Position numbers and translations under genes: made by a program. Positions 1 through 64,000 of a stretch of DNA of 64,000 nt are shown here, in pieces (within the stretch, counting starts at the first letter, position 1; the number at the start of each line of letters is the position of its first letter). The notes under the pieces are model-generated. The model saw only the letters and a list, made by a program, of their open reading frames with translations. It made no database searches and was not told the DNA's origin. Origin of the DNA: Bradyrhizobium ottawaense (GTDB lineage Bacteria; Pseudomonadota; Alphaproteobacteria; Rhizobiales; Xanthobacteraceae); NCBI RefSeq assembly GCF_002278135.3, contig NZ_CP029425.2, positions 1,116,001 through 1,180,000 of the forward strand, written 5' to 3'.

Positions 1-360
1 TTTACCTGTGATAAGCTTGGCAAATTCCGGCCCAGGCGCACTATTCGATACTATGACGAACTGGCATGAACCGCTCCGTCGACCTTCCTCGTGCTCCTGT
101 CTAATAGCCGCGAACCTTGAGAGTGCGCCATCAATGTCGCTTAGAATAAGGTTAGATGCCCGAGTTTTGACTTGTAGGTAGATTCGTCTGTCAGGCTGGA
201 CGAGTTCGACGTCTTCATCATTCTCGACGATGACATGGGTCACACCGGCCCGGGCAGCATCAAACAGACACGCGGCGGCATAGAGGTGCTGATAGAGGAA
301 CCCGCGATGAACGGCTTCGATCCGGGCAAGTTGACGGGGATCAAGGTTGAACGTTTCCAT
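1..360 (-). CDS. Cap4/DUF4297-like PD-(D/E)XK nuclease, N-terminal part
   Basis: This minus-strand gene starts with ATG at 360 and runs off the window, leaving 120 codons visible. The protein begins METFNLDPRQ. It then has a GFLYQHLYAA segment, an ENDEDVEL segment and a YLQVKTR strand at about residues 20-70. The order G-x-x-Y-Q, acidic pair, then Q-x-K is the pattern of the DUF4297/Cap4 nuclease fold, which cuts DNA in CBASS, Lamassu and related defence systems. It lies 118 bases downstream of the 184-codon gene on the same strand and may be co-transcribed with it. No strong ribosome-binding site is seen. The C-terminal half, which would show any sensor or partner domain, is outside the window. 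Confidence 0.65.
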   Translation of the reverse strand, partial: METFNLDPRQLARIEAVHRGFLYQHLYAAACLFDAARAGVTHVIVENDEDVELVQPDRRIYLQVKTRASNLILSDIDGALSRFAAIRQEHEEGRRSGSCQFVIVSNSAPGPEFAKLITGK

Positions 361-478
361 ATCTGGCGGTCTCGTTATGGCTCAATAAAAGCGTGCGATG
401 GCCGCTCGCGTTCGGCGATGGGTATCCGCTCTGTCGCACCTGTCGTTGAACTGCATCATGCCTTCAATTTCTCCTGGA

Positions 479-1033
479 TTAGGCGCGTCGCAGCATTCGC
501 GGGATGTGGACACGGTGAAAACCGTGGGTCTGCACTTGTCGGCGAAGTTTGGGGGTGTCATTGACGCCGAACGCAACCGCCGCCTTCAAGGGGCTGGCAA
601 AGGTTGCGTAGAAGGTCCAGCGAGCGTCTTTCGGCAGAGGCGCGTTCTGCCGACGGTCGGTGATGACGACGTCGCGCGGGTCTTTGGTATTGCGGAAGGC
701 ATGGAAGGTGATCCAATCGGGCCGCCTGTAACGTGCCGCCTTGCTGAAGGGCACCGACTGAACCTTCACGTCGCTTTGGTCGAGAACCCAATCGCGCTGT
801 TCCAATATCTGCCTGACCATGTGGCCGACCATCTGCTTGACGCGGTCAACCAGAACATCTTCGCGAAACTCCTCCAGAAGCTGCTCCTCGATGCCCTCGA
901 CGGCAGGCTTTCCGAGCTCCGAGGCCGTCTCCAAGCGAGCGATAGTGGCGGGCTTCGTAAGAAACGACCAAATCCGCTGACCGATGTCGGACTCCGAGAG
1001 CGAGGCGAATTTCTCCGGATTGTAACGAAGCAT
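479..1033 (-). CDS. Hypothetical protein, 184 residues, island-encoded
   Basis: I do not recognise this protein. It has 184 residues, starts at ATG 1033 and is preceded by a good AAGGAG ribosome-binding site about 8 bases upstream. The N-terminal half is helical and charged (residues about 1-75). The second half has many aromatic and basic residues, including an RRPDWITFHAF stretch. There is no signal peptide or membrane segment. Its promoter region holds two tandem near-palindromes that are probably an operator. It is divergent from the XRE regulator gene and upstream of the Cap4-like nuclease on the same strand, so it may be a regulated partner of that nuclease. Confidence 0.6.
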   Translation of the reverse strand: MLRYNPEKFASLSESDIGQRIWSFLTKPATIARLETASELGKPAVEGIEEQLLEEFREDVLVDRVKQMVGHMVRQILEQRDWVLDQSDVKVQSVPFSKAARYRRPDWITFHAFRNTKDPRDVVITDRRQNAPLPKDARWTFYATFASPLKAAVAFGVNDTPKLRRQVQTHGFHRVHIPRMLRRA

Positions 1034-1047
1034 GATAAAGGTCTCCT

Positions 1048-1077
1048 TGACCGGTCATAAATGGCCGGTCATAAATG
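1048..1077. promoter_or_regulatory. Tandem operator-like repeats before the 184-residue gene
   Basis: The 13-base sequence CCGGTCATAAATG occurs twice, at 1051-1063 and 1065-1077, with a 14-base period. The first copy includes the perfect palindrome TGACCGGTCA (1048-1057); the second includes the near-palindrome TGGCCGGTCA (1062-1071). They lie 15-44 bases before the start codon at 1033, and the first overlaps the ribosome-binding site. A repressor bound here would block that gene. The divergent XRE protein encoded from 1220 is the obvious candidate, by position only. Confidence 0.6.
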
Positions 1078-1219
1078 CCTAGTCAAGGGTACTGCACGTT
1101 GAATTGCCCAGTTTGCTGGTTTGCCGCCAGTGTGCCGCTCCGATTCCGGTCGGCTGCCTCACGCTGCCAGGCTCCCTCATGTAAATTTTGAGTCATCGAA
1201 TACACGGGATGAGGTTGAG

Positions 1220-1996
1220 ATGAGGAAGGTCGTGCCGAACGGGAAGGCGGTGAAAGCCCTGAGGGAGCAGCTTGAAAGGCTGTCGACCCAAAAGGAAATG
1301 GCGAGTGAAATCGGTGTCAGCATTCGCATGCTTCGTATGATCGAGAATGAGAATGCGCCAATTGCAGTGACAACGGCTGAACGGTTGGCAAAAGCGCTGC
1401 AAGTTCATCGTGAACGCATTATCCTTGGCTCCGAGCTTTCGGAAATGACGCCGACCGTAAGTGCGCCGGAAGTCCTTTCCGCGCTGATGGAAGATGAGGA
1501 CCGGCTCATCCCCCGCAACGACTATGACATCGCCAGTGCGACAGCGGACGAGGGCGCGCTCTATACGGAGGCGGCCCGCTCGCACGACGTGGCCTGCATT
1601 ATCGAGACAACGCTCGATGAGGAAACTGGAGCCTATGCGCAGGAGCTTTTCGATATCCTCGTTGGCTTGTCCTGGTCGCAGCGAGATATTCTCGTCGACA
1701 TTCCCCCCGCGACGGAGATCGCGGTTCGCCGGCGCCTGCGACAGCTCATCGTCCTTCTCAAGGGCAACGACATCTGGATTTATCGAACCTCGGTTCTGAG
1801 GCGATTGCCGGAGCGCTACACGGTCGCACCGCCGGACGAGCCGTTCTCCTATCAAAGCCGTCAGGTCGTAGCACTAGGGCCGCCGGGTGAATATGGCGAG
1901 ACCACCATGCGCGTGCCGATCGATCATGGGCAGCCGTTCATCCTTCCGGCATGGCGGAAGCTTCGCAAGAGCGACAACGAAACAGAGACAGCCTGA
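1220..1996 (+). CDS. XRE-family HTH regulator with unknown C-terminal domain
   Basis: The protein has 258 residues. Residues about 12-68 form an XRE-type helix-turn-helix: a KEMASEIGVSIRMLRMIE segment and then a LAKALQVHRERI helix. The remaining 190 residues match nothing I recognise; they carry an acidic stretch and a hydrophobic segment near LRQLIVLLKGNDIWIY. I chose ATG 1220 because GAGG lies just upstream and the HTH begins soon after; the frame stays open back to 1121. It is divergent from the 184-residue gene and lies upstream of the 74-residue protein and the SMC-like ATPase. It probably controls both directions, as regulators of defence cargo often do. It lacks an HExxH protease motif, so it is not an ImmA-type protein. 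Confidence 0.75.
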   Translation: MRKVVPNGKAVKALREQLERLSTQKEMASEIGVSIRMLRMIENENAPIAVTTAERLAKALQVHRERIILGSELSEMTPTVSAPEVLSALMEDEDRLIPRNDYDIASATADEGALYTEAARSHDVACIIETTLDEETGAYAQELFDILVGLSWSQRDILVDIPPATEIAVRRRLRQLIVLLKGNDIWIYRTSVLRRLPERYTVAPPDEPFSYQSRQVVALGPPGEYGETTMRVPIDHGQPFILPAWRKLRKSDNETETA

Positions 1997-2085
1997 TGAT
2001 GAGACGCAATCGCTTGATCGTCGCAGAATTGCACGCGCGCACTGAAATCAAATAGAAGTGCATTGGGCGGAAGTCGGGGGAGCGT

Positions 2086-2310
2086 ATGAAGTTTAAGCTG
2101 GAAAATACTTTCGAGGACAATCTCGCTTTGTTTAGGGCCGAGGCTGTACAGATCGATCCCGAATGCGCGAAGATCCTCTTCGACAATTTGCATCTGCTGG
2201 ATTCGGGAGGTGACACCGCGCCAAGCCGGGCAACAATCGGCGAGTTTCATAAGGCGGTACTGGATGCGCTTGATGGCATGTCCATCCCTCTGGGCGAGGA
2301 CAAGGCATGA
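2086..2310 (+). CDS. Small 74-residue partner of the SMC-like ATPase
   Basis: This protein has 74 residues, mostly helical and acidic, with no signal or membrane segment. GGGGGAG stands just before the ATG, and the stop codon overlaps the ATPase start by four bases (ATGA at 2307-2310), so the two are translationally coupled. A small protein directly ahead of a Rad50-like ATPase matches the middle component of ABC-three-component conflict systems described from genomic surveys. The assignment rests on position and size, because I do not recognise the sequence itself. The regulator gene ends 89 bases upstream. Confidence 0.6.
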   Translation: MKFKLENTFEDNLALFRAEAVQIDPECAKILFDNLHLLDSGGDTAPSRATIGEFHKAVLDALDGMSIPLGEDKA

Positions 2311-4796
2311 CGCGGTATTTCCTGGGCAGCCTGTCCATCGAGGGTTTTCGTGGGATCAATAATGACGGTGACCCGCTCGTCCTCAAGTTCAAATCTGACG
2401 CCGTCAACTCGGTGCATGCGCCGAACGGCGTCGGTAAAAGCTCCATATTCGAAGCCGTTTGCTTCGCGATCCACGGCATTGTCCCGCGCCTGAAGGCGCT
2501 CCAGGAAGCCGAGCAGGGCGACAGCTATATCGTGAATCGCTTCCATCCCGGGCAGCAAGCGACGGTTGATCTGATATTCGCCAGCGATGACGCCTCGCCA
2601 GATGTGGCGATCAAGGTGGTGCGGGCTGCCAACGGTGCGCGCCTAGTGACTTCGCCGAGCGGTCATGCCGACCCGCAGCAGTTCCTCGCGAGCCTGCAGG
2701 AGGATTTCGTCCTCGTCGACTATAATCGGTTCGCAAAGCTCATCGATATCTCCGCCTTGGAGCGGGGACGTTCTTTCGCATCGCTCGTGGGACTGAGCCG
2801 ATACTCCCGGCTACGTCAGGCTCTGGACGGCGCCAAGCGAACGCAGAACGTCAACAGTGATCTGGGCCTCTCCGCGCTTGATGCCGAGGTGACCACAGGC
2901 GCGCGCGCGTTGAGTGCGATCGAGCGGCGTGTCATTGCGGCGCATGACGAGGTCGCCGGAGCGGGAAGCGCCGCCGTCGATAAACTCTCCGATCTGAAGG
3001 CGGCGGTAACCGCCGCCTTATCCGCCATCGCCTTGCTCAAGCCATTGATCGGCGAGGCCTCGGTAATGGATCTCGATTTCGAAGCGGCAGAGTTGGCGAT
3101 CGAGAAACAGGAAGGCGGCGAAGCGCGAAAGACGCTGGACACGCTAACGACCTCCGCCACGTCGCTGGCGGGGCTTGAGGTCACGGTAGAGGAATTGGCC
3201 GACGTTGATCGGCTGCTCGAGTTGGCCGGAAGAAGAGACGAGGCCGTGCGCAGCGTCGGCGCGGAAGCATTGCACGCCCTTTTGCGCGATGCGCTGGCTG
3301 TGGTGTCCGGCTCCGATTGGCACGACCCGAATCAATGCCCAGTTTGCGGGGCGAAAGGTAGTGATGCTCTAAAGCCGCGGCTGGAAGGCAAGATCGCTAA
3401 ATACGATGTAGCCGCTCAGCTCGGGGCCGAACTCATCAACGATGTCGCCACAGCGCCTGGGATCGCGAAGCTACGCAAGCTTGAAGAGGCGCCGGCCATG
3501 GCGATCGCGACGGGTGATCGCTTGCACGTAGCGTTCGATTTGGCCGCCAAGAAGGGGGATTTGGCGACCTCCGACCTGGAGATCATCAAGGCGCGCCTCG
3601 GGGTTCTTGAAACGCAGCGTGGCGAAACTCTTGCTCGGGTGCGAGGTGAGGCCGACGCGTTGCAGGCGCGCTTGCCTCCCTCATTGGTGCAGGTAACCCG
3701 CATCCTCAGCTTCGCAAAGCAGTTCCGCGATGCCGTGCTGGAATACGAGAGCGGCGAGCCGGTGCTCAAGGTGAAACAGGACAAGCTCAAGGTTCTGAAT
3801 CGCTGGAAGACATTCATCACGCGCGCCGGCCAAAGCTTTGCTGATGCCGAAGCCGAACTGGCCAACGAGCGGATTGGCGAGATTCAGACCGCTTGTCAGG
3901 ATCTGTTCGGCCGGTTCGTGCGAGGCGGTCCCGATGTGAAGCCGACCCTGAGCCGCGCGCAGAACAGCGAAAACGTTGATCTAAAGCTCGCGGACTTCTT
4001 CGGCCTACAGGACCTCAGTGCCCGGGCTCTACTCTCGGAAAGCTATCGGAACGCTGTGGCGGCTGCGATTTTCTTCGCGGCCGCGACCAAGCACAGCGGT
4101 GTTCCGCGCTTCATGGTGCTCGACGACGTGACATCGAGCTTTGACGCTGGTCACCAGTTCGCGTTGATGGACGCCGTGCGGACGTTGCTACGCTATGGCG
4201 CTGTGCCGGACGGGCTGCAGTTCATTTTCCTGAGCCATGACACCAGCCTGGAGAAGTACTTCGACAAGCTCAATGGCACTGCGGATTGGCATCACCAGAA
4301 GCTCCAAGGCATGCCTCCAAAGGGGCGGCTCATGGTATCGGCCCAGGAGGCGGATCGTCTCAAGGCGCAGGCGTTGCAGCACCTGAATGCTGGCCAGATC
4401 GATATTGGTGCGCCGATCCTGCGGCAATATCTCGAATACAAGCTGGGACAGATTATCGCCAAGTTGGAGATCCCTGTTCCACCGGACTATGCCACCCGTG
4501 GTGACAAGCGGACGCTTTCGACCTACATCGACGCAATCGGCGAGGCCGTGAAGCTTTATCATGCGGCCAATCGGTGTGTGCTGACGCCTCAGCAGATCGC
4601 CGATCTCCAAAACCATCATGTGCCATCGATCGTTGGGAATTTCGTCAGCCACTACGAGACCGGCGCGGGGACGCCTTTCAACGCCTACGCCTTGCTGGGG
4701 GTGTTGCAGAGCATTGATAGTCTCGCGGACTGCTTTACCTACGTTGATCCGAGTAACGGACAGAAGCGATACTATCGCCGGTTAGATCGCCGTTAA
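2307..4796 (+). CDS. Rad50/SMC-like ATPase with zinc-hook motif
   Basis: An 829-residue ABC-type ATPase. Walker A is PNGVGKSS (39-46) and a CPVC zinc-hook motif sits at 344-347 between two helical arms. The signature motif is LLSESYRNA (575-583), Walker B is FMVLDD (602-607), the D-loop SSFD (610-613), and the switch histidine lies in LSHD (642-645). This order is that of Rad50, RloC and LmuB-type SMC-like proteins. Unlike Rad50 it continues for about 180 residues after the switch histidine, ending in a helical domain with an NFVSH motif (778-782) reminiscent of HEPN folds. Start ATG overlaps the upstream small gene. Likely role: DNA-sensing or DNA-gripping ATPase of a defence system. Family placement is firm; the exact system is not. 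Confidence 0.85.
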   Translation: MTRYFLGSLSIEGFRGINNDGDPLVLKFKSDAVNSVHAPNGVGKSSIFEAVCFAIHGIVPRLKALQEAEQGDSYIVNRFHPGQQATVDLIFASDDASPDVAIKVVRAANGARLVTSPSGHADPQQFLASLQEDFVLVDYNRFAKLIDISALERGRSFASLVGLSRYSRLRQALDGAKRTQNVNSDLGLSALDAEVTTGARALSAIERRVIAAHDEVAGAGSAAVDKLSDLKAAVTAALSAIALLKPLIGEASVMDLDFEAAELAIEKQEGGEARKTLDTLTTSATSLAGLEVTVEELADVDRLLELAGRRDEAVRSVGAEALHALLRDALAVVSGSDWHDPNQCPVCGAKGSDALKPRLEGKIAKYDVAAQLGAELINDVATAPGIAKLRKLEEAPAMAIATGDRLHVAFDLAAKKGDLATSDLEIIKARLGVLETQRGETLARVRGEADALQARLPPSLVQVTRILSFAKQFRDAVLEYESGEPVLKVKQDKLKVLNRWKTFITRAGQSFADAEAELANERIGEIQTACQDLFGRFVRGGPDVKPTLSRAQNSENVDLKLADFFGLQDLSARALLSESYRNAVAAAIFFAAATKHSGVPRFMVLDDVTSSFDAGHQFALMDAVRTLLRYGAVPDGLQFIFLSHDTSLEKYFDKLNGTADWHHQKLQGMPPKGRLMVSAQEADRLKAQALQHLNAGQIDIGAPILRQYLEYKLGQIIAKLEIPVPPDYATRGDKRTLSTYIDAIGEAVKLYHAANRCVLTPQQIADLQNHHVPSIVGNFVSHYETGAGTPFNAYALLGVLQSIDSLADCFTYVDPSNGQKRYYRRLDRR

Positions 4797-4834
4797 GCGA
4801 CTCACGGAGGCTACGCGACAATCTCGCGATCAAG

Positions 4835-4858
4835 CAACAACAGGGCCGAAGGCCCTGG
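4835..4858 (-). terminator. UUCG-loop hairpin terminator between convergent genes
   Basis: A seven-pair stem (4841-4847 with 4851-4857) lies in the 90-base gap between the ATPase stop and the facing nuclease stop. Read on the minus strand the loop is C(UUCG)G, a very stable tetraloop, and the tail is TTGTTGCTTG. It is best placed to end the minus-strand operon. It may also slow transcription from the plus side, but that side lacks a U-rich tail. Confidence 0.55.
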
Positions 4859-4886
4859 CGTTGCGCGTGCAGGGAGTTGCCGCAAG

Positions 4887-6140
4887 CTAGTCGAAGTGTG
4901 GGTCGGGATAGCGCTCTTCGATGACGTAGCGCATGACATTCCACCAGACGTTCTCGATCGTGTAGTCCATCGGTTTGATTTTGCGTGGGACCCACTCGCC
5001 GAGCGAGCTTGCCATGCGGACATGCCCGGGGGTCTTGATTTCCGGTTCCCTCTCGGCGGCCGTGCCCGATTTGACCGACAGCTCAATGACGTTGAGCGTA
5101 TCCCGATCATATTCAATGATCGCCTGGAGGAAGCTGCCCTTATCGGTTAGCGGATGAGCGGCTGTATGGGATACAAGAGCCACTTGCAGTTTATCGCCCA
5201 TTGCGATGTAAGGCTCTAGCAGTCCGTCTGTCTGGAGGCCTTGGCGCCAGCGGTCGTGGGTGTCGAGGGCGTCTGGAAAATCGCCCCAGTTGAAGTCTCC
5301 CCGGCCGCCGAAGGTGATCTTGCCGTAACCATCGACATGGTAACGCAGCGCGTCCATCAGCTCGAGCGCTCGACGCGGGTCTTTTTCTGTAAGGACCGCG
5401 TCGATGGCTCCCAACACCTCCTCCATGTCGAAAACGATCTTTCTGAGCTCCTCTTTTTGCTCAACAAACATCTTCGGGATTTCACCGACGGGGTTCGGAA
5501 GCGGAAGTGTCCAAGGAAAGTCGATGTCGTCTTCGCTGAAGCGCCGATAGGGAATGTTGAGCTTGTCCAGGAAGGCGGCCGACTGGTAGTAGGTCTGGCT
5601 CTTCAAGCTATGCTCGATCTGATCGAGTGCGAGCTTACGGGCATTAATTCTAAAAGTGCCTTGGAGCGCAGTCGTGCCGACGACGTAGCTTTCCGGTGAA
5701 TGGGTGCTGCTGATGGATAGCGTGTTGACGATTTGCCGGGCCGACAGCAGGTACATCTCGCCGTCGTCCTCCCGGCCGACGTGAAGAAGCGCGAAGAAGC
5801 CTTCGAGCGGCATTCCTTTGTCGTCAACCACGTAGCTTTTGGGAATGTAGTGCGTTGTGCGGCGATCCTGAAAATATTTTGCCTGTATCACTCCGACGCG
5901 CGGCGGGACTCTATCGGTAAATCGCTGCGTGGTGGTGCGTCGCTGTATGAGAAAATCGGCCCCGTCGGTATCTACGCTCCGCTCGAGAACCCAGAACCGG
6001 TCGATGAGAAAAGAACGCGTACGCGCTTCTCCGACGGCGCCGTTCTCCATAATTTTGAGCCACGTCGGCCAGCTGTCTTCCACGAGATTGTCCTGTGCTT
6101 TCTGGGGTTTTGTCGGTGTCGGATTTGCCGCGAAAAGCAC
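4887..6140 (-). CDS. PD-(D/E)XK-fold nuclease-like protein, 417 residues
   Basis: Residues 34-90 have the restriction-endonuclease fold pattern: GAVGEART (E38), then VDTDGADF (D59, D62), then VIQAKYF (Q86-x-K88). This resembles DUF4365/Mrr-like domains. The remaining 320 residues are unknown; they include a helical stretch at about 225-270 and a Trp-rich C-terminus (WWNVMRYVIEERYPD). The GTG start at 6140 lies one base after the upstream yhcG-like stop. An internal ATG at codon 31, just before the nuclease motif, is an alternative start. It is the last gene of the integrase operon and converges on the SMC-like ATPase. Likely an effector nuclease or the DNA-cutting part of a restriction-type system. 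Confidence 0.7.
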   Translation of the reverse strand: MLFAANPTPTKPQKAQDNLVEDSWPTWLKIMENGAVGEARTRSFLIDRFWVLERSVDTDGADFLIQRRTTTQRFTDRVPPRVGVIQAKYFQDRRTTHYIPKSYVVDDKGMPLEGFFALLHVGREDDGEMYLLSARQIVNTLSISSTHSPESYVVGTTALQGTFRINARKLALDQIEHSLKSQTYYQSAAFLDKLNIPYRRFSEDDIDFPWTLPLPNPVGEIPKMFVEQKEELRKIVFDMEEVLGAIDAVLTEKDPRRALELMDALRYHVDGYGKITFGGRGDFNWGDFPDALDTHDRWRQGLQTDGLLEPYIAMGDKLQVALVSHTAAHPLTDKGSFLQAIIEYDRDTLNVIELSVKSGTAAEREPEIKTPGHVRMASSLGEWVPRKIKPMDYTIENVWWNVMRYVIEERYPDPHFD

Positions 6141-6141
6141 C

Positions 6142-7485
6142 TTACTCGTCTGTATTCAGTTTCTGGAGTTCCCCAAGGAAGATCGTGCCGATTTCGACGG
6201 CGCGTTCAGCGGTCTCCGGGTCCACATCCATGCCATGCGTAGCTTCGTTCATGGTGTGGAGGGCGTCGAGCATCTGCTCTGTGCTACTTGGCACCGATCC
6301 ATTTCGATGCAGATCACGGAGCATTTTCATGATGCCGGTCGGCCGGTCGAAAGCGACGCCTCGCTTGTCCGCGAGATCGCGTACCGCGCGCTCGATTTCG
6401 ATGCGTAGCTTGACCACGGACATCAGTGGAAATTCTCGCGCGAACTCCGCGGCCGTCGGGAGGGCATCCTCGAGTTGTGGCGGCAACGCAGCCGAGAGCT
6501 GATACTGGGCGACCCCCATCGGTTTGCTGGAGTCTCGCAACGCGTATTCCACGATCACCTCGTTGCGCCCTTTGCACAAGATGATGCCGATGGTCGGTTT
6601 GTCGTCGGGATGGCGCAATTGCTCGTCCACGGCCGAGAGGTAAAAGTTCATCTTTCCCGCAAATTCGGGTTTGAAGTCTTCGATCTTCAGCTCGATCACC
6701 ACGAAGCAGCGAAGACGCAGATGATAGAAAAGAAGGTCCAAGTAGTAATCCTGCCCGCCGACTTCGAGGTGATATTGGCTGCCGACGAATGCGAAGCCCT
6801 TGCCGAGCTCGAGGATGAGTGAACGCAGATGCTCGACCAAACCACGCTCGAGGTCGCGCTCCAGCATGTCTGGGCCAAGCGAGAGGAAGTCGAACGTGTA
6901 GGGGTCTTTGAGGATTTGTTGGGCAAGCTCGGACTGCTCTGCGGGCAGGGTTCGCGAGAAATTGGTGAGGGCGCTTCCTTGCCGGGCAAAAAGCTTGCTT
7001 TCGATCTGATGGACAAGAACGTTACGACTCCAGCCGTGTTCAATTGCCTGCCGCGCGTACCAGGTGCGCTCTTCCTGCGTTTTGACGGCGTCGAGCAAAC
7101 GGACGTTATGCCCCCATGGCAATAGTGCAACAACCTGTTGCACAAATTCGCCGTTGGGCCAGGCCTCGGCGAACGAGCGCATGTATTTCAGATTCCGGGG
7201 CGATAAACCGGTCATTTCCGGGAAAGCCAGGCGAAGATCGCCAGCCAGACGGTCGACCACCCGGGCACCCCAACCTTCGCGCTCCTGCCGTTCCAGGATG
7301 TCGCGCCCGATCGTCCAGTAGAGCGTCACTAGCTCGCGGTTGATCGACAAGCTGGCTCGGTGGCGTGCCGCCGCGATCTTCTGCTTCAGATCCCCGACGA
7401 ACGCCGTGTAGCTTTGCGCGTCCACTTCGCCAGCGGAACCGAGCGCATCGCTGCGGCGAGGGGGCTTTCGCGGCCGCGAGCTCAT
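6142..7485 (-). CDS. YhcG/DUF1016-family PDDEXK nuclease with C-terminal extension
   Basis: A 447-residue protein. Residues about 25-170 are the DUF1016 N-terminal helical domain (INRELVTLYWTIGRDIL, LSPRNLKYMRSFAEAWP). Residues 195-345 are the YhcG nuclease domain with D250 and the E265-L-K267 motif. Residues 355-447 form an extra helical domain with NEATHG (413-418), like the HEPN/DUF4145-type modules at the ends of many defence proteins. E. coli YhcG, at roughly 375 residues, lacks this tail. The start ATG at 7485 overlaps the integrase stop by four bases, so translation is coupled to the integrase. YhcG proteins are common on mobile elements and resemble nucleases; their exact role is unsettled. 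Confidence 0.85.
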   Translation of the reverse strand: MSSRPRKPPRRSDALGSAGEVDAQSYTAFVGDLKQKIAAARHRASLSINRELVTLYWTIGRDILERQEREGWGARVVDRLAGDLRLAFPEMTGLSPRNLKYMRSFAEAWPNGEFVQQVVALLPWGHNVRLLDAVKTQEERTWYARQAIEHGWSRNVLVHQIESKLFARQGSALTNFSRTLPAEQSELAQQILKDPYTFDFLSLGPDMLERDLERGLVEHLRSLILELGKGFAFVGSQYHLEVGGQDYYLDLLFYHLRLRCFVVIELKIEDFKPEFAGKMNFYLSAVDEQLRHPDDKPTIGIILCKGRNEVIVEYALRDSSKPMGVAQYQLSAALPPQLEDALPTAAEFAREFPLMSVVKLRIEIERAVRDLADKRGVAFDRPTGIMKMLRDLHRNGSVPSSTEQMLDALHTMNEATHGMDVDPETAERAVEIGTIFLGELQKLNTDE

Positions 7486-8723
7486 GCGGCCTCTTTCAGT
7501 CGCTTCTTCGCCAGCATGGCGCGCACGAATTTGTCCCATTTCGCCATGCCAGCGCGTTTCTCGATCATATAGTGCCAGCGGTCGTAGTGCTTGGAGCTGA
7601 CATCCTGTAGCGCGTGGTTCTGGAGGCGATCGCGGATTTCCTTCGACACGCCTGCCTTGCCGGCGAGCGTCTTGAACGTGCGCCGGAGATCGCGGTTTGT
7701 CGCATATGGAATCACGCCGCGATCTCGCTGCCGCCAAACAAAGCTATAAAGAGTGCCGTGGCTGACAGGCTTCGAGGGGTCCTTGGCGGAGGGGAAGAAC
7801 CAGCCATACTCGTTCGGCTTGATCTTTTCGATCAGCTCGGCGGCAAGCAATGGCACTGGGACAGCGTGCGGCTGGAGGTTCTTGGTCTTCGACCAGTCGA
7901 TGATTCGCTCACTGGCGTCCCATTGATTGACATGAAACCGCGCGATCTCCTCGACGCGCTGCCCTGTCAGCATGATGAGTTGCACCGCGCGGGGATAGGA
8001 GGGGTGGACCGGCGTGTCGGGGCTCTCCAGCCAGCGATAGAGTTGCACAAACTCGTCTTCGTCAAGCCAGCGCGTGCCCTGGATCTTAGGCTCGGTAGGA
8101 ATGCCGGTTGCCGGATTGAAAGGGAGTCGAAAGCGTCTGGAAGACTGCTGCCGATAGTCGTTGTCAGACTTCATGCCCCAGCTAAAGGCGGCATGGAGAT
8201 AGGAGCGCACATGGTCGGCCATTGATTTGGCACCGCGCTCGTAGATCGGGCGGATCAGCTCGATGATTTCCTCGGCCTCGATCTCGCGAGCGAGGCGGTT
8301 GCGTCCGAGCGTGTCGGCGATCTTGTTAAGGCCTTTTTCCGTTTCCTTCCAGGACGGCTTGCTCGCATCCTTGAGCGCGGCGACATAGCCTTCGAACAGA
8401 TCAGCGACGGTGCCGGGGCGCGTGTCGGTAGCGATCTTGATGCTGCGACCCTTCTGGATGACGTCGGCGAAGTCGCGTTTGAATATTTCGCGTGCCTGGG
8501 CGAGCGATATGGAGGGATAAGCCCCGAGCTTCTTCTTGGTCCGCTTCCCATCGCGCCATTGCTGCGCCATCCAGTCGGCGGTGACGCGCTTCGGCATGGG
8601 CTTGAGGACAAGCACGAGGCGGCCGGTGCCGCGCCCTTCACCGTCGGCGAGATTTTCCTGTTTCTGACTTAGCTCCACCCGCTTCAACGCATGTCGGATC
8701 GCGGTGTCGGTCAGGCTTGGCAT
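7482..8723 (-). CDS. P4-type tyrosine integrase
   Basis: A 413-residue site-specific recombinase. Residues about 10-95 form the arm-binding DUF4102-like domain, 105-200 the core-binding domain and 215-400 the catalytic domain. Candidate catalytic residues are R256 (LTGQRVEEIA), R347 in RDLRRTF (Arg instead of the more usual His at the first position), H370 and nucleophile Y380 in KHYDR. I chose ATG 8723 because AGGAGG lies just ahead of it. It lies next to the disrupted radC and reads away from it, as expected for the integrase that brought the island in. Its stop overlaps the next gene, so cargo expression is tied to integrase transcription. Confidence 0.9.
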   Translation of the reverse strand: MPSLTDTAIRHALKRVELSQKQENLADGEGRGTGRLVLVLKPMPKRVTADWMAQQWRDGKRTKKKLGAYPSISLAQAREIFKRDFADVIQKGRSIKIATDTRPGTVADLFEGYVAALKDASKPSWKETEKGLNKIADTLGRNRLAREIEAEEIIELIRPIYERGAKSMADHVRSYLHAAFSWGMKSDNDYRQQSSRRFRLPFNPATGIPTEPKIQGTRWLDEDEFVQLYRWLESPDTPVHPSYPRAVQLIMLTGQRVEEIARFHVNQWDASERIIDWSKTKNLQPHAVPVPLLAAELIEKIKPNEYGWFFPSAKDPSKPVSHGTLYSFVWRQRDRGVIPYATNRDLRRTFKTLAGKAGVSKEIRDRLQNHALQDVSSKHYDRWHYMIEKRAGMAKWDKFVRAMLAKKRLKEAA

Positions 8724-8730
8724 GGCGTTT

Positions 8731-8736
8731 CCTCCT
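8731..8736 (-). promoter_or_regulatory. Ribosome-binding site of the integrase
   Basis: AGGAGG on the minus strand stands seven bases before ATG 8723. The same frame is open for 42 further codons upstream, so this site decides the start. Confidence 0.7.
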
Positions 8737-8880
8737 GTGCCGCAACTGGGATCGGTCGAGGAGAAACGGGGATCGTTTGCTGGGATCGGAAAGCCGCTTT
8801 CAACCCCTCTTACCGCTCCCAATTTGCCATAGCCGCCCCCTGTGTGCAATGAAGAAAAAATCGGATATATCGTTGATGAT

Positions 8881-9492
8881 TCATCGGTATTGAACGTGAT
8901 CCAACGTGATCATAGGGTGGGTAGTGGGGTGGTTGTGCACGAGGATCAAGGCGGTCGCCGATAATTCCAGCGCGCGCTTGATCACTTCGCGCGGATAGAC
9001 CGGGGTGTGGTCCACGGTGCCGGTCTGCTGCACCTCGTCGGCGATGAGCTGGTTGCGCTTGTCGAGAAACAGCAGGCGAAACTGCTCCCTGTCGGCAAAA
9101 GCCATGCTGGAGCGGCAATAATCGATCACCTCGTTCCAGGACGACAGCGCGTTGCGGCTGTTGACCTCGCCCTTGGTCACGCGGCTCGCGGCGGCCGCAA
9201 TCAGCTTGAGCTGGTTGATCGCGGCCTCGCCGATGCCGTCAACCTCGCGCAAGCGCGCCACCGGCGCGTGCACGACCTCGGCGAACGAGCCGAAGGACTT
9301 GATCAGCGCCTTGGCCAGAGGTTTCGTGTCGCGTCGCGGCAGTGCCGGAAACAGCGCCATCTCCAGGAGTTCGTAGTCGCTCAGCGCATCCGCGCCGGCA
9401 TTGTAGAAACGCTCGCGCAGCCGCTCGCGATGGCCGTGATAATGCGGCGCGTCTTCAAGCTTGCTCTTGTCGTGGTCCGGCTTGGCGGGCAT
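8881..9492 (-). CDS. radC: RadC-like JAB-domain protein, C-terminally truncated by the island
   Basis: The 203-residue product starts normally ([11 protein letters not shown]). It has the helix-hairpin-helix region ([17 protein letters not shown]) and the start of the MPN/JAB metalloprotease fold. The metal motif of the family is HNHPSGDP followed by Ser and Asp ligands. Here H186-N-H188-P189 is kept, and the last 14 residues ([14 protein letters not shown]) match no RadC. About 45-50 residues of the normal C-terminus, including the Asp ligand, are lost. It lies 93 bases downstream of map on the same strand. The truncated product probably cannot bind metal as the intact family does; RadC is in any case dispensable in many bacteria. 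Confidence 0.85.
8893..8935. other. Island-radC junction with tandem 10-base repeats
   Basis: The sequence AACGTGATC occurs twice in tandem (8893-8901 and 8903-8911, period 10) just inside the point where radC diverges from its family. The radC side reads HNHP-coding sequence to about 8926. Short direct repeats beside a junction are typical recombinase arm or core sites. The true crossover core can only be fixed by comparing the other island end, which is outside the window. Confidence 0.45.
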
Positions 9493-9585
9493 CGGCCGCC
9501 AGCATCGCCGGGGACCTCCGTTTTTGCAACCGTCAATTGCGACGGCGCCCGTTCGGTAATTGCCCAGCAGGCACGTCCCGAAAGC

Positions 9586-10404
9586 TCACCCGATCTGCTT
9601 CTCGCCGTGCCGCTCCGACAGCGTGAAGATCTCGACGCCATCAGCGGTGACGCCGACGGAGTGCTCGAACTGTGCCGACAGCGAGCGGTCGCGGGTGACG
9701 GCAGTCCAGCCGTCGGACAGGATCTTCACATGCGGCTTGCCGAGATTGATCATCGGCTCGATGGTGAAGAACATGCCAGGCTTGAGCTGCACGCCTTCGC
9801 CGGGCCGGCCGATATGAATGATGTTCGGCTCGTCGTGGAACATGCGGCCCAGACCGTGGCCGCAGAAATCGCGCACCACGCTCATGCCCTGCGGCTCGAC
9901 GAAGCTCTGGATGGCGTAGCCGATGTCGCCGGTGGTGGCGCCGGGCTTCACGGCGGCGATGCCGCGCATCATCGCTTCATAGGTTACCTCGATCAGCCGC
10001 TCGGCCTTGCGGGCGATCGGGCCGACCGCATACATCCGGCTGGAATCGCCATACCAGCCGTCGACGATGAAGGTGACGTCGATGTTGACGATGTCGCCTT
10101 CCTTCAGCGGACGGTCGCCGGGCATGCCGTGGCAGACCACGTGGTTGAGCGAGGTGCAGGTCGAGTAGCGATAGCCGCGATACATCAGCGTCGCCGGATA
10201 GGCATTGTTGCTGAAGGCGAAGTCGCGGACGAATTCGTCGATGCGCTCGGTCGGCACGCCGGGCCCGACGATGTCGGTGAGCTCGTCGAGGCACTTCGCC
10301 ACCAGCGCGCCCGCCTTGCGCATGCCGGCAAAGGCGCTCGGCCCATGCAGCTTGATCTGTCCGGTCTTGCGCAGGGAGGTATCGGAGGCTTCGACGTAGC
10401 TCAT
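9586..10404 (-). CDS. map: Methionine aminopeptidase type I
   Basis: This 272-residue cytosolic enzyme removes the initiator methionine from nascent proteins. The five metal ligands of the family are present: D109 (NIDVTF), D120 (GDSSRM), H183 (CGHGLG), E216 (TIEPM) and E247 (FEHSV). The length fits type I enzymes with a short N-terminal extension. I chose ATG 10404 (MSYVEASDTS); the frame is open 29 codons further but that part has no family look. No strong ribosome-binding site is visible. radC follows on the same strand. Confidence 0.95.
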   Translation of the reverse strand: MSYVEASDTSLRKTGQIKLHGPSAFAGMRKAGALVAKCLDELTDIVGPGVPTERIDEFVRDFAFSNNAYPATLMYRGYRYSTCTSLNHVVCHGMPGDRPLKEGDIVNIDVTFIVDGWYGDSSRMYAVGPIARKAERLIEVTYEAMMRGIAAVKPGATTGDIGYAIQSFVEPQGMSVVRDFCGHGLGRMFHDEPNIIHIGRPGEGVQLKPGMFFTIEPMINLGKPHVKILSDGWTAVTRDRSLSAQFEHSVGVTADGVEIFTLSERHGEKQIG

Positions 10405-10589
10405 GCGGGCGCAATCTTCTGAGGTGGGCTCGATATCGGCGGAAAGTCTTGATTTCAGGCCCCAATTTAATGATTGCGGGCCTTCGTGCAAGCCAAGGGA
10501 GCGCGTTTTCGAGCGACGTGGCTACCGGTTCGTGTGAAGAAAACGCGTCAAAACAAGGATCTTGCCGCCTCTTGCGCCCGAAAGCGGGC

Positions 10590-11906
10590 CTAATTCGGGA
10601 CTTCTACGGTGGTTTCCACCGGCAGCGCGCCGCCGCGGACGCGGATTTCGCGGACGGGGTAGGGAACCCGGATGCCCTCGCGCTTGAAAGCGTCCCACAG
10701 TGCCAGCATCACGTCGCTCTTGACGTTGTCCATGCCGTCGGGGTCCGCAATCCAGAAGGTCAGCGAGAATTTCATCCCGGCTTCCGCGAACTCGGTCAGG
10801 ATGGAGTTCGGCGGCTTGCCCTTGGTCGCGCGCGGATGGGCCGCGGCGGTCTCGGCGGCGAGCTTGGTGACCAGGCGGGGGTCGGCGTCGTAATTGGTCC
10901 CGAAGGCGATCTTCACCAGCGTGTTCTTGTCGGTATAGGTCCAGTTGACGACCTTCTGCGTCACCAGATCCTCGTTCGGCACCAGGAACTCGCGGCCGTC
11001 ACCGGCGGCGACGGAAATATAACGCGTCTTCATCGCGCTGATGCGGCCGGTATTGTCGCCGATGGTGACGAGATCGCCGGGCTTCACCGACTTGTCGGCG
11101 AGCAGGATGATGCCCGAGATGAAGTTGGCCACGATCTTCTGCAGGCCGATACCGATGCCGACGCCGACCGCGCCGGAGAACACCGCGAGCGCCGACAGGT
11201 CGATGCCGACCGCGCCGAGCGCAATGACGATTGCGATGGCAAGAAGCCCGATGCGGATGATCTTGACCAGCAGCACCTGCACCGACGGCGTCAGGTCGGT
11301 GGTTGCGTTGATCCGGCTCTCGGCAAAATTGCTCGCGATGTTGGTGAGCCACAGCGCGATCAGCAGGAGCGCGCCGGCCTTGAGGACCAGCAGCGGGGTC
11401 AGCCTGAGACCACCGAGCACGATCGCGTAGGAATCGAGCAGGTCGACCGTCGTATCGAGCTGGCCGAGGATCGAGAGCGCGGCGAGAAGCCACGCCGTGA
11501 TCGACACCAGGCGGACGATGAAGGCATTGCGCAGCACCGAGGTCACCAGCCGGATCACGAGCCAGGCGAAGCCCAGCTTGGCGGCGACCATCAGCAGATA
11601 GGAGCGGCTCGGCCAGGTCGCGTGGTACATCACCACACGCGAGATGATCACGAGCAAAGTGAACACCGCCGTCGAGGCGCTGGAGAGCATCACCCGGGCG
11701 AAGTGCCGGAGCGGCAGCGGCCAGCGCATCGTCAGCGCGGTCATGTCGACCCGGTTGCGGATCGCGGTCTCCGCGGCATAGGCGATACCGGCTGCGGCCA
11801 GGATGAGGCCGAATTGCAGGTAGAACCAGGGCGAGGAGATTTCCGCCCCGACGCTGCGCGCGGTGGTCTGCACGAACTCCATGAAGTCCTTGAGGTCCAT
11901 GTCCAT
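10590..11906 (-). CDS. MscS-family mechanosensitive channel
   Basis: A 438-residue inner-membrane protein with about six hydrophobic segments before the MscS core. The pore-lining helix is the Gly/Ala-rich run SGAVGVGIGIGLQKIVANFI, followed by the beta domain (VKPGDLVTIG, GREFLVPNEDL) and an alpha/beta C-terminus. Such channels open under membrane tension to release solutes on osmotic downshock. It is larger than E. coli MscS (286 residues) because of extra N-terminal helices. Start is ATG 11906 or the ATG two codons later; neither has a good ribosome-binding site. It is divergent from the K+/H+ antiporter gene, so two osmotic/ion genes share an upstream region. Confidence 0.85.
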   Translation of the reverse strand: MDMDLKDFMEFVQTTARSVGAEISSPWFYLQFGLILAAAGIAYAAETAIRNRVDMTALTMRWPLPLRHFARVMLSSASTAVFTLLVIISRVVMYHATWPSRSYLLMVAAKLGFAWLVIRLVTSVLRNAFIVRLVSITAWLLAALSILGQLDTTVDLLDSYAIVLGGLRLTPLLVLKAGALLLIALWLTNIASNFAESRINATTDLTPSVQVLLVKIIRIGLLAIAIVIALGAVGIDLSALAVFSGAVGVGIGIGLQKIVANFISGIILLADKSVKPGDLVTIGDNTGRISAMKTRYISVAAGDGREFLVPNEDLVTQKVVNWTYTDKNTLVKIAFGTNYDADPRLVTKLAAETAAAHPRATKGKPPNSILTEFAEAGMKFSLTFWIADPDGMDNVKSDVMLALWDAFKREGIRVPYPVREIRVRGGALPVETTVEVPN

Positions 11907-12112
11907 CGGTCTCGTCGGCAAGCGGGGAGGAATTGATTCGAGGGAGCCGCAGAATCCCACAAAGGGCGCGGCCGGGCCATCGATACACCGGCATGTGATG
12001 GGCGTTAAGGCCGTAAAATGCGGGCAGATTGCCGCGAGCGGGAGAAATGGGTTGGCGTGCCAGGGCCGCGACGATATGGATGCCCTTCCAGCTGTTTTGA
12101 ACCGGAAGGTGG

Positions 12113-13906
12113 ATGGCCTCTCTCGACTCCGTCAGCATCGCCATATTGCTCGGCTCCGTCCTCGTGATGGCCGGTATCCTGTCGAGCCTGCTTGCGCTGC
12201 GCTTCGGAGCGCCCTTGCTGCTCGTCTTCCTTGTGATCGGCATGCTCGCGGGCGATTCCGGCCCCGGCCGGCTCCAGTTCGACGACGTCCGCACCACCTA
12301 TCTGGTCGGCTCTGTGGCGCTGGCCCTGATCCTGTTCGACGGTGGCCTGCGGACGCGCTTTGCCAGCATCCGTACCGTGCTCGCGCCGTCCGTGGTACTC
12401 GCGACCGTCGGCGTGCTCCTGACCGCGCTGATTACGGCGCCGTTCGCTAAATACGCGCTCGACCTCAACTGGACGGAGTCGCTGCTGGTCGGCGCCGTGG
12501 TCGCCTCGACCGACGCCGCCGCCGTCTTCCTGCTGGTGCACACCCAGGGCCTGCGTCTGCGCCCGCGCGTCGGCGCGACGCTGGAGGCCGAATCCGGCAC
12601 CAACGACCCTTTCGCGATCTTCCTCACCTTGATGCTGGTCGAATACATCTCGCTGGGATCGAGCTCCGCAAGCCACGTGGCGATGGAGTTCATCCAGGAG
12701 GCGGTGCTGGGCGCCCTGGTCGGCGTCTTCGGCGGACGGCTCGTCGTCATCGCGCTCAACAAGGTCGCGCTGCCGCAGGGCCTGCACGCGCCGTTCGTGA
12801 CCACGGCTGCGCTCGTGATCTTCGGCGGCTCGCAGATCATGCACGCCTCCGGCTTCCTCGCGGTCTATCTGGCCGGCATCATCATCGGCAACCGGCCGAC
12901 CCGCGCGCACAATTCGGTAGTGGCTTTCCTCGATGCGGCGACCTGGCTGGCGCAGATCGTGATGTTCGTGCTGCTCGGCCTCCTGGTCTCGCCGAGCCGG
13001 TTAGGGGCCAGCGTGCTGCCGGCGGTCGGGGTCGCCTTCGTGCTGATGCTGGTGGCGCGGCCGATCGCGGTATTCGTGTGCCTGGCGCCGTTCCGCTTCA
13101 ACTGGCGCGAAAAGATCTTCATCGCCTGGACCGGCCTGCGCGGTGCCGTCGCGATCTTCCTGGCCTCGATCCCGATGCTGGTCGGCCTGTCCAAGGCCTA
13201 TCTCTATTTCGACGTCGCCTTCGTCGTCGTCATCATCTCGCTGTTGCTGCAAGGCTGGACGTTGGCACCCGCCGCGCGCAAGCTGCATGTCGCTCTGCCG
13301 CGCGCCGAGCGCGGTCCGCGCCGTGTCGAGCTGGATCTGCCCGGGCAGCTCGAGCAGCAGCTGGTCGGCTATCCGGTGCGGCCCAAGAGCCTGTATTTCC
13401 GCCGCGGCCTGATCCCGTCCTGGTCCAAGCCGACGCTGGTGATCCGCAACGAGAACATTTTGACACCGACGGAAGCCGACCCGATCGCGCCCGGCGACTA
13501 CATCTATTTGCTGGCGCCGCCGGAAAAGGCCGAGTCGCTCGACCGCTTCTTCGTCGACATGCAGCCGGGCTCGGCGCCCGATCCGCATCTGCTCGGCGAC
13601 TTCATGGTCTCAGGCGAGCACACATTGGCCGAACTCGCCGAGATCTACGGCGTCAAGGTCGGCGAGGACGAGGGCAAGCTGACGCTGGCCGATTATTTCG
13701 ACGTCCATCTCGACCGCGCCCCGAAAGAGGGCGCCGAGCTGCCGCTCGACGAGATCGTTCTGGTCGCGCGCAGCATCTCCGGCGGCCGCGTCAATGTCGT
13801 CGGCCTGCGCCTGCCGGAGGAAGACGAGACGCCACCGCCGCTGACGCGCGCACAGGCGCTGCGAAAGAAGCTCGCGGAGGTATGGACGTCGGTGGCGGGG
13901 GTCTAA
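12113..13906 (+). CDS. nhaP2: K+/H+ antiporter, NhaP2/CvrA type
   Basis: A 597-residue CPA1 antiporter. The first 390 residues hold about 12 membrane segments, including the substrate-site region VGAVVASTDAAAVF and the ESGTNDPFAIF motif that are hallmarks of the NhaP2/CvrA group. Residues about 410-490 form a TrkA-C-like (RCK_C) regulatory domain (LVIRNENILTPTEADPIAPGD), followed by a CorC-like tail. The ATG at 12113 follows GGAAGG. The family exchanges cytoplasmic K+ for protons, protecting against osmotic and alkaline stress. It shares the 206-base upstream region with the MscS-like gene. Confidence 0.9.
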   Translation: MASLDSVSIAILLGSVLVMAGILSSLLALRFGAPLLLVFLVIGMLAGDSGPGRLQFDDVRTTYLVGSVALALILFDGGLRTRFASIRTVLAPSVVLATVGVLLTALITAPFAKYALDLNWTESLLVGAVVASTDAAAVFLLVHTQGLRLRPRVGATLEAESGTNDPFAIFLTLMLVEYISLGSSSASHVAMEFIQEAVLGALVGVFGGRLVVIALNKVALPQGLHAPFVTTAALVIFGGSQIMHASGFLAVYLAGIIIGNRPTRAHNSVVAFLDAATWLAQIVMFVLLGLLVSPSRLGASVLPAVGVAFVLMLVARPIAVFVCLAPFRFNWREKIFIAWTGLRGAVAIFLASIPMLVGLSKAYLYFDVAFVVVIISLLLQGWTLAPAARKLHVALPRAERGPRRVELDLPGQLEQQLVGYPVRPKSLYFRRGLIPSWSKPTLVIRNENILTPTEADPIAPGDYIYLLAPPEKAESLDRFFVDMQPGSAPDPHLLGDFMVSGEHTLAELAEIYGVKVGEDEGKLTLADYFDVHLDRAPKEGAELPLDEIVLVARSISGGRVNVVGLRLPEEDETPPPLTRAQALRKKLAEVWTSVAGV

Positions 13907-13940
13907 GCGAGCTGCCGGCGGATCAACAATCTCCCGTGTC

Positions 13941-13955
13941 GTCCCGGCGAACGCC
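13941..13955. repeat. Left half of the palindromic element split by the IS
   Basis: GTCCCGGCGAACGCC here pairs with GGCGTTCGCCGGGAC at 15444-15458. Joining the halves through one CTAG gives a perfect 34-base palindrome. It belongs to the same family as the intact palindrome at 15553-15572. Confidence 0.6.
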
Positions 13956-15443
13956 CTAGGGCATGCACATATCTGGTGCGGCGGATTGACTCGGGTTCGC
14001 CCTGGGGGTTCCAGAATCGGAGATCTATGTGATTCCTATTGCGGCACTCCATGGTTTGGACGGGGGTGCTGCGATGTTGTCACGGATTGACTGGACGCTG
14101 GGCCGGTTCGGGGATCGTCGTCTCGATAAAGGGGGGCGGCGCTCGCTGAACGCATGGTTGCGGGCAAAACTGTCTGCCTTCGGCAGCTCTCCAGGGGGAA
14201 CCGCGCGCTGGAAGTGCGGTTCAACCGCTTTCTTGGCCATGACAAGGTGACGGTGGATCGGATCATCGAAAGCTGGAGCAATAGCACGGGCCCTGCCGTG
14301 GAAGGCCGCCACGTGCTGGCCATCCAGGACACCAGCGAGATCCACTTCAACACCACGCCGCAACGCCGGCGCGGGCTCGGAGAAATCGGCAAAGGCAATA
14401 ACCACGGCGTGCTGCTGCACCCGCTGCTGGCTGTGGACGCCGACGACGGCAGCTGTCTTGGGCTTTTGAGCGGGCAGATATGGACGCGCGCAGGTCGCCG
14501 CACGACCTCGCATGATGATCGGGAATTATCGGACAAGGAATCGCAACGCTGGATATCGACTGCCGTGGCGGCAAGGCCGCTGCTCACCAAGGCCGCGGCG
14601 GTGACGGTGCTGGGTGACCGCGAGAGCGATATTTTTGCCCTTTATGCCAGCTCGGCCAAGCAACATTTCCACGTCATCGCGCGCAGCATGCATGATCGCA
14701 AGCTTGCCGACCGCAGCAGCCTGTATGAGGCCAGCGATGCCATGGCCGCGGTGGACCAGCGTATGATCCAACTGCCTGCGCGCGCCGCGCGGCCGGCTCG
14801 CCTGGCCCACCTCGAACTTCGCTTTGGCGCAATCGAGCTCGCCCGCCCGCAGAATAAGTTCTTGCACCATCTGCCGAAAAGCTTGCCGCTGGCGGTGGTC
14901 GATGTGCGCGAGATTAACGCCGAAACCGGCATAGAGCCGCTGCACTGGCGGCTTCTCACCTCTCACGAGGTCACCAGCATCGAGGACGCCTGGCGCATCG
15001 TCCAATGGTACAAGCAGCGCTGGATCATCGAGCAGTTCTTCCGCATCCTGAAGACACAAGGCCTCAAGCTCGAAGACAGTCAGATCGGATCCGCCGATCG
15101 GCTTCTCAAGCTGGTTGCGATCGCCGCCAAGGCGGCCGTCATCACCATCCAGCTTCTGCAGGCCCGCAATGGTGGTCGCCAGCCCATTCTCGCGGCCTTC
15201 GACAACGGCCAAATTGGCGCGCTCACAGCCCTCAACCGGCAACTCGAAGCCGCGAGCAAGCGACTAAAGAACCCACATCCGCCCGATAGTCTCGCTTGGG
15301 CCGCCTGGATCATCGGCCGTCTCGGCGGGTGGGATGGCTACCCATCGTCCAAGCCGCCGGGCCCGATCACCTTCAAAAACGGCCTCGAATACTTCAACGC
15401 CGTCGCAGCAGGATGGAGCCTCAGAGATATGTGCATGCCCTAG
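13956..15443 (+). mobile_element. IS4-family insertion sequence, Tn5/IS50-like
   Basis: The element is bounded by perfect inverted repeats. The full inverted match is 34 bases (13941-13974 against 15425-15458). The inner part, starting at CTAG and reading GGCATGCACATATCT, is likely the IS end; the outer 15 bases are the two halves of a palindromic target. The only duplicated flank is CTAG (13956-13959 and 15440-15443), so a 4-base target duplication is possible, though CTAG could instead belong to the ends. The single gene inside encodes a Tn5-like transposase. The exact ends are uncertain by a few bases because the target itself is symmetric. Confidence 0.75.
14074..15443 (+). CDS. IS4-family transposase, split by a -1 frameshift
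   Basis: The N-terminus (MLSRIDWTLGRFGDRRLDKGG, from 14074) is in one frame. The rest, from AALAERMVAG at about 14136, is in the -1 frame and runs to 15443. The switch falls in a run of six G (14131-14136). The DDE residues are present: Asp in IQDTSEIHF, Asp in LGDRESDIF, and Glu in the YREK motif (YKQRWIIEQFFRILK). The C-terminal WIIGRLGGWDGY block matches the Tn5 transposase. The product is either made by slippage at the G run or is dead through a single-base change. The downstream frame alone has an ATG at 14154 (429 residues). The stop codon TAG is part of the terminal CTAG. Confidence 0.7.
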
Positions 15444-15572
15444 GGCGTTCGCCGGGACCCATAACCACAGGGAGGAATTTGGCGAAGGCTCGCAGTTACT
15501 CTTTCTTCGCCGGTATTTGCACCACAATCCTTCGGCAGATCACGCGGTATGGGTCCCGGCGTTCGCCGGGAC
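15444..15572. repeat. Palindromic intergenic repeat downstream of the IS
   Basis: The half-palindrome at 15444-15458 is followed by CCATAACCACAGG. The perfect 20-base palindrome GTCCCGGCGTTCGCCGGGAC lies at 15553-15572. This is one of the dispersed hairpin-forming repeats of the window. The gap from the IS to modC (to 15622) holds nothing else. Confidence 0.6.
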
Positions 15573-15622
15573 GACACGGTGGGTGTTGCGCCAGCGCAGC
15601 CCAAACAAGCGCTGCATGCCCC

Positions 15623-16285
15623 TCATGCCAGCACCTTCACCCCGCCAAAACTCGTGACCCGCCCCTGTTTCAGCATCACGATCTGCGTCGCGAGCTGGCG
15701 CAGCTCGGCGGCGTCGTGGCTGACATAGACCATCGGCACGTTGGCCTCGTCGCGCAGCCGCACCAGATAGGGCAGGATCTCGAGCTTGCGGCCCTCGTCG
15801 AGCGCGCCGAGCGGCTCGTCGAGCAGCAGCAGGCGCGGCCTTGAGAGCAGCGCGCGTCCGAGCGCGACGCGCTGGCGCTCACCGCCGGAGAGCTTTCCAG
15901 GGCGGCGGCCGAGCAGGGTGCCGATATCGAGCAGGTCGATGACGCGCTTGTGCTGCGCCGGATCCGGCGCCAAGCGGTTCATCTGCCGTCCATAGTCGAG
16001 ATTCTGCGCGACGTTGAGATGCGGGAACAGCCGCGCATCCTGGAACACATAGCCGATGCGGCGGCGCCAGGCCGGGACATGGATGCCGGCCGCGGTGTCG
16101 TCGACGGTTTCGCCGTCGAGCACGATGGTGCCGCGGTCGGGCCGCAGCAGCCCCGCGATCATGTTGACCAGTGACGTCTTGCCGGCGCCCGAGGCGCCGA
16201 ACAGGCCGATGACGCGGCCTTCGCCGGTGAAGGATGCGGAGAGCGAGAATTCACCGAGTTGTTTTTCGACATCGACGCGCAGCAT
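15623..16285 (-). CDS. modC: Molybdate ABC transporter ATP-binding protein, short form
   Basis: A 220-residue ATPase that powers molybdate import. Walker A is GASGAGKTS, the signature LSGGERQRVALGRAL and Walker B LLLLDEPLGALD; the DARLFPHLNVAQNL Q-loop segment is typical of ModC. It ends after about 220 residues, whereas most ModC proteins run to about 350 with a C-terminal TOBE/Mop molybdate-binding domain. That domain is missing here, with no sign of it further downstream. The ATG at 16285 lies two bases after the modB stop; an upstream in-frame start at 16330 would overlap modB. Last gene of modABC. Confidence 0.9.
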   Translation of the reverse strand: MLRVDVEKQLGEFSLSASFTGEGRVIGLFGASGAGKTSLVNMIAGLLRPDRGTIVLDGETVDDTAAGIHVPAWRRRIGYVFQDARLFPHLNVAQNLDYGRQMNRLAPDPAQHKRVIDLLDIGTLLGRRPGKLSGGERQRVALGRALLSRPRLLLLDEPLGALDEGRKLEILPYLVRLRDEANVPMVYVSHDAAELRQLATQIVMLKQGRVTSFGGVKVLA

Positions 16286-16287
16286 GG

Positions 16288-16986
16288 TCAATTCCCGTGC
16301 AGGCGCTGCGTAGCGCGGCGAGCGAACCATTCGGCGGCGATCAGTGCGCCCAGCGCCAGCACGATCGAGACGATCACGAGCCGGCCGGCCGCGGCGTCAC
16401 CGTCCGGCGTCTGGATCAGCGAATAGATCGCCGAGGAAATCGTCTGGGTCTCGCCGGGAATGTTGGAGACGAAGGTGATGGTGGCGCCGAACTCGCCGAT
16501 CGCCTTGGCAAAGCCGAGCACCATGCCGGCGAGCACGCCCGGCAGGGCCAGCGGCAGCGTCACCGTGAAGAACACTTTCCAGGGCGCGGCGCCGAGCGTC
16601 TCGGCGGCCTGCTCGAGCCGGCGGTCGATCGCCTCGATCGACAGGCGCATCGGCCGCACCAGCAGCGGAAACGACATCACGCCGCAGGCCAGCGCCGCGC
16701 CGGTCCAGCGGAACGAGAAGACGATGCCGAGATGTTCGGCGAGGAAGCCGCCGACGAGGCCGCGGCGGCCGAACGTCAGCAAGAGCAGATAGCCGGTGAC
16801 GACAGGCGGCAGCACCAGCGGCAGGTGCACCACCGCGTCGAGCATCGACTTGCCCCAGAAGTCGCGCCGCGCCAGCAGCCACGCCAGCGCGACGCCGAAT
16901 GGCGTCGCGACCAGCGTTGCGATGATCGCGACCCTGAGCGAGAGCAGGATCGCGGTCCATTCGGCGGGAGAGATGTCGAACATCAA
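16288..16986 (-). CDS. modB: Molybdate ABC transporter permease
   Basis: A 232-residue inner-membrane permease with five or six hydrophobic helices. The EAA loop reads EQAAETLGAAPWKVFFTVTL and carries the conserved Gly that contacts ModC. The segment GFAKAIGEFGATITF is strongly conserved in ModB and CysT-type permeases. It sits between modA (10 bases upstream) and modC (2 bases downstream). The start may be ATG 16986 or the next codon, also ATG. Confidence 0.93.
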   Translation of the reverse strand: MMFDISPAEWTAILLSLRVAIIATLVATPFGVALAWLLARRDFWGKSMLDAVVHLPLVLPPVVTGYLLLLTFGRRGLVGGFLAEHLGIVFSFRWTGAALACGVMSFPLLVRPMRLSIEAIDRRLEQAAETLGAAPWKVFFTVTLPLALPGVLAGMVLGFAKAIGEFGATITFVSNIPGETQTISSAIYSLIQTPDGDAAAGRLVIVSIVLALGALIAAEWFARRATQRLHGN

Positions 16987-16996
16987 ATGGTGAATA

Positions 16997-17782
16997 TCAG
17001 ATTGTCGGGCTGACGAGGAACTTGAAGCCGTATTTTTCCAGAATGGTCTTGGCGGCCGAGGAGCGCAGGAAGGTGAGATAGCCGCTGGTCCCGTCCTTCG
17101 CCGTCATGTTCGCGGCGACCGGATAGACGATCGCGGGATGCGACTCCGCAGGGAAGGTGCCGACGATCTTGACGCCGGGCTCAACCTTGGCGTCGGTGGC
17201 ATAGACGATGCCGAGGTTGGCCTCGCCGCGTGCCACCAGCGTCAGCGCGGCGCGCACGCTCTCGGCCATCGCGAATTTCGGCTCTGCGGCCTGCCATGCG
17301 CCGAGCTTCTCGAGCGCGGCCTTGGCGCATTTGCCTGCCGGCACCGACTTGACGTCGCCGGTCGCGATCCTGCCGTCGCCGGCGAGCTTGGCAAGGTCGA
17401 AACCTTGCGTGATGGTGACGTTGTCGATCCTGGAATCCTTCGGTGCGATCAGCACGATGCTGTTGCCGAGCAGATTGACTCTGGAGGACTCGTTGATGGT
17501 CTTCCTGGAGATCGCGTAATCCATCCAGTCGGTGTCGGCGGAGACGAACACATCGGCCGGCGCGCCCTGCTCGATCTGCCGCGCCAGCACCGAGCTTGCG
17601 GCATAGCTGACCGAGAACTTGACGCCGGTCTTGGCGGTGTAGGCGGCGTCGATCTCGTCGAGCGCGTTCTTCATTGAGGCCGCGGCGAACACGGTGATGG
17701 TCTTGTCCTCGGCGGCGGCCGGCGAAAGGCTTGCGCCCACGAAGATCACGAGGGCGGTGAAAAATCCCGAAATACGTAACAT
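16997..17782 (-). CDS. modA: Molybdate-binding periplasmic protein
   Basis: The 261-residue precursor has a signal peptide (LRISGFFTALVIFVGASLSPAAA, cleavage after about residue 24). The mature part starts with ITVFAAASMKNALDEI, where the AAAS serine binds the oxyanion. ADVFVSADTDWMDY and GEANLGIVYATDA are the other ligand-loop blocks of ModA. ATG 17782 follows GGAG. First gene of modABC; it would supply molybdenum for enzymes such as nitrate reductase, xanthine dehydrogenase-type enzymes and nitrogenase if present. Confidence 0.93.
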   Translation of the reverse strand: MLRISGFFTALVIFVGASLSPAAAEDKTITVFAAASMKNALDEIDAAYTAKTGVKFSVSYAASSVLARQIEQGAPADVFVSADTDWMDYAISRKTINESSRVNLLGNSIVLIAPKDSRIDNVTITQGFDLAKLAGDGRIATGDVKSVPAGKCAKAALEKLGAWQAAEPKFAMAESVRAALTLVARGEANLGIVYATDAKVEPGVKIVGTFPAESHPAIVYPVAANMTAKDGTSGYLTFLRSSAAKTILEKYGFKFLVSPTI

Positions 17783-17908
17783 GGGGAGCGCTCCGTGCGA
17801 GTCCGCGCGCGCAAGATGCACGCACAGGTCTGGCGTTGGTGGGTCAGTCGCGACGGGTGGAAGCGCTGCTCCACGGGGCCCGGCTGCGGCTTACGGCCGG
17901 CAGGGATA

Positions 17909-17920
17909 TCGCAATTGCGA
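17909..17920. promoter_or_regulatory. Short palindrome upstream of modA
   Basis: TCGCAATTGCGA is a perfect 12-base palindrome with partial flanking symmetry, 127 bases before the modA start. Mod operons are often repressed by ModE at a palindrome, but this one does not match the usual ModE box well. Position is the only support. Confidence 0.2.
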
Positions 17921-17975
17921 AGATAGCAGGCTGGCGCCGCAGGTCAAAGGGTGGCCGTTTGTCCGGCAAACAGCG

Positions 17976-18479
17976 CTATTGAACCGGGAGGATCGCGATC
18001 GCGACCGCATCCTCCTTGGCGCCGCTGATTTGGAGTACGAAAGGCTGCGCCGACAGCTCGTATTTCACGGTCTTGCGAATGCCGCCGCAATCGGTCGCGC
18101 CGCTGAAGACCAAGGGCTTCAGGACATGCCCATCCTCGACCACGTCGATCCAGGCACCGGTGGACAGGCTGATCGTGTAGAGCCCGGGCTTGGCGGACTT
18201 GATGCTCGTGAAGCCGGCAAAAGTGCCGTCCTTGGGCGCTCGCTCCGGCGGCGTCGGCAGTTTTGCCTCGCTCGAGGCCGCCAGCCCCAGCGTGATGGCC
18301 GAGGACGGCAAGCTCGCCTGCTCGCTGCCCGATGCGAGCGTCGCGCGGTCCGGCGCGGTGAGCGCAGCGCGCTCCCGCTCGATCGGCCATTTGAACTTGT
18401 CGCAGCCGCTGGGCTCTTCAGCGGCGAGGGCGGAGGTTGCGCTGAACGAGAGCGCAGCGAGGAAGGCGAGGACGCGCAT
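17976..18479 (-). CDS. Exported hypothetical protein, 167 residues
   Basis: I do not recognise the family. The protein starts MRVLAFLAALSFSATSALAAEEP, a clear signal peptide with cleavage after ALA, and continues with about 145 periplasmic residues containing two cysteines (GCDKFKWP and TDCGGIRK) that could form a disulphide. Beta-rich segments such as GLYTISLSTGAWIDVVEDG follow. ATG 18479 is preceded by GGGA; an ATG four codons earlier is possible. It lies between modA and mepA on the same strand but is separated from both, so it is probably its own unit. Confidence 0.7.
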   Translation of the reverse strand: MRVLAFLAALSFSATSALAAEEPSGCDKFKWPIERERAALTAPDRATLASGSEQASLPSSAITLGLAASSEAKLPTPPERAPKDGTFAGFTSIKSAKPGLYTISLSTGAWIDVVEDGHVLKPLVFSGATDCGGIRKTVKYELSAQPFVLQISGAKEDAVAIAILPVQ

Positions 18480-18796
18480 GTGAAATCCCATCATTGGCCA
18501 CGCGACCAGTGCGAGGCTTGCGGTCAGGTCTTGTTGATAAGGGAGGCGCGTCCCGAGATGCCGCGGCTTACGGCTGAGCGGCGAGGCGACCGTAGCGCAT
18601 TGTCGCGACACGAACCAACCAACGAGTTCGTCATCCCGGGGCGCGCGTAGCGCGAGCCCGGGATCCATAGCCACAGGATTGCATTTGGCGAAGACTCGGA
18701 GTGACAATCTCCCGCTATAACCACGGCCTGTGGTTATGGATCCCGGGCTCGCTTCGCGCCCCGGGACGACAGTGGTGGCTGGGGCGACAGCGTACC
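18480..18796. repeat. Intergenic region with a large inverted repeat
   Basis: No gene is seen here. It contains two imperfectly matched inverted arms (about 18634-18677 and 18727-18766). They share the blocks CGAGCCCGGGATCCATA and CCACAGG with their reverse complements TATGGATCCCGGGCTCG and CCTGTGG. This is a dispersed palindromic repeat of the Bradyrhizobium type. Confidence 0.6.
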
Positions 18797-19741
18797 TTAC
18801 GGCTTCGCATCCGCCGCGTGCAGCACCGCTTTGCACGCCGCCGGCATCTGCGCCAGCGTCATCGGCGGTTTCGGCTTTGGCGGCTCCGGCGGCGGCTTGG
18901 GGTGCAGCACCGCGTCGGAGAACCAATAAGCGAGATCGGCGGGCTTGCAGCCTTCGTCCTCGGCCTGTGACGGCTGGCCCTCGCATTCGCCGGCGCCTGG
19001 CGGGCAGTGCATGCGGATGTGGAAGTGGTAGTCGTGGCCCCACCAGGGCCGGATCTTCGACAGCCAGGCGCGGTCGCCCTTGGCCTCGCGGCACAGCGCC
19101 TTCTTGATCGCGGCGTTGACGAAGATGCGCTGCACCGCCGGCTCCCGCGCCGCGTCGCGCAGCACCAGCACATGGCCAGGTGTGAACACTTTTGGATCGA
19201 CGTCGAGCCGGTCGTGGCGCACCATCATCACAGCCGACATGTCCTCGCGCTCCTCGCGCGAGAGGCGGCGGTCCGGCATCGGCGTCAGCCAGATGTCGGC
19301 ATCGAGACCGATCTGGTGGCTGGCATGGCCCGACAGTGCCGGGCCGCCGCGCGGCTGGGCGATGTCGCCGACCAGGATGCCCGGCCATCCCGCGTCCTTG
19401 CGCGCTTTGGCCGCGAGCCGCTTGATCAGGGCGATCATCTCGGGGTGGCCATAGCTGCGGTTGCGCGACAGCCGCATCACCTGCCAATTGTCGCCGTTGA
19501 GCGGCATCTGCTCCGCGCCGCCGATGCAGCCCTTGGTGTAGGAGCCGATGACATGGGCCGCCCCCTTCGCCGGCAGCAGCTTGCGCGCGAACAGCTCCTT
19601 GGCGGCGAGATCGGGGTCGTTGGGATTGGCGAGCGGCGGCAGCGGCTTCGGGTTGACGCTGCCCTTGTCCTGGGCCAGCGCGCCGCCGGCGGCCAGGAGC
19701 GTCATGACGAGCAGGAGAGGGGCGAAGCGGCGGGGACTCAT
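18797..19741 (-). CDS. mepA: Penicillin-insensitive murein endopeptidase
   Basis: A 314-residue precursor with a signal peptide (SPRRFAPLLLVMTLLAAGGALAQ). MepA cuts D-alanyl-meso-diaminopimelyl cross-links in periplasmic peptidoglycan. The zinc-site motifs of the LAS metallopeptidase group are present: GHASHQIGLDADIW and WWGHDYHFHIRMHCP. Conserved cysteines (GCIGG, LCREA, HCPPG) fit the disulphide-bonded fold. The C-terminus ends in a Pro-rich stretch (PKPPPEPPKPKPP) and a short tail, longer than in E. coli MepA (274 residues). It stands alone between repeat-rich gaps. Confidence 0.92.
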   Translation of the reverse strand: MSPRRFAPLLLVMTLLAAGGALAQDKGSVNPKPLPPLANPNDPDLAAKELFARKLLPAKGAAHVIGSYTKGCIGGAEQMPLNGDNWQVMRLSRNRSYGHPEMIALIKRLAAKARKDAGWPGILVGDIAQPRGGPALSGHASHQIGLDADIWLTPMPDRRLSREEREDMSAVMMVRHDRLDVDPKVFTPGHVLVLRDAAREPAVQRIFVNAAIKKALCREAKGDRAWLSKIRPWWGHDYHFHIRMHCPPGAGECEGQPSQAEDEGCKPADLAYWFSDAVLHPKPPPEPPKPKPPMTLAQMPAACKAVLHAADAKP

Positions 19742-20252
19742 GCGCAGCCCTTATAACCCAACACGGCGTCGGGGGTAAGAATCGGGCTGTGCTGCGGCGG
19801 ACGACCTCACGGCGTCTTGACGGCCGCAGCCCCCGCGCGAAGGCGCGTCCGGGCATGACGATGTCATATCCAACAAGGTTGTCCAAAAGTCGTAGTTTTT
19901 TCGCGGGGCCAGCCGGATTCTTAATGGTGCAATAACCGTATCCTGCATTGACCAAAATTCGTGCGCGGAACCGAGTTCGTTTCCATCCCGTATGCAATCG
20001 GACCCGCGCCCGGAATTGATTCATGGAGAGCGCGCGTTTTTGCACCATCGCTCTCTTCGATTGCGACCAAGACGCAGGTCTGGTGCGCCACTCGGCCTGC
20101 TTGCGCCTCGTAAACAGGCACCAGAGCCGGGCTCTCGGTGCTCGCAAGTCGGAGCCTTGGCTGGCGCGGGCACCCAAGATTACTTTTTTTTCAGACACTT
20201 GCCCCAAGACTTGCGCCCAAAGACTTGCGGCCACAGGGCGCGACTGGGACGA
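19742..20252. other. Intergenic region upstream of the PAS-GGDEF-EAL gene
   Basis: No gene or RNA that I can support is seen in these 511 bases. They hold a run of eight T near 20184 and three near-repeats of AGACTTGCG/ACTTGCCC between about 20195 and 20230. The next gene's frame is open through most of this stretch, so its true start could lie earlier than chosen. Confidence 0.4.
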
Positions 20253-22463
20253 GTGAAGTTGGGTTTGGGGTCTCGAAAAACAAGGAAACGAAAGCAAAGC
20301 GTGCTTGCCCGGGCTGGCCAATCGCCGCGCAAGCCACGCTTCGCGCGCGCGCCGCGAGCTCTTTCGGAACGCGATGAAGTCCTGCGCAGCCGCGCCGAGG
20401 CGGAAGCTGCGATCGCGGACGCGCGCAAATCCCATGAGCGTCTGCGCCAGGCCGTCGACATCCTGCCGCAGGGCATCGTGTTTCTCGATGCCGAGGGCCG
20501 CTACGTCCTCTGGAACAAGAAATACGCCGAGATCTACAGCAAGACCGCCGATCTGTTCGAGGAGGGCGCGCGTCTCGAAGACACGCTGCGCATCGGCGTT
20601 GCCCGCGGCGATTACCCCGAGGCCATCGGCCATGAGGACGAGTGGATCGCCGAGCGGCTGCAAAGGCTCTACCAGCCCGGCGCGCGCCACGAGCAGAAGC
20701 TGTCGGACGGCCGCGTCATCCTGATCGACGAGCGCCTGACCGACGATGGCGGCGTCGTCGGCCTGCGCGTCGACATCACCGAGCTGAAGCAGCGCGAGGC
20801 CTCGTTCCGCCTGCTGTTCGACGGCAATCCCGTGCCCATGATCGTCTGCGCGCTGGACGACGAGTGCATCCTCGGCGTCAACGACGCAGCGGTCGCGCAT
20901 TACGGCTACAGCCGCGCCGAGTTCGAGCGACTGAAGATCCGCTCCCTGCAGGCCTTCGACAGCGAGCCGCCCTGGACCGCCGACCCGACCGGCGAGGAGC
21001 GGGCCGGCCGCACCTGGAAGCACGTCAAGGCCGACGGTGCGCTGATCGACCTTGCGATCTATTCCCGGGAATTGACCTATGCCGAGCGCCCGGCGGTGCT
21101 GCTCGCGCTGATGGACATCACCGAACGCAAGCGCGCCGAGGCGCGACTCGCCTTCATGGCCCAGCACGACGGGCTGACCGGCCTGCCCAACCGCAGCCTG
21201 TTGCGCCAGCAGGTCGACGAGATGCTGCTGCACACGCGGCGCAGCACCGACAAGGTCGCGCTGCTGATGCTGGGGCTCGACAGTTTCAAGTCGGTCAACG
21301 ACACGCTCGGACATGCTGTCGGCGACAAGCTCCTGCGCGGCGTCGCCAAGCGGCTGCGCTCGACGCTGCGCGAGGAAGACGCGCTGGCGCGGCTCAATTC
21401 CGACGAGTTCGCGATCGTGCAGAGCGGCCTGGCGCGTCCCGAGGACGCGGTGATGCTGGCCAAACGTCTGCTTGCGGCGATCGCCGATCCCTATCTGCTC
21501 GACGGCCATTCCGTGGTGATCGGCGCCTCGATCGGCATCGCGATGGCGCCGGGCGACGGCGATGATTCCGAAAAGCTGCTCAAGAGCGCCGACATGGCGC
21601 TGTCGCGCGCCAAGCTGGACGCGCGCGGCACCTTCGCCTTCTTCGAGGCCGCGCTCGACGCGAAAGCGCAGAGCCGCCGCAAGATCGAGGTCGAGCTGCG
21701 CGACGCGATCCAGAACGACGTGCTGCGCCCCTATTACCAGCCGCTGATCGACCTGCAGAGCGGCCGCATCACCGGCTTCGAGGCGCTGGTGCGCTGGCCG
21801 CATGCCGAGCGCGGCATGATCTCGCCGGCGGAATTCATTCCGGTTGCCGAGGACACCGGCCTGATCAATCCGCTCGGCGGGCTGATGCTGCGCCGGGCGT
21901 GCCTGGACGCCGCGACCTGGCCGGACGACGTCCGTGTCGCGGTCAATCTGTCGCCGCTGCAGTTCCGCAGCGGCAATCTGCTTTCGATCGTGACGGACGC
22001 GCTGAAGCATTCCGGCCTGCCGCCGCGCCGACTCGAGCTCGAGATCACCGAGACGCTGCTGCTGGAGAAGAGCGCGCAGGTGCTGGCGACGCTGCATGCC
22101 TTGCGCGCGCTCGGGGTGCGCATCTCGATGGATGATTTCGGTACCGGCTATTCCAGCCTCAGCTATCTGCGCAGCTTTCCGTTCGACAAGATCAAGATCG
22201 ACCAGTCCTTCGTGCGCGATTTAGGGGCCAACCGCGAGGCCCAGGCGATCATCCGCTCCATCGTCAGCCTCGGCAAGGGCCTCGGGGTCATCATCACGGC
22301 CGAGGGCGTCGAGACCGAAGCCGAGCTCAGCTGCCTGCGCACCGAGGGCTGCGACGAAGGCCAGGGTTTTTTGTTCAGCAAGGCCCGGCCCAACGCCGAG
22401 ATCATCAGCCTGCTGGCCGCGCAACGCGGCATCGATGGCGAGGACGCCGCGCTGGTGGCGTGA
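20253..22463 (+). CDS. PAS-GGDEF-EAL protein, probable c-di-GMP phosphodiesterase
   Basis: A 736-residue signalling protein with a coiled segment, then two PAS domains (about residues 60-165 and 185-295), GGDEF (300-470) and EAL (480-730). The GGDEF signature reads LNSDEF, with both glycines replaced, so cyclase activity is doubtful. The EAL domain keeps EALVRW, the DDFGTGYSSLSYLR loop, IKIDQSFV and the late glutamate in ITAEGVETE, so c-di-GMP hydrolysis is likely. No membrane segment is seen, so it is probably a cytosolic sensor. The start is uncertain: GTG 20253 was chosen because the upstream open frame has no family look. Confidence 0.8.
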   Translation: MKLGLGSRKTRKRKQSVLARAGQSPRKPRFARAPRALSERDEVLRSRAEAEAAIADARKSHERLRQAVDILPQGIVFLDAEGRYVLWNKKYAEIYSKTADLFEEGARLEDTLRIGVARGDYPEAIGHEDEWIAERLQRLYQPGARHEQKLSDGRVILIDERLTDDGGVVGLRVDITELKQREASFRLLFDGNPVPMIVCALDDECILGVNDAAVAHYGYSRAEFERLKIRSLQAFDSEPPWTADPTGEERAGRTWKHVKADGALIDLAIYSRELTYAERPAVLLALMDITERKRAEARLAFMAQHDGLTGLPNRSLLRQQVDEMLLHTRRSTDKVALLMLGLDSFKSVNDTLGHAVGDKLLRGVAKRLRSTLREEDALARLNSDEFAIVQSGLARPEDAVMLAKRLLAAIADPYLLDGHSVVIGASIGIAMAPGDGDDSEKLLKSADMALSRAKLDARGTFAFFEAALDAKAQSRRKIEVELRDAIQNDVLRPYYQPLIDLQSGRITGFEALVRWPHAERGMISPAEFIPVAEDTGLINPLGGLMLRRACLDAATWPDDVRVAVNLSPLQFRSGNLLSIVTDALKHSGLPPRRLELEITETLLLEKSAQVLATLHALRALGVRISMDDFGTGYSSLSYLRSFPFDKIKIDQSFVRDLGANREAQAIIRSIVSLGKGLGVIITAEGVETEAELSCLRTEGCDEGQGFLFSKARPNAEIISLLAAQRGIDGEDAALVA

Positions 22464-22522
22464 ACTTAACCTCTCCCCGCGAAGGGTGGGGCGAGGGAGC
22501 TCACCGTCGTTGCGATTGGCCT

Positions 22523-23673
22523 TCAACCTCCCGCCACGATCGCCTTTCCCACATCCTCGTAATGGCTATCCCGCGCCTGGATCTGCTGGGCGATGGCGTG
22601 CATGTCGCGAAACCGGCGCTCGAACGGGTTGCTGCGAAACACCGCGGTCGCGCCGGCCATGTGATAGGCGGTGTCGACCACCTTTGTTGATTGATGGATG
22701 GTCCAGGTCGCGGCGAGCCGCACCGCGCTGCGGTGTGTTGCGCCGAACTCGCCGGTCGCACAGAGGTCGCGCCACATCGCAGTCGCGGTCGCATAGAGAT
22801 AGGCGCGCGCGGCGCGCAAATCGCCCTCGGTGCGGCCGATCAGGCCCTGCACCGCCCCGTTGTCGCGCATCGCGCCGGCCGTCAGCGAGGGGCGCTTTTC
22901 GCGCGCCAGTGCGATCGCTGCATCCAGCGTCGCGCGTGCCACGCCGAGCGATACCGCGGCAAAGCCGAGGCTGAAGGCAGCGCCGGTGCCGATCCTGTAG
23001 AGCGGCCCCGTCTCGCGCAAGCCTGACGGCACGTCGCGGAACGCCGTGAAGCGCTCGGGGACGAAGAGGTCGCTCACCTCGTAGGAATCGGTGCCGGTGC
23101 CGGCGAGCCCGATCGCCTGCCAGACGTCGTGCAACGTCGCGCTTGCGGCAGGAAACAGAATGGTCCGCACCTCCGGCGAGCCATCGGCATTTTTGCGCGA
23201 CGCCCCGTCAGCGCTGAGGATGCGCACATGCGCCCCCAGCCAGCTCGCCTGCCGGGAGCCGGAGGCAAAATCCCACCGCGCCGTGACGCGGTAACCGCCC
23301 GCGACTGCACGCGCCTCGTGCGCGATCGCGCCCCACGCCAGGATTCCAGGCGCGGTGTTGAAGATCTCCTGCGCGGCATCGCGGTCGAGCGAGCCGCGAT
23401 CATCGCGCAGACGCTGCACTGGCCGAGACACCATGCGGTGGAGGCATCGGCCTTGGCGATCTCCTCCAGCATCTGCATGAAGGCTTCGATGGAGACTTCC
23501 GCACCGCCCAGGCTCTGTGGCAGCAGGGCGCGATAGAATCCGTTCTCGATCAGCGCCGCGACCACGGAGGGCGTCAGCCGCCGTGTCCGCTCGATCTCGT
23601 CCGCTTCGCGCGCGATCAGCGGCGCGATGGCGCGGGCACGTTCGACGAGATCAGGTCCGGGAAGCTCCGACAT
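22523..23673 (-). pseudogene. Acyl-CoA dehydrogenase-like flavoprotein, frameshifted
   Basis: The first 95 residues (MSELPGPDLVERARAIAPLI to CSVCAMIAA) are in one frame. The rest, from SLDRDAAQEIFNTAPGILAWG, is in the -1 frame and runs to 22523. Restoring one base between 23392 and 23393 gives a continuous protein of about 383 residues, the right size for the acyl-CoA dehydrogenase/HsaA-like flavin monooxygenase group. The C-terminal AARAYLYATA and HMAGATAVFRSNPFERRFRD blocks are typical of that group. Both halves are otherwise clean, so the lesion is recent or a sequencing error. Confidence 0.75.
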
Positions 23674-23867
23674 TCGCGTTTCCTCGCCCCTTCTGTCGTG
23701 AGCGGTGAGGACGGGATGGTGGTCTATTTGACGGGGAGGATCAAGCTGCGGCCATCCCCGCGCGCCGCCGCAAGAAGGCCCGGCTGTGAACCTCAGCGGC
23801 GCGCCTCGCGACCAACAACCGCCATCGCCGCGAACGGCACCGCGTATCTTGCCGGATGAGGTTGCCC

Positions 23868-24614
23868 ATGCCGATCGTCAGAATCCTCATCGTCCTGCTC
23901 GCGCTCGCTTCGCCGGCGTTGGCGCAGGATGGGGCCCGTGATGCCGCCGCCGCGGGCGAGGCCGCGCGGATGTTCCGGGTCTACGTCGAAGGCGTTGCGA
24001 AAAAAGGGGAGCGACCCGACCTGACCCGGCCGGAGACCACCGCGCTGCTCGGCCGCGTCTTCGATGTTGAGGCCCTGGGGGCGCTGCCGCCGGCGAAGGC
24101 GAGCGACATGAGCTGGCTGATGGACTGGATGGACGCCGCCAACGCGACCTACAAGCTGTTCGCGCTCTATGGCTCGAAGCCGGGGGCGCAGCCCGATCTT
24201 GCGACGCTTCAGCGCAACATGACCGACTATGGCGATCAGTACGCGGCGGCGATGAACTTCGTCATCCGCGGAATGGCGCGCGAGGCGGTTGCGGGCGAGC
24301 TGTTCATGGCGAGCCTTGCGCCGGGGCAGCGCACCCGCATCCGCCAGGAGGGATTTACGGGCTTCCGCCGGAGCGCCGCCGAATTCATCCTGGGCACCGT
24401 CTGCGCGGCGATCCAGGGCGCGGGCAAATCCGCCAACGCGCGTCTGGCCGCCGCCGCCATCCGCGACACGCGCGAGGTCTGGGCGAGCTTCCTGCTGCCG
24501 CAGGATCGGGCCCGCGTGATCGAGCAGCTTGCTGACCTTCCGAGATGGGCTCCGGACGAGACGGCACGAACCGATCTCGCCGCCTTCACGGCCGCGCTGC
24601 GAGCGGTGAATTGA
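23868..24614 (+). CDS. Exported hypothetical protein, 248 residues
   Basis: I do not recognise the family. It begins MPIVRILIVLLALASPALAQDG, a strong signal peptide with cleavage after ALAQ. The mature 228 residues are almost wholly helical and contain one cysteine (GTVCAAIQGAGKS). Conserved-looking stretches are WLMDWMDAANATYKLFALYG and NFVIRGMAREAVAGELFMASL. An in-frame ATG lies four codons earlier (23856). It stands alone, with the pseudogene on the other strand upstream and a minus-strand small gene downstream. Probably periplasmic. Confidence 0.7.
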   Translation: MPIVRILIVLLALASPALAQDGARDAAAAGEAARMFRVYVEGVAKKGERPDLTRPETTALLGRVFDVEALGALPPAKASDMSWLMDWMDAANATYKLFALYGSKPGAQPDLATLQRNMTDYGDQYAAAMNFVIRGMAREAVAGELFMASLAPGQRTRIRQEGFTGFRRSAAEFILGTVCAAIQGAGKSANARLAAAAIRDTREVWASFLLPQDRARVIEQLADLPRWAPDETARTDLAAFTAALRAVN

Positions 24615-24771
24615 TCGGTGATCCCGGGCCCGCGGCGGCAGCGGTGCGGCCTCGTCCGCCGGCGGCGCTCCGAAAGCGATCCGGACCATAAAGTGTCGCC
24701 TGTGTTAGCTCTCTGGCGGCGGCTGGTGTCGCAGCCAGCCTGAGACCATTACACGCCGGCGCTAGACAGAT

Positions 24772-25020
24772 TCACTTTGTCTTGTCGCCCATGTGATGCG
24801 GCGACGAGGTGTTCGGTCCGCCCGTGTAATGATGACCGCCCGAACTGGTCTTCGCCGAGGAGCCGCTTGTTGTCTTCTTGCCCATGTGATGCGGTACTTC
24901 GGTCTTGGGGCCACCGCTGTAGTGATGACCGTTCTTTTCCTTGTCGGTGCTATCGGCCATTGCCGGAACAGCCAGCAGGGAAACCACGCCGACGGCGGCG
25001 AGAAGCTTCTTGGTGATCAT
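24772..25020 (-). CDS. Small exported His-rich protein with two tandem repeats
   Basis: An 82-residue precursor: signal peptide ITKKLLAAVGVVSLLAVPAMA, then two similar units, GHHYSGGPKTEVPHHMGKK and GHHYTGGPNTSSPHHMGDK, joined by a Ser/Thr linker. Each unit has four histidines arranged HH...HH, which could bind a metal ion. GGGAG stands eight bases before ATG 25020. The gene is divergent from the DUF2933-like gene, whose own tail is also His-rich. I know no function for it. Confidence 0.75.
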   Translation of the reverse strand: MITKKLLAAVGVVSLLAVPAMADSTDKEKNGHHYSGGPKTEVPHHMGKKTTSGSSAKTSSGGHHYTGGPNTSSPHHMGDKTK

Positions 25021-25200
25021 GGTCGTTCTCCCTGGTTGCGGAAGCCTCACGATAAGCTGCTGCGAAAAGTCCATCTTGAGAAATCGCAAATCGGAACCCT
25101 GGCGCGGCCAGGGCCGCCCCTCAGGACCGATGAGCCGTTGATCTGCGTCAACAATGACGGCAGCGGTGCTCCTATGCTGTATCGATCGCTGGAGCGTATC

Positions 25201-25452
25201 ATGACCGTCCAAAACCATTTCGGCTATGGCGAACGCCCGCAGGAGGGCATGTCCACCAAAGCCAAGGCCGGGCTGGTCCTGGCGGGGTTCCTGGTCATCG
25301 GCGGCGCGCTCCTGTTCACCGAGCATCGGGCCCATGTGCTCGGGCTCCTGGTCTGGCTGCCGCTCCTCGCCTGTCCGTTGATGCATATCTTCATGCATGG
25401 CGGACACGGGCACCATCATGGCGGCCGGCCGAATGATCGAGGGAGCGCGTGA
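25201..25452 (+). CDS. DUF2933-like small membrane protein with His-rich tail
   Basis: An 83-residue protein with one or two membrane segments (AGLVLAGFLVIGGALLFTE and VLGLLVWLPLLACPLMHIF) and a His-rich C-terminus (MHGGHGHHHGG). This layout is that of DUF2933 proteins, often found beside copper or other metal-resistance genes. GGAGCG precedes ATG 25201. Its stop overlaps the next start (TGATG), so the two are co-translated. Confidence 0.75.
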   Translation: MTVQNHFGYGERPQEGMSTKAKAGLVLAGFLVIGGALLFTEHRAHVLGLLVWLPLLACPLMHIFMHGGHGHHHGGRPNDRGSA

Positions 25453-26126
25453 TGCACGACACCGCGCCAGCTTACGGTCTCTGGAGCCTCGTCATCGTCA
25501 ATTCGGCGGTGTTCATCCTGTTCGCCTACAGCTTCTTCAAGCCGCAGACGCCGCGCGACTGGCGCTCCTTCGGCGCGTTCAGCGCGTTTCTGGTGGCGCT
25601 GTTCGTCGAGATGTACGGTTTCCCGCTCACCATCTATTTCCTGTCGGGCTGGCTGCAGTCGCGCTACCCGAATGTCGACTGGTTCTCGCATGATGCCGGC
25701 CACCTCCTCGAGATGATGTTCGGCTGGAAGACCAATCCGCACGCGGGACCGTTCCACGTCCTGAGCTTCATCTTCATCGGTGCGGGGTTCATCCTGATCT
25801 CTGCCGCCTGGCGGGTGCTGTACGACGCGCAGCAGACCCGAAGACTCGCGACGTCCGGCCCCTACAGCTACGTGCGGCATCCGCAATATGTCGGCTTCGT
25901 GCTGGTGATGTTCGGCTTCCTGTTGCAGTGGCCGACCATCCTCACGCTGGCGATGTTTCCCGTCCTGACCGTCATGTACGTCAAGCTCGCGCGAGACGAG
26001 GAGCGGGACGCCCGGGCCGAATTCGGCGAGGCCTACGCGAAGTACGCTTCGGAAGTCCCGGCCTTCATACCCCATCCCCGTCGGCTGTTCGGCCGCGGCT
26101 CTTCCGGCGGCTATCGTCTCGGCTGA
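25452..26126 (+). CDS. Isoprenylcysteine carboxyl methyltransferase-like membrane protein
   Basis: A 224-residue inner-membrane protein with about five hydrophobic segments. The C-terminal half has the ICMT/PEMT signature: TSGPYSYVRHPQYVGFVLVMFG, followed by ARDEERDARAEFGEAYAKYASEVPAFIP, where the RHP and E-x-x-L/A-x-x-x-F-G-x-x-Y blocks bind S-adenosylmethionine. Bacterial members methylate unknown membrane or small-molecule substrates. ATG 25452 forms TGATG with the previous stop; a GTG one codon earlier is possible. It is followed by the ABC exporter genes 52 bases later. Confidence 0.8.
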   Translation: MHDTAPAYGLWSLVIVNSAVFILFAYSFFKPQTPRDWRSFGAFSAFLVALFVEMYGFPLTIYFLSGWLQSRYPNVDWFSHDAGHLLEMMFGWKTNPHAGPFHVLSFIFIGAGFILISAAWRVLYDAQQTRRLATSGPYSYVRHPQYVGFVLVMFGFLLQWPTILTLAMFPVLTVMYVKLARDEERDARAEFGEAYAKYASEVPAFIPHPRRLFGRGSSGGYRLG

Positions 26127-26178
26127 CTTTGGGGAGGAAGATTCGGTCGGATGACGATGGAGGCTCGAAAGGACGTCG

Positions 26179-26886
26179 ATGAGCGAGCCTGTCTTCACCG
26201 CGAAAGCCCTGACCAAGACCTACGTCTCCGGCGAGGTGATGGTTCACGCCCTCAACGATGTCGGCCTCGAAATCGCCGAGAGGGAAGTGGTCGTGCTGCT
26301 CGGCCCCTCCGGCAGCGGCAAGACCACGTTGCTCAACATCATGGGTGGTCTCGACCGCCCGACCAGCGGCAGGCTGTTCTTCCGCGACCTCGACCTGACG
26401 GATCTCGGAGATCGCGAACTGACCAGGTATCGCCGGGACCATATCGGCTTCGTCTTCCAGTTCTACAATCTGGTGCCGAGCCTTACGGCCTATGAAAACG
26501 TTGCGCTGGTGACCGAAGTCGCCCAGGACCCGATGCGGCCCGACGAGGCCCTCGCACTGGTTGGACTGGAAGAGCGGATGCATCACTTCCCCGCCCAGCT
26601 CTCCGGCGGCGAGCAGCAGCGCGTCGCAATTGCCCGCGCCATCGCGAAGCGACCGGCCGTGCTGCTGTGCGACGAGCCGACCGGGGCGCTGGACTCGAAG
26701 ACCGGCATTCGGGTCATCGAAGCGCTGCTCGGGGTGAACAGGCAGCTCGGCACCACCACTATCATCATCACGCACAACGCCAGCATTCAGGAGGTTGCCG
26801 ACCGGGTGCTGTTCTTCGCTGACGGCCGGATCTCCCGGATTCAGAACAACGAGAGACGGCGGCAAGCCGCCGAGCTCACCTGGTGA
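26179..26886 (+). CDS. ABC exporter ATP-binding protein, LolD/MacB type
   Basis: A 235-residue ATPase: Walker [11 protein letters not shown]-loop [16 protein letters not shown], signature [15 protein letters not shown], Walker [13 protein letters not shown] and switch His in ITHNASI. The [12 protein letters not shown] and GALDSKTG blocks place it in the MacB/LolD/DevA group, which works with FtsX-type permeases. AAAGGA precedes ATG 26179. Its stop overlaps the permease start (GTGA), so the two are made together. Confidence 0.9.
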
Positions 26887-29255
26887 CGGCCATGACGGTG
26901 CTCGATATCAAGCTGTTTCGCGACGTCAGAAGGCTCTGGGCGCAGGTGCTCGCCGTCGCGCTGGTCGTCGGCGGCGGCGTTGCGACGCTGGTGCTCGCGG
27001 TCGGCTCCCATCGCTCGCTCGAGGAAACCCGGATCGCATACTACGAACGTTACGGCTTCGCCGACGTGTTCGCTCAAGCGAAGCGCGCGCCCAAGGCGCT
27101 CACCGGTAGGATCGGCGAGATCCCCGGCGTCGCCGCCGTCGATGCTCGTATCGCTAATCCGGCGCTGCTGGACATTCCCGGCTTCTCGGAGCCGGCCAGC
27201 GCGCAGTTCGTCTCGCTGCCCGACAACGGCGAAGCGCATCTGAACCGGCTCTACATGCGGTCCGGACGGTTCCCGGAGTCGGGACGGACGGAGGAGGTGG
27301 TCGTCAACGAGCCGTTCGCCCGGGCTCACGGCTTCTCGGAAGGGGCGCGGTTCTCGGCCATCCTGAATGGCAAGAAGCGCGAACTCGTGATTGTCGGCAC
27401 CGCGTTGTCACCCGAATTCGTCTACACCGTCGGCCCTGGCGATCTGATGCCGGACGATCGCCGCTACGCCATCGTCTGGATGTCGGAGAAGTCGCTCGCC
27501 AGTGTCTATGATCTCGATGGCGCATTCTCGGCGGTGTCAGTCAAGCTGCAGCCTGGGGCGTCGGAGCGCGACGTGATCGCGCGGGTCGACGCGTTGCTCG
27601 ACCCGTATGGCGGGCAGGCGGCGCATGGCCGGAAGGACCAGACCTCGCACGCCTGGCTCGATCATGAACTCGACATGCTCAACAACATGAGCCGCACGTT
27701 GCCACCGATCTTTCTGCTGGTGGCCGCGTTCTTGGTCAACCTCACTTTGACCCGGCTGGTCGCGCTCGAGCGCGAACAGATCGGCCTCTTCAAGGCGCTC
27801 GGCTATTCGGACCGCAGCGTCGTGCTGCATTATCTGAAGTTCGTGGCATTGATCGTTGCGACCGGAATCCTCCTGGGCGGCGTCGCCGGCACCTGGCTCG
27901 GATTGCGCGTCACCGCCCTGTTCGGCGACTTCTTCCACTTTCCGTTCCTGGTATTCGCGAAGGCGCCGGATCTGTACGTCACCGCCGGCGCGCTCAGCGC
28001 GGCGGCCGCTGCCATCGGCGCGCTGCGGGCGCTGCGGGACGTGGTCAAGCTGCCGCCGGCCGTTGCAATGCAACCGCCCGCGCCGCCGGTCTATCGGCGG
28101 CTGTTGCCGGCAAGCATTCAGCTCGACCAGATCGTATCGCAGCCGACGCTCATGATGATACGTAACATCGCGCGGCATCCTGCGCGCGCCGTGTTCACGG
28201 CGCTTGGCATGGCGCTGGCCACGGCCATCCTGGTCGTCTCGTTGTTCACGCGCGACTCGATGGAGCACCTGATCGACGTAACCTACTTCCTCGCCGACCG
28301 GCAGGATGCGACCATCGGCTTTGCCGAGAAGCGCATCGCGAACGTGGTGGAGCAGGTGAGCCGACTGCCGGGCGTTCTCTCGGCCGAACCGTTCCGCGAG
28401 GTGCCCGTCCGGATTCGCCACGGCAACGTCGAACGCCGGATCATGATCAGCGGCCGGCCCGCCGATGCAGACTTGCGGCGTATCATCGGCGCCGACCTTC
28501 ATCCGGTCGCGCTGCCAGAGACGGGCCTTGCGCTGTCCGGCATGCTAGCTCAGATCCTCGGCGTCCGCGCCGGTGACACCGTCGAACTCGATATGCTGGA
28601 GGGTACCCGTCGCACGGTCACGACGCCGGTCGTGGCGACGGTCGAGGATTATTTCGGCATCAGGGGGATGATGGAGATTGGGGCGCTCCGCAAGCTGATG
28701 CGTGAAGCGCCGGTCGTGAGCAGTGTGAACCTCAGCCTCGACGAGAGCCGGAGGGAGGATTTCTACGCGGCGGTGAAGTCCATGCCGACGGTTGGCGGCG
28801 TGGCGCTGCAGCGTCTCTCGCTCGCGAACTTCCGCAAGACGGTCGCACTGCTCGTCACCACAATGGCGAGCATCTACACCGGTCTCGCCGCCGTGATCGC
28901 GTTTGGCGTGGTCTACAACAACGCCCGAATCTCACTGTCCGAACGGGCGCGCGAGCTGGCGAGCCTGCGCGTGCTTGGCTTCACGCGCGGCGAGGTGCTG
29001 CGCATCCTCCTGCTCGAACTCGCCATCCTCACCCTGATAGCGCAGCCGCCGGGCTGGGTGATGGGCTATGGGCTTGCATGGGTGATGAAGTCCAATCTGG
29101 CCGGCGAGCTGATGCGTGTCCGCCTCGTCGTCGAGCATTCCACCTACGTCATCGCGACTTCCGTCGTGGTGCTGGCTGCCGTCGCCTCCGCCGCGGTCAT
29201 CCGCGAACGCATCGACAAACTGGACCTCGTCGCGGTCCTCAAGACGCGAGACTAG
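26883..29255 (+). CDS. FtsX-like ABC exporter permease
   Basis: A 790-residue permease with one N-terminal membrane helix (about 15-35), a large periplasmic domain (40-270), three helices (272-380), then a second periplasmic domain and a final three-helix FtsX block (640-785). The two FtsX blocks ([30 protein letters not shown] and [25 protein letters not shown]) are similar, as in DevC/YbbP-like permeases with two FtsX repeats. Such pumps extrude lipophilic or envelope molecules by mechanical coupling. Start GTG 26883 overlaps the ATPase stop; ATG 26892 is an alternative. Confidence 0.88.
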
Positions 29256-29257
29256 CC

Positions 29258-30490
29258 ATGTCGGCCAACTGGACCAAACGTTTCATCGGCGCTGCGCTTC
29301 TAGCCGCCATCGCGAGCGGGCTGGCCTGGTTTGCTTGGCCGCGCCCGGTTCTGGTCGATCTCGCAACCCTGGCCAAGGGGCCGATCGAAGTTACCGCGGA
29401 CGATGACGGCAAGACGCATGTTCGCCACGTCTACACGGTCTCGGCGCCCATCGCTGGAAAGGTCCTCAGGATTTCGCATCCGCTCGGCGAGCAGGGACCT
29501 TCGCTTCACGTCGGCGACGAGGTGACCGCCAACCAGACCGTCGTCGCTCTCATGCAGCCGACGCTGCCGGGATTCATCGACGTGCGCTCGCGCGACCAGC
29601 TTCAGGCCGAGGTGCTGGCTGCCGATGCGGCCATTCAGCAGCAGGAGGCCGAAGTGAAGCGGATCGAGGCCGCGCTGGACTTCTCCCGGACCGAGTTCCA
29701 GCGGGCGCAGACGCTGCTGCGGACGCAGTCCACCTCGGCTCAGGCCTTCGACAAGGCGAAATTCGAGGTCGCCACCAACGAAGCCGCCCTGGCTAGTGCG
29801 AAGGCTCAGATCGAGATGCGTCGCGCAGTGCGCACCAGTCTTGCGGCGCGGCTGATGGACCCTGCCAATGCCGCGCCGTCAGCGGAGCCGATGTGCTGCG
29901 TCCGCGTGCTCGCGCCGGCGAGCGGACGGGTGCTGAAGATCATCCAGGACAGCGAGGCGACGGTTCTGCCGGGGACGTCGTTGATCGACATCGGCAACCC
30001 GCTCGATCTGGAGGTTGTGGCTGACCTGCTGTCGATCGATGCCGTGCAGATCAAGGTTGGCGCGCCCGTGCGGATCGACGGCTGGGGCGGGCAGCCGATC
30101 AGGGGCAAGGTGGTCCGTGTCGACCCCGCCGGCTTCCTGAAGGTTTCGGCGCTGGGTATCGAGGAGCAGCGGGTCCGGGTCACCATCGATTTCAGCGATC
30201 CGCCGGAGAATTGGGCCTCGCTCGGACACGACTATCGCGTCGTTGTGCATGTGACGACCTGGAGCGCCCAGGACGCCCTGTCCGTGCCGGTAAGCGCTTT
30301 GTTCCGGAGAGGCGATCAGTGGGCCGTTTTTGTCGACCAGAACGGCCGGGCCCGGACGACTCTCGTCCAGATCGGCCACCGCAACAACCGCCTCGCGGAG
30401 GTTCTCTCGGGTCTTGTTGCCGGAGACCGCGTCGTGCTGCATCCAAGTGACCGGATCGCCGATGAAACTAGGATCGCGCAAAGAGAGTAG
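29258..30490 (+). CDS. HlyD-family periplasmic adaptor
   Basis: The 410-residue protein starts with one membrane anchor (FIGAALLAAIASGLAWFAWP). A lipoyl/barrel-sandwich half (VSAPIAGKVLRISHPLGEQG) follows, then a coiled-coil hairpin (about 110-190, LQAEVLAADAAIQQQEAEVKRIEA), the second lipoyl half (VLAPASGRVLKIIQDSEATV) and beta-barrel domains. Such adaptors connect an inner-membrane pump to an outer-membrane channel. It starts two bases after the permease stop, completing a three-gene exporter; no outer-membrane factor is encoded nearby. Confidence 0.9.
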   Translation: MSANWTKRFIGAALLAAIASGLAWFAWPRPVLVDLATLAKGPIEVTADDDGKTHVRHVYTVSAPIAGKVLRISHPLGEQGPSLHVGDEVTANQTVVALMQPTLPGFIDVRSRDQLQAEVLAADAAIQQQEAEVKRIEAALDFSRTEFQRAQTLLRTQSTSAQAFDKAKFEVATNEAALASAKAQIEMRRAVRTSLAARLMDPANAAPSAEPMCCVRVLAPASGRVLKIIQDSEATVLPGTSLIDIGNPLDLEVVADLLSIDAVQIKVGAPVRIDGWGGQPIRGKVVRVDPAGFLKVSALGIEEQRVRVTIDFSDPPENWASLGHDYRVVVHVTTWSAQDALSVPVSALFRRGDQWAVFVDQNGRARTTLVQIGHRNNRLAEVLSGLVAGDRVVLHPSDRIADETRIAQRE

Positions 30491-30534
30491 AGGGCCCGCG
30501 CCGGCACGCTACCGAGCAGAGCGATATGCAGGTG

Positions 30535-31755
30535 TCAGGCCGCAGCGCGGCCCAGGTCGAGCGATGGCCTGCGTTTCGTCGGGAAGCTCAGTGCCACCGC
30601 GACGGCGGCGAGCCCGATCGCGAAGGAGCCGGCGTGCAGCCACGTGTAACGCTGGAAATTGTCGAACACGAGCCCGCCGGCCCAGGGTCCGAGCGCCATG
30701 CCGAGGCTGGCGAGGGCCGAGACTGCGCCGAACACCGTGCCCATGATGCGCGCGCCGAAGAATTCGCGGACCAGCACCGCATAGAGCGGCATCACCCCGC
30801 CATAGGCGAGGCCGAACACCACCGACAACGCGTAGAATTCGCCGAGCTGAGCCACCGCAAGATAGGTCGCGATGCAGATCGCCTGCACGAACAGGCCGCC
30901 GACCAGCACCGGCTTTGCACCGATGCGATCGGCCGCCGCGCCCAGCAGCAGGCGTCCGCCGAGGCCCGAGACGCCGGCGACGCTGTAGACCGTCACCGCC
31001 GTGAGCGGTGCGATGCCGCACACCATCGCATAGGACACCATGTGGAAGATCGGGCCGGAATGCGCGGCGCAGCAGGCGAAATGCGCCGCCGCGAGCGCGA
31101 TGAATTGCGGCGTGCGCAGCGCCTGCGCCGCGGTCAGCTCGACCTCCGGTGTTGCGTCTGCCGTGGCGGCGCCCGCCGCCACCGGCGCCGGACGCACCAG
31201 GAAGCAGGCCGGGATCAGCAGCGCCCACGAAGCGATGCCGATCACCAGCATCGCGGTGCGCCAGTCATAGGCCGTGATCAGCCAGCTCGCAGTCGGCGCG
31301 ATCGTCACCGGCGACACGCCCATGCCGGCGGAAACCAGCGCCACCGCAAGGCTGCGGTTTGTCTCGATCCACGCGCTCGCGAGCGCCATCATCGGTGCGT
31401 AGAAGCTGCCGGCGGCAATGCCGATCAGCACGCCGAAGCAAAGCTGGAATTGCCACAGGCTTGTCGCCTGGCTCGCCGTGACGAGACCGAGCCCCAGCAG
31501 AACGCTTCCCGCGAGAACCACGATGCGGGTACCGAACCGGTCCGACAGCGCGCCCCACAGGAACGCGGCAAATCCCATGAAGAGGAAATCCAGCGTCGCC
31601 GCCGCCGACACCCCGGCGCGCGACCAGCCCATCGCCTCCGAGATCGGCTGCAGAAACACCGCCAGGGACAGCATCGTGCCGAACCCGACGCAAGTCATCA
31701 GCGCACCCGCGGCGACAACGACCCAGCCATAGTCGAAGCGTGATGCCTTGCTCAT
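30535..31755 (-). CDS. MFS transporter, monocarboxylate/oxalate-like
   Basis: A 406-residue major-facilitator protein with 12 predicted helices. It begins FDYGWVVVAAGALMTCVGFGTMLSLAVFLQPISEAMGWSR, characteristic of the OFA/monocarboxylate-porter-like MFS group (substrates unknown here). The GALSDRFGTRIVVLAG loop is the A-motif between helices 2 and 3. It converges on the exporter operon and is read alone. The substrate cannot be told from sequence. Confidence 0.85.
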   Translation of the reverse strand: MSKASRFDYGWVVVAAGALMTCVGFGTMLSLAVFLQPISEAMGWSRAGVSAAATLDFLFMGFAAFLWGALSDRFGTRIVVLAGSVLLGLGLVTASQATSLWQFQLCFGVLIGIAAGSFYAPMMALASAWIETNRSLAVALVSAGMGVSPVTIAPTASWLITAYDWRTAMLVIGIASWALLIPACFLVRPAPVAAGAATADATPEVELTAAQALRTPQFIALAAAHFACCAAHSGPIFHMVSYAMVCGIAPLTAVTVYSVAGVSGLGGRLLLGAAADRIGAKPVLVGGLFVQAICIATYLAVAQLGEFYALSVVFGLAYGGVMPLYAVLVREFFGARIMGTVFGAVSALASLGMALGPWAGGLVFDNFQRYTWLHAGSFAIGLAAVAVALSFPTKRRPSLDLGRAAA

Positions 31756-32152
31756 GCGTTTCCTCAGCGCTGTTGGTTTTGTTGGTGAGGCGCGGGAGGG
31801 ATGGTGGCCTATCAGACGGCGGAGGGCAAGGCTGGCGGCTGCGCGTTTTCGTAACCCGTCGTCATCCGGGGCGCGCCACTTGGCGCGAACCCGGAATCCA
31901 TCTCTCCGTGTTGCCTGCTGTACGATGGATTCTCAGATGCGCAATTGCGCAATGCCATCGTGCCACTGTTTTGCCCGATGGGTCAAATTGATTTCTAAAA
32001 ATCGAAAACTCCAATCCAGACAAGCCTTCGCCTAATGTGCATGGGGTTGTTTTCGATATTTTTGTTTCGCCGGGTCCCGGCCAAAACGCAAATGCCCGGG
32101 ACGAGCCCGGGCATGACGGCGGCTGATGTGACTGTGAAAGCTTACCCCCGCC
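31756..32152. repeat. Repeat-rich intergenic region between MFS gene and lepA
   Basis: No gene is supported in these 397 bases. It holds a degenerate palindromic repeat (about 31858-31965, TCATCCGGGG... with GAATCCAT/ATGGATTC). It also holds the 20-base motif TGTGCATGGGGTTGTTTTCG (32036-32055), shared with a site at 62209, and a hairpin repeat at 32093-32113. Confidence 0.55.
32090..32113 (-). terminator. Palindromic repeat that may terminate lepA
   Basis: The stem TGCCCGGG/CCCGGGCA (32093-32113) lies 40 bases after the lepA stop. Read on the minus strand it is followed by TTTGCGTTTT. It is a copy of the dispersed repeat family, but its position and T-rich tail fit a terminator. Confidence 0.4.
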
Positions 32153-33964
32153 TCAGCTATCCACCTTCAGCGCGGCAATGAAGGCTTCCTGCGGGATGTC
32201 GACCTTGCCGAACTGCCGCATCTTCTTCTTGCCTTCCTTCTGCTTCTCCAGAAGTTTTCGTTTACGCGTGATGTCGCCGCCGTAGCATTTTGCAGTGACG
32301 TCCTTGCGCAGGGCGCGGACCGTCTCGCGGGCGATCACCTTGCCGCCGATCGCCGCCTGGATCGGGATCTGGAACATGTGCGGGGGGATCAGCTCCTTCA
32401 TCTTCTCGACCATGGCGCGGCCGCGCCCCTCCGCGCGGGTGCGGTGGACCAGCATCGAGAGCGCGTCGACCGGCTCGTTGTTGACGAGGATCTGCATCTT
32501 GACGAGGTCGGCCGGCTTGTAGTCGGTGAGATGATAGTCGAACGAGGCGTAGCCCTTGGAGACCGACTTGAGGCGGTCGTAGAAGTCGAACACGACCTCG
32601 TTGAGCGGCAAATCGTATTTCACCATGGCGCGGGAGCCGACGTAAGTGAGCTCCTTCTGCGAGCCGCGGCGGTCCTGACACAGCTTCAGCACGCTGCCGA
32701 GATATTCGTCGGGTGTCATGATCGTGGCCTCGATCCAGGGCTCCTGGATCTCGGCGATCTTGACCACGTCGGGCATGTCGACGGGATTGTGGATCTCGAT
32801 CTCTTGGCCGTCGGTGAGCTTCATCTTGTAGATGACGCTCGGCGCAGTGGCGATCAGATTGAGATCGAACTCGCGCGACAACCGCTCCTGAATGATCTCG
32901 AGATGCAGAAGTCCGAGGAAGCCGCAGCGGAAGCCGAAGCCGAGTGCGGCCGAGGTCTCCATCTCGAACGAGAAGCTGGCGTCGTTGAGGCGCAGCTTGC
33001 CCATGGCGCCGCGCAGCGTTTCGAAATCGTCGGCGTCGACCGGGAACAGGCCGCAGAACACCACGGGGATTGCCGGCTTGAAGCCCGGCAGCATTTCGGT
33101 GACAGGCTTCCTGTCGTCGGTGATGGTGTCGCCGACGCGGGTGTCGGCGACTTCCTTGATCGCGGCGGTGATGAAGCCGATCTCGCCGGGGCCGAGCTCG
33201 TCGACCTGCTGCATCTTCGGCGTGAAGAAGCCGACGCGCTCGACGTCATAGGCGGCGCCCGTGCCCATCATGCGCACGCGGCTACCCTTCTTCATGACGC
33301 CGTCGACGACACGGATGAGAACGACGACGCCGAGATAGACGTCGTACCAGCTGTCGACCAGCAGCGCCTTCAAGGTCGCACTCCGGTCGCCCTTCGGCGG
33401 CGGCAGGCGGGTGACGATGGCTTCCAGCACGTCGGGCACGCCGAGGCCGGTCTTGGCCGAGATCATCACCGCGTCGGAGGCGTCGATGCCGATGACGTCC
33501 TCGATCTGCTGCTTGATCTTCTCGGGCTCGGCCGCGGGCAGGTCGACCTTGTTCAGGACCGGGACGATCTCGTGATTGTTGTCGAGTGCCTGGTAGACGT
33601 TGGCGAGCGTCTGCGCCTCGACGCCCTGGCTGGCGTCGACCACCAGCAGGGAACCTTCGCAGGCCGCCAGCGACCGCGAGACTTCGTAGGCGAAGTCGAC
33701 ATGGCCGGGCGTGTCCATCAGGTTGAAGATGTAATCCTTGCCGTCCTTGGCGCGGTACGAAAGCCGCACCGTCTGCGCCTTGATGGTGATGCCGCGCTCG
33801 CGCTCGATGTCCATGGAATCGAGCACCTGCTCCTTGCCCGCCATTTCGCGGTCGGAGAGGCCGCCGGTCATCTGGATCAGACGGTCGGCCAGCGTCGATT
33901 TGCCATGGTCGATATGGGCGACGATGGAGAAATTGCGGATGTTGGAAATGGGGACGGTCGTCAT
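32153..33964 (-). CDS. lepA: Elongation factor 4 (ribosomal back-translocase)
   Basis: A 603-residue GTPase that acts on stalled or mistranslocated ribosomes. G1 is AHIDHGKST (16-24), G3 DTPGHVDF, G4 NKVDLPAA; then come domain II ([18 protein letters not shown]), the EF-G-like domains and the LepA-specific C-terminus ([34 protein letters not shown]). The start is ATG 33964 ([20 protein letters not shown]). Length is normal for the family (about 600). Divergent from the membrane glycosyltransferase gene. Confidence 0.97.
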
Positions 33965-34078
33965 GGGCGCGGGATACCACTCACATCCCCGTGCGGCAAC
34001 CATATTGCTGTAATTTCAGGGCCTTTGTTCACGCCAAGCTGATTCCAAGATGGGCCAAAACGCGCTAGGCAAGCGCCC

Positions 34079-35704
34079 ATGTCGACCACGTCTCTTCCCT
34101 CCCCTGAAGTGCGCACGAAGGCCCGCCTGAGCTTTGGCCGCTTCCGGGCCTGGCTGGTTGCCTGCGCGGTCCGCCCCGAGGCGAGATTGTGGCTGGTGAT
34201 CCAGCTCGCCATCCTCCATGCGGTGCTCTGGACCTTCATCCTGATCAATCTGAAGGCCGCGCAGGACGTTCACATGGACGTCGCAGAGGCCTATGGCTGG
34301 GGCCAGAAATTCCTATGGGGCTATGGCAAGCATCCGCCGCTGTCGGGCTGGGTCGCCGGGCTCTGGTTCAAGATGTTCCCGGCGGCGGACTGGGCGACCT
34401 ATGCGCTGGCGATGGCGACGGTCAGCGCCGGCATGGTGATCTGCTGGCTGGTTGCCTTGCGCGTGGTGGACGCGCGGCGCGCGTTCCTGGTCGTGGTGAT
34501 GGTCGCGCTCTACCCGATCTTCAATTTCAAGGGGTTCAAGTACAACCCGGATCTGCTCCAGCTCGTCACCCTGCCGCTGCTGGTGCTCGCCTATCTCAAC
34601 GCGTTCGAGAAGCGGAGCTGGCGGTCCGGAGTCCTGCTCGGCCTTGCCGGCGCGCTGGCGCTGATGACCAAATACTGGGTGCTGACCATGATCGGCGCCA
34701 TCGGGCTCGCCGCGCTGATCCATCCGGAGCGGATGAGATTTTTGGTATCGCCGGCGCCGTGGGTCGCGATCGTGACGATGGTCGTGGCGATGATCCCGCA
34801 CGTGGTCTGGCTGGCCGAGGCGCATTTCGTGCCGCTGACCTATGCCGGCGACACCTACAGCCTCGCGGACAGCGGCCAGGTGCATCAGCTCGTCACCGGC
34901 TACATGCTGCATAATCTCGGGCTGCTGGCATTGCCGGTGGCGCTGGCCGGGCTCGCGATGGCGCTGGTGCCGCCGTCGTTCACATTGCTGCTGCGCGCGC
35001 CCTTGCGCATCGTCACGCGCGCCTGGGCGCGCGGCGCCAATCCGGGCGTCAATGTCTCGCAGGCGCTGAACGTGTGGATGATCCAGATCATCGTCGCATT
35101 CGGCCCGCCGCTCGGCGCGCTGGTCTTCGGCGTCTACCTGAAGACCGATTGGGGCATCTCGCTGTTCTTCCTGGTGCCGCTCGCGCTGGTCGCGATTCCC
35201 ACGCTGCGGGTGCAGGGCGCGAGCCTGTTCAACATCGCCGCGATCTGGCTCGTGCTCAGCGTTGCCACGCTCGCCGCCTCGCCCTGGATCGCCGCACGCG
35301 AGATGACGGCCAATGCCGGCAACACGGCGACCTATGGCGCGCGCTCCGAGCTCGCGCGCGAGCTGACCCAGGCCTGGCACGCGCGCTTCGCCTCGCGCTG
35401 GGCGGTCGTTGCGGGGACGATGGAGACGATCCAGCCGATGGTGTTCTACAGCCCCGATCACCCCAGCCCGTTCACGCCGAACGAGGCCTGGGCGTCCGGG
35501 CTGACCTCGCTCGACGACGTCAAGACATACGGCTTCATCGGCGTGTTCGATGCGACCGACGAACGCCTGCCCAAGTTCGAGAAGTGGATTTCGGAGGTCG
35601 CGCCGACCGCCGAGCGCGTGGTGATGACCACGCGCCGCTTCACCCACGGCAAGGCCGGCCCGGCGATGAGCTGGAACGTCTACATCGCGCCACCGGCGAA
35701 GTGA
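34079..35704 (+). CDS. GT39/ArnT-like membrane glycosyltransferase
   Basis: A 541-residue inner-membrane protein with about 10-12 hydrophobic helices and a soluble C-terminal domain from about residue 400. The first periplasmic loop (AQDVHMDVAEAYGWGQKFLWGYGKHPPLSGW) carries the conserved Asp/Glu and the G-x-x-KHPP motif of the PMT/ArnT (GT39, GT-C fold) group, which transfers sugars from polyprenyl-phosphate donors. The acceptor is unknown; lipid A, hopanoids or cell-surface glycans are possible. ATG 34079 lies 114 bases from the lepA start on the other strand. Confidence 0.8.
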   Translation: MSTTSLPSPEVRTKARLSFGRFRAWLVACAVRPEARLWLVIQLAILHAVLWTFILINLKAAQDVHMDVAEAYGWGQKFLWGYGKHPPLSGWVAGLWFKMFPAADWATYALAMATVSAGMVICWLVALRVVDARRAFLVVVMVALYPIFNFKGFKYNPDLLQLVTLPLLVLAYLNAFEKRSWRSGVLLGLAGALALMTKYWVLTMIGAIGLAALIHPERMRFLVSPAPWVAIVTMVVAMIPHVVWLAEAHFVPLTYAGDTYSLADSGQVHQLVTGYMLHNLGLLALPVALAGLAMALVPPSFTLLLRAPLRIVTRAWARGANPGVNVSQALNVWMIQIIVAFGPPLGALVFGVYLKTDWGISLFFLVPLALVAIPTLRVQGASLFNIAAIWLVLSVATLAASPWIAAREMTANAGNTATYGARSELARELTQAWHARFASRWAVVAGTMETIQPMVFYSPDHPSPFTPNEAWASGLTSLDDVKTYGFIGVFDATDERLPKFEKWISEVAPTAERVVMTTRRFTHGKAGPAMSWNVYIAPPAK

Positions 35705-35722
35705 TTGCGACGTTCTCGGTCT

Positions 35723-35814
35723 CGTAGGGTGGGCAAAGGCGCGAAGCGCCGTGCCCACCATCTCGCGCTAATCGCAGAAAAGTCGTGGGCACGCTTCGCT
35801 TTGCCCACCCTACG
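35723..35814. repeat. Inverted repeat between GT39 gene and ptsH
   Basis: Two 16-base arms match exactly as inverted copies: CGTAGGGTGGGCAAAG (35723-35738) and CTTTGCCCACCCTACG (35799-35814). Between them are CGCGAAGCGCCGTGCCCACC and related half-sites. It lies between two converging genes and could serve as a bidirectional terminator, though no T tract is present. Confidence 0.65.
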
Positions 35815-35841
35815 GCACTGAGCGTGTAGCGCGAGAGGGGC

Positions 35842-36159
35842 CTAAACCCCTTCCTCGTTGAACTTGCTTTCAACGAGCTCGGTGATCGCCGCGAGCGCAG
35901 CTTCGGCATCCGTGCCGGCGGCGGCGACGGTGATCGTCGTGCCCGGTCCGGCGGCAAGCATCATCAGGCCCATGATCGAGGTGCCGCCAACCGTCTCGCC
36001 ACCGCGCGTCACCCAGACCTGCGCATCGAAGCGCTCGACAGCCTGGACGAATTTCGCGGAGGCGCGGGCATGCAGGCCGCGCTTGTTGATGATCAGGAGG
36101 TCCTTGGAGATCGCGCCCGCGGGCACGCCTGTCCCCGCTTGTGGCGCCTCGTCGCTCAT
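35842..36159 (-). CDS. ptsH: HPr phosphocarrier protein
   Basis: A 105-residue HPr with the active His30 in RGLHARASA and the regulatory Ser61 in GGTSIMGLMMLAAG, the site used by HPr kinase. It has a 15-residue N-terminal extension compared with E. coli HPr (85 residues). In rhizobia this protein passes phosphate from EI-Ntr to EIIA proteins for regulation and not for sugar uptake. Its start overlaps the EIIA stop by four bases (ATGA). With hprK upstream it makes a regulatory PTS cassette. Confidence 0.95.
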   Translation of the reverse strand: MSDEAPQAGTGVPAGAISKDLLIINKRGLHARASAKFVQAVERFDAQVWVTRGGETVGGTSIMGLMMLAAGPGTTITVAAAGTDAEAALAAITELVESKFNEEGV

Positions 36160-36557
36160 TTGCCGGCGAGCACGCGACTGGCGATGGTGACGTATTTGCG
36201 TCCCGCTTCCTGGGCCATCGCGATCGCGTCGGGCAGCGGACGCTCCTCGCGCACCTTGGCGAGCTTGACCAGCATGGGCAGGTTGATGCCCGCGAGCACT
36301 TCGACCTTGGGCCGGCTCATGCAGGATATTGCAAGGTTCGACGGCGTGCCGCCGAACATGTCGGTGAGGATCGCAACGCCGTCGCCGGAATCGACGCGGT
36401 TAACCGCCTCGATGATGTCACTTCGGCAGAGATCGGAATCATCTTCGGCACCGATCGTGATCGCTTCGATTTGCTTTTGTGGGCCCATGACATGTTCAAG
36501 CGCTGCCTTGAATTCGTCGGCAAGGCGCCCGTGGGTCACAAGTACTAGACCAATCAT
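36156..36557 (-). CDS. manX: Mannose-type PTS EIIA component
   Basis: A 133-residue EIIA of the mannose (PTS-EIIA-Man) fold. The phospho-accepting His9 is in LVLVTHGRLADEF; the DMFGGTPSNLA loop surrounds the active site. No EIIB, EIIC or EIID is encoded nearby, so it is regulatory, as in other alphaproteobacteria. GAGGAG stands ahead of ATG 36557. It lies between hprK and ptsH. In Sinorhizobium the corresponding protein takes part in succinate-mediated catabolite repression (established for that genus, inferred here). Confidence 0.92.
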   Translation of the reverse strand: MIGLVLVTHGRLADEFKAALEHVMGPQKQIEAITIGAEDDSDLCRSDIIEAVNRVDSGDGVAILTDMFGGTPSNLAISCMSRPKVEVLAGINLPMLVKLAKVREERPLPDAIAMAQEAGRKYVTIASRVLAGK

Positions 36558-36690
36558 CGGAAAACTCCTCGCGGGCGCTTTTGGTGCACCGCACGAACGC
36601 GCCACTTTGACCATCCAGAGCCCCTGCGCAAGAGGGGATGTTGCGTATCTCCCTGAATCTAGACGGATGGATGAGGGGAGCTGCGCCGGT

Positions 36691-37215
36691 CTATTCGGTC
36701 GCGATAGTGGGGTTCATATGGTTACCATTTCCCTTCAAACAATCGCCTGAAGGGTTAACGGAAGATGAACTCTTGGTAGTGGTCAAGGCCGCGACAACCA
36801 GTGGGAGGGGTGAATATCCGCGGCCAACAGGGATTCGCGGTATTTCGACACCGGAAATGATGGTTTTCAGCGAATCCGTCGCAGGCAGGCGCTCGGCGTC
36901 CGCGGCATCCAGATCGACCACGAGACCGACGGTCGCATGCTCCACGAAGTCGCAGTGGCGGATCCCGAGGCCCCGGATCTCGATCAGGCCAGCCAATACC
37001 GGCGCGGGGCGGACTTCAATTTCATCGCCGACTGTCGCCAGATGGACACGGTCATCCCCAACCAGAACGGCCCTTTCGACCACGCCCGAGCGTCCGGCCA
37101 TGATCAAATCGAAGGCAAGGCGCGACTTGCCCGAGCCCGAGGGACCGCGGATCAGCACCGCCCGATGTCCGACCTTGACTGCGGAGGCGTGAACGCTGGG
37201 CCCGCCGTCGTTCAT
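36691..37215 (-). CDS. hprK: HPr kinase/phosphorylase, short alphaproteobacterial form
   Basis: A 174-residue protein carrying only the catalytic domain of HprK. The P-loop is GPSGSGKS (24-31) and the family signature reads GLIEIRGLGI. Firmicute HprK proteins are about 310 residues with an N-terminal domain that is absent here, which is normal in alphaproteobacteria. It phosphorylates and dephosphorylates Ser61 of HPr. The last 30 residues are low-complexity (TTTKSSSSVNPSGDCLKGNG) and look like a poorly conserved tail. Start overlaps the chvG stop by four bases. Confidence 0.92.
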   Translation of the reverse strand: MNDGGPSVHASAVKVGHRAVLIRGPSGSGKSRLAFDLIMAGRSGVVERAVLVGDDRVHLATVGDEIEVRPAPVLAGLIEIRGLGIRHCDFVEHATVGLVVDLDAADAERLPATDSLKTIISGVEIPRIPVGRGYSPLPLVVAALTTTKSSSSVNPSGDCLKGNGNHMNPTIATE

Positions 37216-39008
37216 AGCGCCGGCAGCCTCACCACGAAGCGCGCGCCTGCGACCGTCGGCACGCCCTCCTCATCCGGCGGGCCTGCGCGGTTCTCGGCCC
37301 AGATGCGCCCGCCATGGGCGTCGATGATCTGCTTGGAGATCGACAGGCCGAGGCCGGAGTTCTGGCCAAAACCCTGATGCGGACGGTCGGTGTAGAAGCG
37401 CTCGAAGATGCGTTCCAGCGCGTCGTCGCGAATGCCGGGGCCGTCGTCGTCGACCACGATCTCGATCTCGGAGCGCGCGCGGCGGCAGGTGAGGCGCACC
37501 TTGCTGCCGGGTTCGGAGAACGACTGCGCGTTGGACAGCAGGTTGGAGACCACTTGTCCGAGCCGTGAATCGTGGCCGGACACGGCGAAGGTGTCGGTCG
37601 GGCTGCGGCCCTCGAAGCGCGTCTCGACCGCGACGTCGTGGCCGAGCTTGGTCTCGTTGGCGACGGACACCAGCGTCGTCAGCAGGCGGCGCAAATCGAC
37701 CGGGATCGCGTCCTGGCGCTGCAATTCGGCATCGAGGCGGCTGGCGTCGGAGATGTCGGAGATCAGGCGGTCGAGCCGCTTGACGTCGTGCTCGATCACC
37801 TCGAGCAGGCGCGCACGGCTGTTCTCGTTGCGCGCCAGCGGCAGTGTCTCGACCGCCGAGCGCAGCGAGGTCAGCGGGTTCTTCAATTCGTGGGCGACGT
37901 CGGCGGCGAACATCTCGATCGCCTCGATGCGGCTGTAGAGCGCGCTCGTCATGTCGCGCAGGGCGCCGGAGAGATGACCGATCTCGTCGCGGCGGCGGGT
38001 GAAATCGGGGATCTCGATGCGGGCCTTGATGCGGCGGCGGACGCGCTCGGCGCTGTCGGCAAGCCGGCGCACGGGCCCGGCGATCGTGCTCGCAAGCAGC
38101 AGCGACAGCATGATCATGACGGCGGCCGCGACGCCGCCGACTTTCAGGATGGCGAGGCGTTCGGCAGTGACCATCTGGTCGATGTCGTCACCTTGCGTCG
38201 ACAGCATCAGCGCGCCGTGGATCGCGCGCGAGCGCAGCACCGGGACCGCGACCGAGACGATCACCTCGCCGCGGGCATTGACCCGCACCATCGAGCGTTT
38301 CTGGCCCTGGAGCGCATCGCCCACCTCGGCATAGCCGTTGCCGTTCTCGGGGCCGAGCTCGCGATAGAGCGGCAGGTCGCCGCGGTTCAGCCAGGTGCGC
38401 ACCGCGACCATGCCGCGCTCGACGAAGCCGGGCTTCTCCGCCGGCGGCGGCAGGTCGAGGCGCAGCACGTTTTCGAGGTTGCGGCTGTCGAGCAGCAGGC
38501 TGCCGTTCGGATCGTAGATGCGGGCGCGCGTCTTGGTCGGCGAGATCAGCGTGCGCAGCACCGGCGCCACGCGCTCCGGATTGATCGGGAAGTCCAGCGG
38601 CGAGTACTCGTCCGAGCCGCCATAGGTCTCGCCCGGCTTGAGGTCGAGCAGCCGGTCGGGATCGATGGTGATGGCGTTGGTCTGCACCGTGGCGGAGGCC
38701 GCGATCGCGCCGGCGATGATCTCGGCCTGCACCAGGAGGCTCTGCGCCCGCGCGTCGATCAGTCCGGCGCGGAATTGCGACAGATACAGGATGCTCGCCA
38801 CCAGCGCGACGAGGCCGGCGAGATTGAGCGAGACGATGCGGCGGGTCAGGCTGGAGAAGGACAGCGCGAAGAAGAATTGCCCGGCGCGCTTGAGCCAGTT
38901 CAGCGGTCGGAAGCCCTGCGGCTTGTCTTCGGCAAATTGCTCCGGAACGCCGTCGGATGTGATCTCCCCGGCGCTCTGGTTCTCGTCAGGCTGCGTTCGG
39001 TCAAGCAA
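37212..39008 (-). CDS. chvG: Sensor histidine kinase ChvG
   Basis: A 598-residue inner-membrane sensor with a cytoplasmic N-tail, membrane helix (about 55-80, RRIVSLNLAGLVALVASILYL), periplasmic domain (85-275), second helix (285-310), HAMP, dimerization helix with H373 (FAADVAHELKNPLTSLRS) and ATPase domain (DDDGPGIRDDALERIFERFY, GLGLSISKQI). In rhizobia ChvG/ExoS with ChvI senses acid and envelope stress, is held by periplasmic ExoR, and controls exopolysaccharide and symbiosis genes. The start is probably TTG 39008, since a stop lies two codons upstream and no ATG is near. Confidence 0.94.
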   Translation of the reverse strand: MLDRTQPDENQSAGEITSDGVPEQFAEDKPQGFRPLNWLKRAGQFFFALSFSSLTRRIVSLNLAGLVALVASILYLSQFRAGLIDARAQSLLVQAEIIAGAIAASATVQTNAITIDPDRLLDLKPGETYGGSDEYSPLDFPINPERVAPVLRTLISPTKTRARIYDPNGSLLLDSRNLENVLRLDLPPPAEKPGFVERGMVAVRTWLNRGDLPLYRELGPENGNGYAEVGDALQGQKRSMVRVNARGEVIVSVAVPVLRSRAIHGALMLSTQGDDIDQMVTAERLAILKVGGVAAAVMIMLSLLLASTIAGPVRRLADSAERVRRRIKARIEIPDFTRRRDEIGHLSGALRDMTSALYSRIEAIEMFAADVAHELKNPLTSLRSAVETLPLARNENSRARLLEVIEHDVKRLDRLISDISDASRLDAELQRQDAIPVDLRRLLTTLVSVANETKLGHDVAVETRFEGRSPTDTFAVSGHDSRLGQVVSNLLSNAQSFSEPGSKVRLTCRRARSEIEIVVDDDGPGIRDDALERIFERFYTDRPHQGFGQNSGLGLSISKQIIDAHGGRIWAENRAGPPDEEGVPTVAGARFVVRLPAL

Positions 39009-39128
39009 TGCTTACGCCCGCGTTAGGACAGCTCGTGGCAATGGTCCCCGCATCCTAGAGCCATCCCGGTCCCGATGAAATCAGAACCGGCGATGCTCTC
39101 AGTCTTTCGTGAAGGCGCCTCTCGCGCC

Positions 39129-39830
39129 TCAGGCTTCCTTGAAGCGGTAGCCGACGCCGTACAGCGTCTCGATCATCTCGAACTCGTTGTCGACCACCTT
39201 GAACTTCTTGCGCAGCCGCTTGATGTGGCTGTCGATGGTGCGGTCGTCGACATAGACCTGGTCGTCATAGGCGGCGTCCATCAGCGCGTTGCGGCTCTTC
39301 ACCACGCCGGGCCGGGTCGCGAGCGCCTGCAGGATCAGGAATTCCGTGACGGTCAGCGTCACCGGCTCGTTCTTCCAGGTGCAGGTATGCCGTTCCGGAT
39401 CCATGCGCAACAGGCCGCGGTCGAGCGCCTTGGCGTCGTTCTCCTTCGGCGCGACGGTCGGGTCCTTCGGCGCCGAGCGGCGCAGCACCGCCTTGACGCG
39501 CTCGACCAGGAGGCGCTGCGAGAACGGTTTGCGGATGAAATCGTCGGCGCCCATCTTGAGGCCGAACAGCTCGTCGATCTCCTCGTCCTTGGAGGTCAGG
39601 AAGATCACCGGCAGGTCGGACTTCTGCCTGAGCCGGCGCAGCGTCTCCATGCCGTCCATGCGCGGCATCTTGATGTCGAGGATGGCGAGATCGGGCTGGG
39701 TGGTGCGGAAACCGTCAAGCGCGGAAGCGCCGTCGGTGTAGGTCATGATGCGGTAGCCTTCGGCTTCCAGCGCGATCGAGACGGATGTGAGAATGTTGCG
39801 GTCGTCGTCGACCAAAGCGATTGTGGGCAT
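39129..39830 (-). CDS. chvI: Response regulator ChvI
   Basis: A 233-residue OmpR-type regulator. The receiver domain (1-120) has D8/D9, phospho-acceptor D52 ([13 protein letters not shown]), and T/K in [10 protein letters not shown]. The winged-helix DNA-binding domain (135-233) ends with [43 protein letters not shown] precedes ATG 39830. chvG follows after a 120-base gap, long enough for its own promoter. Partner of ChvG. Confidence 0.95.
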
Positions 39831-40071
39831 GAGCCTCTGCTTTCTGCTTTCCGTTTGGGTCGTGGCTTGAAACGGCGAGCAATCCACTGATGCGCCGCAT
39901 ACATGGGTGCCGATGTCGGCGTTCGAACCTTGTCACCGAGCAATGCAAGCTGGGCTGAAGTGTGACCAAGTTCCACGAAACGCGGCAGATTCGCCGCATG
40001 TCGACCCATAACCAGGCCCCCGTTTACCCGAAAAAAGGCCTCCCTTGCAACCACCTGAGCCGAGAAAGCCG

Positions 40072-40806
40072 ATGCAACCGACCCCTGATTTCGACCCCGC
40101 AAAGCTCGCCAAATCCCTGCTGCGGCGATCGCGGCAGGGGGCGCTGGCAACTCTCATGGCCGGCAGCGGCGACCCCTATTGTTCCCTGGTCAATCTGGCC
40201 AGCCATCCCGACGGTTCCCCCATCCTGCTGATCTCGGGCCTCGCCGTGCATACAAGGAACCTTCTCGCCGACAGCAGGGTCTCCCTGATGCTGGACGAGC
40301 GGGCGGCGGGCGATCCGCTGGAAGGCGCCCGGATCATGCTGTCCGGCCGGGCGGAGCAGGCTGATGCCGCGAGGGATTTGCTCCAGCGACGTTATCTCAA
40401 TGCGCATCCGTCGGCGGAAGGCTTTGTTTCCTTTAAGGATTTCTCTTTTTTCCGGATCCGCCCCACGGGAACTCATCTGGTCGCCGGCTTCGGCCGGATC
40501 GTCGATCTCAAGCCCGCCCAGTTCCTCACGGACCTCTCCGGCGCCGAAGATCTGCTGGCAGCGGAGGAGGGGGCGGTCACGCATATGAATGCCGATCATC
40601 GCGACGCCATGGGCCTCTATGCGACAAAGCTCCTTGGCGCTGCCGCGGGGGACTGGCGTTGCACCGGCTGCGATCCGGAAGGCCTCGATATGCAGGACGG
40701 CCAGACCGCGCTGCGGCTGGACTTCCCGGAGCGGGTGACGGACGGCACGTCGCTGCGCAAGATGCTGGTCCGCCTCGCTGGCGAAGCGCGCATGAAGATG
40801 GACTAG
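40072..40806 (+). CDS. HugZ-type/pyridoxamine-oxidase-fold protein
   Basis: A 244-residue protein of the split-barrel flavin/heme-binding fold. Residues about 10-150 form the pyridoxamine-5'-phosphate-oxidase-like barrel (LLRRSRQGALATLMAGSGDPYCSLVNLASHPDGSPILLISGLAVHTRNL). Residues 165-240 form the DUF2470 domain (VTHMNADHRDAMGLYATKLLG) that carries the heme-contacting His in HugZ. Heme degradation or flavin-dependent reduction is likely. ATG 40072 is chosen over TTG 40045. The 241-base gap to chvI shows no clear iron-regulator box. It sits between chvI and pckA, a pair that is adjacent in some rhizobia. Confidence 0.85.
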   Translation: MQPTPDFDPAKLAKSLLRRSRQGALATLMAGSGDPYCSLVNLASHPDGSPILLISGLAVHTRNLLADSRVSLMLDERAAGDPLEGARIMLSGRAEQADAARDLLQRRYLNAHPSAEGFVSFKDFSFFRIRPTGTHLVAGFGRIVDLKPAQFLTDLSGAEDLLAAEEGAVTHMNADHRDAMGLYATKLLGAAAGDWRCTGCDPEGLDMQDGQTALRLDFPERVTDGTSLRKMLVRLAGEARMKMD

Positions 40807-40884
40807 AACGCAACAATTTGAACGCCGCGACCCATCGCTGCGACCCAAGACGGTCAGGTCTTAAGGCTCGCAGCGAGAGGGTTC

Positions 40885-43479
40885 ATGGCGCGTCGTCGTT
40901 TGGCATTGGCTGCGGGTCTGGCGCTCGCGATCACCACGTCGCTTGCCACGCCCGGCCTTGCCCAGAAGAGCGATCTGTCGGCGCAGAGCGGGCGCATCAA
41001 TGCGCTCCGGAGCGCCGGCAAATATTCGGAGGCGCTGCCGCTGGCGCAGGCCATGGTGGCCTCGCTCGAGAAGACCAGCAACAACCGCGACCTCGCCGCG
41101 GCGCTCAACAATCTCGGGCAGATTTACGCCGACCAGGGCCACGACGATCAGGCCGAGCCGCTCTACAAACGCGCCATCGCGCTGATGGAGAAGGGGACCG
41201 GTCAGGGCAGCGTCGAGATTGCGCCGCTCCTGAACAATCTCGCCGCGCTCTATCAGCGGCAGAGCCGCTTCACCGAAGCCGAACCGCTGTTCAAGCGTGC
41301 GCTGGCCGTTCGTGAAAAGGCGCTGTCGCGCGAGCATCCCGATGTCGGCCAGGCCCTGAACAATCTCGCCACGCTCTACGTGAAGCAGGAGCATTTTGCC
41401 GACGCCGAGCCGCTGTTTCAGCGGGCCCTCGCGATCTATCAGAAGGCCGCCGGGCCCGAGCATCCCGCGGTTGCCACCGTCCTGAACAATCTCGGCCAGG
41501 TCGATCGCGACCTCAACCGCGATGCCGATGCCGAAGCGCCGATCAAGCGCTCGCTCGCGATCCGCGAAAAGGTGCTGGGCCCGGATCATCCCGACGTGGC
41601 GCGCTCGCTCAACAATCTCGCCGGGCTCTACGAGCACCAGCAGCGCTATGCCGAGGCCGAGCCGCTCTATCGCCGCGCGCTTGCCATCCGCGAGCGGGCG
41701 CTCGGGGTGGATCATCCCGATGTCGTGACTTCGACCAGCAATCTCGCTTATTTCCTTCAGGTGTCGGGCCGCAACGCCGAGGCCTTGCCGTTTGCGCAGA
41801 AGACGCTTGCCGCCAACCGCGCGCAGCTGCGCACCGTGCTGCCGGTTCTGTTCGCTGCGCGCCAGCAAACGCTCCTGGCGAGCGACAAGGCGCTCGATGA
41901 CGCGCTCGGCGCGATCCAGCGCGGCACGCAATCTTCCGCCGCCTCTGCCGTGAACAAGCTCGCGGTGCGATTGGCCGCCGGCAGCGATCGGCTCGCCGAG
42001 CTGGTGCGTCGGGATCAGGATCTCGCGGCCGAGGCCGAGGCGCTCGACAAGGCGATCATCACCGCGGTGTCGAAGCAATCGGCGCAGCGGGACGTCACGG
42101 CCGAGCAGCGCAGCCGCGCGCGGATCGTTGCGATTGCAAGCGAACGCGCGGGGCTGCAAAAGTCGCTCACGCTCGAGTTTCCCGACTACGCCTCGCTCTC
42201 CAACCCGCTGCCGCTGGCGGTGAAGGACATCCAGCCGCTGCTGTCGGCCGATGAGGCGATGGTGATCTATTCCGTCGTCGACAAGCGGAGCTACGTCATC
42301 GCGATCACGCGCGATGGCGCCGACTGGAAGGAGATCTCGCTCGGCGCGGACGCAATGGCGCGGAAAGTCTCGGCCTTCCGCAGGGGGCTGGATGTCGGCA
42401 AGGCGCGCGATGCCTCCGGCAAATCGGGCCTGTTCGATCTCGCGCTCGCCAACGAGCTCTATGTCGCGCTGCTCGGCCCGGTCGAGGCGTTGACGAAGGA
42501 CAAGCGCAATCTGCTGGTCGTGCCATCGGCGGCGCTGACCGCATTGCCGTTCCATCTGCTGGTCACCGAGAAGCCGCAGGCTGCGATTCCGGACAGGCTC
42601 GACGGCTATCGCGACGCCGCCTGGCTGCTCAGGCGTCAGGCCGTCTCGGTGCTGCCGTCGGTGATCAGCCTGAAATCGCTGCGTGCCTTCGCGCGCAGGG
42701 ATCAGGGCGCAAAGCCGATGACCGGCTTCGGCGATCCCGTCTTCAATCCCGCAGCCGAAGGGCCCGCCGACCGTCGCGCCGCAGGCGGCAAGGTCGCGGC
42801 GCGCAGCATTGCGACGATTGCCTATACCGATTTCTGGCGCGGCGCCGGGGTCGATCGCGCGCGGCTGGCGCAGGCGTTGCCGCAACTGCCCGATACCGCC
42901 GACGAGCTGAACGCGGTGGCAAGGGACGTCGGCGCCAATGATGCCGACATCCATCTCGGACGCGATGCCAGTGAAACGACGCTGAAGCGTGCAGCGCTTG
43001 CCCAATACGGCATCATCTATTTTGCCACCCACGGCCTCGTTGCCGGCGACGTCAAGGGACTGGGCGAGCCCTCGCTTGCATTGTCCATTCCCGATCAGCC
43101 GTCTGAGCTCGACGACGGCCTTCTGACCGCGAGCGAAGTGGCCCAGCTCAAGCTCAACGCCGATTGGGTGGTTCTGTCCGCCTGCAACACCATCGCCGGC
43201 GACAAGCCCGGGGCCGAAGCGCTGTCGGGATTGGCGCGCTCTTTCTTCTATGCCGGTGCCCGTGCGCTTCTGGTCTCGCATTGGGCCGTGGATTCGGAAG
43301 CCGCCACCCGCCTCACCACATCGACGTTCGAGTTGCTGAAGAACGAACCGAAAATCGGTCGCGCCGAAGCCTTGCGCCGCGCGATGTTAACGTTTGTCGA
43401 CGACACCTCGTCACCGCGCAACGCCTACCCGGCGATGTGGGGACCGTTCGCGCTCATTGGCGAAGGCGAGGTACGATAA
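40885..43479 (+). CDS. Exported TPR-CHAT protein, caspase-like fold
   Basis: An 864-residue precursor. Signal peptide [22 protein letters not shown]; then about seven kinesin-light-chain-type TPRs (residues 45-300, repeated ALNNLA.LY......AEPL..RALAI.E). A helical linker (310-440) and a CHAT domain (460-860) follow. The catalytic dyad is H716 (YFATHGL) and C767 (LSACNT). CHAT enzymes are caspase-like cysteine proteases; cytosolic ones act in defence, but this one appears to be exported, so an envelope role is more likely. It is 78 bases from the HugZ-type gene on the same strand. Confidence 0.9.
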
Positions 43480-43764
43480 GCCGGCAGCCGGAATTGTGCG
43501 TCGCAAAAACCATCATCAACGCCGAATTCCGCATTTGGTTGCGCGATCATTCGTGATTTTTTGATGCAGCTGCTCAGAGCTGACATGCGCGACGTTTGGC
43601 GCGGTCCTTGAATAAACCAAATCCTGCGGGATCAGCTTGGCAACGCCAGCGTTCATCATTATTAGGTCGCCCAGCCGAGGCCGGTTGGCCTATAAATCAC
43701 GGTGACCGCGATGGTGCTGAAGTTCTGGTCGCGCTGAATGTCGCGGGTTCTAGGAGGATTTTTC
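43480..43764 (+). promoter_or_regulatory. Upstream region of pckA
   Basis: These 285 bases contain no gene. An AGGAGG ribosome-binding site lies at 43752-43757, eight bases before GTG 43765, and decides the pckA start. A TATAAATCA stretch (about 43691) may be part of the promoter; I see no clear regulator box. Confidence 0.45.
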
Positions 43765-45381
43765 GTGCAAGAGACGGGCGTGCGCAACGGTGCCTTCGGC
43801 GCCGACAAGTTCGGTTTAAAGAATCTCAAGCAGGTTCACTGGAACCTCGGTGCGCCGCAACTCTATCAATACTCGCTCACTGCGGGCGAGGCGGTGCTGT
43901 CCGCTGACGGCGCACTCTGCGCCGACACCGGCGAGTTCACCGGGCGCAGCCCGAAGGACAAGTTCACGGTGCGTGACGCCACCACCGACAAGAAGATGTG
44001 GTGGGCCGGCAACCAGTCGATCACCGCAGAGCAGTTCGAGACGCTCTATCAGGACTTCCTCAAGCACGCCGAAGGCAAGAAGCTGTTCGCGCAGGATCTC
44101 TATGGTGGTGCCGACCCGGCCTACCGGATCAAGACGCGCGTCTTCACCGAGCTCGCCTGGCACTCGCTGTTCATCCGCACGCTGCTGATTCGCCCCGAGG
44201 CGATCGAGCTGCCGACCTTCGTGCCGGAGCTCACCATCATCGACATGCCGAGCTTCCGCGCCGATCCCAAACGTCACGGCTGCAAGTCGGAGAACGTCGT
44301 CGCGATCGATTTCGCCCGCAAGATCGTCCTGATCGGCGGGTCTTATTATGCCGGCGAGATGAAGAAGTCGGTCTTCACCACGCTGAACTATTATCTGCCC
44401 GAGCGCGGCGTGATGCCGATGCATTGCTCGGCCAATGTCGGCGCCAAGGGCGACGCGGCGATCTTCTTCGGCCTGTCCGGCACCGGCAAGACCACGCTGT
44501 CGGCGGATCCCAACCGCACGCTGATCGGCGACGACGAGCACGGCTGGGGCCCGAACGGCGTCTTCAACTTCGAAGGCGGCTGCTACGCCAAGTGCATCAA
44601 GCTGTCGCAGGAAGCCGAGCCCGAGATCTTCGCGGCCTCGACCCGCTTCGGCGCGGTGCTCGAGAACTGCGTGCTCGACGAAGACACCCGCGTGGTGGAT
44701 TTCGACGACGGCTCCAAGACCGAGAACACGCGCTCGGCCTATCCGCTCGACTTCATCCCGAACGCCTCGCGCACCGGCCGCGCGCCGCAGCCGAAGAACG
44801 TGGTGATGCTCGCCGCCGACGCCTTCGGCGTGTTGCCGCCGATCGCCAAGCTCTCGCCGGCGCAGGCGATGTATCACTTCCTGTCCGGCTACACCGCGAA
44901 GGTCGCGGGCACCGAGCGCGGTCTCGGCAACGAGCCGCAGCCGGAGTTCTCGACCTGCTTCGGCTCGCCCTTCCTGCCGCTCGACCCCAGCGTCTACGGC
45001 AACATGCTGCGCGACCTCATCGCCCAGCACAGTGTCGATTGCTGGCTGGTCAATACGGGCTGGACCGGCGGCAAGTATGGTGTCGGCTCGCGCATGCCGA
45101 TCAAGGTGACGCGTGCGCTGCTCACCGCCGCGCTCGACGGGTCGCTTCGCAACGTCGAATTCCGCACCGACAAGTACTTCGGCTTCGCGGTCCCGACCGC
45201 GCTGCCCGGCGTGCCGGCCGAGATCCTCAACCCGGTCAACACCTGGAAGGACAAGGACGAGTTCGACAAGACCGCCCGCGCGCTGGTCGGCATGTTCCAG
45301 AAGAACTTTGCCAAGTTCGAAGCCCAGGTGGACGCCGAGGTGCGCGCCGCCGCGCCGGACGTGAAGCTCGCGGCGGAGTAA
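43765..45381 (+). CDS. pckA: Phosphoenolpyruvate carboxykinase (ATP)
   Basis: A 538-residue enzyme converting oxaloacetate and ATP to PEP, the entry step of gluconeogenesis during growth on dicarboxylates. Kinase-1a motif GLSGTGKT (236-243), kinase-2 LIGDDEHGW (253-261), substrate motif [10 protein letters not shown] (58-67) and the metal-binding HCSANVG (220-226) are all present. GTG 43765 with AGGAGG is preferred; the upstream ATG 43738 lacks a site. Length fits the family (about 535-540). A strong terminator follows. In rhizobia pckA is regulated with ChvGI and carbon supply. Confidence 0.97.
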
Positions 45382-45406
45382 GTTCTCGCAAGATGTGATT
45401 GACGTG

Positions 45407-45437
45407 AAAGGGCGGCTTGATCAGCCGCCCTTTCTTT
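45407..45437 (+). terminator. Rho-independent terminator of pckA
   Basis: Stem AAAGGGCGGCT (45407-45417) pairs perfectly with AGCCGCCCTTT (45423-45433) through a five-base loop and is followed by CTTTTG. It lies 25 bases after the pckA stop and also faces the end of the minus-strand AraC gene. Confidence 0.85.
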
Positions 45438-45462
45438 TGCGGCCTGAGCATCGTCAGGCTGC

Positions 45463-46350
45463 CTAGCCTGTGCATTGCTTGCGATATTCTGCGGGAGTCG
45501 CACTCATATGCCTGCGAAAGATCCGGTTGAGATGGCTCTGGTCGGAGAATCCGCTCAACAGGGCGATCTCCTTCAGTGCAAGCCGGTCCTTGCGCAGATG
45601 TTCGCAGGCGCGCTTCACCTTGCGGGTGAGGACGTAGGCGTGCGGGCGCATGCCATAATGCACCTGAAACTTGCGGGTGAACTGCACCGGCGTGCAGTTG
45701 CAGATGTTGGCCAGTTCGTCGAGCGTGATATTCCGGAAGATGTTCTGCTCGATATAGTCCTCGATCATCCGCGCATGCGCCGGCCTGAAGCGCCCTTGCG
45801 CACAGGGCAGCTTGAACTGCACTGAGGCATATTTTCGCAGGATGTGGACGCTCGCCTGAAGTGCCATGGCGTCGTAGCAGAGCCGGCCGCCCGGACCGCC
45901 TGCGGAAACCTCCTGCACCATCTGGTCAGCAATCCAGGTCAGGACCGGATCCTCGATCCTGAGCAGATCATGAAGCTCGACGCTTTCGGTATCCCGGTCA
46001 AAAGCCTCGCTTGCGGTCTTCGCCATGAGACTAGGCGAGATGTAGAAATGACTGACTTCGAGGTCATGGCACCATCGCCAGTTCGAAGCTTCCGCGCGCG
46101 TCAGCAGCGTCGTGACGCCGCGGCCGACATGATCCTGCTTCCAGGATCCGGTCACGCGGCGTTTCATCGCCGTGGTGCCTTCGCGATAAATTACGATCAG
46201 AAAGTTATCGGACGGCGGCACCCAGATATCGGATGGCGCATAGCGGAACACGCGCAGCCGAAAATCGGCTTTTCCCACCGCCGAACTGTCCAGCATCATT
46301 TCGCCGGGAGCATAGCGTGGCAGCTCCTCGACCGTGATGAACTGCCCCAT
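45463..46350 (-). CDS. AraC-family transcriptional regulator
   Basis: A 295-residue protein. The C-terminal 100 residues form the double helix-turn-helix of the AraC/XylS family (NITLDELANICNCTPVQFTRKFQVHYGMRPHAYVL, then LKEIALLSGFSDQSHLNRIFRRHMSATPAEYRK). The N-terminal 190 residues are a probable cupin-like effector domain. GGGAGGAGG precedes ATG 46350. It is divergent from the Baeyer-Villiger monooxygenase/esterase genes and is their likely activator, sensing a ketone or related compound; this is by position. Confidence 0.9.
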   Translation of the reverse strand: MGQFITVEELPRYAPGEMMLDSSAVGKADFRLRVFRYAPSDIWVPPSDNFLIVIYREGTTAMKRRVTGSWKQDHVGRGVTTLLTRAEASNWRWCHDLEVSHFYISPSLMAKTASEAFDRDTESVELHDLLRIEDPVLTWIADQMVQEVSAGGPGGRLCYDAMALQASVHILRKYASVQFKLPCAQGRFRPAHARMIEDYIEQNIFRNITLDELANICNCTPVQFTRKFQVHYGMRPHAYVLTRKVKRACEHLRKDRLALKEIALLSGFSDQSHLNRIFRRHMSATPAEYRKQCTG

Positions 46351-46684
46351 CGCGCGAGCCTCCTCCCTGGAGTTTTGGCGGGTCGACTGCTTGTTGTTCT
46401 CATTGGCCGATCGGCAAGGCAGCAGCATAGGCCGGATTTGCCATTTGCCAAGCGAGCTCGGGCGAGGTCGGCGCCGGCCTCCGGCTTCATTCAAAGGATT
46501 GTCGGTTTTGTTCAAGCCGGGAACGCAGCCCGCCTCATAGCCTCCCTCGCGTTCCGGGCAAGTGCGGAAGAACGGTGAAAAGCCGCAAGCGCTCGCGGGA
46601 CCGACAATTGACGCGATGCACGACCATCCGATCACACGACGGGTGAGGAAGGCCGCGCGCTCTGGGAAGAGCCAGGAGGGAAAA
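46351..46684. promoter_or_regulatory. Divergent control region, araC-like gene / BVMO operon
   Basis: These 334 bases hold no gene. A tandem direct repeat of TTTGCCA (46437-46443 and 46444-46450) lies 87 bases before the regulator start. Direct repeats are the usual binding pattern of AraC proteins, but two 7-base copies are weak evidence. Confidence 0.35.
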
Positions 46685-48325
46685 ATGGCAGAAACGGCGA
46701 CCAAACCCAATGGAAGCAATGGCGCGCATGTAACGGCGAAATTCGACGCGGTGGTTGTTGGAGCCGGCGTCGCCGGGCTCTATCAGCTCTACCGTTTGCG
46801 CGAACAGGGAGTGAAGGTCAGGGCCATTGACGCGGGCGCAGGCGTGGGCGGCACCTGGTATTGGAATCGCTATCCCGGCGCCCGCTTCGATTCAGAGAGC
46901 CACATCTACCAGTATCTGTTCTCCGAGGAGCTCTACAAGGGATGGAGCTGGAGCGAGAAATTCCCCGGCCAGCCGGAAATCGAGCGCTGGCTCAACTACA
47001 TCGCCGACCGCCTCGATCTGCGCAAGGACATCCAGTTCGGGACGATCGTCAAAAGCGCCCATTTCAACGAAGCCACACAGCGCTGGCTGGTCACGACCGA
47101 CAGGGGTGACGTGATCGACACCCAGTTTCTGATCACCTGTTGCGGCATGCTCTCCGCCCCGCACGTATCGTTTCCGGGACAGGAGACGTTCAAGGGGCAG
47201 CTGTTCCACACGGCGCGCTGGCCCAAGGAGCCGGTCGAATTCGGCGGCAAGCGCGTCGGCGTTATCGGCAACGGCGCAACCGGCATCCAGGTCATCCAGA
47301 CGATCGCCGGCGAGGTCGGTCATCTGAAAGTCTTTGTTCGCACGCCGCAATACATGATTCCGATGAAGAATCCCAAGTACAGCGAGGAAGATGCGGAGGC
47401 CTACAAGTCGAAATTCCAGCATCTCACGGAGCGCCTGCCGCGTACCTTCACCGGATTCGAATATGATTTCGAGCACGCCTGGGCCGGCCTGACGCCGGAG
47501 CGGCGCCGGGAGGTGATCGAGGATTGCTGGAACGACGGCTCCCTGAAGCTTTGGATATCGTCCTTCGCCGAGTTGTTCTTCGACGCCGAGGTCAACGCCG
47601 AAATCTCGGGCTTCGTGCGCGAGAAGATGCGCGAGCGACTGAAGGATCCAAAGCTGTGCGATGCCTTGATTCCGGCCGACTACGGTTTCGGGACGCATCG
47701 GGTGCCACTGGAGCAGAACTTCCTCGAAGCCTTCCATCGCCCCAATGTCGAGATCGTCAGCGTCAAGGCCAATCCGATCGAACGCGTGACACCCACGGGT
47801 ATCCAGACCGCGGACGGGACGATCCACGAGCTCGACGTCATCGTTCTGGCGACTGGATTCGACGCCGGAACCGGCGCGTTGACGCGCATCGATATCAGGG
47901 GCCGCGGTGGGCGGTCGCTGAAGGAGGATTGGAGCAAGGATATCCGCACCACGATGGGCCTGCAGGTTCACGGCTATCCGAACCTGTTCACGACTGCGGT
48001 GCCGCTGGCTCCGTCGGCTGCGCTCTGCAACATGACCACCTGTCTCCAGCAGCAGGTCGAATGGATCGACGATTGCATCAGGTTCGTGCGTACGAAGAAC
48101 CTGAAGGTGGTTGAGCCGACCAAGGATGCCGAAGACGGATGGGTGGCGCATCACGATGAGATCGCCAATGCGACGCTGATCGCGAAGACCAATTCCTGGT
48201 ACCTGGGCTCGAACGTCGAAGGCAAACCGCGCCGCGTTCTGTCCTATTGCGGGGGCGTCGGCGCCTATCGGCAGAAATGCAACGAGGTCGCTGCCAGCGG
48301 CTACCAGGGTTTTACCATGAATTGA
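46685..48325 (+). CDS. Baeyer-Villiger monooxygenase, cyclohexanone-monooxygenase-like
   Basis: A 546-residue FAD/NADPH enzyme that inserts oxygen next to a ketone carbonyl to make an ester or lactone. FAD-binding GAGVAG (26-31), the Baeyer-Villiger fingerprint F169-K-G-x-x-x-H-T-x-x-W179 and NADPH-binding GNGATG (195-200) are all present. [15 protein letters not shown] and the ATGFD block near residue 400 are also typical. AGGAGGG stands five bases before ATG 46685. The next gene encodes an esterase, which would hydrolyse the product. Substrate size cannot be read from the sequence. Confidence 0.93.
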
Positions 48326-48381
48326 GTGCTCGCGAGGCGCTGCATCGACGGAATTCATCCAATACAAACGGGAGGACAAAA

Positions 48382-49575
48382 ATGAGCACGAATTTCGGTG
48401 CCGCCGCAGACGCCGTTCTCGGCGGCGTCGTCACATCCACGCCGCGTGTGCCTGGCGTCGTCGCGATGGTGACGAACCGCGATCGCAACATCTACGAAGG
48501 CGCAGCGGGGAAAAGGCGTGTCGACCAGCCAGCCGAGATGACGACCGACAGCATCTTCGCCATCTTCTCCACGACCAAGGCGGTCACCGGCACGGCCGTG
48601 CTGCAACTCGTCGAAGAGGGCAAGCTCGATCTCGACGCACCGGCCAAGCGCTACGCTCCGGACATCGGCAAGCTCCAGGTCATCGAGGGCTTTGATGCCG
48701 CGGGTGAGCCGATGCTGCGGGCGCCCAAGCGGGACATCACCACGCGGATGCTGATGACGCATACCGCCGGTCTCAGCTACGACTTCATCAACCACACCTA
48801 CAACCGCCTGGCCGAGGAGAAGGGGCAGCCCAGCGTCATCACCGCTTCCAAAGCCTGCCTGATGACGCCGCTGCTGTTCGATCCGGGCGAGCGTTGGGAC
48901 TACGGCACCAATCTCGACTGGTGCGGCCAAATCGTCGAGGCCATCGCCGGGCGCCGGCTTGGAGAGGTTTTCAATACGCGCATCTTCGAGCCGCTCGGAA
49001 TCAAGAGCATGACCTTCGAGCTGACCGACGCCATGCGCAGCAAACTGGCGGGGATCCACGCGCGCGGCGCCGACGGCTCGTTGACGCCGATGGATTTCGA
49101 GCTCCCCGCCAAGCCTGAAGTGCATATGGGCGGCCACGGCCTTTACGGCACGGTCGGCGATTACATGCGTTTCATCCGGATGTGGTTGAATGACGGTGCC
49201 GGCGAGCATGGCCGCGTGCTGAAGGCGGAGACCGTGCGCATGGCGGAGAAGAATCATCTCGGAGACAAGAAGGTGACACCGATCACCGGCGTCATCCCGG
49301 CGCTGTGCAATGATGCCGAGTTCTTCCCGGGCCAGCCAAAGTCCTGGGCGCTCTCGTTCATGATCAACGACCAGGAAGCACCCACCGGGCGTCCCGCCGG
49401 CGCCCTCGGCTGGGCGGGCCTTGCCAATCTGTTCTATTGGATCGACCGGCAGAACGGGTTCGGCGGGTTCTGGGCCACGCAGATTCTTCCGTTCGGCGAT
49501 CCAACGTCGTTCATCGGTTACATGAATTTCGAGACGGCGTTTTATCAGAGCCTGAGGCAGCGAATGGCGGGTTAG
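48382..49575 (+). CDS. Serine esterase, beta-lactamase fold (family VIII)
   Basis: A 397-residue hydrolase. Catalytic motif S63-T-T-K66 (FSTTKAV), the Y174-G-T-N177 motif and the GGHGLYG motif (about 250-256) match family VIII carboxylesterases such as EstB, related to class C beta-lactamases. It has no signal peptide, so it acts in the cytoplasm. GGGAGG precedes ATG 48382; the gap to the monooxygenase is 56 bases. Together they would turn a ketone into an acid and an alcohol. Confidence 0.88.
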
Positions 49576-49612
49576 GAACCCCGGCAAGAACGGGACGAGG
49601 GGTGGCGAGAGC

Positions 49613-50428
49613 TCACGCCTTGAAATACGCGATCTGTGTCGAGGTCGCGAGCAGCCTTCCGTTCGGCGACCACAGCTCGGCGTTCTGGTCGGCGTAGCTC
49701 TTGTGCATGATCTTCGAATCGGCGGTGGCCAGCACGCGCGTGATGTCCTCAGCCGCGAGCTCGTCGCTGTCGGTGTGGAAATAGGTCGTCAGCGACACCG
49801 TGCCGAACGGCACCAGCTCGCGCCGAGCGTGGAAGATGCGGCCGAAGAAGGCGTCCGACATCGACATCAGCGACAGCATGTCGAGCTTGCGCGGCGCGCG
49901 GTCGCTGATCCAGATTTTCGAATAGGTGCTGGCGGGCGCGGCCTGCTGCGGGCCGATCCGCATCTCGCCCTCGACGAAGCGAAACTCGTACTGGTTGGCC
50001 CAGGACGCCGCGATCTTCGGGAACGGCAGCGTCGCTTCGAACGGCTTTGCATCGGGATATTGCGCCACCCGGTGCTCCCAGGACGGCCGGCGCTCGGCGA
50101 ACACCGCGGTGGCGAGTGTCGCGACCTCGCCGCCGCCTTGGCTGAGCTCGACGCTCCAGTGCTGGCTGGAGCGGTTGGCCTTCACCAGCCGCACGTCGAG
50201 ATCGAACGGCCCCTTGGCGATCGGCGCGCAATAATTGACCGTGAGGGCGAGCGGATCGCCGGCGCGTTCCGGATGGTCGATCAGCGCGCGCAGAATGGTC
50301 GCGGCGGTGGCGCCGCCGAACGGGCCGACGAAGGCCCAATAATCGTCGCTGGTGTGCCCCTGCCAGCTGGAGTCGCCGGCGGTGACGCGGGTGGCGTCGT
50401 CGAAGGGGTGCGGGAGCTTGGCGTGCAT
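49613..50428 (-). CDS. Acyl-CoA thioesterase-like double-hotdog protein
   Basis: A 271-residue protein with two hotdog domains (about 10-125 and 150-270), as in the TesB-like 4HBT_3 group. Recognisable parts are GPFGGATAATILRALIDHP at the first hotdog helix and SMSDAFFGRIFHARRELVPFGTVSLTTYFH in the second. The group hydrolyses acyl-CoA esters in the cytoplasm; the chain-length choice is unknown. It converges on the esterase gene and stands alone. Confidence 0.8.
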   Translation of the reverse strand: MHAKLPHPFDDATRVTAGDSSWQGHTSDDYWAFVGPFGGATAATILRALIDHPERAGDPLALTVNYCAPIAKGPFDLDVRLVKANRSSQHWSVELSQGGGEVATLATAVFAERRPSWEHRVAQYPDAKPFEATLPFPKIAASWANQYEFRFVEGEMRIGPQQAAPASTYSKIWISDRAPRKLDMLSLMSMSDAFFGRIFHARRELVPFGTVSLTTYFHTDSDELAAEDITRVLATADSKIMHKSYADQNAELWSPNGRLLATSTQIAYFKA

Positions 50429-50443
50429 GTGTGTTTCCGTCTG

Positions 50444-50544
50444 TCATTCCGGGGCGATGCGACGGGACCGCGTAGCGCGGCCCAGAGCATCGAACCCGGA
50501 AGCTCGAGATTCCGGGTTCGGCTCTGCGAGCCGCCCCGGAATGA
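50444..50544. repeat. Palindromic intergenic repeat
   Basis: Outer arms TCATTCCGGGGCG (50444-50456) and CGCCCCGGAATGA (50532-50544) are exact inverted copies. An inner hairpin CGAACCCGGAA/TTCCGGGTTCG lies between them. It sits between the thioesterase gene and glgP. Confidence 0.65.
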
Positions 50545-50619
50545 CGGTCGTCATATCACAGCCATTGCCCGGATGCGCAATTACGTATCGAGTAACCGCG
50601 CTTCCACGCCGCGGAAAAA

Positions 50620-53160
50620 TCAGCCCGCGGCGTCGCGCAGGTTCGGCAGCAGCGGCGTGGTCGGATTGACCGGCACGTTCCAGATCTCCTCGGCGTATTC
50701 GCGGATGGTGCGATCCGAGGAGAACCAGGCCATGCGCGCGACGTTGAGGATGGAGGCGCGGGTCCAGGCCGGCGAGACCAGCCAGCGCGCATCGACGCTG
50801 CGCTGCGCCTCGTAATAGGAATCGAAATCGGCGCTGACCATGTAATGGTCGAGATAGCGCAGCGCGTGCGCGATCGACTCGAAACGTCCGGGGTCGCCGG
50901 GCGAGAACTCGCCGGTGCCGATCGCATTGATGGCGCGCTGCAGTTTCGGCGAATTGAGGATCAGGTCGGAGGCGTCCAGCCCCTGCTTGCGCCGGATCAT
51001 CACGTCGCCGGCCTCCATGCCGAAGATCGCGATGTTCTCGGCGCCGACATGGTCGCGGATCTCGATATTGGCGCCGTCGAGCGTGCCGATGGTGATGGCG
51101 CCGTTCAGCGCCAGCTTCATGTTGCCGGTGCCGGACGCTTCCATGCCCGCGGTCGAGATCTGCTCGGACAGGTCGGCCGCGGGAATGATCACTTCGGCGA
51201 GGCTGACATTGTAATCGGGCAGGAACACCACCTTGAGCTTGCCGCCGATCGTGGGGTCGTTGTTCACGACCTCCGCGACGTCGTTGATCAGCTTGATGAT
51301 CAGTTTTGCGTAGCGGTAGCTCGCGGCAGCCTTGCCGGCGAAGATCTTCACCCGCGGCACCCAATTGCCGGTTGGATCGTCCTTGATCGCCTGGTACAGC
51401 GCGACGGTCTCGATGACATTGAGGAGCTGGCGCTTGTATTCGTGGATGCGCTTGATCTGCACGTCGAACAGCGCGGTCGGGTCGACCTTGATGCCGAGCC
51501 GTTCGCCGATCAGGCGCGCCAGCGCGGTCTTGTTGTGAAGCTTGACGCTGCGGAACTTCTTCTGGAATTCGACGTCGCTGGCGCGCGCTTCGATCAGCGA
51601 GAGCTGGGTCGGATCGTCGAGCACCGCCTCGCCGCAGGTCTCGCGCAACAGATCGGTCAGCTTCGGGTTCGCCAGCATCAGCCAGCGGCGGAAGGTGATG
51701 CCGTTGGTCTTGTTGGTGATGCGGCCGGGATAGAGATGGTTGAGGTCGTGGAACACGGTCTCACGCATCAGGTCCGAATGCATGCCCGAGACGCCGTTGA
51801 TGCGGTGCGAGCCGACGAAGGCGAGCTGGCCCATGCGCACGCGGCGCCCGCTCTTCTCGTCGATCAGCGAGACCGAGGCGCGGAAGTCGATGTCGCCGGG
51901 GCAGCGCGCTTCGGCCAGCGCCAGATGCTGCACGTTGATGCGGTAGATGATCTCGAGATGCCGCGGCAGCAGCCGCTCGAACAGCTCGACCGGCCAGGTC
52001 TCCAGCGCCTCGGGCAGCAGCGTGTGGTTGGTGTAGGAGAGGGTGGCGACCGTGATCTTCCAGGCCTCGTCCCAGCGGAAATTGTGCAGATCGACGAGGA
52101 TCCGCATCAGCTCGGTGACGGCGAGGCTCGGATGGGTGTCGTTGAGCTGCACCGCGACCTTGGACGACAGGCTGCGCAGCTGGCCGTCGGACGCAAGGTG
52201 TCGCTTGACGAGATCCTGAAGCGAGGCCGAGACGAAGAAATATTCCTGGCGCAGGCGCAGCTCGCGGCCTGCCGGGCTCTCGTCGTTCGGATAGAGGAAT
52301 TTGCAGATCGCTTCCGCGCGCGACTGCTCGGCGGTGGCGCTGACATAGTCGCCCTTGTTGAAGGCATCGAGCTTCAACGGATCGGGCGAACGGGCCGACC
52401 ACAGGCGGAGCGCGTTGACGTGCTGGCCCCGCCAGCCGACGATCGGCGTGTCATAGGCGATCGCCTGCACGGTCTCGCCCGGATGCCAGATCGCGCGGTC
52501 GCGGCCCTTGTCGTCGACATGCTCGACGCCGCCGCCGAAATTGATGTCGTAGATCACTTCGGGCCGCTGCAATTCCCAGGGATTGCCGAAGCTCAGCCAT
52601 TCGTCGGGATATTCCTGCTGCCAGCCCTGGTTGATGATCTGGCGGAACAGGCCGTAATCATAGCGGATGCCGTAGCCGATCGCGGGGATCGACAGCGTCG
52701 CCATGCTCTCCATGAAGCAGGCGGCGAGGCGCCCGAGGCCGCCATTGCCGAGCGCGGCGTCCGGCTCGCATTTGCGCAGCTCAGGCAGGGAGACACCGAG
52801 ATCGCCGAGCGCGACCTCGAAGATCTTGAGCAGGCCCATGTTGTTGAGCGCATCGGTGAAGAGACGGCCGATCAGGAATTCGAGCGAGAGATAATAGACG
52901 CGCTTGCGGCCCGCATCGTAGCTGTGCTTCTCGGCCGTGAGCCAGCGATGCACGACGCGGTCGCGCAGCGCCAGCGCCGCGGCCTGGTACCAGTCGTGCC
53001 TGGTCGCCATGCCCGCATCCTTGCCGATGGCAAGGCGCAGCTTCGCCAGGATCGCGCCCTTGATCTCAGCCAGCGCGAGCTCGTCGATCGGCTGGCCGGG
53101 GGCGGGAAAACTGGGCTGGAACGATTGATCTTGCAAAGCCGTCACTTCCTGGTCGAACAC
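50620..53160 (-). CDS. glgP: Glycogen phosphorylase
   Basis: An 846-residue enzyme that releases glucose-1-phosphate from glycogen. The pyridoxal-phosphate lysine is K682 in EASGTGNMKLALNG. N-terminal landmarks are YLSLEFLIGR and ALGNGGLGRLAACF, with VQLNDTHPSLAVTELMR further in. The length fits bacterial GlgP (about 815-850). The start is probably GTG 53160; a second GTG five codons later is possible and neither has a clear ribosome-binding site. It stands alone, divergent from a small exported-protein gene. Confidence 0.96.
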   Translation of the reverse strand: MFDQEVTALQDQSFQPSFPAPGQPIDELALAEIKGAILAKLRLAIGKDAGMATRHDWYQAAALALRDRVVHRWLTAEKHSYDAGRKRVYYLSLEFLIGRLFTDALNNMGLLKIFEVALGDLGVSLPELRKCEPDAALGNGGLGRLAACFMESMATLSIPAIGYGIRYDYGLFRQIINQGWQQEYPDEWLSFGNPWELQRPEVIYDINFGGGVEHVDDKGRDRAIWHPGETVQAIAYDTPIVGWRGQHVNALRLWSARSPDPLKLDAFNKGDYVSATAEQSRAEAICKFLYPNDESPAGRELRLRQEYFFVSASLQDLVKRHLASDGQLRSLSSKVAVQLNDTHPSLAVTELMRILVDLHNFRWDEAWKITVATLSYTNHTLLPEALETWPVELFERLLPRHLEIIYRINVQHLALAEARCPGDIDFRASVSLIDEKSGRRVRMGQLAFVGSHRINGVSGMHSDLMRETVFHDLNHLYPGRITNKTNGITFRRWLMLANPKLTDLLRETCGEAVLDDPTQLSLIEARASDVEFQKKFRSVKLHNKTALARLIGERLGIKVDPTALFDVQIKRIHEYKRQLLNVIETVALYQAIKDDPTGNWVPRVKIFAGKAAASYRYAKLIIKLINDVAEVVNNDPTIGGKLKVVFLPDYNVSLAEVIIPAADLSEQISTAGMEASGTGNMKLALNGAITIGTLDGANIEIRDHVGAENIAIFGMEAGDVMIRRKQGLDASDLILNSPKLQRAINAIGTGEFSPGDPGRFESIAHALRYLDHYMVSADFDSYYEAQRSVDARWLVSPAWTRASILNVARMAWFSSDRTIREYAEEIWNVPVNPTTPLLPNLRDAAG

Positions 53161-53339
53161 ACTACTAACCCTACGCGTCTTGCCCCTGCACCGGAACTGT
53201 CGCCGATGCGGCCTTGCACTGCGCTGGCGTAAATTTATGCAAGGAACGGGCCGATTTGGGAACCCGGGCGAGCACGGAGAAACCGGGATTCAGTGCTAGA
53301 TTGCGGATCAATTCAGCCATCAGTGTGGAGAACATTCCC

Positions 53340-53585
53340 ATGAGACTGCTGACGCGACTGCTGATCGAAATCGCCGCGGCGGCCCTGCTCGTCGTCTGCA
53401 TCAGCACCCTCAGTGCCGCGTTTGCCGCCGGCAAGCCCGGTCGCAGCGCCGACGGCCTGACCTGCGGTTTCACGGTCCCGCAGAATGCCTCGCCCGCGGC
53501 CCGCTGCGCCGCCATCAAGCGCCAATGCGGCGGCAAGTTTTACGCGAATGCGTGCGGCGACAGGCTGATGTCCGCGGTGAATTGA
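53340..53585 (+). CDS. Small exported Cys-containing protein
   Basis: An 81-residue precursor: signal peptide RLLTRLLIEIAAAALLVVCISTLSAAFA, then about 50 residues with cysteines in LTCGFT, ARCAAIKRQCGG and NACGDR. The even spacing suggests two disulphides. GGAGAAC precedes ATG 53340. I do not recognise the family. It lies between divergent glgP and the LysR gene facing it. Confidence 0.65.
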   Translation: MRLLTRLLIEIAAAALLVVCISTLSAAFAAGKPGRSADGLTCGFTVPQNASPAARCAAIKRQCGGKFYANACGDRLMSAVN

Positions 53586-53621
53586 GAGGCGGGCCGCAAC
53601 GCTCGCGAATCTGGGCCGCCT

Positions 53622-54485
53622 TCAAGCCGCTTTGGCCTGCACCGCATCGCAAAACTCGGCGAGACGATCCGCAAGCCGCAGCGTTGCCGGGCTCGCATCG
53701 GGCGAGGCCATCAGCGCGACCTCGGTCTTGTTGATCGGCGCAAAACCGTCCTTCGCCGTCAGCACGCGGTGGTCGGACTGGATCGACATTTCCGACAAGA
53801 TGCTGAGGCCCATGCCGGCGGCGACCGCGGCCTGGATGCCGGAGAGGCTCGATGAGGAATAGGCCATGTGCCAGGCGCGGCCGACGCTTTCCAGCGCGTG
53901 GATGGCGCCGGCACGATAGAGGCAGCCGGTCGGAAAACCGATCAGCGGCACGGATGCGGCATGGACATCGACCGGATGGCCCTTGCTGGTGACCCAGTGC
54001 ACGCGCTCCGGCCAAACCGCGATGGCGCCTTTCTCGCCGGCCGCACGCTTGAATAGCGCCACGTCTAGCTCGCCGCGTTCGAGATCGCGCGCCAGATGCT
54101 TGCTCTGGTCGGCGCGCACGTCGAGCCGCAGGCCCGGATGCGAGCGCGAGAACGCGCCCAGTAATTTGGTCAGCCGGTACGCCGCGAAATCTTCGGGGAT
54201 GCCGAGCCGGATCGCGCCTTCGCCGTCCGGCTGGCGCAGCACGTCGCGCGCCTCCTCGGCGAGCGAGAGCAAACGCCGCGCGTAAGAGAGCAGCCGCTCG
54301 CCGGCCTCGGTCGGGCGCACATTCTTGCCGTCGCGGTGCAGGAGCACCTGGCCGATATCGTCCTCCAGCCGCTTGATCTGCTGGCTGACGGTCGACTGCG
54401 TGCGATGGACGCGCTCGCCGGCGCGGGTGAAGCCGCCGGCCTCGACCACCGAGACGAAGCTGCGCAGCAGCTCGAGATCGAGCAT
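53622..54485 (-). CDS. LysR-family transcriptional regulator
   Basis: A 287-residue regulator. The N-terminal winged helix (1-60: LLRSFVSVVEAGGFTRAGERVHRTQSTVSQQIKRLE) is clear. The substrate domain (90-285) follows. GGAGGCGGCC precedes ATG 54485; an ATG four codons earlier is possible. It is divergent from the DMT exporter gene with a 97-base gap, the standard arrangement for a LysR protein and its target. Confidence 0.92.
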   Translation of the reverse strand: MLDLELLRSFVSVVEAGGFTRAGERVHRTQSTVSQQIKRLEDDIGQVLLHRDGKNVRPTEAGERLLSYARRLLSLAEEARDVLRQPDGEGAIRLGIPEDFAAYRLTKLLGAFSRSHPGLRLDVRADQSKHLARDLERGELDVALFKRAAGEKGAIAVWPERVHWVTSKGHPVDVHAASVPLIGFPTGCLYRAGAIHALESVGRAWHMAYSSSSLSGIQAAVAAGMGLSILSEMSIQSDHRVLTAKDGFAPINKTEVALMASPDASPATLRLADRLAEFCDAVQAKAA

Positions 54486-54582
54486 GGCCGCCTCCATTCG
54501 AAAATCCACTGATAGCGAGTTAATCATTTAATTTCCAAATGACAAGCGGGCTCCCTAGATCGAGGCTCAGGAGAATGCCCCC

Positions 54583-55494
54583 ATGTCGCTCGCCCCCTCG
54601 ATTCCCGTTCCGCGCAGCCGCTTCAACACGCTGCCGCTGGCCATCGGCCTGTTCTGCCTGCTCTGGAGCTACGCCTTCGTCGCCGGCAAGATCGGCGTCA
54701 CCCATTGCCCGCCGCTGATCCTGCTCGCCGCGCGCTTCTCGCTCGCCGGCATTTTGATCCTGGGCGCCACGCTGATCCGCGGCGACAGCTGGTCGTTAAC
54801 CTGGCGCGATGCGGCGATCTTCGCCGTACTTGGGATTGCCAACAACGCGCTCTATCTCGGGCTCGGCTACACCGGCCTGCAATCGGTCTCCGCCGGCCTC
54901 GGCGGCCTGATCGTCTCGGCCAATCCGGTCTTTACCGCGGCGCTCGCTGCCCTGCTGCTCGGGGAAGGCATGACCTGGCGCAAGGCCGGCGGCCTGCTGC
55001 TCGGCATCACCGGCGTGACCCTGATCGTCTGGCATCGCCTGTCGGTCGGCACGGATTCCCTGCATGGCATCGTCTTCACGCTGGCTTCGCTCGCCTCGCT
55101 CGTTGCCGGCACCATCCTGTTCAAGCTGCTCGCGCCGAAGGGATCCTTGTGGATCGGCAACGGCGTGCAGAACCTTGCCGCCGGCATCGTGCTGACGCCG
55201 GTCGCGTTCACCTTCGCCGACGTGCATGCGATCGATGTCACGCCGAGCCTGCTCGGCGCCTTCGCCTTCCTCGTGCTGGGGGGCTCCATCCTCGCCTATT
55301 GGCTCTGGTTTCATCTCCTGAAAGTGTGCGGCGCCACCGCCGCCAGCGCCTATCATTTCCTGATGCCGCCGCTCGGCATGCTGTTCGCGTATCTCGTGCT
55401 CGGCGAGCACGTCGAGGCGCGCGATCTGCTCGGGATCATTCCAGTCGCGCTCGGCATCTATCTGGTGACGCGGCCGGCGAAGGCGGCCGCCTAG
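54583..55494 (+). CDS. EamA/DMT-family exporter
   Basis: A 303-residue inner-membrane protein with ten predicted helices in two EamA repeats. GLIVSANPVFTAALAALLLGE and LMPPLGMLFAYLVLGEHVEARDLLG are the repeat-ending signature of the RhaT/EamA group. These export amino acids, metabolites or drugs. AGGAGA precedes ATG 54583. Divergent LysR gene is the likely regulator. Substrate unknown. Confidence 0.88.
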   Translation: MSLAPSIPVPRSRFNTLPLAIGLFCLLWSYAFVAGKIGVTHCPPLILLAARFSLAGILILGATLIRGDSWSLTWRDAAIFAVLGIANNALYLGLGYTGLQSVSAGLGGLIVSANPVFTAALAALLLGEGMTWRKAGGLLLGITGVTLIVWHRLSVGTDSLHGIVFTLASLASLVAGTILFKLLAPKGSLWIGNGVQNLAAGIVLTPVAFTFADVHAIDVTPSLLGAFAFLVLGGSILAYWLWFHLLKVCGATAASAYHFLMPPLGMLFAYLVLGEHVEARDLLGIIPVALGIYLVTRPAKAAA

Positions 55495-55500
55495 AAGCTG

Positions 55501-55621
55501 TCATTCCGGGGCGAGGCGAAGCCTCGAGCCCGGAATCCATCGGGCACCAACTCCGCGGATGAATGGATTCTCAGGTGCGCAATTGCGCACCGGAGCTCGC
55601 GCTGCGCGCGCCCCGGAATGA
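55501..55621. repeat. Palindromic intergenic repeat
   Basis: Arms TCATTCCGGGGCG (55501-55513) and CGCCCCGGAATGA (55609-55621) are exact inverted copies and match the arms of the repeat at 50444. The centre holds GAATCCAT/ATGGATTC and the palindrome GTGCGCAATTGCGCAC. It separates two converging genes. Confidence 0.7.
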
Positions 55622-55627
55622 CAGCGG

Positions 55628-56398
55628 CTAATCCTTCCGAAACACGATCGACGCCATCCATCCCGTCATCAGCGCCATCGCGGCGGTGACGAGGCCATAG
55701 ATCAGCCCATTCTGCCTGGCGGTGGTAGCGACGAACTGCTCGAAGCCGACCTTGACGATCTCGAACGCGGTCTCGGTCTTGCCGATGAACGCGCCGTTCG
55801 CAAACAGTCTGATCTCGACCTCGTAGGTGCCGATCGGCACCTCCGCCGGCAGCGGAATGCCGGTGCGAAACAGGGTCGGCGTCAGGAACGTCACCGCGCT
55901 CGGATCCTCGCGATAGAGCCCGCGCTGGGTGCGCAGGCGGATGAAGGCCGAGCGGAATGCGTCGTTCGGCACCACGTCGGCATAATCGCCGCCGACCCGC
56001 TGCGTCAGCAGCACATTGTTCAGCCCGATCTGCTGCCGCCGCGCGATCTCGGGCGAGGTGATCGCCTCAAAGGGACGGTTGGCGAACAGCGCCAGATAGC
56101 TCGGCACCTGCAGGAACTGCCGGTAGTCGGTGTTGATCCAGATGCCGAAGGTGCGCTCCTTGCGCCGCGTCATCATGTCGGCGCGCGGGCCCATCACGGT
56201 GACGACGAGATCATAGGCGGTGCGATCGGCGGGCGTCGTCGCGTCCTTCTCGACCGAGCCGAACAGCACCAGCTCCTCGCCGGAATAGTTCGGTGTCACC
56301 GTGACGCGGTGGTTGGACACCGACACGATCAGCCGCTCGGCGCGCGCGGCTGATCCGAGCAGCAGGACGAGCAGGAATGCGAGAGCTGCGCGCATCAT
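55628..56398 (-). CDS. TIGR02186-like membrane-anchored protein
   Basis: A 256-residue protein with a signal peptide (MRAALAFLLVLLLGSAARA), a beta-rich periplasmic domain (25-225; SVSNHRVTVTPNYSGEELVLFGSV) and one C-terminal membrane helix (LIYGLVTAAMALMTGWMASIVF). Proteins of this kind are encoded next to TauE/SafE permeases in alphaproteobacteria (TIGR02186 family). The start ATG at 56398 overlaps the permease stop by four bases, so the two are made together. Function is unknown; it may assist anion export. Confidence 0.8.
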   Translation of the reverse strand: MMRAALAFLLVLLLGSAARAERLIVSVSNHRVTVTPNYSGEELVLFGSVEKDATTPADRTAYDLVVTVMGPRADMMTRRKERTFGIWINTDYRQFLQVPSYLALFANRPFEAITSPEIARRQQIGLNNVLLTQRVGGDYADVVPNDAFRSAFIRLRTQRGLYREDPSAVTFLTPTLFRTGIPLPAEVPIGTYEVEIRLFANGAFIGKTETAFEIVKVGFEQFVATTARQNGLIYGLVTAAMALMTGWMASIVFRKD

Positions 56399-57312
56399 CC
56401 GCTCACCCCCAGCTCGCGGATGGTGAAGAGATCCTCCGGCCGGATCACCAACTCGATCGCGAAGCGGATTCCGACCGAGAGGATCAAGAGGCCGAGCAGC
56501 AGCCGCAGCTGCTCGCCGCGGATCTTCTGCCCGGCGCGGACGCCGAATTGCGCGCCGGTGACGCCGCCGACCATCAGGATCAGCGCCAGCACGGCGTCGA
56601 CGAGGTGATTGGTCACCGCATGCAGCATGGTCGCGAACAGCATCGTGACGAGCGTCAGGACCATCGAGGTCCCGATCACCGTCGACGTCGGCACCCTCAG
56701 CAGATAGATCATGATCGGCACCAGGATGAAGCCGCCGCCGATGCCCATGATGGCGCCGATGAAGCCGATCATGATGCCGACGATCACCACGGGGATGACG
56801 GAGAGATAGATCTTTGAGCGCTTGAAGCGCATCTTCAGCGGCAGGCCGTGGATCCAGTTGTGGGTGCGGCGTGGCGGCAGCGCGCCGCGCCGGGTTCGCA
56901 TCAGCGCGCGCAGCCCTTCCGAGAACATCAGGCTGCCGACGGTGCTGAGCAGCACCACGTAGGAGAGCGCGATCATCAGATCGAGCTGGCCGAGCGCGCG
57001 AAGCTGCGTGAAGGTCCACACACCGAGCGCCGTGCCGGTCACGCCGCCGCAGAGCAGGACGCTCGCCAGCGCCGGATCGATCGCGCGCCGTCGCCAGTAA
57101 GACAGCGCGCCGGAAAAGGAGGAGGCTGCAATGTGGCTCGTGACCGAGGCGACCGCAACCGCCGGCGTGATGCCGATGAAGATCAGCAGCGGCGTCATCA
57201 GGAAGCCGCCGCCGATTCCGAACATCCCCGAGACGAAGCCGACCGCGGCGCCCATGGCGAGCACCAGGAAGACGTTGACGGGAAGATCGGCGATCGGAAG
57301 ATAGAGCTGCAT
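56395..57312 (-). CDS. TauE/SafE-family sulfite/anion exporter
   Basis: A 305-residue permease with about eight helices in two halves. The repeated GMFGIGGGFLMTPLLI and AIMGIGGGFILVPIMIY motifs are the signature of the family. Members move sulfite, sulfoacetate or other sulfur anions across the inner membrane. The start is ATG 57312 (MQLYLPIADLPVNVF), with no strong ribosome-binding site; the frame stays open upstream. First gene of a two-gene operon. Confidence 0.88.
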   Translation of the reverse strand: MQLYLPIADLPVNVFLVLAMGAAVGFVSGMFGIGGGFLMTPLLIFIGITPAVAVASVTSHIAASSFSGALSYWRRRAIDPALASVLLCGGVTGTALGVWTFTQLRALGQLDLMIALSYVVLLSTVGSLMFSEGLRALMRTRRGALPPRRTHNWIHGLPLKMRFKRSKIYLSVIPVVIVGIMIGFIGAIMGIGGGFILVPIMIYLLRVPTSTVIGTSMVLTLVTMLFATMLHAVTNHLVDAVLALILMVGGVTGAQFGVRAGQKIRGEQLRLLLGLLILSVGIRFAIELVIRPEDLFTIRELGVSG

Positions 57313-57628
57313 CGAAGAACCATACGCCGGCGAGACGGATCGATTGTCGCGGAATGCTCGCGGGAAGGTCGGAACGGTTGCCGCGCCCCTCAATAGCGGA
57401 ATTTGCGGTTGGGAGGGACCGGGAATTTCGGGCTTGGTGAATGGGCTAAGAGGGATCAGATCACTGCTTCGCTGTGAGGCGAGGATTCCGCCACATTCGC
57501 CGCTGTCATGCCCCGGCTTGACCGGGGCACCAGTACGCCGCAGCTTCTCCGTATCCAACCGACGTCTCTGGAATACCGGGTCGCCCGGTCAAGCCGAGCG
57601 ACGACAGAGAAAGCGTACTAAACCGCCC
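57313..57628. repeat. Intergenic region with inverted repeats
   Basis: No gene is supported in these 316 bases. A hairpin GCCCCGG/CCGGGGC (57510-57528) and a related partner (about 57575-57600, CGGTCAAGCCGAG) form a dispersed repeat. The rest holds the probable promoter of the permease operon. Confidence 0.5.
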
Positions 57629-60600
57629 TTAATGTGCTGCCGAGGCCGAGCGCTTGGTCGCGACTTGCTTCGGCGCCGGCTTTGCATTCGCCTGCGGCGC
57701 GCTGTCCCAGCCGCCATTCGGGGCCGGAACGTTGACGGCGTCGTCGGGCTGCGGCTCGGCGCTGAAGGTCTGGATCGCGAGCTTGGCGGCCGCGAGCGAT
57801 TGCGGGTCGAGACGCTTGGCGACGTCGTCGCGCTTGCCGGAGGCGTCCGCATCACCCTGGGCAGCTGCGAGGCTGAACCATTTGTAGGATTCGGCGAGGT
57901 TCTGTTCGACGCCGATGCCGCGGGCATAGAGGATGCCGAGGTTGAACTGGCTGTCGGCAACGCCGCGATCGGCGGCCTTGCGGAACCATTGCGCCGCGCT
58001 CTTGTAGTTGGCGCCGCGTCCGCCGCCATCGGCGTCGAGCACCGCGAGATTGTGCATCGCCTTGGCGTTGCCGCGCTCGGCGGCCTGGGTGTAGTAGCGG
58101 CGGGCGATGTCGGCGTCCTTCTTCACGCCGAGGCCCTTTTCGTAGAGTGTGCCGAGGCGGAAGGTCGCGGGCACCACGCCGGCCTGCGCCGCGCGGTCGT
58201 ACCATTTGGCCGCTTCGTCGTAATTCGTGGCAACTCCCTTGCCTTCGGCAAAGCGCAAGCCGATCTCGTAGGCCGCGGTCGCATCGCCCTTCATCGCGGC
58301 GGTGCGCAGCACCGGGCCGCCGATGCCGTCAGGCAGCTTTTCGCTCGGCGGCACCTGGATCATGCTGAGCTTGGCGCGGCTCGTGCCCGACAGCGCGCCG
58401 GTGACGTCGCTGCTCGCGGCAGGCGGCGGCACAGAGGCGGCGGGCGCCGGCGGAATTTCAACCGAGGCCGAGTTGCCCGAATTGGCGGCGGGAGCCGGCG
58501 CGGCGTTGTTCTGGGACTGCCGTCCGATCGGCGTCGGCGAGGTCATCGATGGCGTGACCTGCTCGGGCGTGGCCGGCTTGTTCTCGATCACCGGCGGTGG
58601 CGGTGCGGCCTGCGGCGCGGGCTGGCTCAACGTATTGTCCATGGCCTGCGGCGCGGGCGGCGGGCTGCCCTCGAGCAGGTTCATCGCCATCTTGAAGGTG
58701 CCGAGCACGATCACGACCACGCTCGCGCCGACCAGCAGCGAGCGGATCTTCGAGGTGATGGTCGAGCTGCCGTCCTTGCCCTTGTCCTTGCCGCGATCGG
58801 CGCCGGCCTTCGCACTACCCTTGGCACCGCGGGCCGGCTTTTCCGGCTGCGCGGCGGCGGCCTGGGCGGCACGGCGGGCGGCCGCGATGAAGCTCGACGA
58901 CGACACCGGCTCTTTCGGCGCAGCGGGAATGTCGCTGATCGCGCTCTCGGAGGCGGCGATGCGCTCCGATGGCGTGGCGAGGCGTCCGCCCGGCCGTGTG
59001 CCCGGCTCGAGCGGATGATCCGGCGGTAATTCCGGCGCGAGCGCGGTGCGCGCGGGCGCCGTGTGCGGCTCCAGGATCTCGCTGATCGCGCGCGGCGGCA
59101 CCGGTGGTGCCGATGGCACCGGCGGCGGCGCGGCAGGGGCAGCGGCATGGAATTCACGCGGCGCGGCGGAGAAAGCGGCTTGGGCGAAGGCGCCTTGGGC
59201 CTGTTGCGGCGCGTGGGCCTGCTGCTGCGCGGCGGGGTTCGGCAGCTCCGGCTTCGGATCGTATTTCGGCTGCTGCTGGGCTTGCGGCCGCGGCCCGCGC
59301 GCCATCGGCGGCGCGGGCTCCATGTTAGCGGCCATCGGCATCGGCGCGGGCATCGGCTGCGGCGCGGGGGCCGGCGGCGCGGTGCGCACCGCGCGCAGAT
59401 CGCCCTCGATCATGGAGAGGCGGTCGACGACATGGCCGAGCGCGCTATGGACGGCGTCGAGCGAGTCCTGCGTGCTGCGGTTGGTCTCGGCCTGGCTGAA
59501 GCGGATGTCGGACAGCTCGCGCTTGACCAGATCGACCATTCCGGAATCGGTCGGGGCTGCGGAGCTGCGGCTCTCGGCCAGCGCGGAATAGGTCGCCTGC
59601 TGCCGCTCGAGGTGACGCAGGATGTCGTGCAGCCCGTCCTCGACGCGGCTCAAATTGCCGTTGCGCGGATCGGCGGCGGCTTCGATCCGCTCCAGCAAAT
59701 ACGAGACGCGCTGTTCGAGATGCGCAAAGGTCGAGGCCGAATCGTTGCCGACCTGCATGCGGTCGAAGCGGTCCGACAGCGCGCGGATCGCGGATTCCAG
59801 GTGCTCGGTGCTCTCGGTCGGCTGCGGCCGCTCGCGCGTTTCCAGCGCCGCGGTGAGCGCCGCGATGCGCTGCTCCAGCACCGCGAAGCTGTCGCCCTGG
59901 CCGGAGGCGCGGGTGACCTGGTCGACCTTGGACGACAGCAGCTGCACGTCTTCGGACAGGCGTGCCAGCGCTTCGTTGGACGCGACGTTGGAGACGATGC
60001 CGCGCAGTGCCGTGATCGCGCCTTCGAGCTGGCGCACCGTCGAGGGATCGTCATTGGCGCGCAGGATCAGGTCGAGCTTGGCGCCGAGATTGCGGATCGC
60101 CTCGTCATAGCCGGTGAGCTGCTCGGCCGGCGTCAGCGTGCGCAGCACCTGCTTGATGTCGGACAGCGCGTGCTCGATGCCCGACAGGACCTGGCCGTCG
60201 GTGCCGTTGGAACGCGTCTCGTCGATCCGGCGGTGCAGCGAGCGGATCTCGTTCTCGATCGATTCGATCGCGCGCCGCGGCATCGCCTCGGTGATGGCGG
60301 CGCGGATCTCGGCAAGCTCGCTGCGGAAGGCGTTGATCGCCTGCTCGGTATTGTCGGGGCGCTGCAGCGACTCGATCTGGCTCGTGATCTTGAGCAGATG
60401 GCGCTCGAGCGCGGAAAAATCCGGCCCCGGCTGCGGTGGCGGCGGAGCATAGGCAGGCGCGGGTGGCGCCATCGGAGGTGCGACAGGAGCGGCCCAGGGC
60501 GCAGCATTGGGCGCGATCGAGGGCGCGGCGCGCGGCGGCATTTGCCGCGGCGTGAAGCCCTCGAGCTCGCTCTGCCGCGCGGTGATCTCGGCGACGGCGA

Positions 60601-61174
60601 CGTCGAACGAGGCGGGGCTCAAGGGCGGGGAGTTGCGATAGACCTGCGCTGCCGCACGCTCGACCGCATCGGCCTGGCGCTGGCGCGTGTCGGCCGGCGC
60701 CGGGCGCTGAGCCGGGGGCTGCTGCGGTTGAGGCTGCTGCGGCCGGGAGATTTGCGACAGCCGCGCATCGAGCCGCGAGATCGCATCGTTGAGCTGGCGC
60801 GCGACGCCTTGCTCGCGCGAGGCGTCTGGCCGCGAAGGGTCCTGTCGCGACGAATCCTGTCGGGACGAATCCTGTCGTGAAGAGTCTTGGCGCTGCGCGG
60901 GCTTGGAGATCCGTTCGATCTGCTGGGTGATCGCGTCGAGCCGCTGGTGGATGTCGGCGACTTCGCGGCTTTCCTGGCTCGGTCCCCGGGTTTGAACGTG
61001 CGGGGCTTGCGGACGCTGGTCGTAGGATTCGCGAAAGTTAGGGGGAGCAGTCTCGCCGAGGGTGGAGTTCAGCCAATCGTTGAGTGACATGCCGGCGCGA
61101 CGCGCAGCAGCTTCGGCCCGCTCCCGGACGGATGGATCGATGCCGTCAACACTCCACGATACGCGCGAATTCAT
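57629..61174 (-). CDS. PodJ-like polar protein with Sel1 repeats
   Basis: An 1181-residue protein. The N-terminus (SWSVDGIDPSVRERAEAAARRAGMSLNDWLNSTL) is a recognisable PodJ/SEL1-protein start. Then come a Gln/Pro-rich part with four RQDSS-type repeats, long coiled coils (about 290-600) and a Pro/Ala-rich linker. A membrane helix (about 815-835) and a periplasmic region with about four Sel1 repeats (960-1115; GDATAAYEIGLRFAEGKGV) complete it. The layout matches PodJ of Caulobacter (974 residues), which organises one cell pole. The ATG at 61174 follows GGACAG. It stands alone. Symbol withheld because paralogues exist. Confidence 0.85.
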   Translation of the reverse strand: MNSRVSWSVDGIDPSVRERAEAAARRAGMSLNDWLNSTLGETAPPNFRESYDQRPQAPHVQTRGPSQESREVADIHQRLDAITQQIERISKPAQRQDSSRQDSSRQDSSRQDPSRPDASREQGVARQLNDAISRLDARLSQISRPQQPQPQQPPAQRPAPADTRQRQADAVERAAAQVYRNSPPLSPASFDVAVAEITARQSELEGFTPRQMPPRAAPSIAPNAAPWAAPVAPPMAPPAPAYAPPPPQPGPDFSALERHLLKITSQIESLQRPDNTEQAINAFRSELAEIRAAITEAMPRRAIESIENEIRSLHRRIDETRSNGTDGQVLSGIEHALSDIKQVLRTLTPAEQLTGYDEAIRNLGAKLDLILRANDDPSTVRQLEGAITALRGIVSNVASNEALARLSEDVQLLSSKVDQVTRASGQGDSFAVLEQRIAALTAALETRERPQPTESTEHLESAIRALSDRFDRMQVGNDSASTFAHLEQRVSYLLERIEAAADPRNGNLSRVEDGLHDILRHLERQQATYSALAESRSSAAPTDSGMVDLVKRELSDIRFSQAETNRSTQDSLDAVHSALGHVVDRLSMIEGDLRAVRTAPPAPAPQPMPAPMPMAANMEPAPPMARGPRPQAQQQPKYDPKPELPNPAAQQQAHAPQQAQGAFAQAAFSAAPREFHAAAPAAPPPVPSAPPVPPRAISEILEPHTAPARTALAPELPPDHPLEPGTRPGGRLATPSERIAASESAISDIPAAPKEPVSSSSFIAAARRAAQAAAAQPEKPARGAKGSAKAGADRGKDKGKDGSSTITSKIRSLLVGASVVVIVLGTFKMAMNLLEGSPPPAPQAMDNTLSQPAPQAAPPPPVIENKPATPEQVTPSMTSPTPIGRQSQNNAAPAPAANSGNSASVEIPPAPAASVPPPAASSDVTGALSGTSRAKLSMIQVPPSEKLPDGIGGPVLRTAAMKGDATAAYEIGLRFAEGKGVATNYDEAAKWYDRAAQAGVVPATFRLGTLYEKGLGVKKDADIARRYYTQAAERGNAKAMHNLAVLDADGGGRGANYKSAAQWFRKAADRGVADSQFNLGILYARGIGVEQNLAESYKWFSLAAAQGDADASGKRDDVAKRLDPQSLAAAKLAIQTFSAEPQPDDAVNVPAPNGGWDSAPQANAKPAPKQVATKRSASAAH
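60826..60885 (-). repeat. 15-base coding tandem repeat in the PodJ-like gene
   Basis: Four 15-base units (60826, 60841, 60856, 60871), the middle two differing at one base, encode RQDSS, RQDSS, RQDSS and RQDPS-like pentapeptides. Unit number may vary between strains without breaking the frame. Confidence 0.7.
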
Positions 61175-61367
61175 GACTCTGTCCGGTTCCGACTCCGGCG
61201 CCCCACCCGGCGCCTCCAGCCTTCCCTCGCGTGCCGGTTGCAAAGACAATCGGATTTGGCGCGGGTCGTCTGCCTCGAAAACCGACTTTTTCCTGTTACG
61301 GTAAATAACGGGTTAAGGAACGCGTCGCCGGTGTCTTAAAGTTGGGCGGGGGGAACCAACGATGCTC

Positions 61368-61453
61368 GTCATGCCCGGGCTTGTCCCGGGCATCCACGTT
61401 CTTCGGTGTCGCGCGATAGGTCGTGGATGGCCGGGACAAGCCCGGCCATGACG
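61368..61453. repeat. Palindromic intergenic repeat
   Basis: Arms GTCATGCCCGGGCTTGTCCC (from 61368) and GGGACAAGCCCGGCCATGAC (to 61452) are near-exact inverted copies, each with a smaller hairpin. It lies between the PodJ-like and PadR genes. Confidence 0.65.
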
Positions 61454-61468
61454 GTGAGGAGGCGGCTA

Positions 61469-62062
61469 CTAGCCTCCGCCCTTCTCGCGCTTGCCCTCGT
61501 CCAGCGGCACCACCGTGGCCTTGCCGGTCATCGCCGACAGCGCATCGAGCGCCTCTTCGCAGAAGTCGGCGACCATCTGTTCGTGACGGGCGCCGAGCCG
61601 GAGCAGGAGCAGGTTGCCGAGATCGAGCCGGCCTTCCGCCGTTCCCTCCGGGAAGCGCTTCTTCAGGATGCGTTCGTAATTGGCGTGGCGGTCGCGGTGG
61701 TGCTCCAGGCGGGCCATCAGGTCGGTGCGCAGCGGCTCGATGTCGATGCTGTCGAGCGCATGGAGGCGGACCAGGAGATCGTCCTTGGTCGAGGCTGGCG
61801 TGCTTGGTCGCGCGGCCCAGTGCCGCAGCGCTGTTCGCCCCTCCGGAGTGAGCGTATAAACCAGCTTGTTGGGCTTGCCCGATTGCACGACCTCGCGGCC
61901 CTGGATGTGGCCGCGGTCGCGCAGCTTGGAGAGCTCGCGGTAGATCTGCTGGTGGTCGGCTTTCCAGAAGAAGCCGATCGAGGAGTCGAATGTCTTGGCG
62001 AGCTCGTAGCCCGTCATGGGGCGTTCCGTCAGGCATGCGAGGATTGCGTCGCCCAGTGCCAT
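61469..62062 (-). CDS. PadR-family transcriptional regulator
   Basis: A 197-residue regulator. The winged-helix domain (1-80) starts ALGDAILACLTERPMTGYELAKTFDSSIGFFWKADHQQIYRELSKLRDRGHI, typical of PadR. The C-terminal helical part (about 95-185) is the Vir_act_alpha_C-type dimerization domain. It is divergent from the SnoaL-like gene, and a long palindrome between them is its probable operator. PadR proteins usually repress their neighbours until a small molecule binds. Confidence 0.92.
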   Translation of the reverse strand: MALGDAILACLTERPMTGYELAKTFDSSIGFFWKADHQQIYRELSKLRDRGHIQGREVVQSGKPNKLVYTLTPEGRTALRHWAARPSTPASTKDDLLVRLHALDSIDIEPLRTDLMARLEHHRDRHANYERILKKRFPEGTAEGRLDLGNLLLLRLGARHEQMVADFCEEALDALSAMTGKATVVPLDEGKREKGGG

Positions 62063-62108
62063 GACCGGCCTCCTTCTTCTCTTCGACCCGAACCAATCGG
62101 CTTGACTT

Positions 62109-62142
62109 TATGCGCATTGGCGCATATGCGTCAATGTGCATA
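62109..62142. promoter_or_regulatory. 34-base palindrome, probable PadR operator
   Basis: The outer arms are TATGCGCATTG (62109-62119) and CAATGTGCATA (62132-62142). The centre CGCATATGCG is a perfect palindrome. The whole 34-base site is symmetric apart from two mismatched pairs. It starts 47 bases before the PadR gene and lies 123 bases before the SnoaL-like gene. Confidence 0.7.
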
Positions 62143-62208
62143 TGAGGCGATCAGGGACGGGCTGTAGATCCGACCCGAAAAACCCAGCGGAATCAATCAG
62201 CACGCAAC

Positions 62209-62228
62209 TGTGCATGGGGTTGTTTTCG
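62209..62228 (+). repeat. 20-base motif shared with 32036-32055
   Basis: TGTGCATGGGGTTGTTTTCG occurs here and at 32036-32055, followed in both by seven or more A/T-rich bases ending ATTTTTG. It lies between the PadR operator and the start of the SnoaL-like gene. Confidence 0.5.
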
Positions 62229-62264
62229 CGATTTTTGCCAAGGCCTTTAGGGAGGCACCCGACA

Positions 62265-62648
62265 ATGACCGGCCTCGACTCCTGGTACGGCTACATGAAG
62301 TCCCACGACCGCACTGCGCTTTGGGACTTGCTTCATCCCGACGCCGTCTTCGAAAGTCCCGTCGTGCATTCGCCGCAGCGCGGGCGCGACATCACATTCA
62401 AATACCTTTCCAGCGCCGAGAAGGTGCTCGGCGGTCCCGGCTTCACCTATGTCGGTGAGTGGACGCGCGAACGCGGCGCCGTGCTCGAATTCAAGACCAT
62501 GATCGACGGCATCGAGATCAACGGCGTCGACATCATCAGCTTCGATGCCGAGGGACGCATCACGCATTTCAAGGTGATGGTGCGTCCGCTCAAGGCGATC
62601 AACATGCTGCACCGCCTGATGGCGGAGCAGTTGGCTGCCCAATCATGA
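62265..62648 (+). CDS. SnoaL/NTF2-like fold protein
   Basis: A 127-residue single-domain protein of the cone-shaped NTF2-like fold: helix SWYGYMKSHDRTALWDLLHPDAVFESPV, then sheets ending VDIISFDAEGRITHFKVMVRP. These proteins act as isomerases, hydrolases or ligand carriers; no catalytic choice can be made. GGGAGG precedes ATG 62265. The next gene, an acyl-CoA dehydrogenase, starts 102 bases later and may be co-transcribed. The PadR protein is the likely regulator. Confidence 0.8.
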   Translation: MTGLDSWYGYMKSHDRTALWDLLHPDAVFESPVVHSPQRGRDITFKYLSSAEKVLGGPGFTYVGEWTRERGAVLEFKTMIDGIEINGVDIISFDAEGRITHFKVMVRPLKAINMLHRLMAEQLAAQS

Positions 62649-62750
62649 CCCTGCCCTGAGGTTGCAGAACCCGCTAAGCTCGCGGGCAAGGCTGCGCCGC
62701 AGGACCGTTCAGAGAATTCCACCACTTCAAGCCCATGCCGGGAGACCGCA

Positions 62751-64000
62751 ATGCCGATCTACAAAGCCCCCGTCGAAGACGTGAACTTCCTGCTCAACGA
62801 CGTCTTCCAGATCGACCGCTACGACAATCTCACCGGCTTCTCCGATGCGTCGAGCGATGTGCGCGAAGCCATTTTGGGTGAAGCCGCCAAGCTCGCCGAA
62901 GAGGTGCTGCAGCCGCTCAATCGCGTCGGCGATCTCGAAGGCTGCAAGCGCACTGATGACGGCAACGTCACCACGCCGAAGGGCTTCAAGGATGCGTTCA
63001 GGCAGGTCGCCGAAGGCGGCTGGCTCGGTCTGTCGGCGCCGACCGAGTTCGGCGGGCAGGGCCTGCCGGTGACGCTGAGCCAGGCCGTCAACGAATTCCA
63101 GATCTCTGCCAACATGGCGTTCTCGATGTATGGCGGCCTCACCATGGGCGCGACCGCGGCGCTGATCGTTCATGGTTCGCCCGAGCAGAAGAAGACCTAC
63201 GTGCCGAAGATGGTCGCCGGCGAATGGACCGGCACCATGAACCTGACCGAGCCGCATTGCGGCACCGATCTCGGCATGCTCCGCACCAAGGCGGTGCGCC
63301 AGGCCGACGGCAGCTTCAAGATCACGGGCACCAAGATCTTCATCTCGGCCGGTGAGCATGATCTTGCCTCCAACATCATCCACCTCGTGCTCGCCCGCAT
63401 CGAGGGCGCACCCGCCGGCATCAAGGGCGTGTCGCTGTTCGTGGTGCCCAAGTTCCTTGTGAATCCGGATGGCTCAGTCGGTGCCCGCAACGGCGTCGTC
63501 TGCGGCTCGATCGAGCACAAGATGGGCATCCACGGCAATTCGACCTGCGTGATGAACTACGACAGCGCCACCGGCTGGCTGATCGGCGAAGAGAACAAGG
63601 GCATGCAGGGCATGTTCGTGATGATGAACGAGGCGAGGCTCGGCGTCGCCGTGCAGGGCCTCGCGCAGTCCGAGGTCGCCTACCAGAACGCGGTCGCCTA
63701 TGCCCGCGAGCGCATCCAGGGCCGCTCGCTCACCGGCGTCAAGGCGCCGGACAAGCAGGCCGACCCGATCATCGTGCATCCCGACGTGCGCCGCACGCTG
63801 CTCTCGATCCGCGCCTTCAACGAAGCCGCGCGTGCCTTCGTGATGTGGACCGCGCTGAAGAGCGACGTCGCCCATCGCTCCGAAGACCCGAAGGACCGCC
63901 AGGCCGCCGACGACCACATGGGCCTGATGACGCCGGTGCTGAAGGGCTTCCTCACCGATTACGGTTTTGCCAACGCGGTGCAGGCGCAGCAGATGTATGG
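62751..64000 (+). CDS. Acyl-CoA dehydrogenase, N-terminal 416 residues
   Basis: The gene starts at ATG 62751 ([19 protein letters not shown]) after GGGAGA and runs off the window. The FAD/substrate core is present: [51 protein letters not shown] and [14 protein letters not shown]. The MPIYKAP start and the size so far match the roughly 590-residue FadE/DmdC-like enzymes of alphaproteobacteria, which carry an extra C-terminal domain. It oxidises an acyl-CoA in fatty-acid or related breakdown; the substrate is not clear. Confidence 0.93.

Follow-up and report, generated by a model that had tools for sequence, protein, structure and literature searches.

The window, that is, the whole stretch of 64,000 nucleotides of Bradyrhizobium ottawaense DNA that we analysed, carries near its start two coupled genes, one for a 74-aa protein and one for an 829-aa SMC-like ATPase with a zinc hook. 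An ORF check of the window found both frames intact and overlapping by 4 nt, in agreement with the first-pass annotation. The locus comprises the following features.

Start at 360, running off the window: 595-aa AAA/Cap4-like gene (AAA_22; sub-threshold Cap4-nuclease match)
479..1033, minus strand: 184-aa protein, family not recognised
1045..1088, no strand assigned: 44-bp tandem/palindromic repeat between divergent genes, candidate XRE operator
1220..1996, plus strand: XRE (HTH_3) regulator, 258 aa, ATG at 1220, neighbour of the pair in the close lineage only
2086..2310, plus strand: 74-aa predicted small subunit, no match in Pfam, PADLOC or NCBIfam
2307..4796, plus strand: 829-aa Rad50/SMC-like zinc-hook ABC ATPase with a C-terminal HEPN-like domain
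2421..2444, plus strand: Walker A PNGVGKSS, residues 39-46 of the ATPase
3336..3347, plus strand: zinc hook CPVC, residues 344-347 of the ATPase
4032..4127, plus strand: ABC signature LSES to Walker B FMVLDD, residues 576-607 of the ATPase
4335..4793, plus strand: HEPN-like domain of five main helices, about residues 677-829 of the ATPase (predicted structure)
4422..4436, plus strand: R706-x3-E710 of the ATPase (homologue alignment)
4638..4652, plus strand: N778-x3-H782 of the ATPase (homologue alignment)
4887-6140, facing strand: 417-aa protein, no family match
6142-7458, facing strand: DUF1016/YhcG PDDEXK nuclease, PADLOC PDC-S02

AAA_23 is the over-threshold Pfam match of the 829-aa protein (4.6e-10), and both zinc-hook cysteines as well as the Walker B Asp607 are kept in 73/73 homologues. 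R706, E710, N778 and H782 are likewise each invariant in 73/73, against a mean column identity of 53% for the C-terminal domain in which these four polar residues lie. The model of this domain has a pLDDT of 82 and, compared with the PDB by VIA-align, finds its best solved matches among HEPN proteins (2hsb 7.8, 5yep 7.5, 1o3u 7.1, 6m6u 7.0, 4nqf 6.9, 1wol 6.9, 3o10 6.6), which points to a predicted HEPN fold. A PDB sequence search with the domain profile gave three matches up to E 10, the best at 0.077 and none informative, and Pfam gave scattered weak matches across 57 C-terminal domains (TPR_WDR35 the commonest, 8/57, best 0.0053; DUF5677 in 3/57; HEPN_AbiU2 in 1/57). The effector had earlier been thought missing from the operon. 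It need not be, since the likeliest effector lies within the ATPase itself, in the C-terminal HEPN-like domain with its invariant R-x3-E...N-x3-H, a set that resembles the anticodon-nuclease residues of RloC and PrrC.

Homologues were drawn from the GTDB species-genome collection by a pattern scan with the ATPase alignment, which yielded 88 confirmed loci, of which the best 80 were used. The pairing of the small protein with the ATPase is real: it was found in all 78 of these loci in which the ATPase start could be examined, as a separate ORF in 59 and as an in-frame N-terminal extension of the ATPase in 19, with a fusion linker that is, judged by eye, mostly Ala/Pro-rich. As in the window, 45 of the 59 separate ORFs overlap the ATPase frame by 4 nt. 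While tblastn with the window protein alone recovered 36 of the best 80 of the 88 loci, a profile seeded from 23 database homologues reached 44, 67 and then 78/78 loci over its rounds (E<1e-3), with no off-target hits among 11,298 ORFs; stretches at the expected place were supplied to it as candidates, and hits from earlier rounds served to train the later ones. The small gene is also present in 5/5 plasmid copies fetched. It was not detected in 21 comparison loci with AAA_13 matches (short flanks; two overlap; 7 lie below the AAA_13 cut-off), nor within the short flanks of the own-genome paralogue. The own genome has a second Rad50-like ATPase, an 814-aa frame with a CPAC motif (G000:C1:140512, L002). 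Pfam and PADLOC yielded no model for the small protein family (23 members scanned; for NCBIfam, the window member), and a three-helix domain is predicted for its counterpart inside one natural fusion. The 74-aa protein most plausibly forms a permanent part of the ATPase, presumably as a subunit. As first proposed, the coupled pair forms an unnamed, defence-linked module.

The ATPase tree (73 rows; quick method, midpoint drawing, near-copies kept in) bears labels from Pseudomonadota, Bacteroidota, Planctomycetota, Nitrospirota, Actinomycetota, Bdellovibrionota, Cloacimonadota and Ignavibacteriota, and the fusion state needs one change on it. At class level, 1 of 385 genomes matched at E<=1e-20, namely the window's own, and none of 50,697 phage records matched at E 1e-5. 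In a full-text literature search, with most subscription journals beyond its reach, we recognised no description of the two-gene unit.

A neighbourhood check had been proposed for a constant third gene, and there is none in the best 80 of the 88 loci. In 16 of these 80, restriction genes lie upstream on the same strand and the pair ends the operon. These are type III RM genes in L016-L021, L024, L037 and L069, MmeI-like type IIG, helicase and GIY-YIG genes in L014, L022, L023 and L027, type II/IIG-like methylase genes in L025 and L026, and a methylase operon in L032. The restriction gene overlaps the small gene or lies at most about 30 nt from it in 13 of the 16, with a gap of about 230 nt in L022 and L023 and two intervening genes in L032. 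Additionally, a IIG set is divergent from the pair in L033, Hachiman HamA and HamB are divergent on the opposite strand in 8/80 loci (again of the best 80 of 88), and TmtA-like and Mokosh-like genes (L013) or SbcCD-like genes (L078) occur near it. On the ATPase tree, read as a quick tree with near-copies included, the neighbour labels need 12 changes (least possible, 8) and the same-strand RM state needs 5; the pair has swapped partners across this tree. The loci are not independent events, since a number of the type III rows are cassettes almost identical to one another. On the Cereibacter, Rhodococcus and Bradyrhizobium plasmids, gene tables that are incomplete (and lacking altogether for one fetched plasmid) list no RM operon adjoining the ATPase gene. 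On the Bradyrhizobium plasmid a restriction endonuclease gene lies past an insertion sequence from it, and the Rhizobium plasmid copy faces a helicase/DUF262/methyltransferase set. Other neighbours recur locally: a 640-aa HATPase_c_3 gene that follows the ATPase at about 40 nt in type III cassettes (L017:12539-14458; also L018, L019, L021, L069), and, directly 3' of the ATPase in the most distant clade (L073, L076 and L079; Bacteroidota, Cloacimonadota, Ignavibacteriota), a conserved gene of about 343 aa, for which Pfam and PADLOC gave no match with the L073 copy. In L076 and L079, moreover, a shared 96-aa ORF comes ahead of the small gene.

Bradyrhizobium loci L003 and L004 match the window module at 100%. 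The XRE regulator reported in the operon is present, but it is specific to the lineage, neighbouring the pair in 12 of the best 80 of 88 loci. The 44-bp repeat-rich element is kept with few substitutions in the window and six aligned relatives (of ten with both genes) and is, from its sequence, a candidate XRE operator. Eight loci (L005-L011 and L039) have the 184-aa gene, XRE, the small gene and the ATPase, with HamA-HamB behind the 184-aa gene; in the window, L003, L004 and the own genome the 595-aa gene occupies that place, and both Ham genes are absent from L003 and L004, two loci whose island genes match those of the window at 100%. Since the 184-aa protein precedes HamA-HamB in the eight Hachiman loci and a Cap4/AAA-like gene here, it may act as an accessory or regulator common to both. 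The genes on the facing strand, proposed earlier as effector candidates, are not constant companions. The 417-aa gene occurs in 6 and DUF1016 in 9 of the best 80 of 88 loci, always with an ATPase at least 90% identical, and both are confined to this island lineage. The tyrosine integrase of the island abuts radC (7482-9492), whose frame is interrupted just past the HNHP motif; the arrangement is repeated in L009 and L012, and radC therefore looks like a preferred integration site.

We consider it probable that the pair is a two-subunit RloC-like ABC-HEPN ribonuclease, standing alone or coupled to restriction or Hachiman systems, that aborts infection through RNA cutting. The Rad50-like ATPase and zinc-hook coiled coil of the 829-aa chain would sense either DNA itself or the state of a DNA-bound restriction complex, which by analogy with RloC and PrrC could be DNA ends or a stalled restriction complex. 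An ATP-driven rearrangement would release the C-terminal HEPN nuclease, which would cut RNA, most likely tRNA, so that translation would stop and the infection be aborted. The 74-aa protein would be a subunit that the ATPase cannot do without, structural or regulatory in role, and the pair would act alone or as a second line beside a restriction or Hachiman system, as PrrC does with EcoprrI. The sequences themselves show the constant pairing, the fusion, the motifs and the changes of context, and the HEPN fold is predicted; what we infer here is the RNase activity, the tRNA target, the trigger and the role of the small subunit. The RloC nuclease is described as activated by linear DNA together with ATP hydrolysis and, in cells, by agents that induce DNA breaks (PMC3874168), and PrrC as kept in check by a restriction enzyme, from which a phage anti-restriction peptide frees it (PMC3710099). 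If the two-subunit ribonuclease is real, the RM-linked suicide nuclease known from PrrC would extend beyond type I RM, as a portable two-gene unit joined to type III and type II/IIG restriction, placed beside Hachiman and also found outside such operons. It would likewise assign a function to the small protein family, which so far lacks a Pfam or PADLOC match. With its invariant quartet and natural fusions, this reading lends itself to direct tests in laboratory strains.

Because some relatives adjoin different antiviral restriction systems, the pair may be a plug-in second line against phages. In a general version, which we offer tentatively and regard as somewhat doubtful, it would monitor any adjoining DNA-targeting system (type III RM, type IIG RM, Hachiman) and cut RNA once that system is blocked or overrun, the small subunit serving as adaptor. 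If so, the logic of PrrC and type I RM would extend to unrelated systems. Alternatively, the small protein might be a dedicated antitoxin that blocks the HEPN nuclease, its loss or that of the neighbouring RM setting the nuclease free. In favour of this, the short gene comes first and overlaps the longer one (4 nt in 45/59 separate loci), and HEPN toxins of toxin-antitoxin pairs are already known (5yep). Nonetheless, we find this unlikely, as in 19/78 loci the small domain is a permanent extension of the ATPase, which fits a subunit better than a labile antitoxin, and it is located at the N-terminus, away from the HEPN end.

The HEPN-like domain might also be non-catalytic, serving RNA binding or dimerisation, in which case the pair would be a DNA-end sensor or remodeller that aids the adjacent restriction system. 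Indeed, the ATPase head is Rad50-like, the operons with type III and IIG genes are tight, and the canonical HEPN Rx4-6H is missing, N778-x3-H782 having no Arg 4-6 residues before the His. However, the four residues are invariant in a domain with a mean column identity of 53%, R-x3-E and N-x3-H recur at the same positions in 27 aligned RloC-type rows (R 27, E 26, N 27, H 26), and plasmid copies that adjoin no RM operon would have no effector, all of which makes this account quite unlikely. Finally, a Lamassu/ABC-3C-like sensor pair with a separate island gene as effector (DUF1016, the 417-aa or the 595-aa Cap4-like protein) is highly improbable: although the PADLOC LmuB match reaches 5e-18 and the 595-aa gene, with its Cap4 resemblance, runs out of the window, no third gene is constant in the best 80 of 88 loci, 0/23 small proteins match PADLOC models, and the 829 aa and Walker B Asp607 differ from the about 650 aa and the usual Glu-to-Gln described for LmuB (PMC10586767).

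Kinship with Lamassu and ABC-3C, as suggested at first, did not hold up on closer comparison. They share a small protein and a Rad50-like, often zinc-hooked ATPase with our pair, but the pair has its own HEPN-like C-terminal domain and no LmuA effector gene. The best LmuB model scores 63.6 bits and ends at residue 653, and an HMM search of the 23 small proteins against PADLOC, LmuC-type models included, gave no match at E<=0.1. Membership was rejected on length, Walker B and the missing LmuC and LmuA. As for Hachiman, the window pair has the 595-aa gene beside it where HamA and HamB would stand, and SMC, ABC ATPase and XRE were not found in the text of the structure paper (PMC12278908). The nuclease-protease pairs of Hachiman, AVAST and Lamassu, whose proteins are unrelated to ours, are similarly described as recurrently acquired by unrelated defence systems (PMC12799240). 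DndD-DndE and the CxC ABC ATPase-DndE pair (PbeC-PbeD) also combine a coiled-coil ABC ATPase with a small partner and are joined to R-M-like genes, and as described they are a precedent for such pairs joined to different systems (PMC10853773); in contrast to both, our small gene comes ahead of the ATPase gene, and its product has no match to a DndE model. PrrC-EcoprrI shares the ABC ATPase, the nuclease triad and the restriction-linked second line of defence, but PrrC is reported at 341-416 aa, lacks a coiled-coil/zinc-hook insert and has its link to type Ic R-M.

The 2013 survey describes the groups APECO1_4465 and ERFG_01251, in which, as here, an ABC ATPase is fused to a C-terminal HEPN, and HEPN families as often linked to RM operons (PMC3710099). 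A small partner gene goes unmentioned for these groups in the part of that source available, and the module might belong to one of them. Closest is RloC, a tRNase that excises the wobble nucleotide, which shares the Rad50-like split ABC ATPase, the coiled-coil/zinc-hook insert, the DD..SS Walker B/D-loop, a similar size (reported as 658-897 aa) and a C-terminal R-x3-E...N-x3-H, although H782 need not equal RloC H737. Mutation of R692, E696 or H737 in G. kaustophilus RloC is reported to abolish activity (PMC2610378). The ATPase profile matches RloC with a probability of 93.8 (E 1.8e-7) over 341-672; between the C-terminal domains the hhalign probability is 0.3, a profile comparison that does not support homology. 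Unlike RloC, the pair has a constant small subunit, sometimes fused, and a longer E-to-N spacing with no profile match in its C-terminal domain. For PF13166 (AAA_13), the window ATPase scores 18.4 bits, below the cut-off of 36, and the RloC-type L088 scores 599.8. The pair ends RM operons in 16/80 loci (best 80 of 88), compared with a reported 8/72 RloC genes at type I or III R-M loci (PMC2610378). As the partner gene, the C-domain profile and the AAA_13 cut-off all set it apart, we regard the module as an ABC-HEPN variant and not as RloC itself, one that by analogy should work like RloC.
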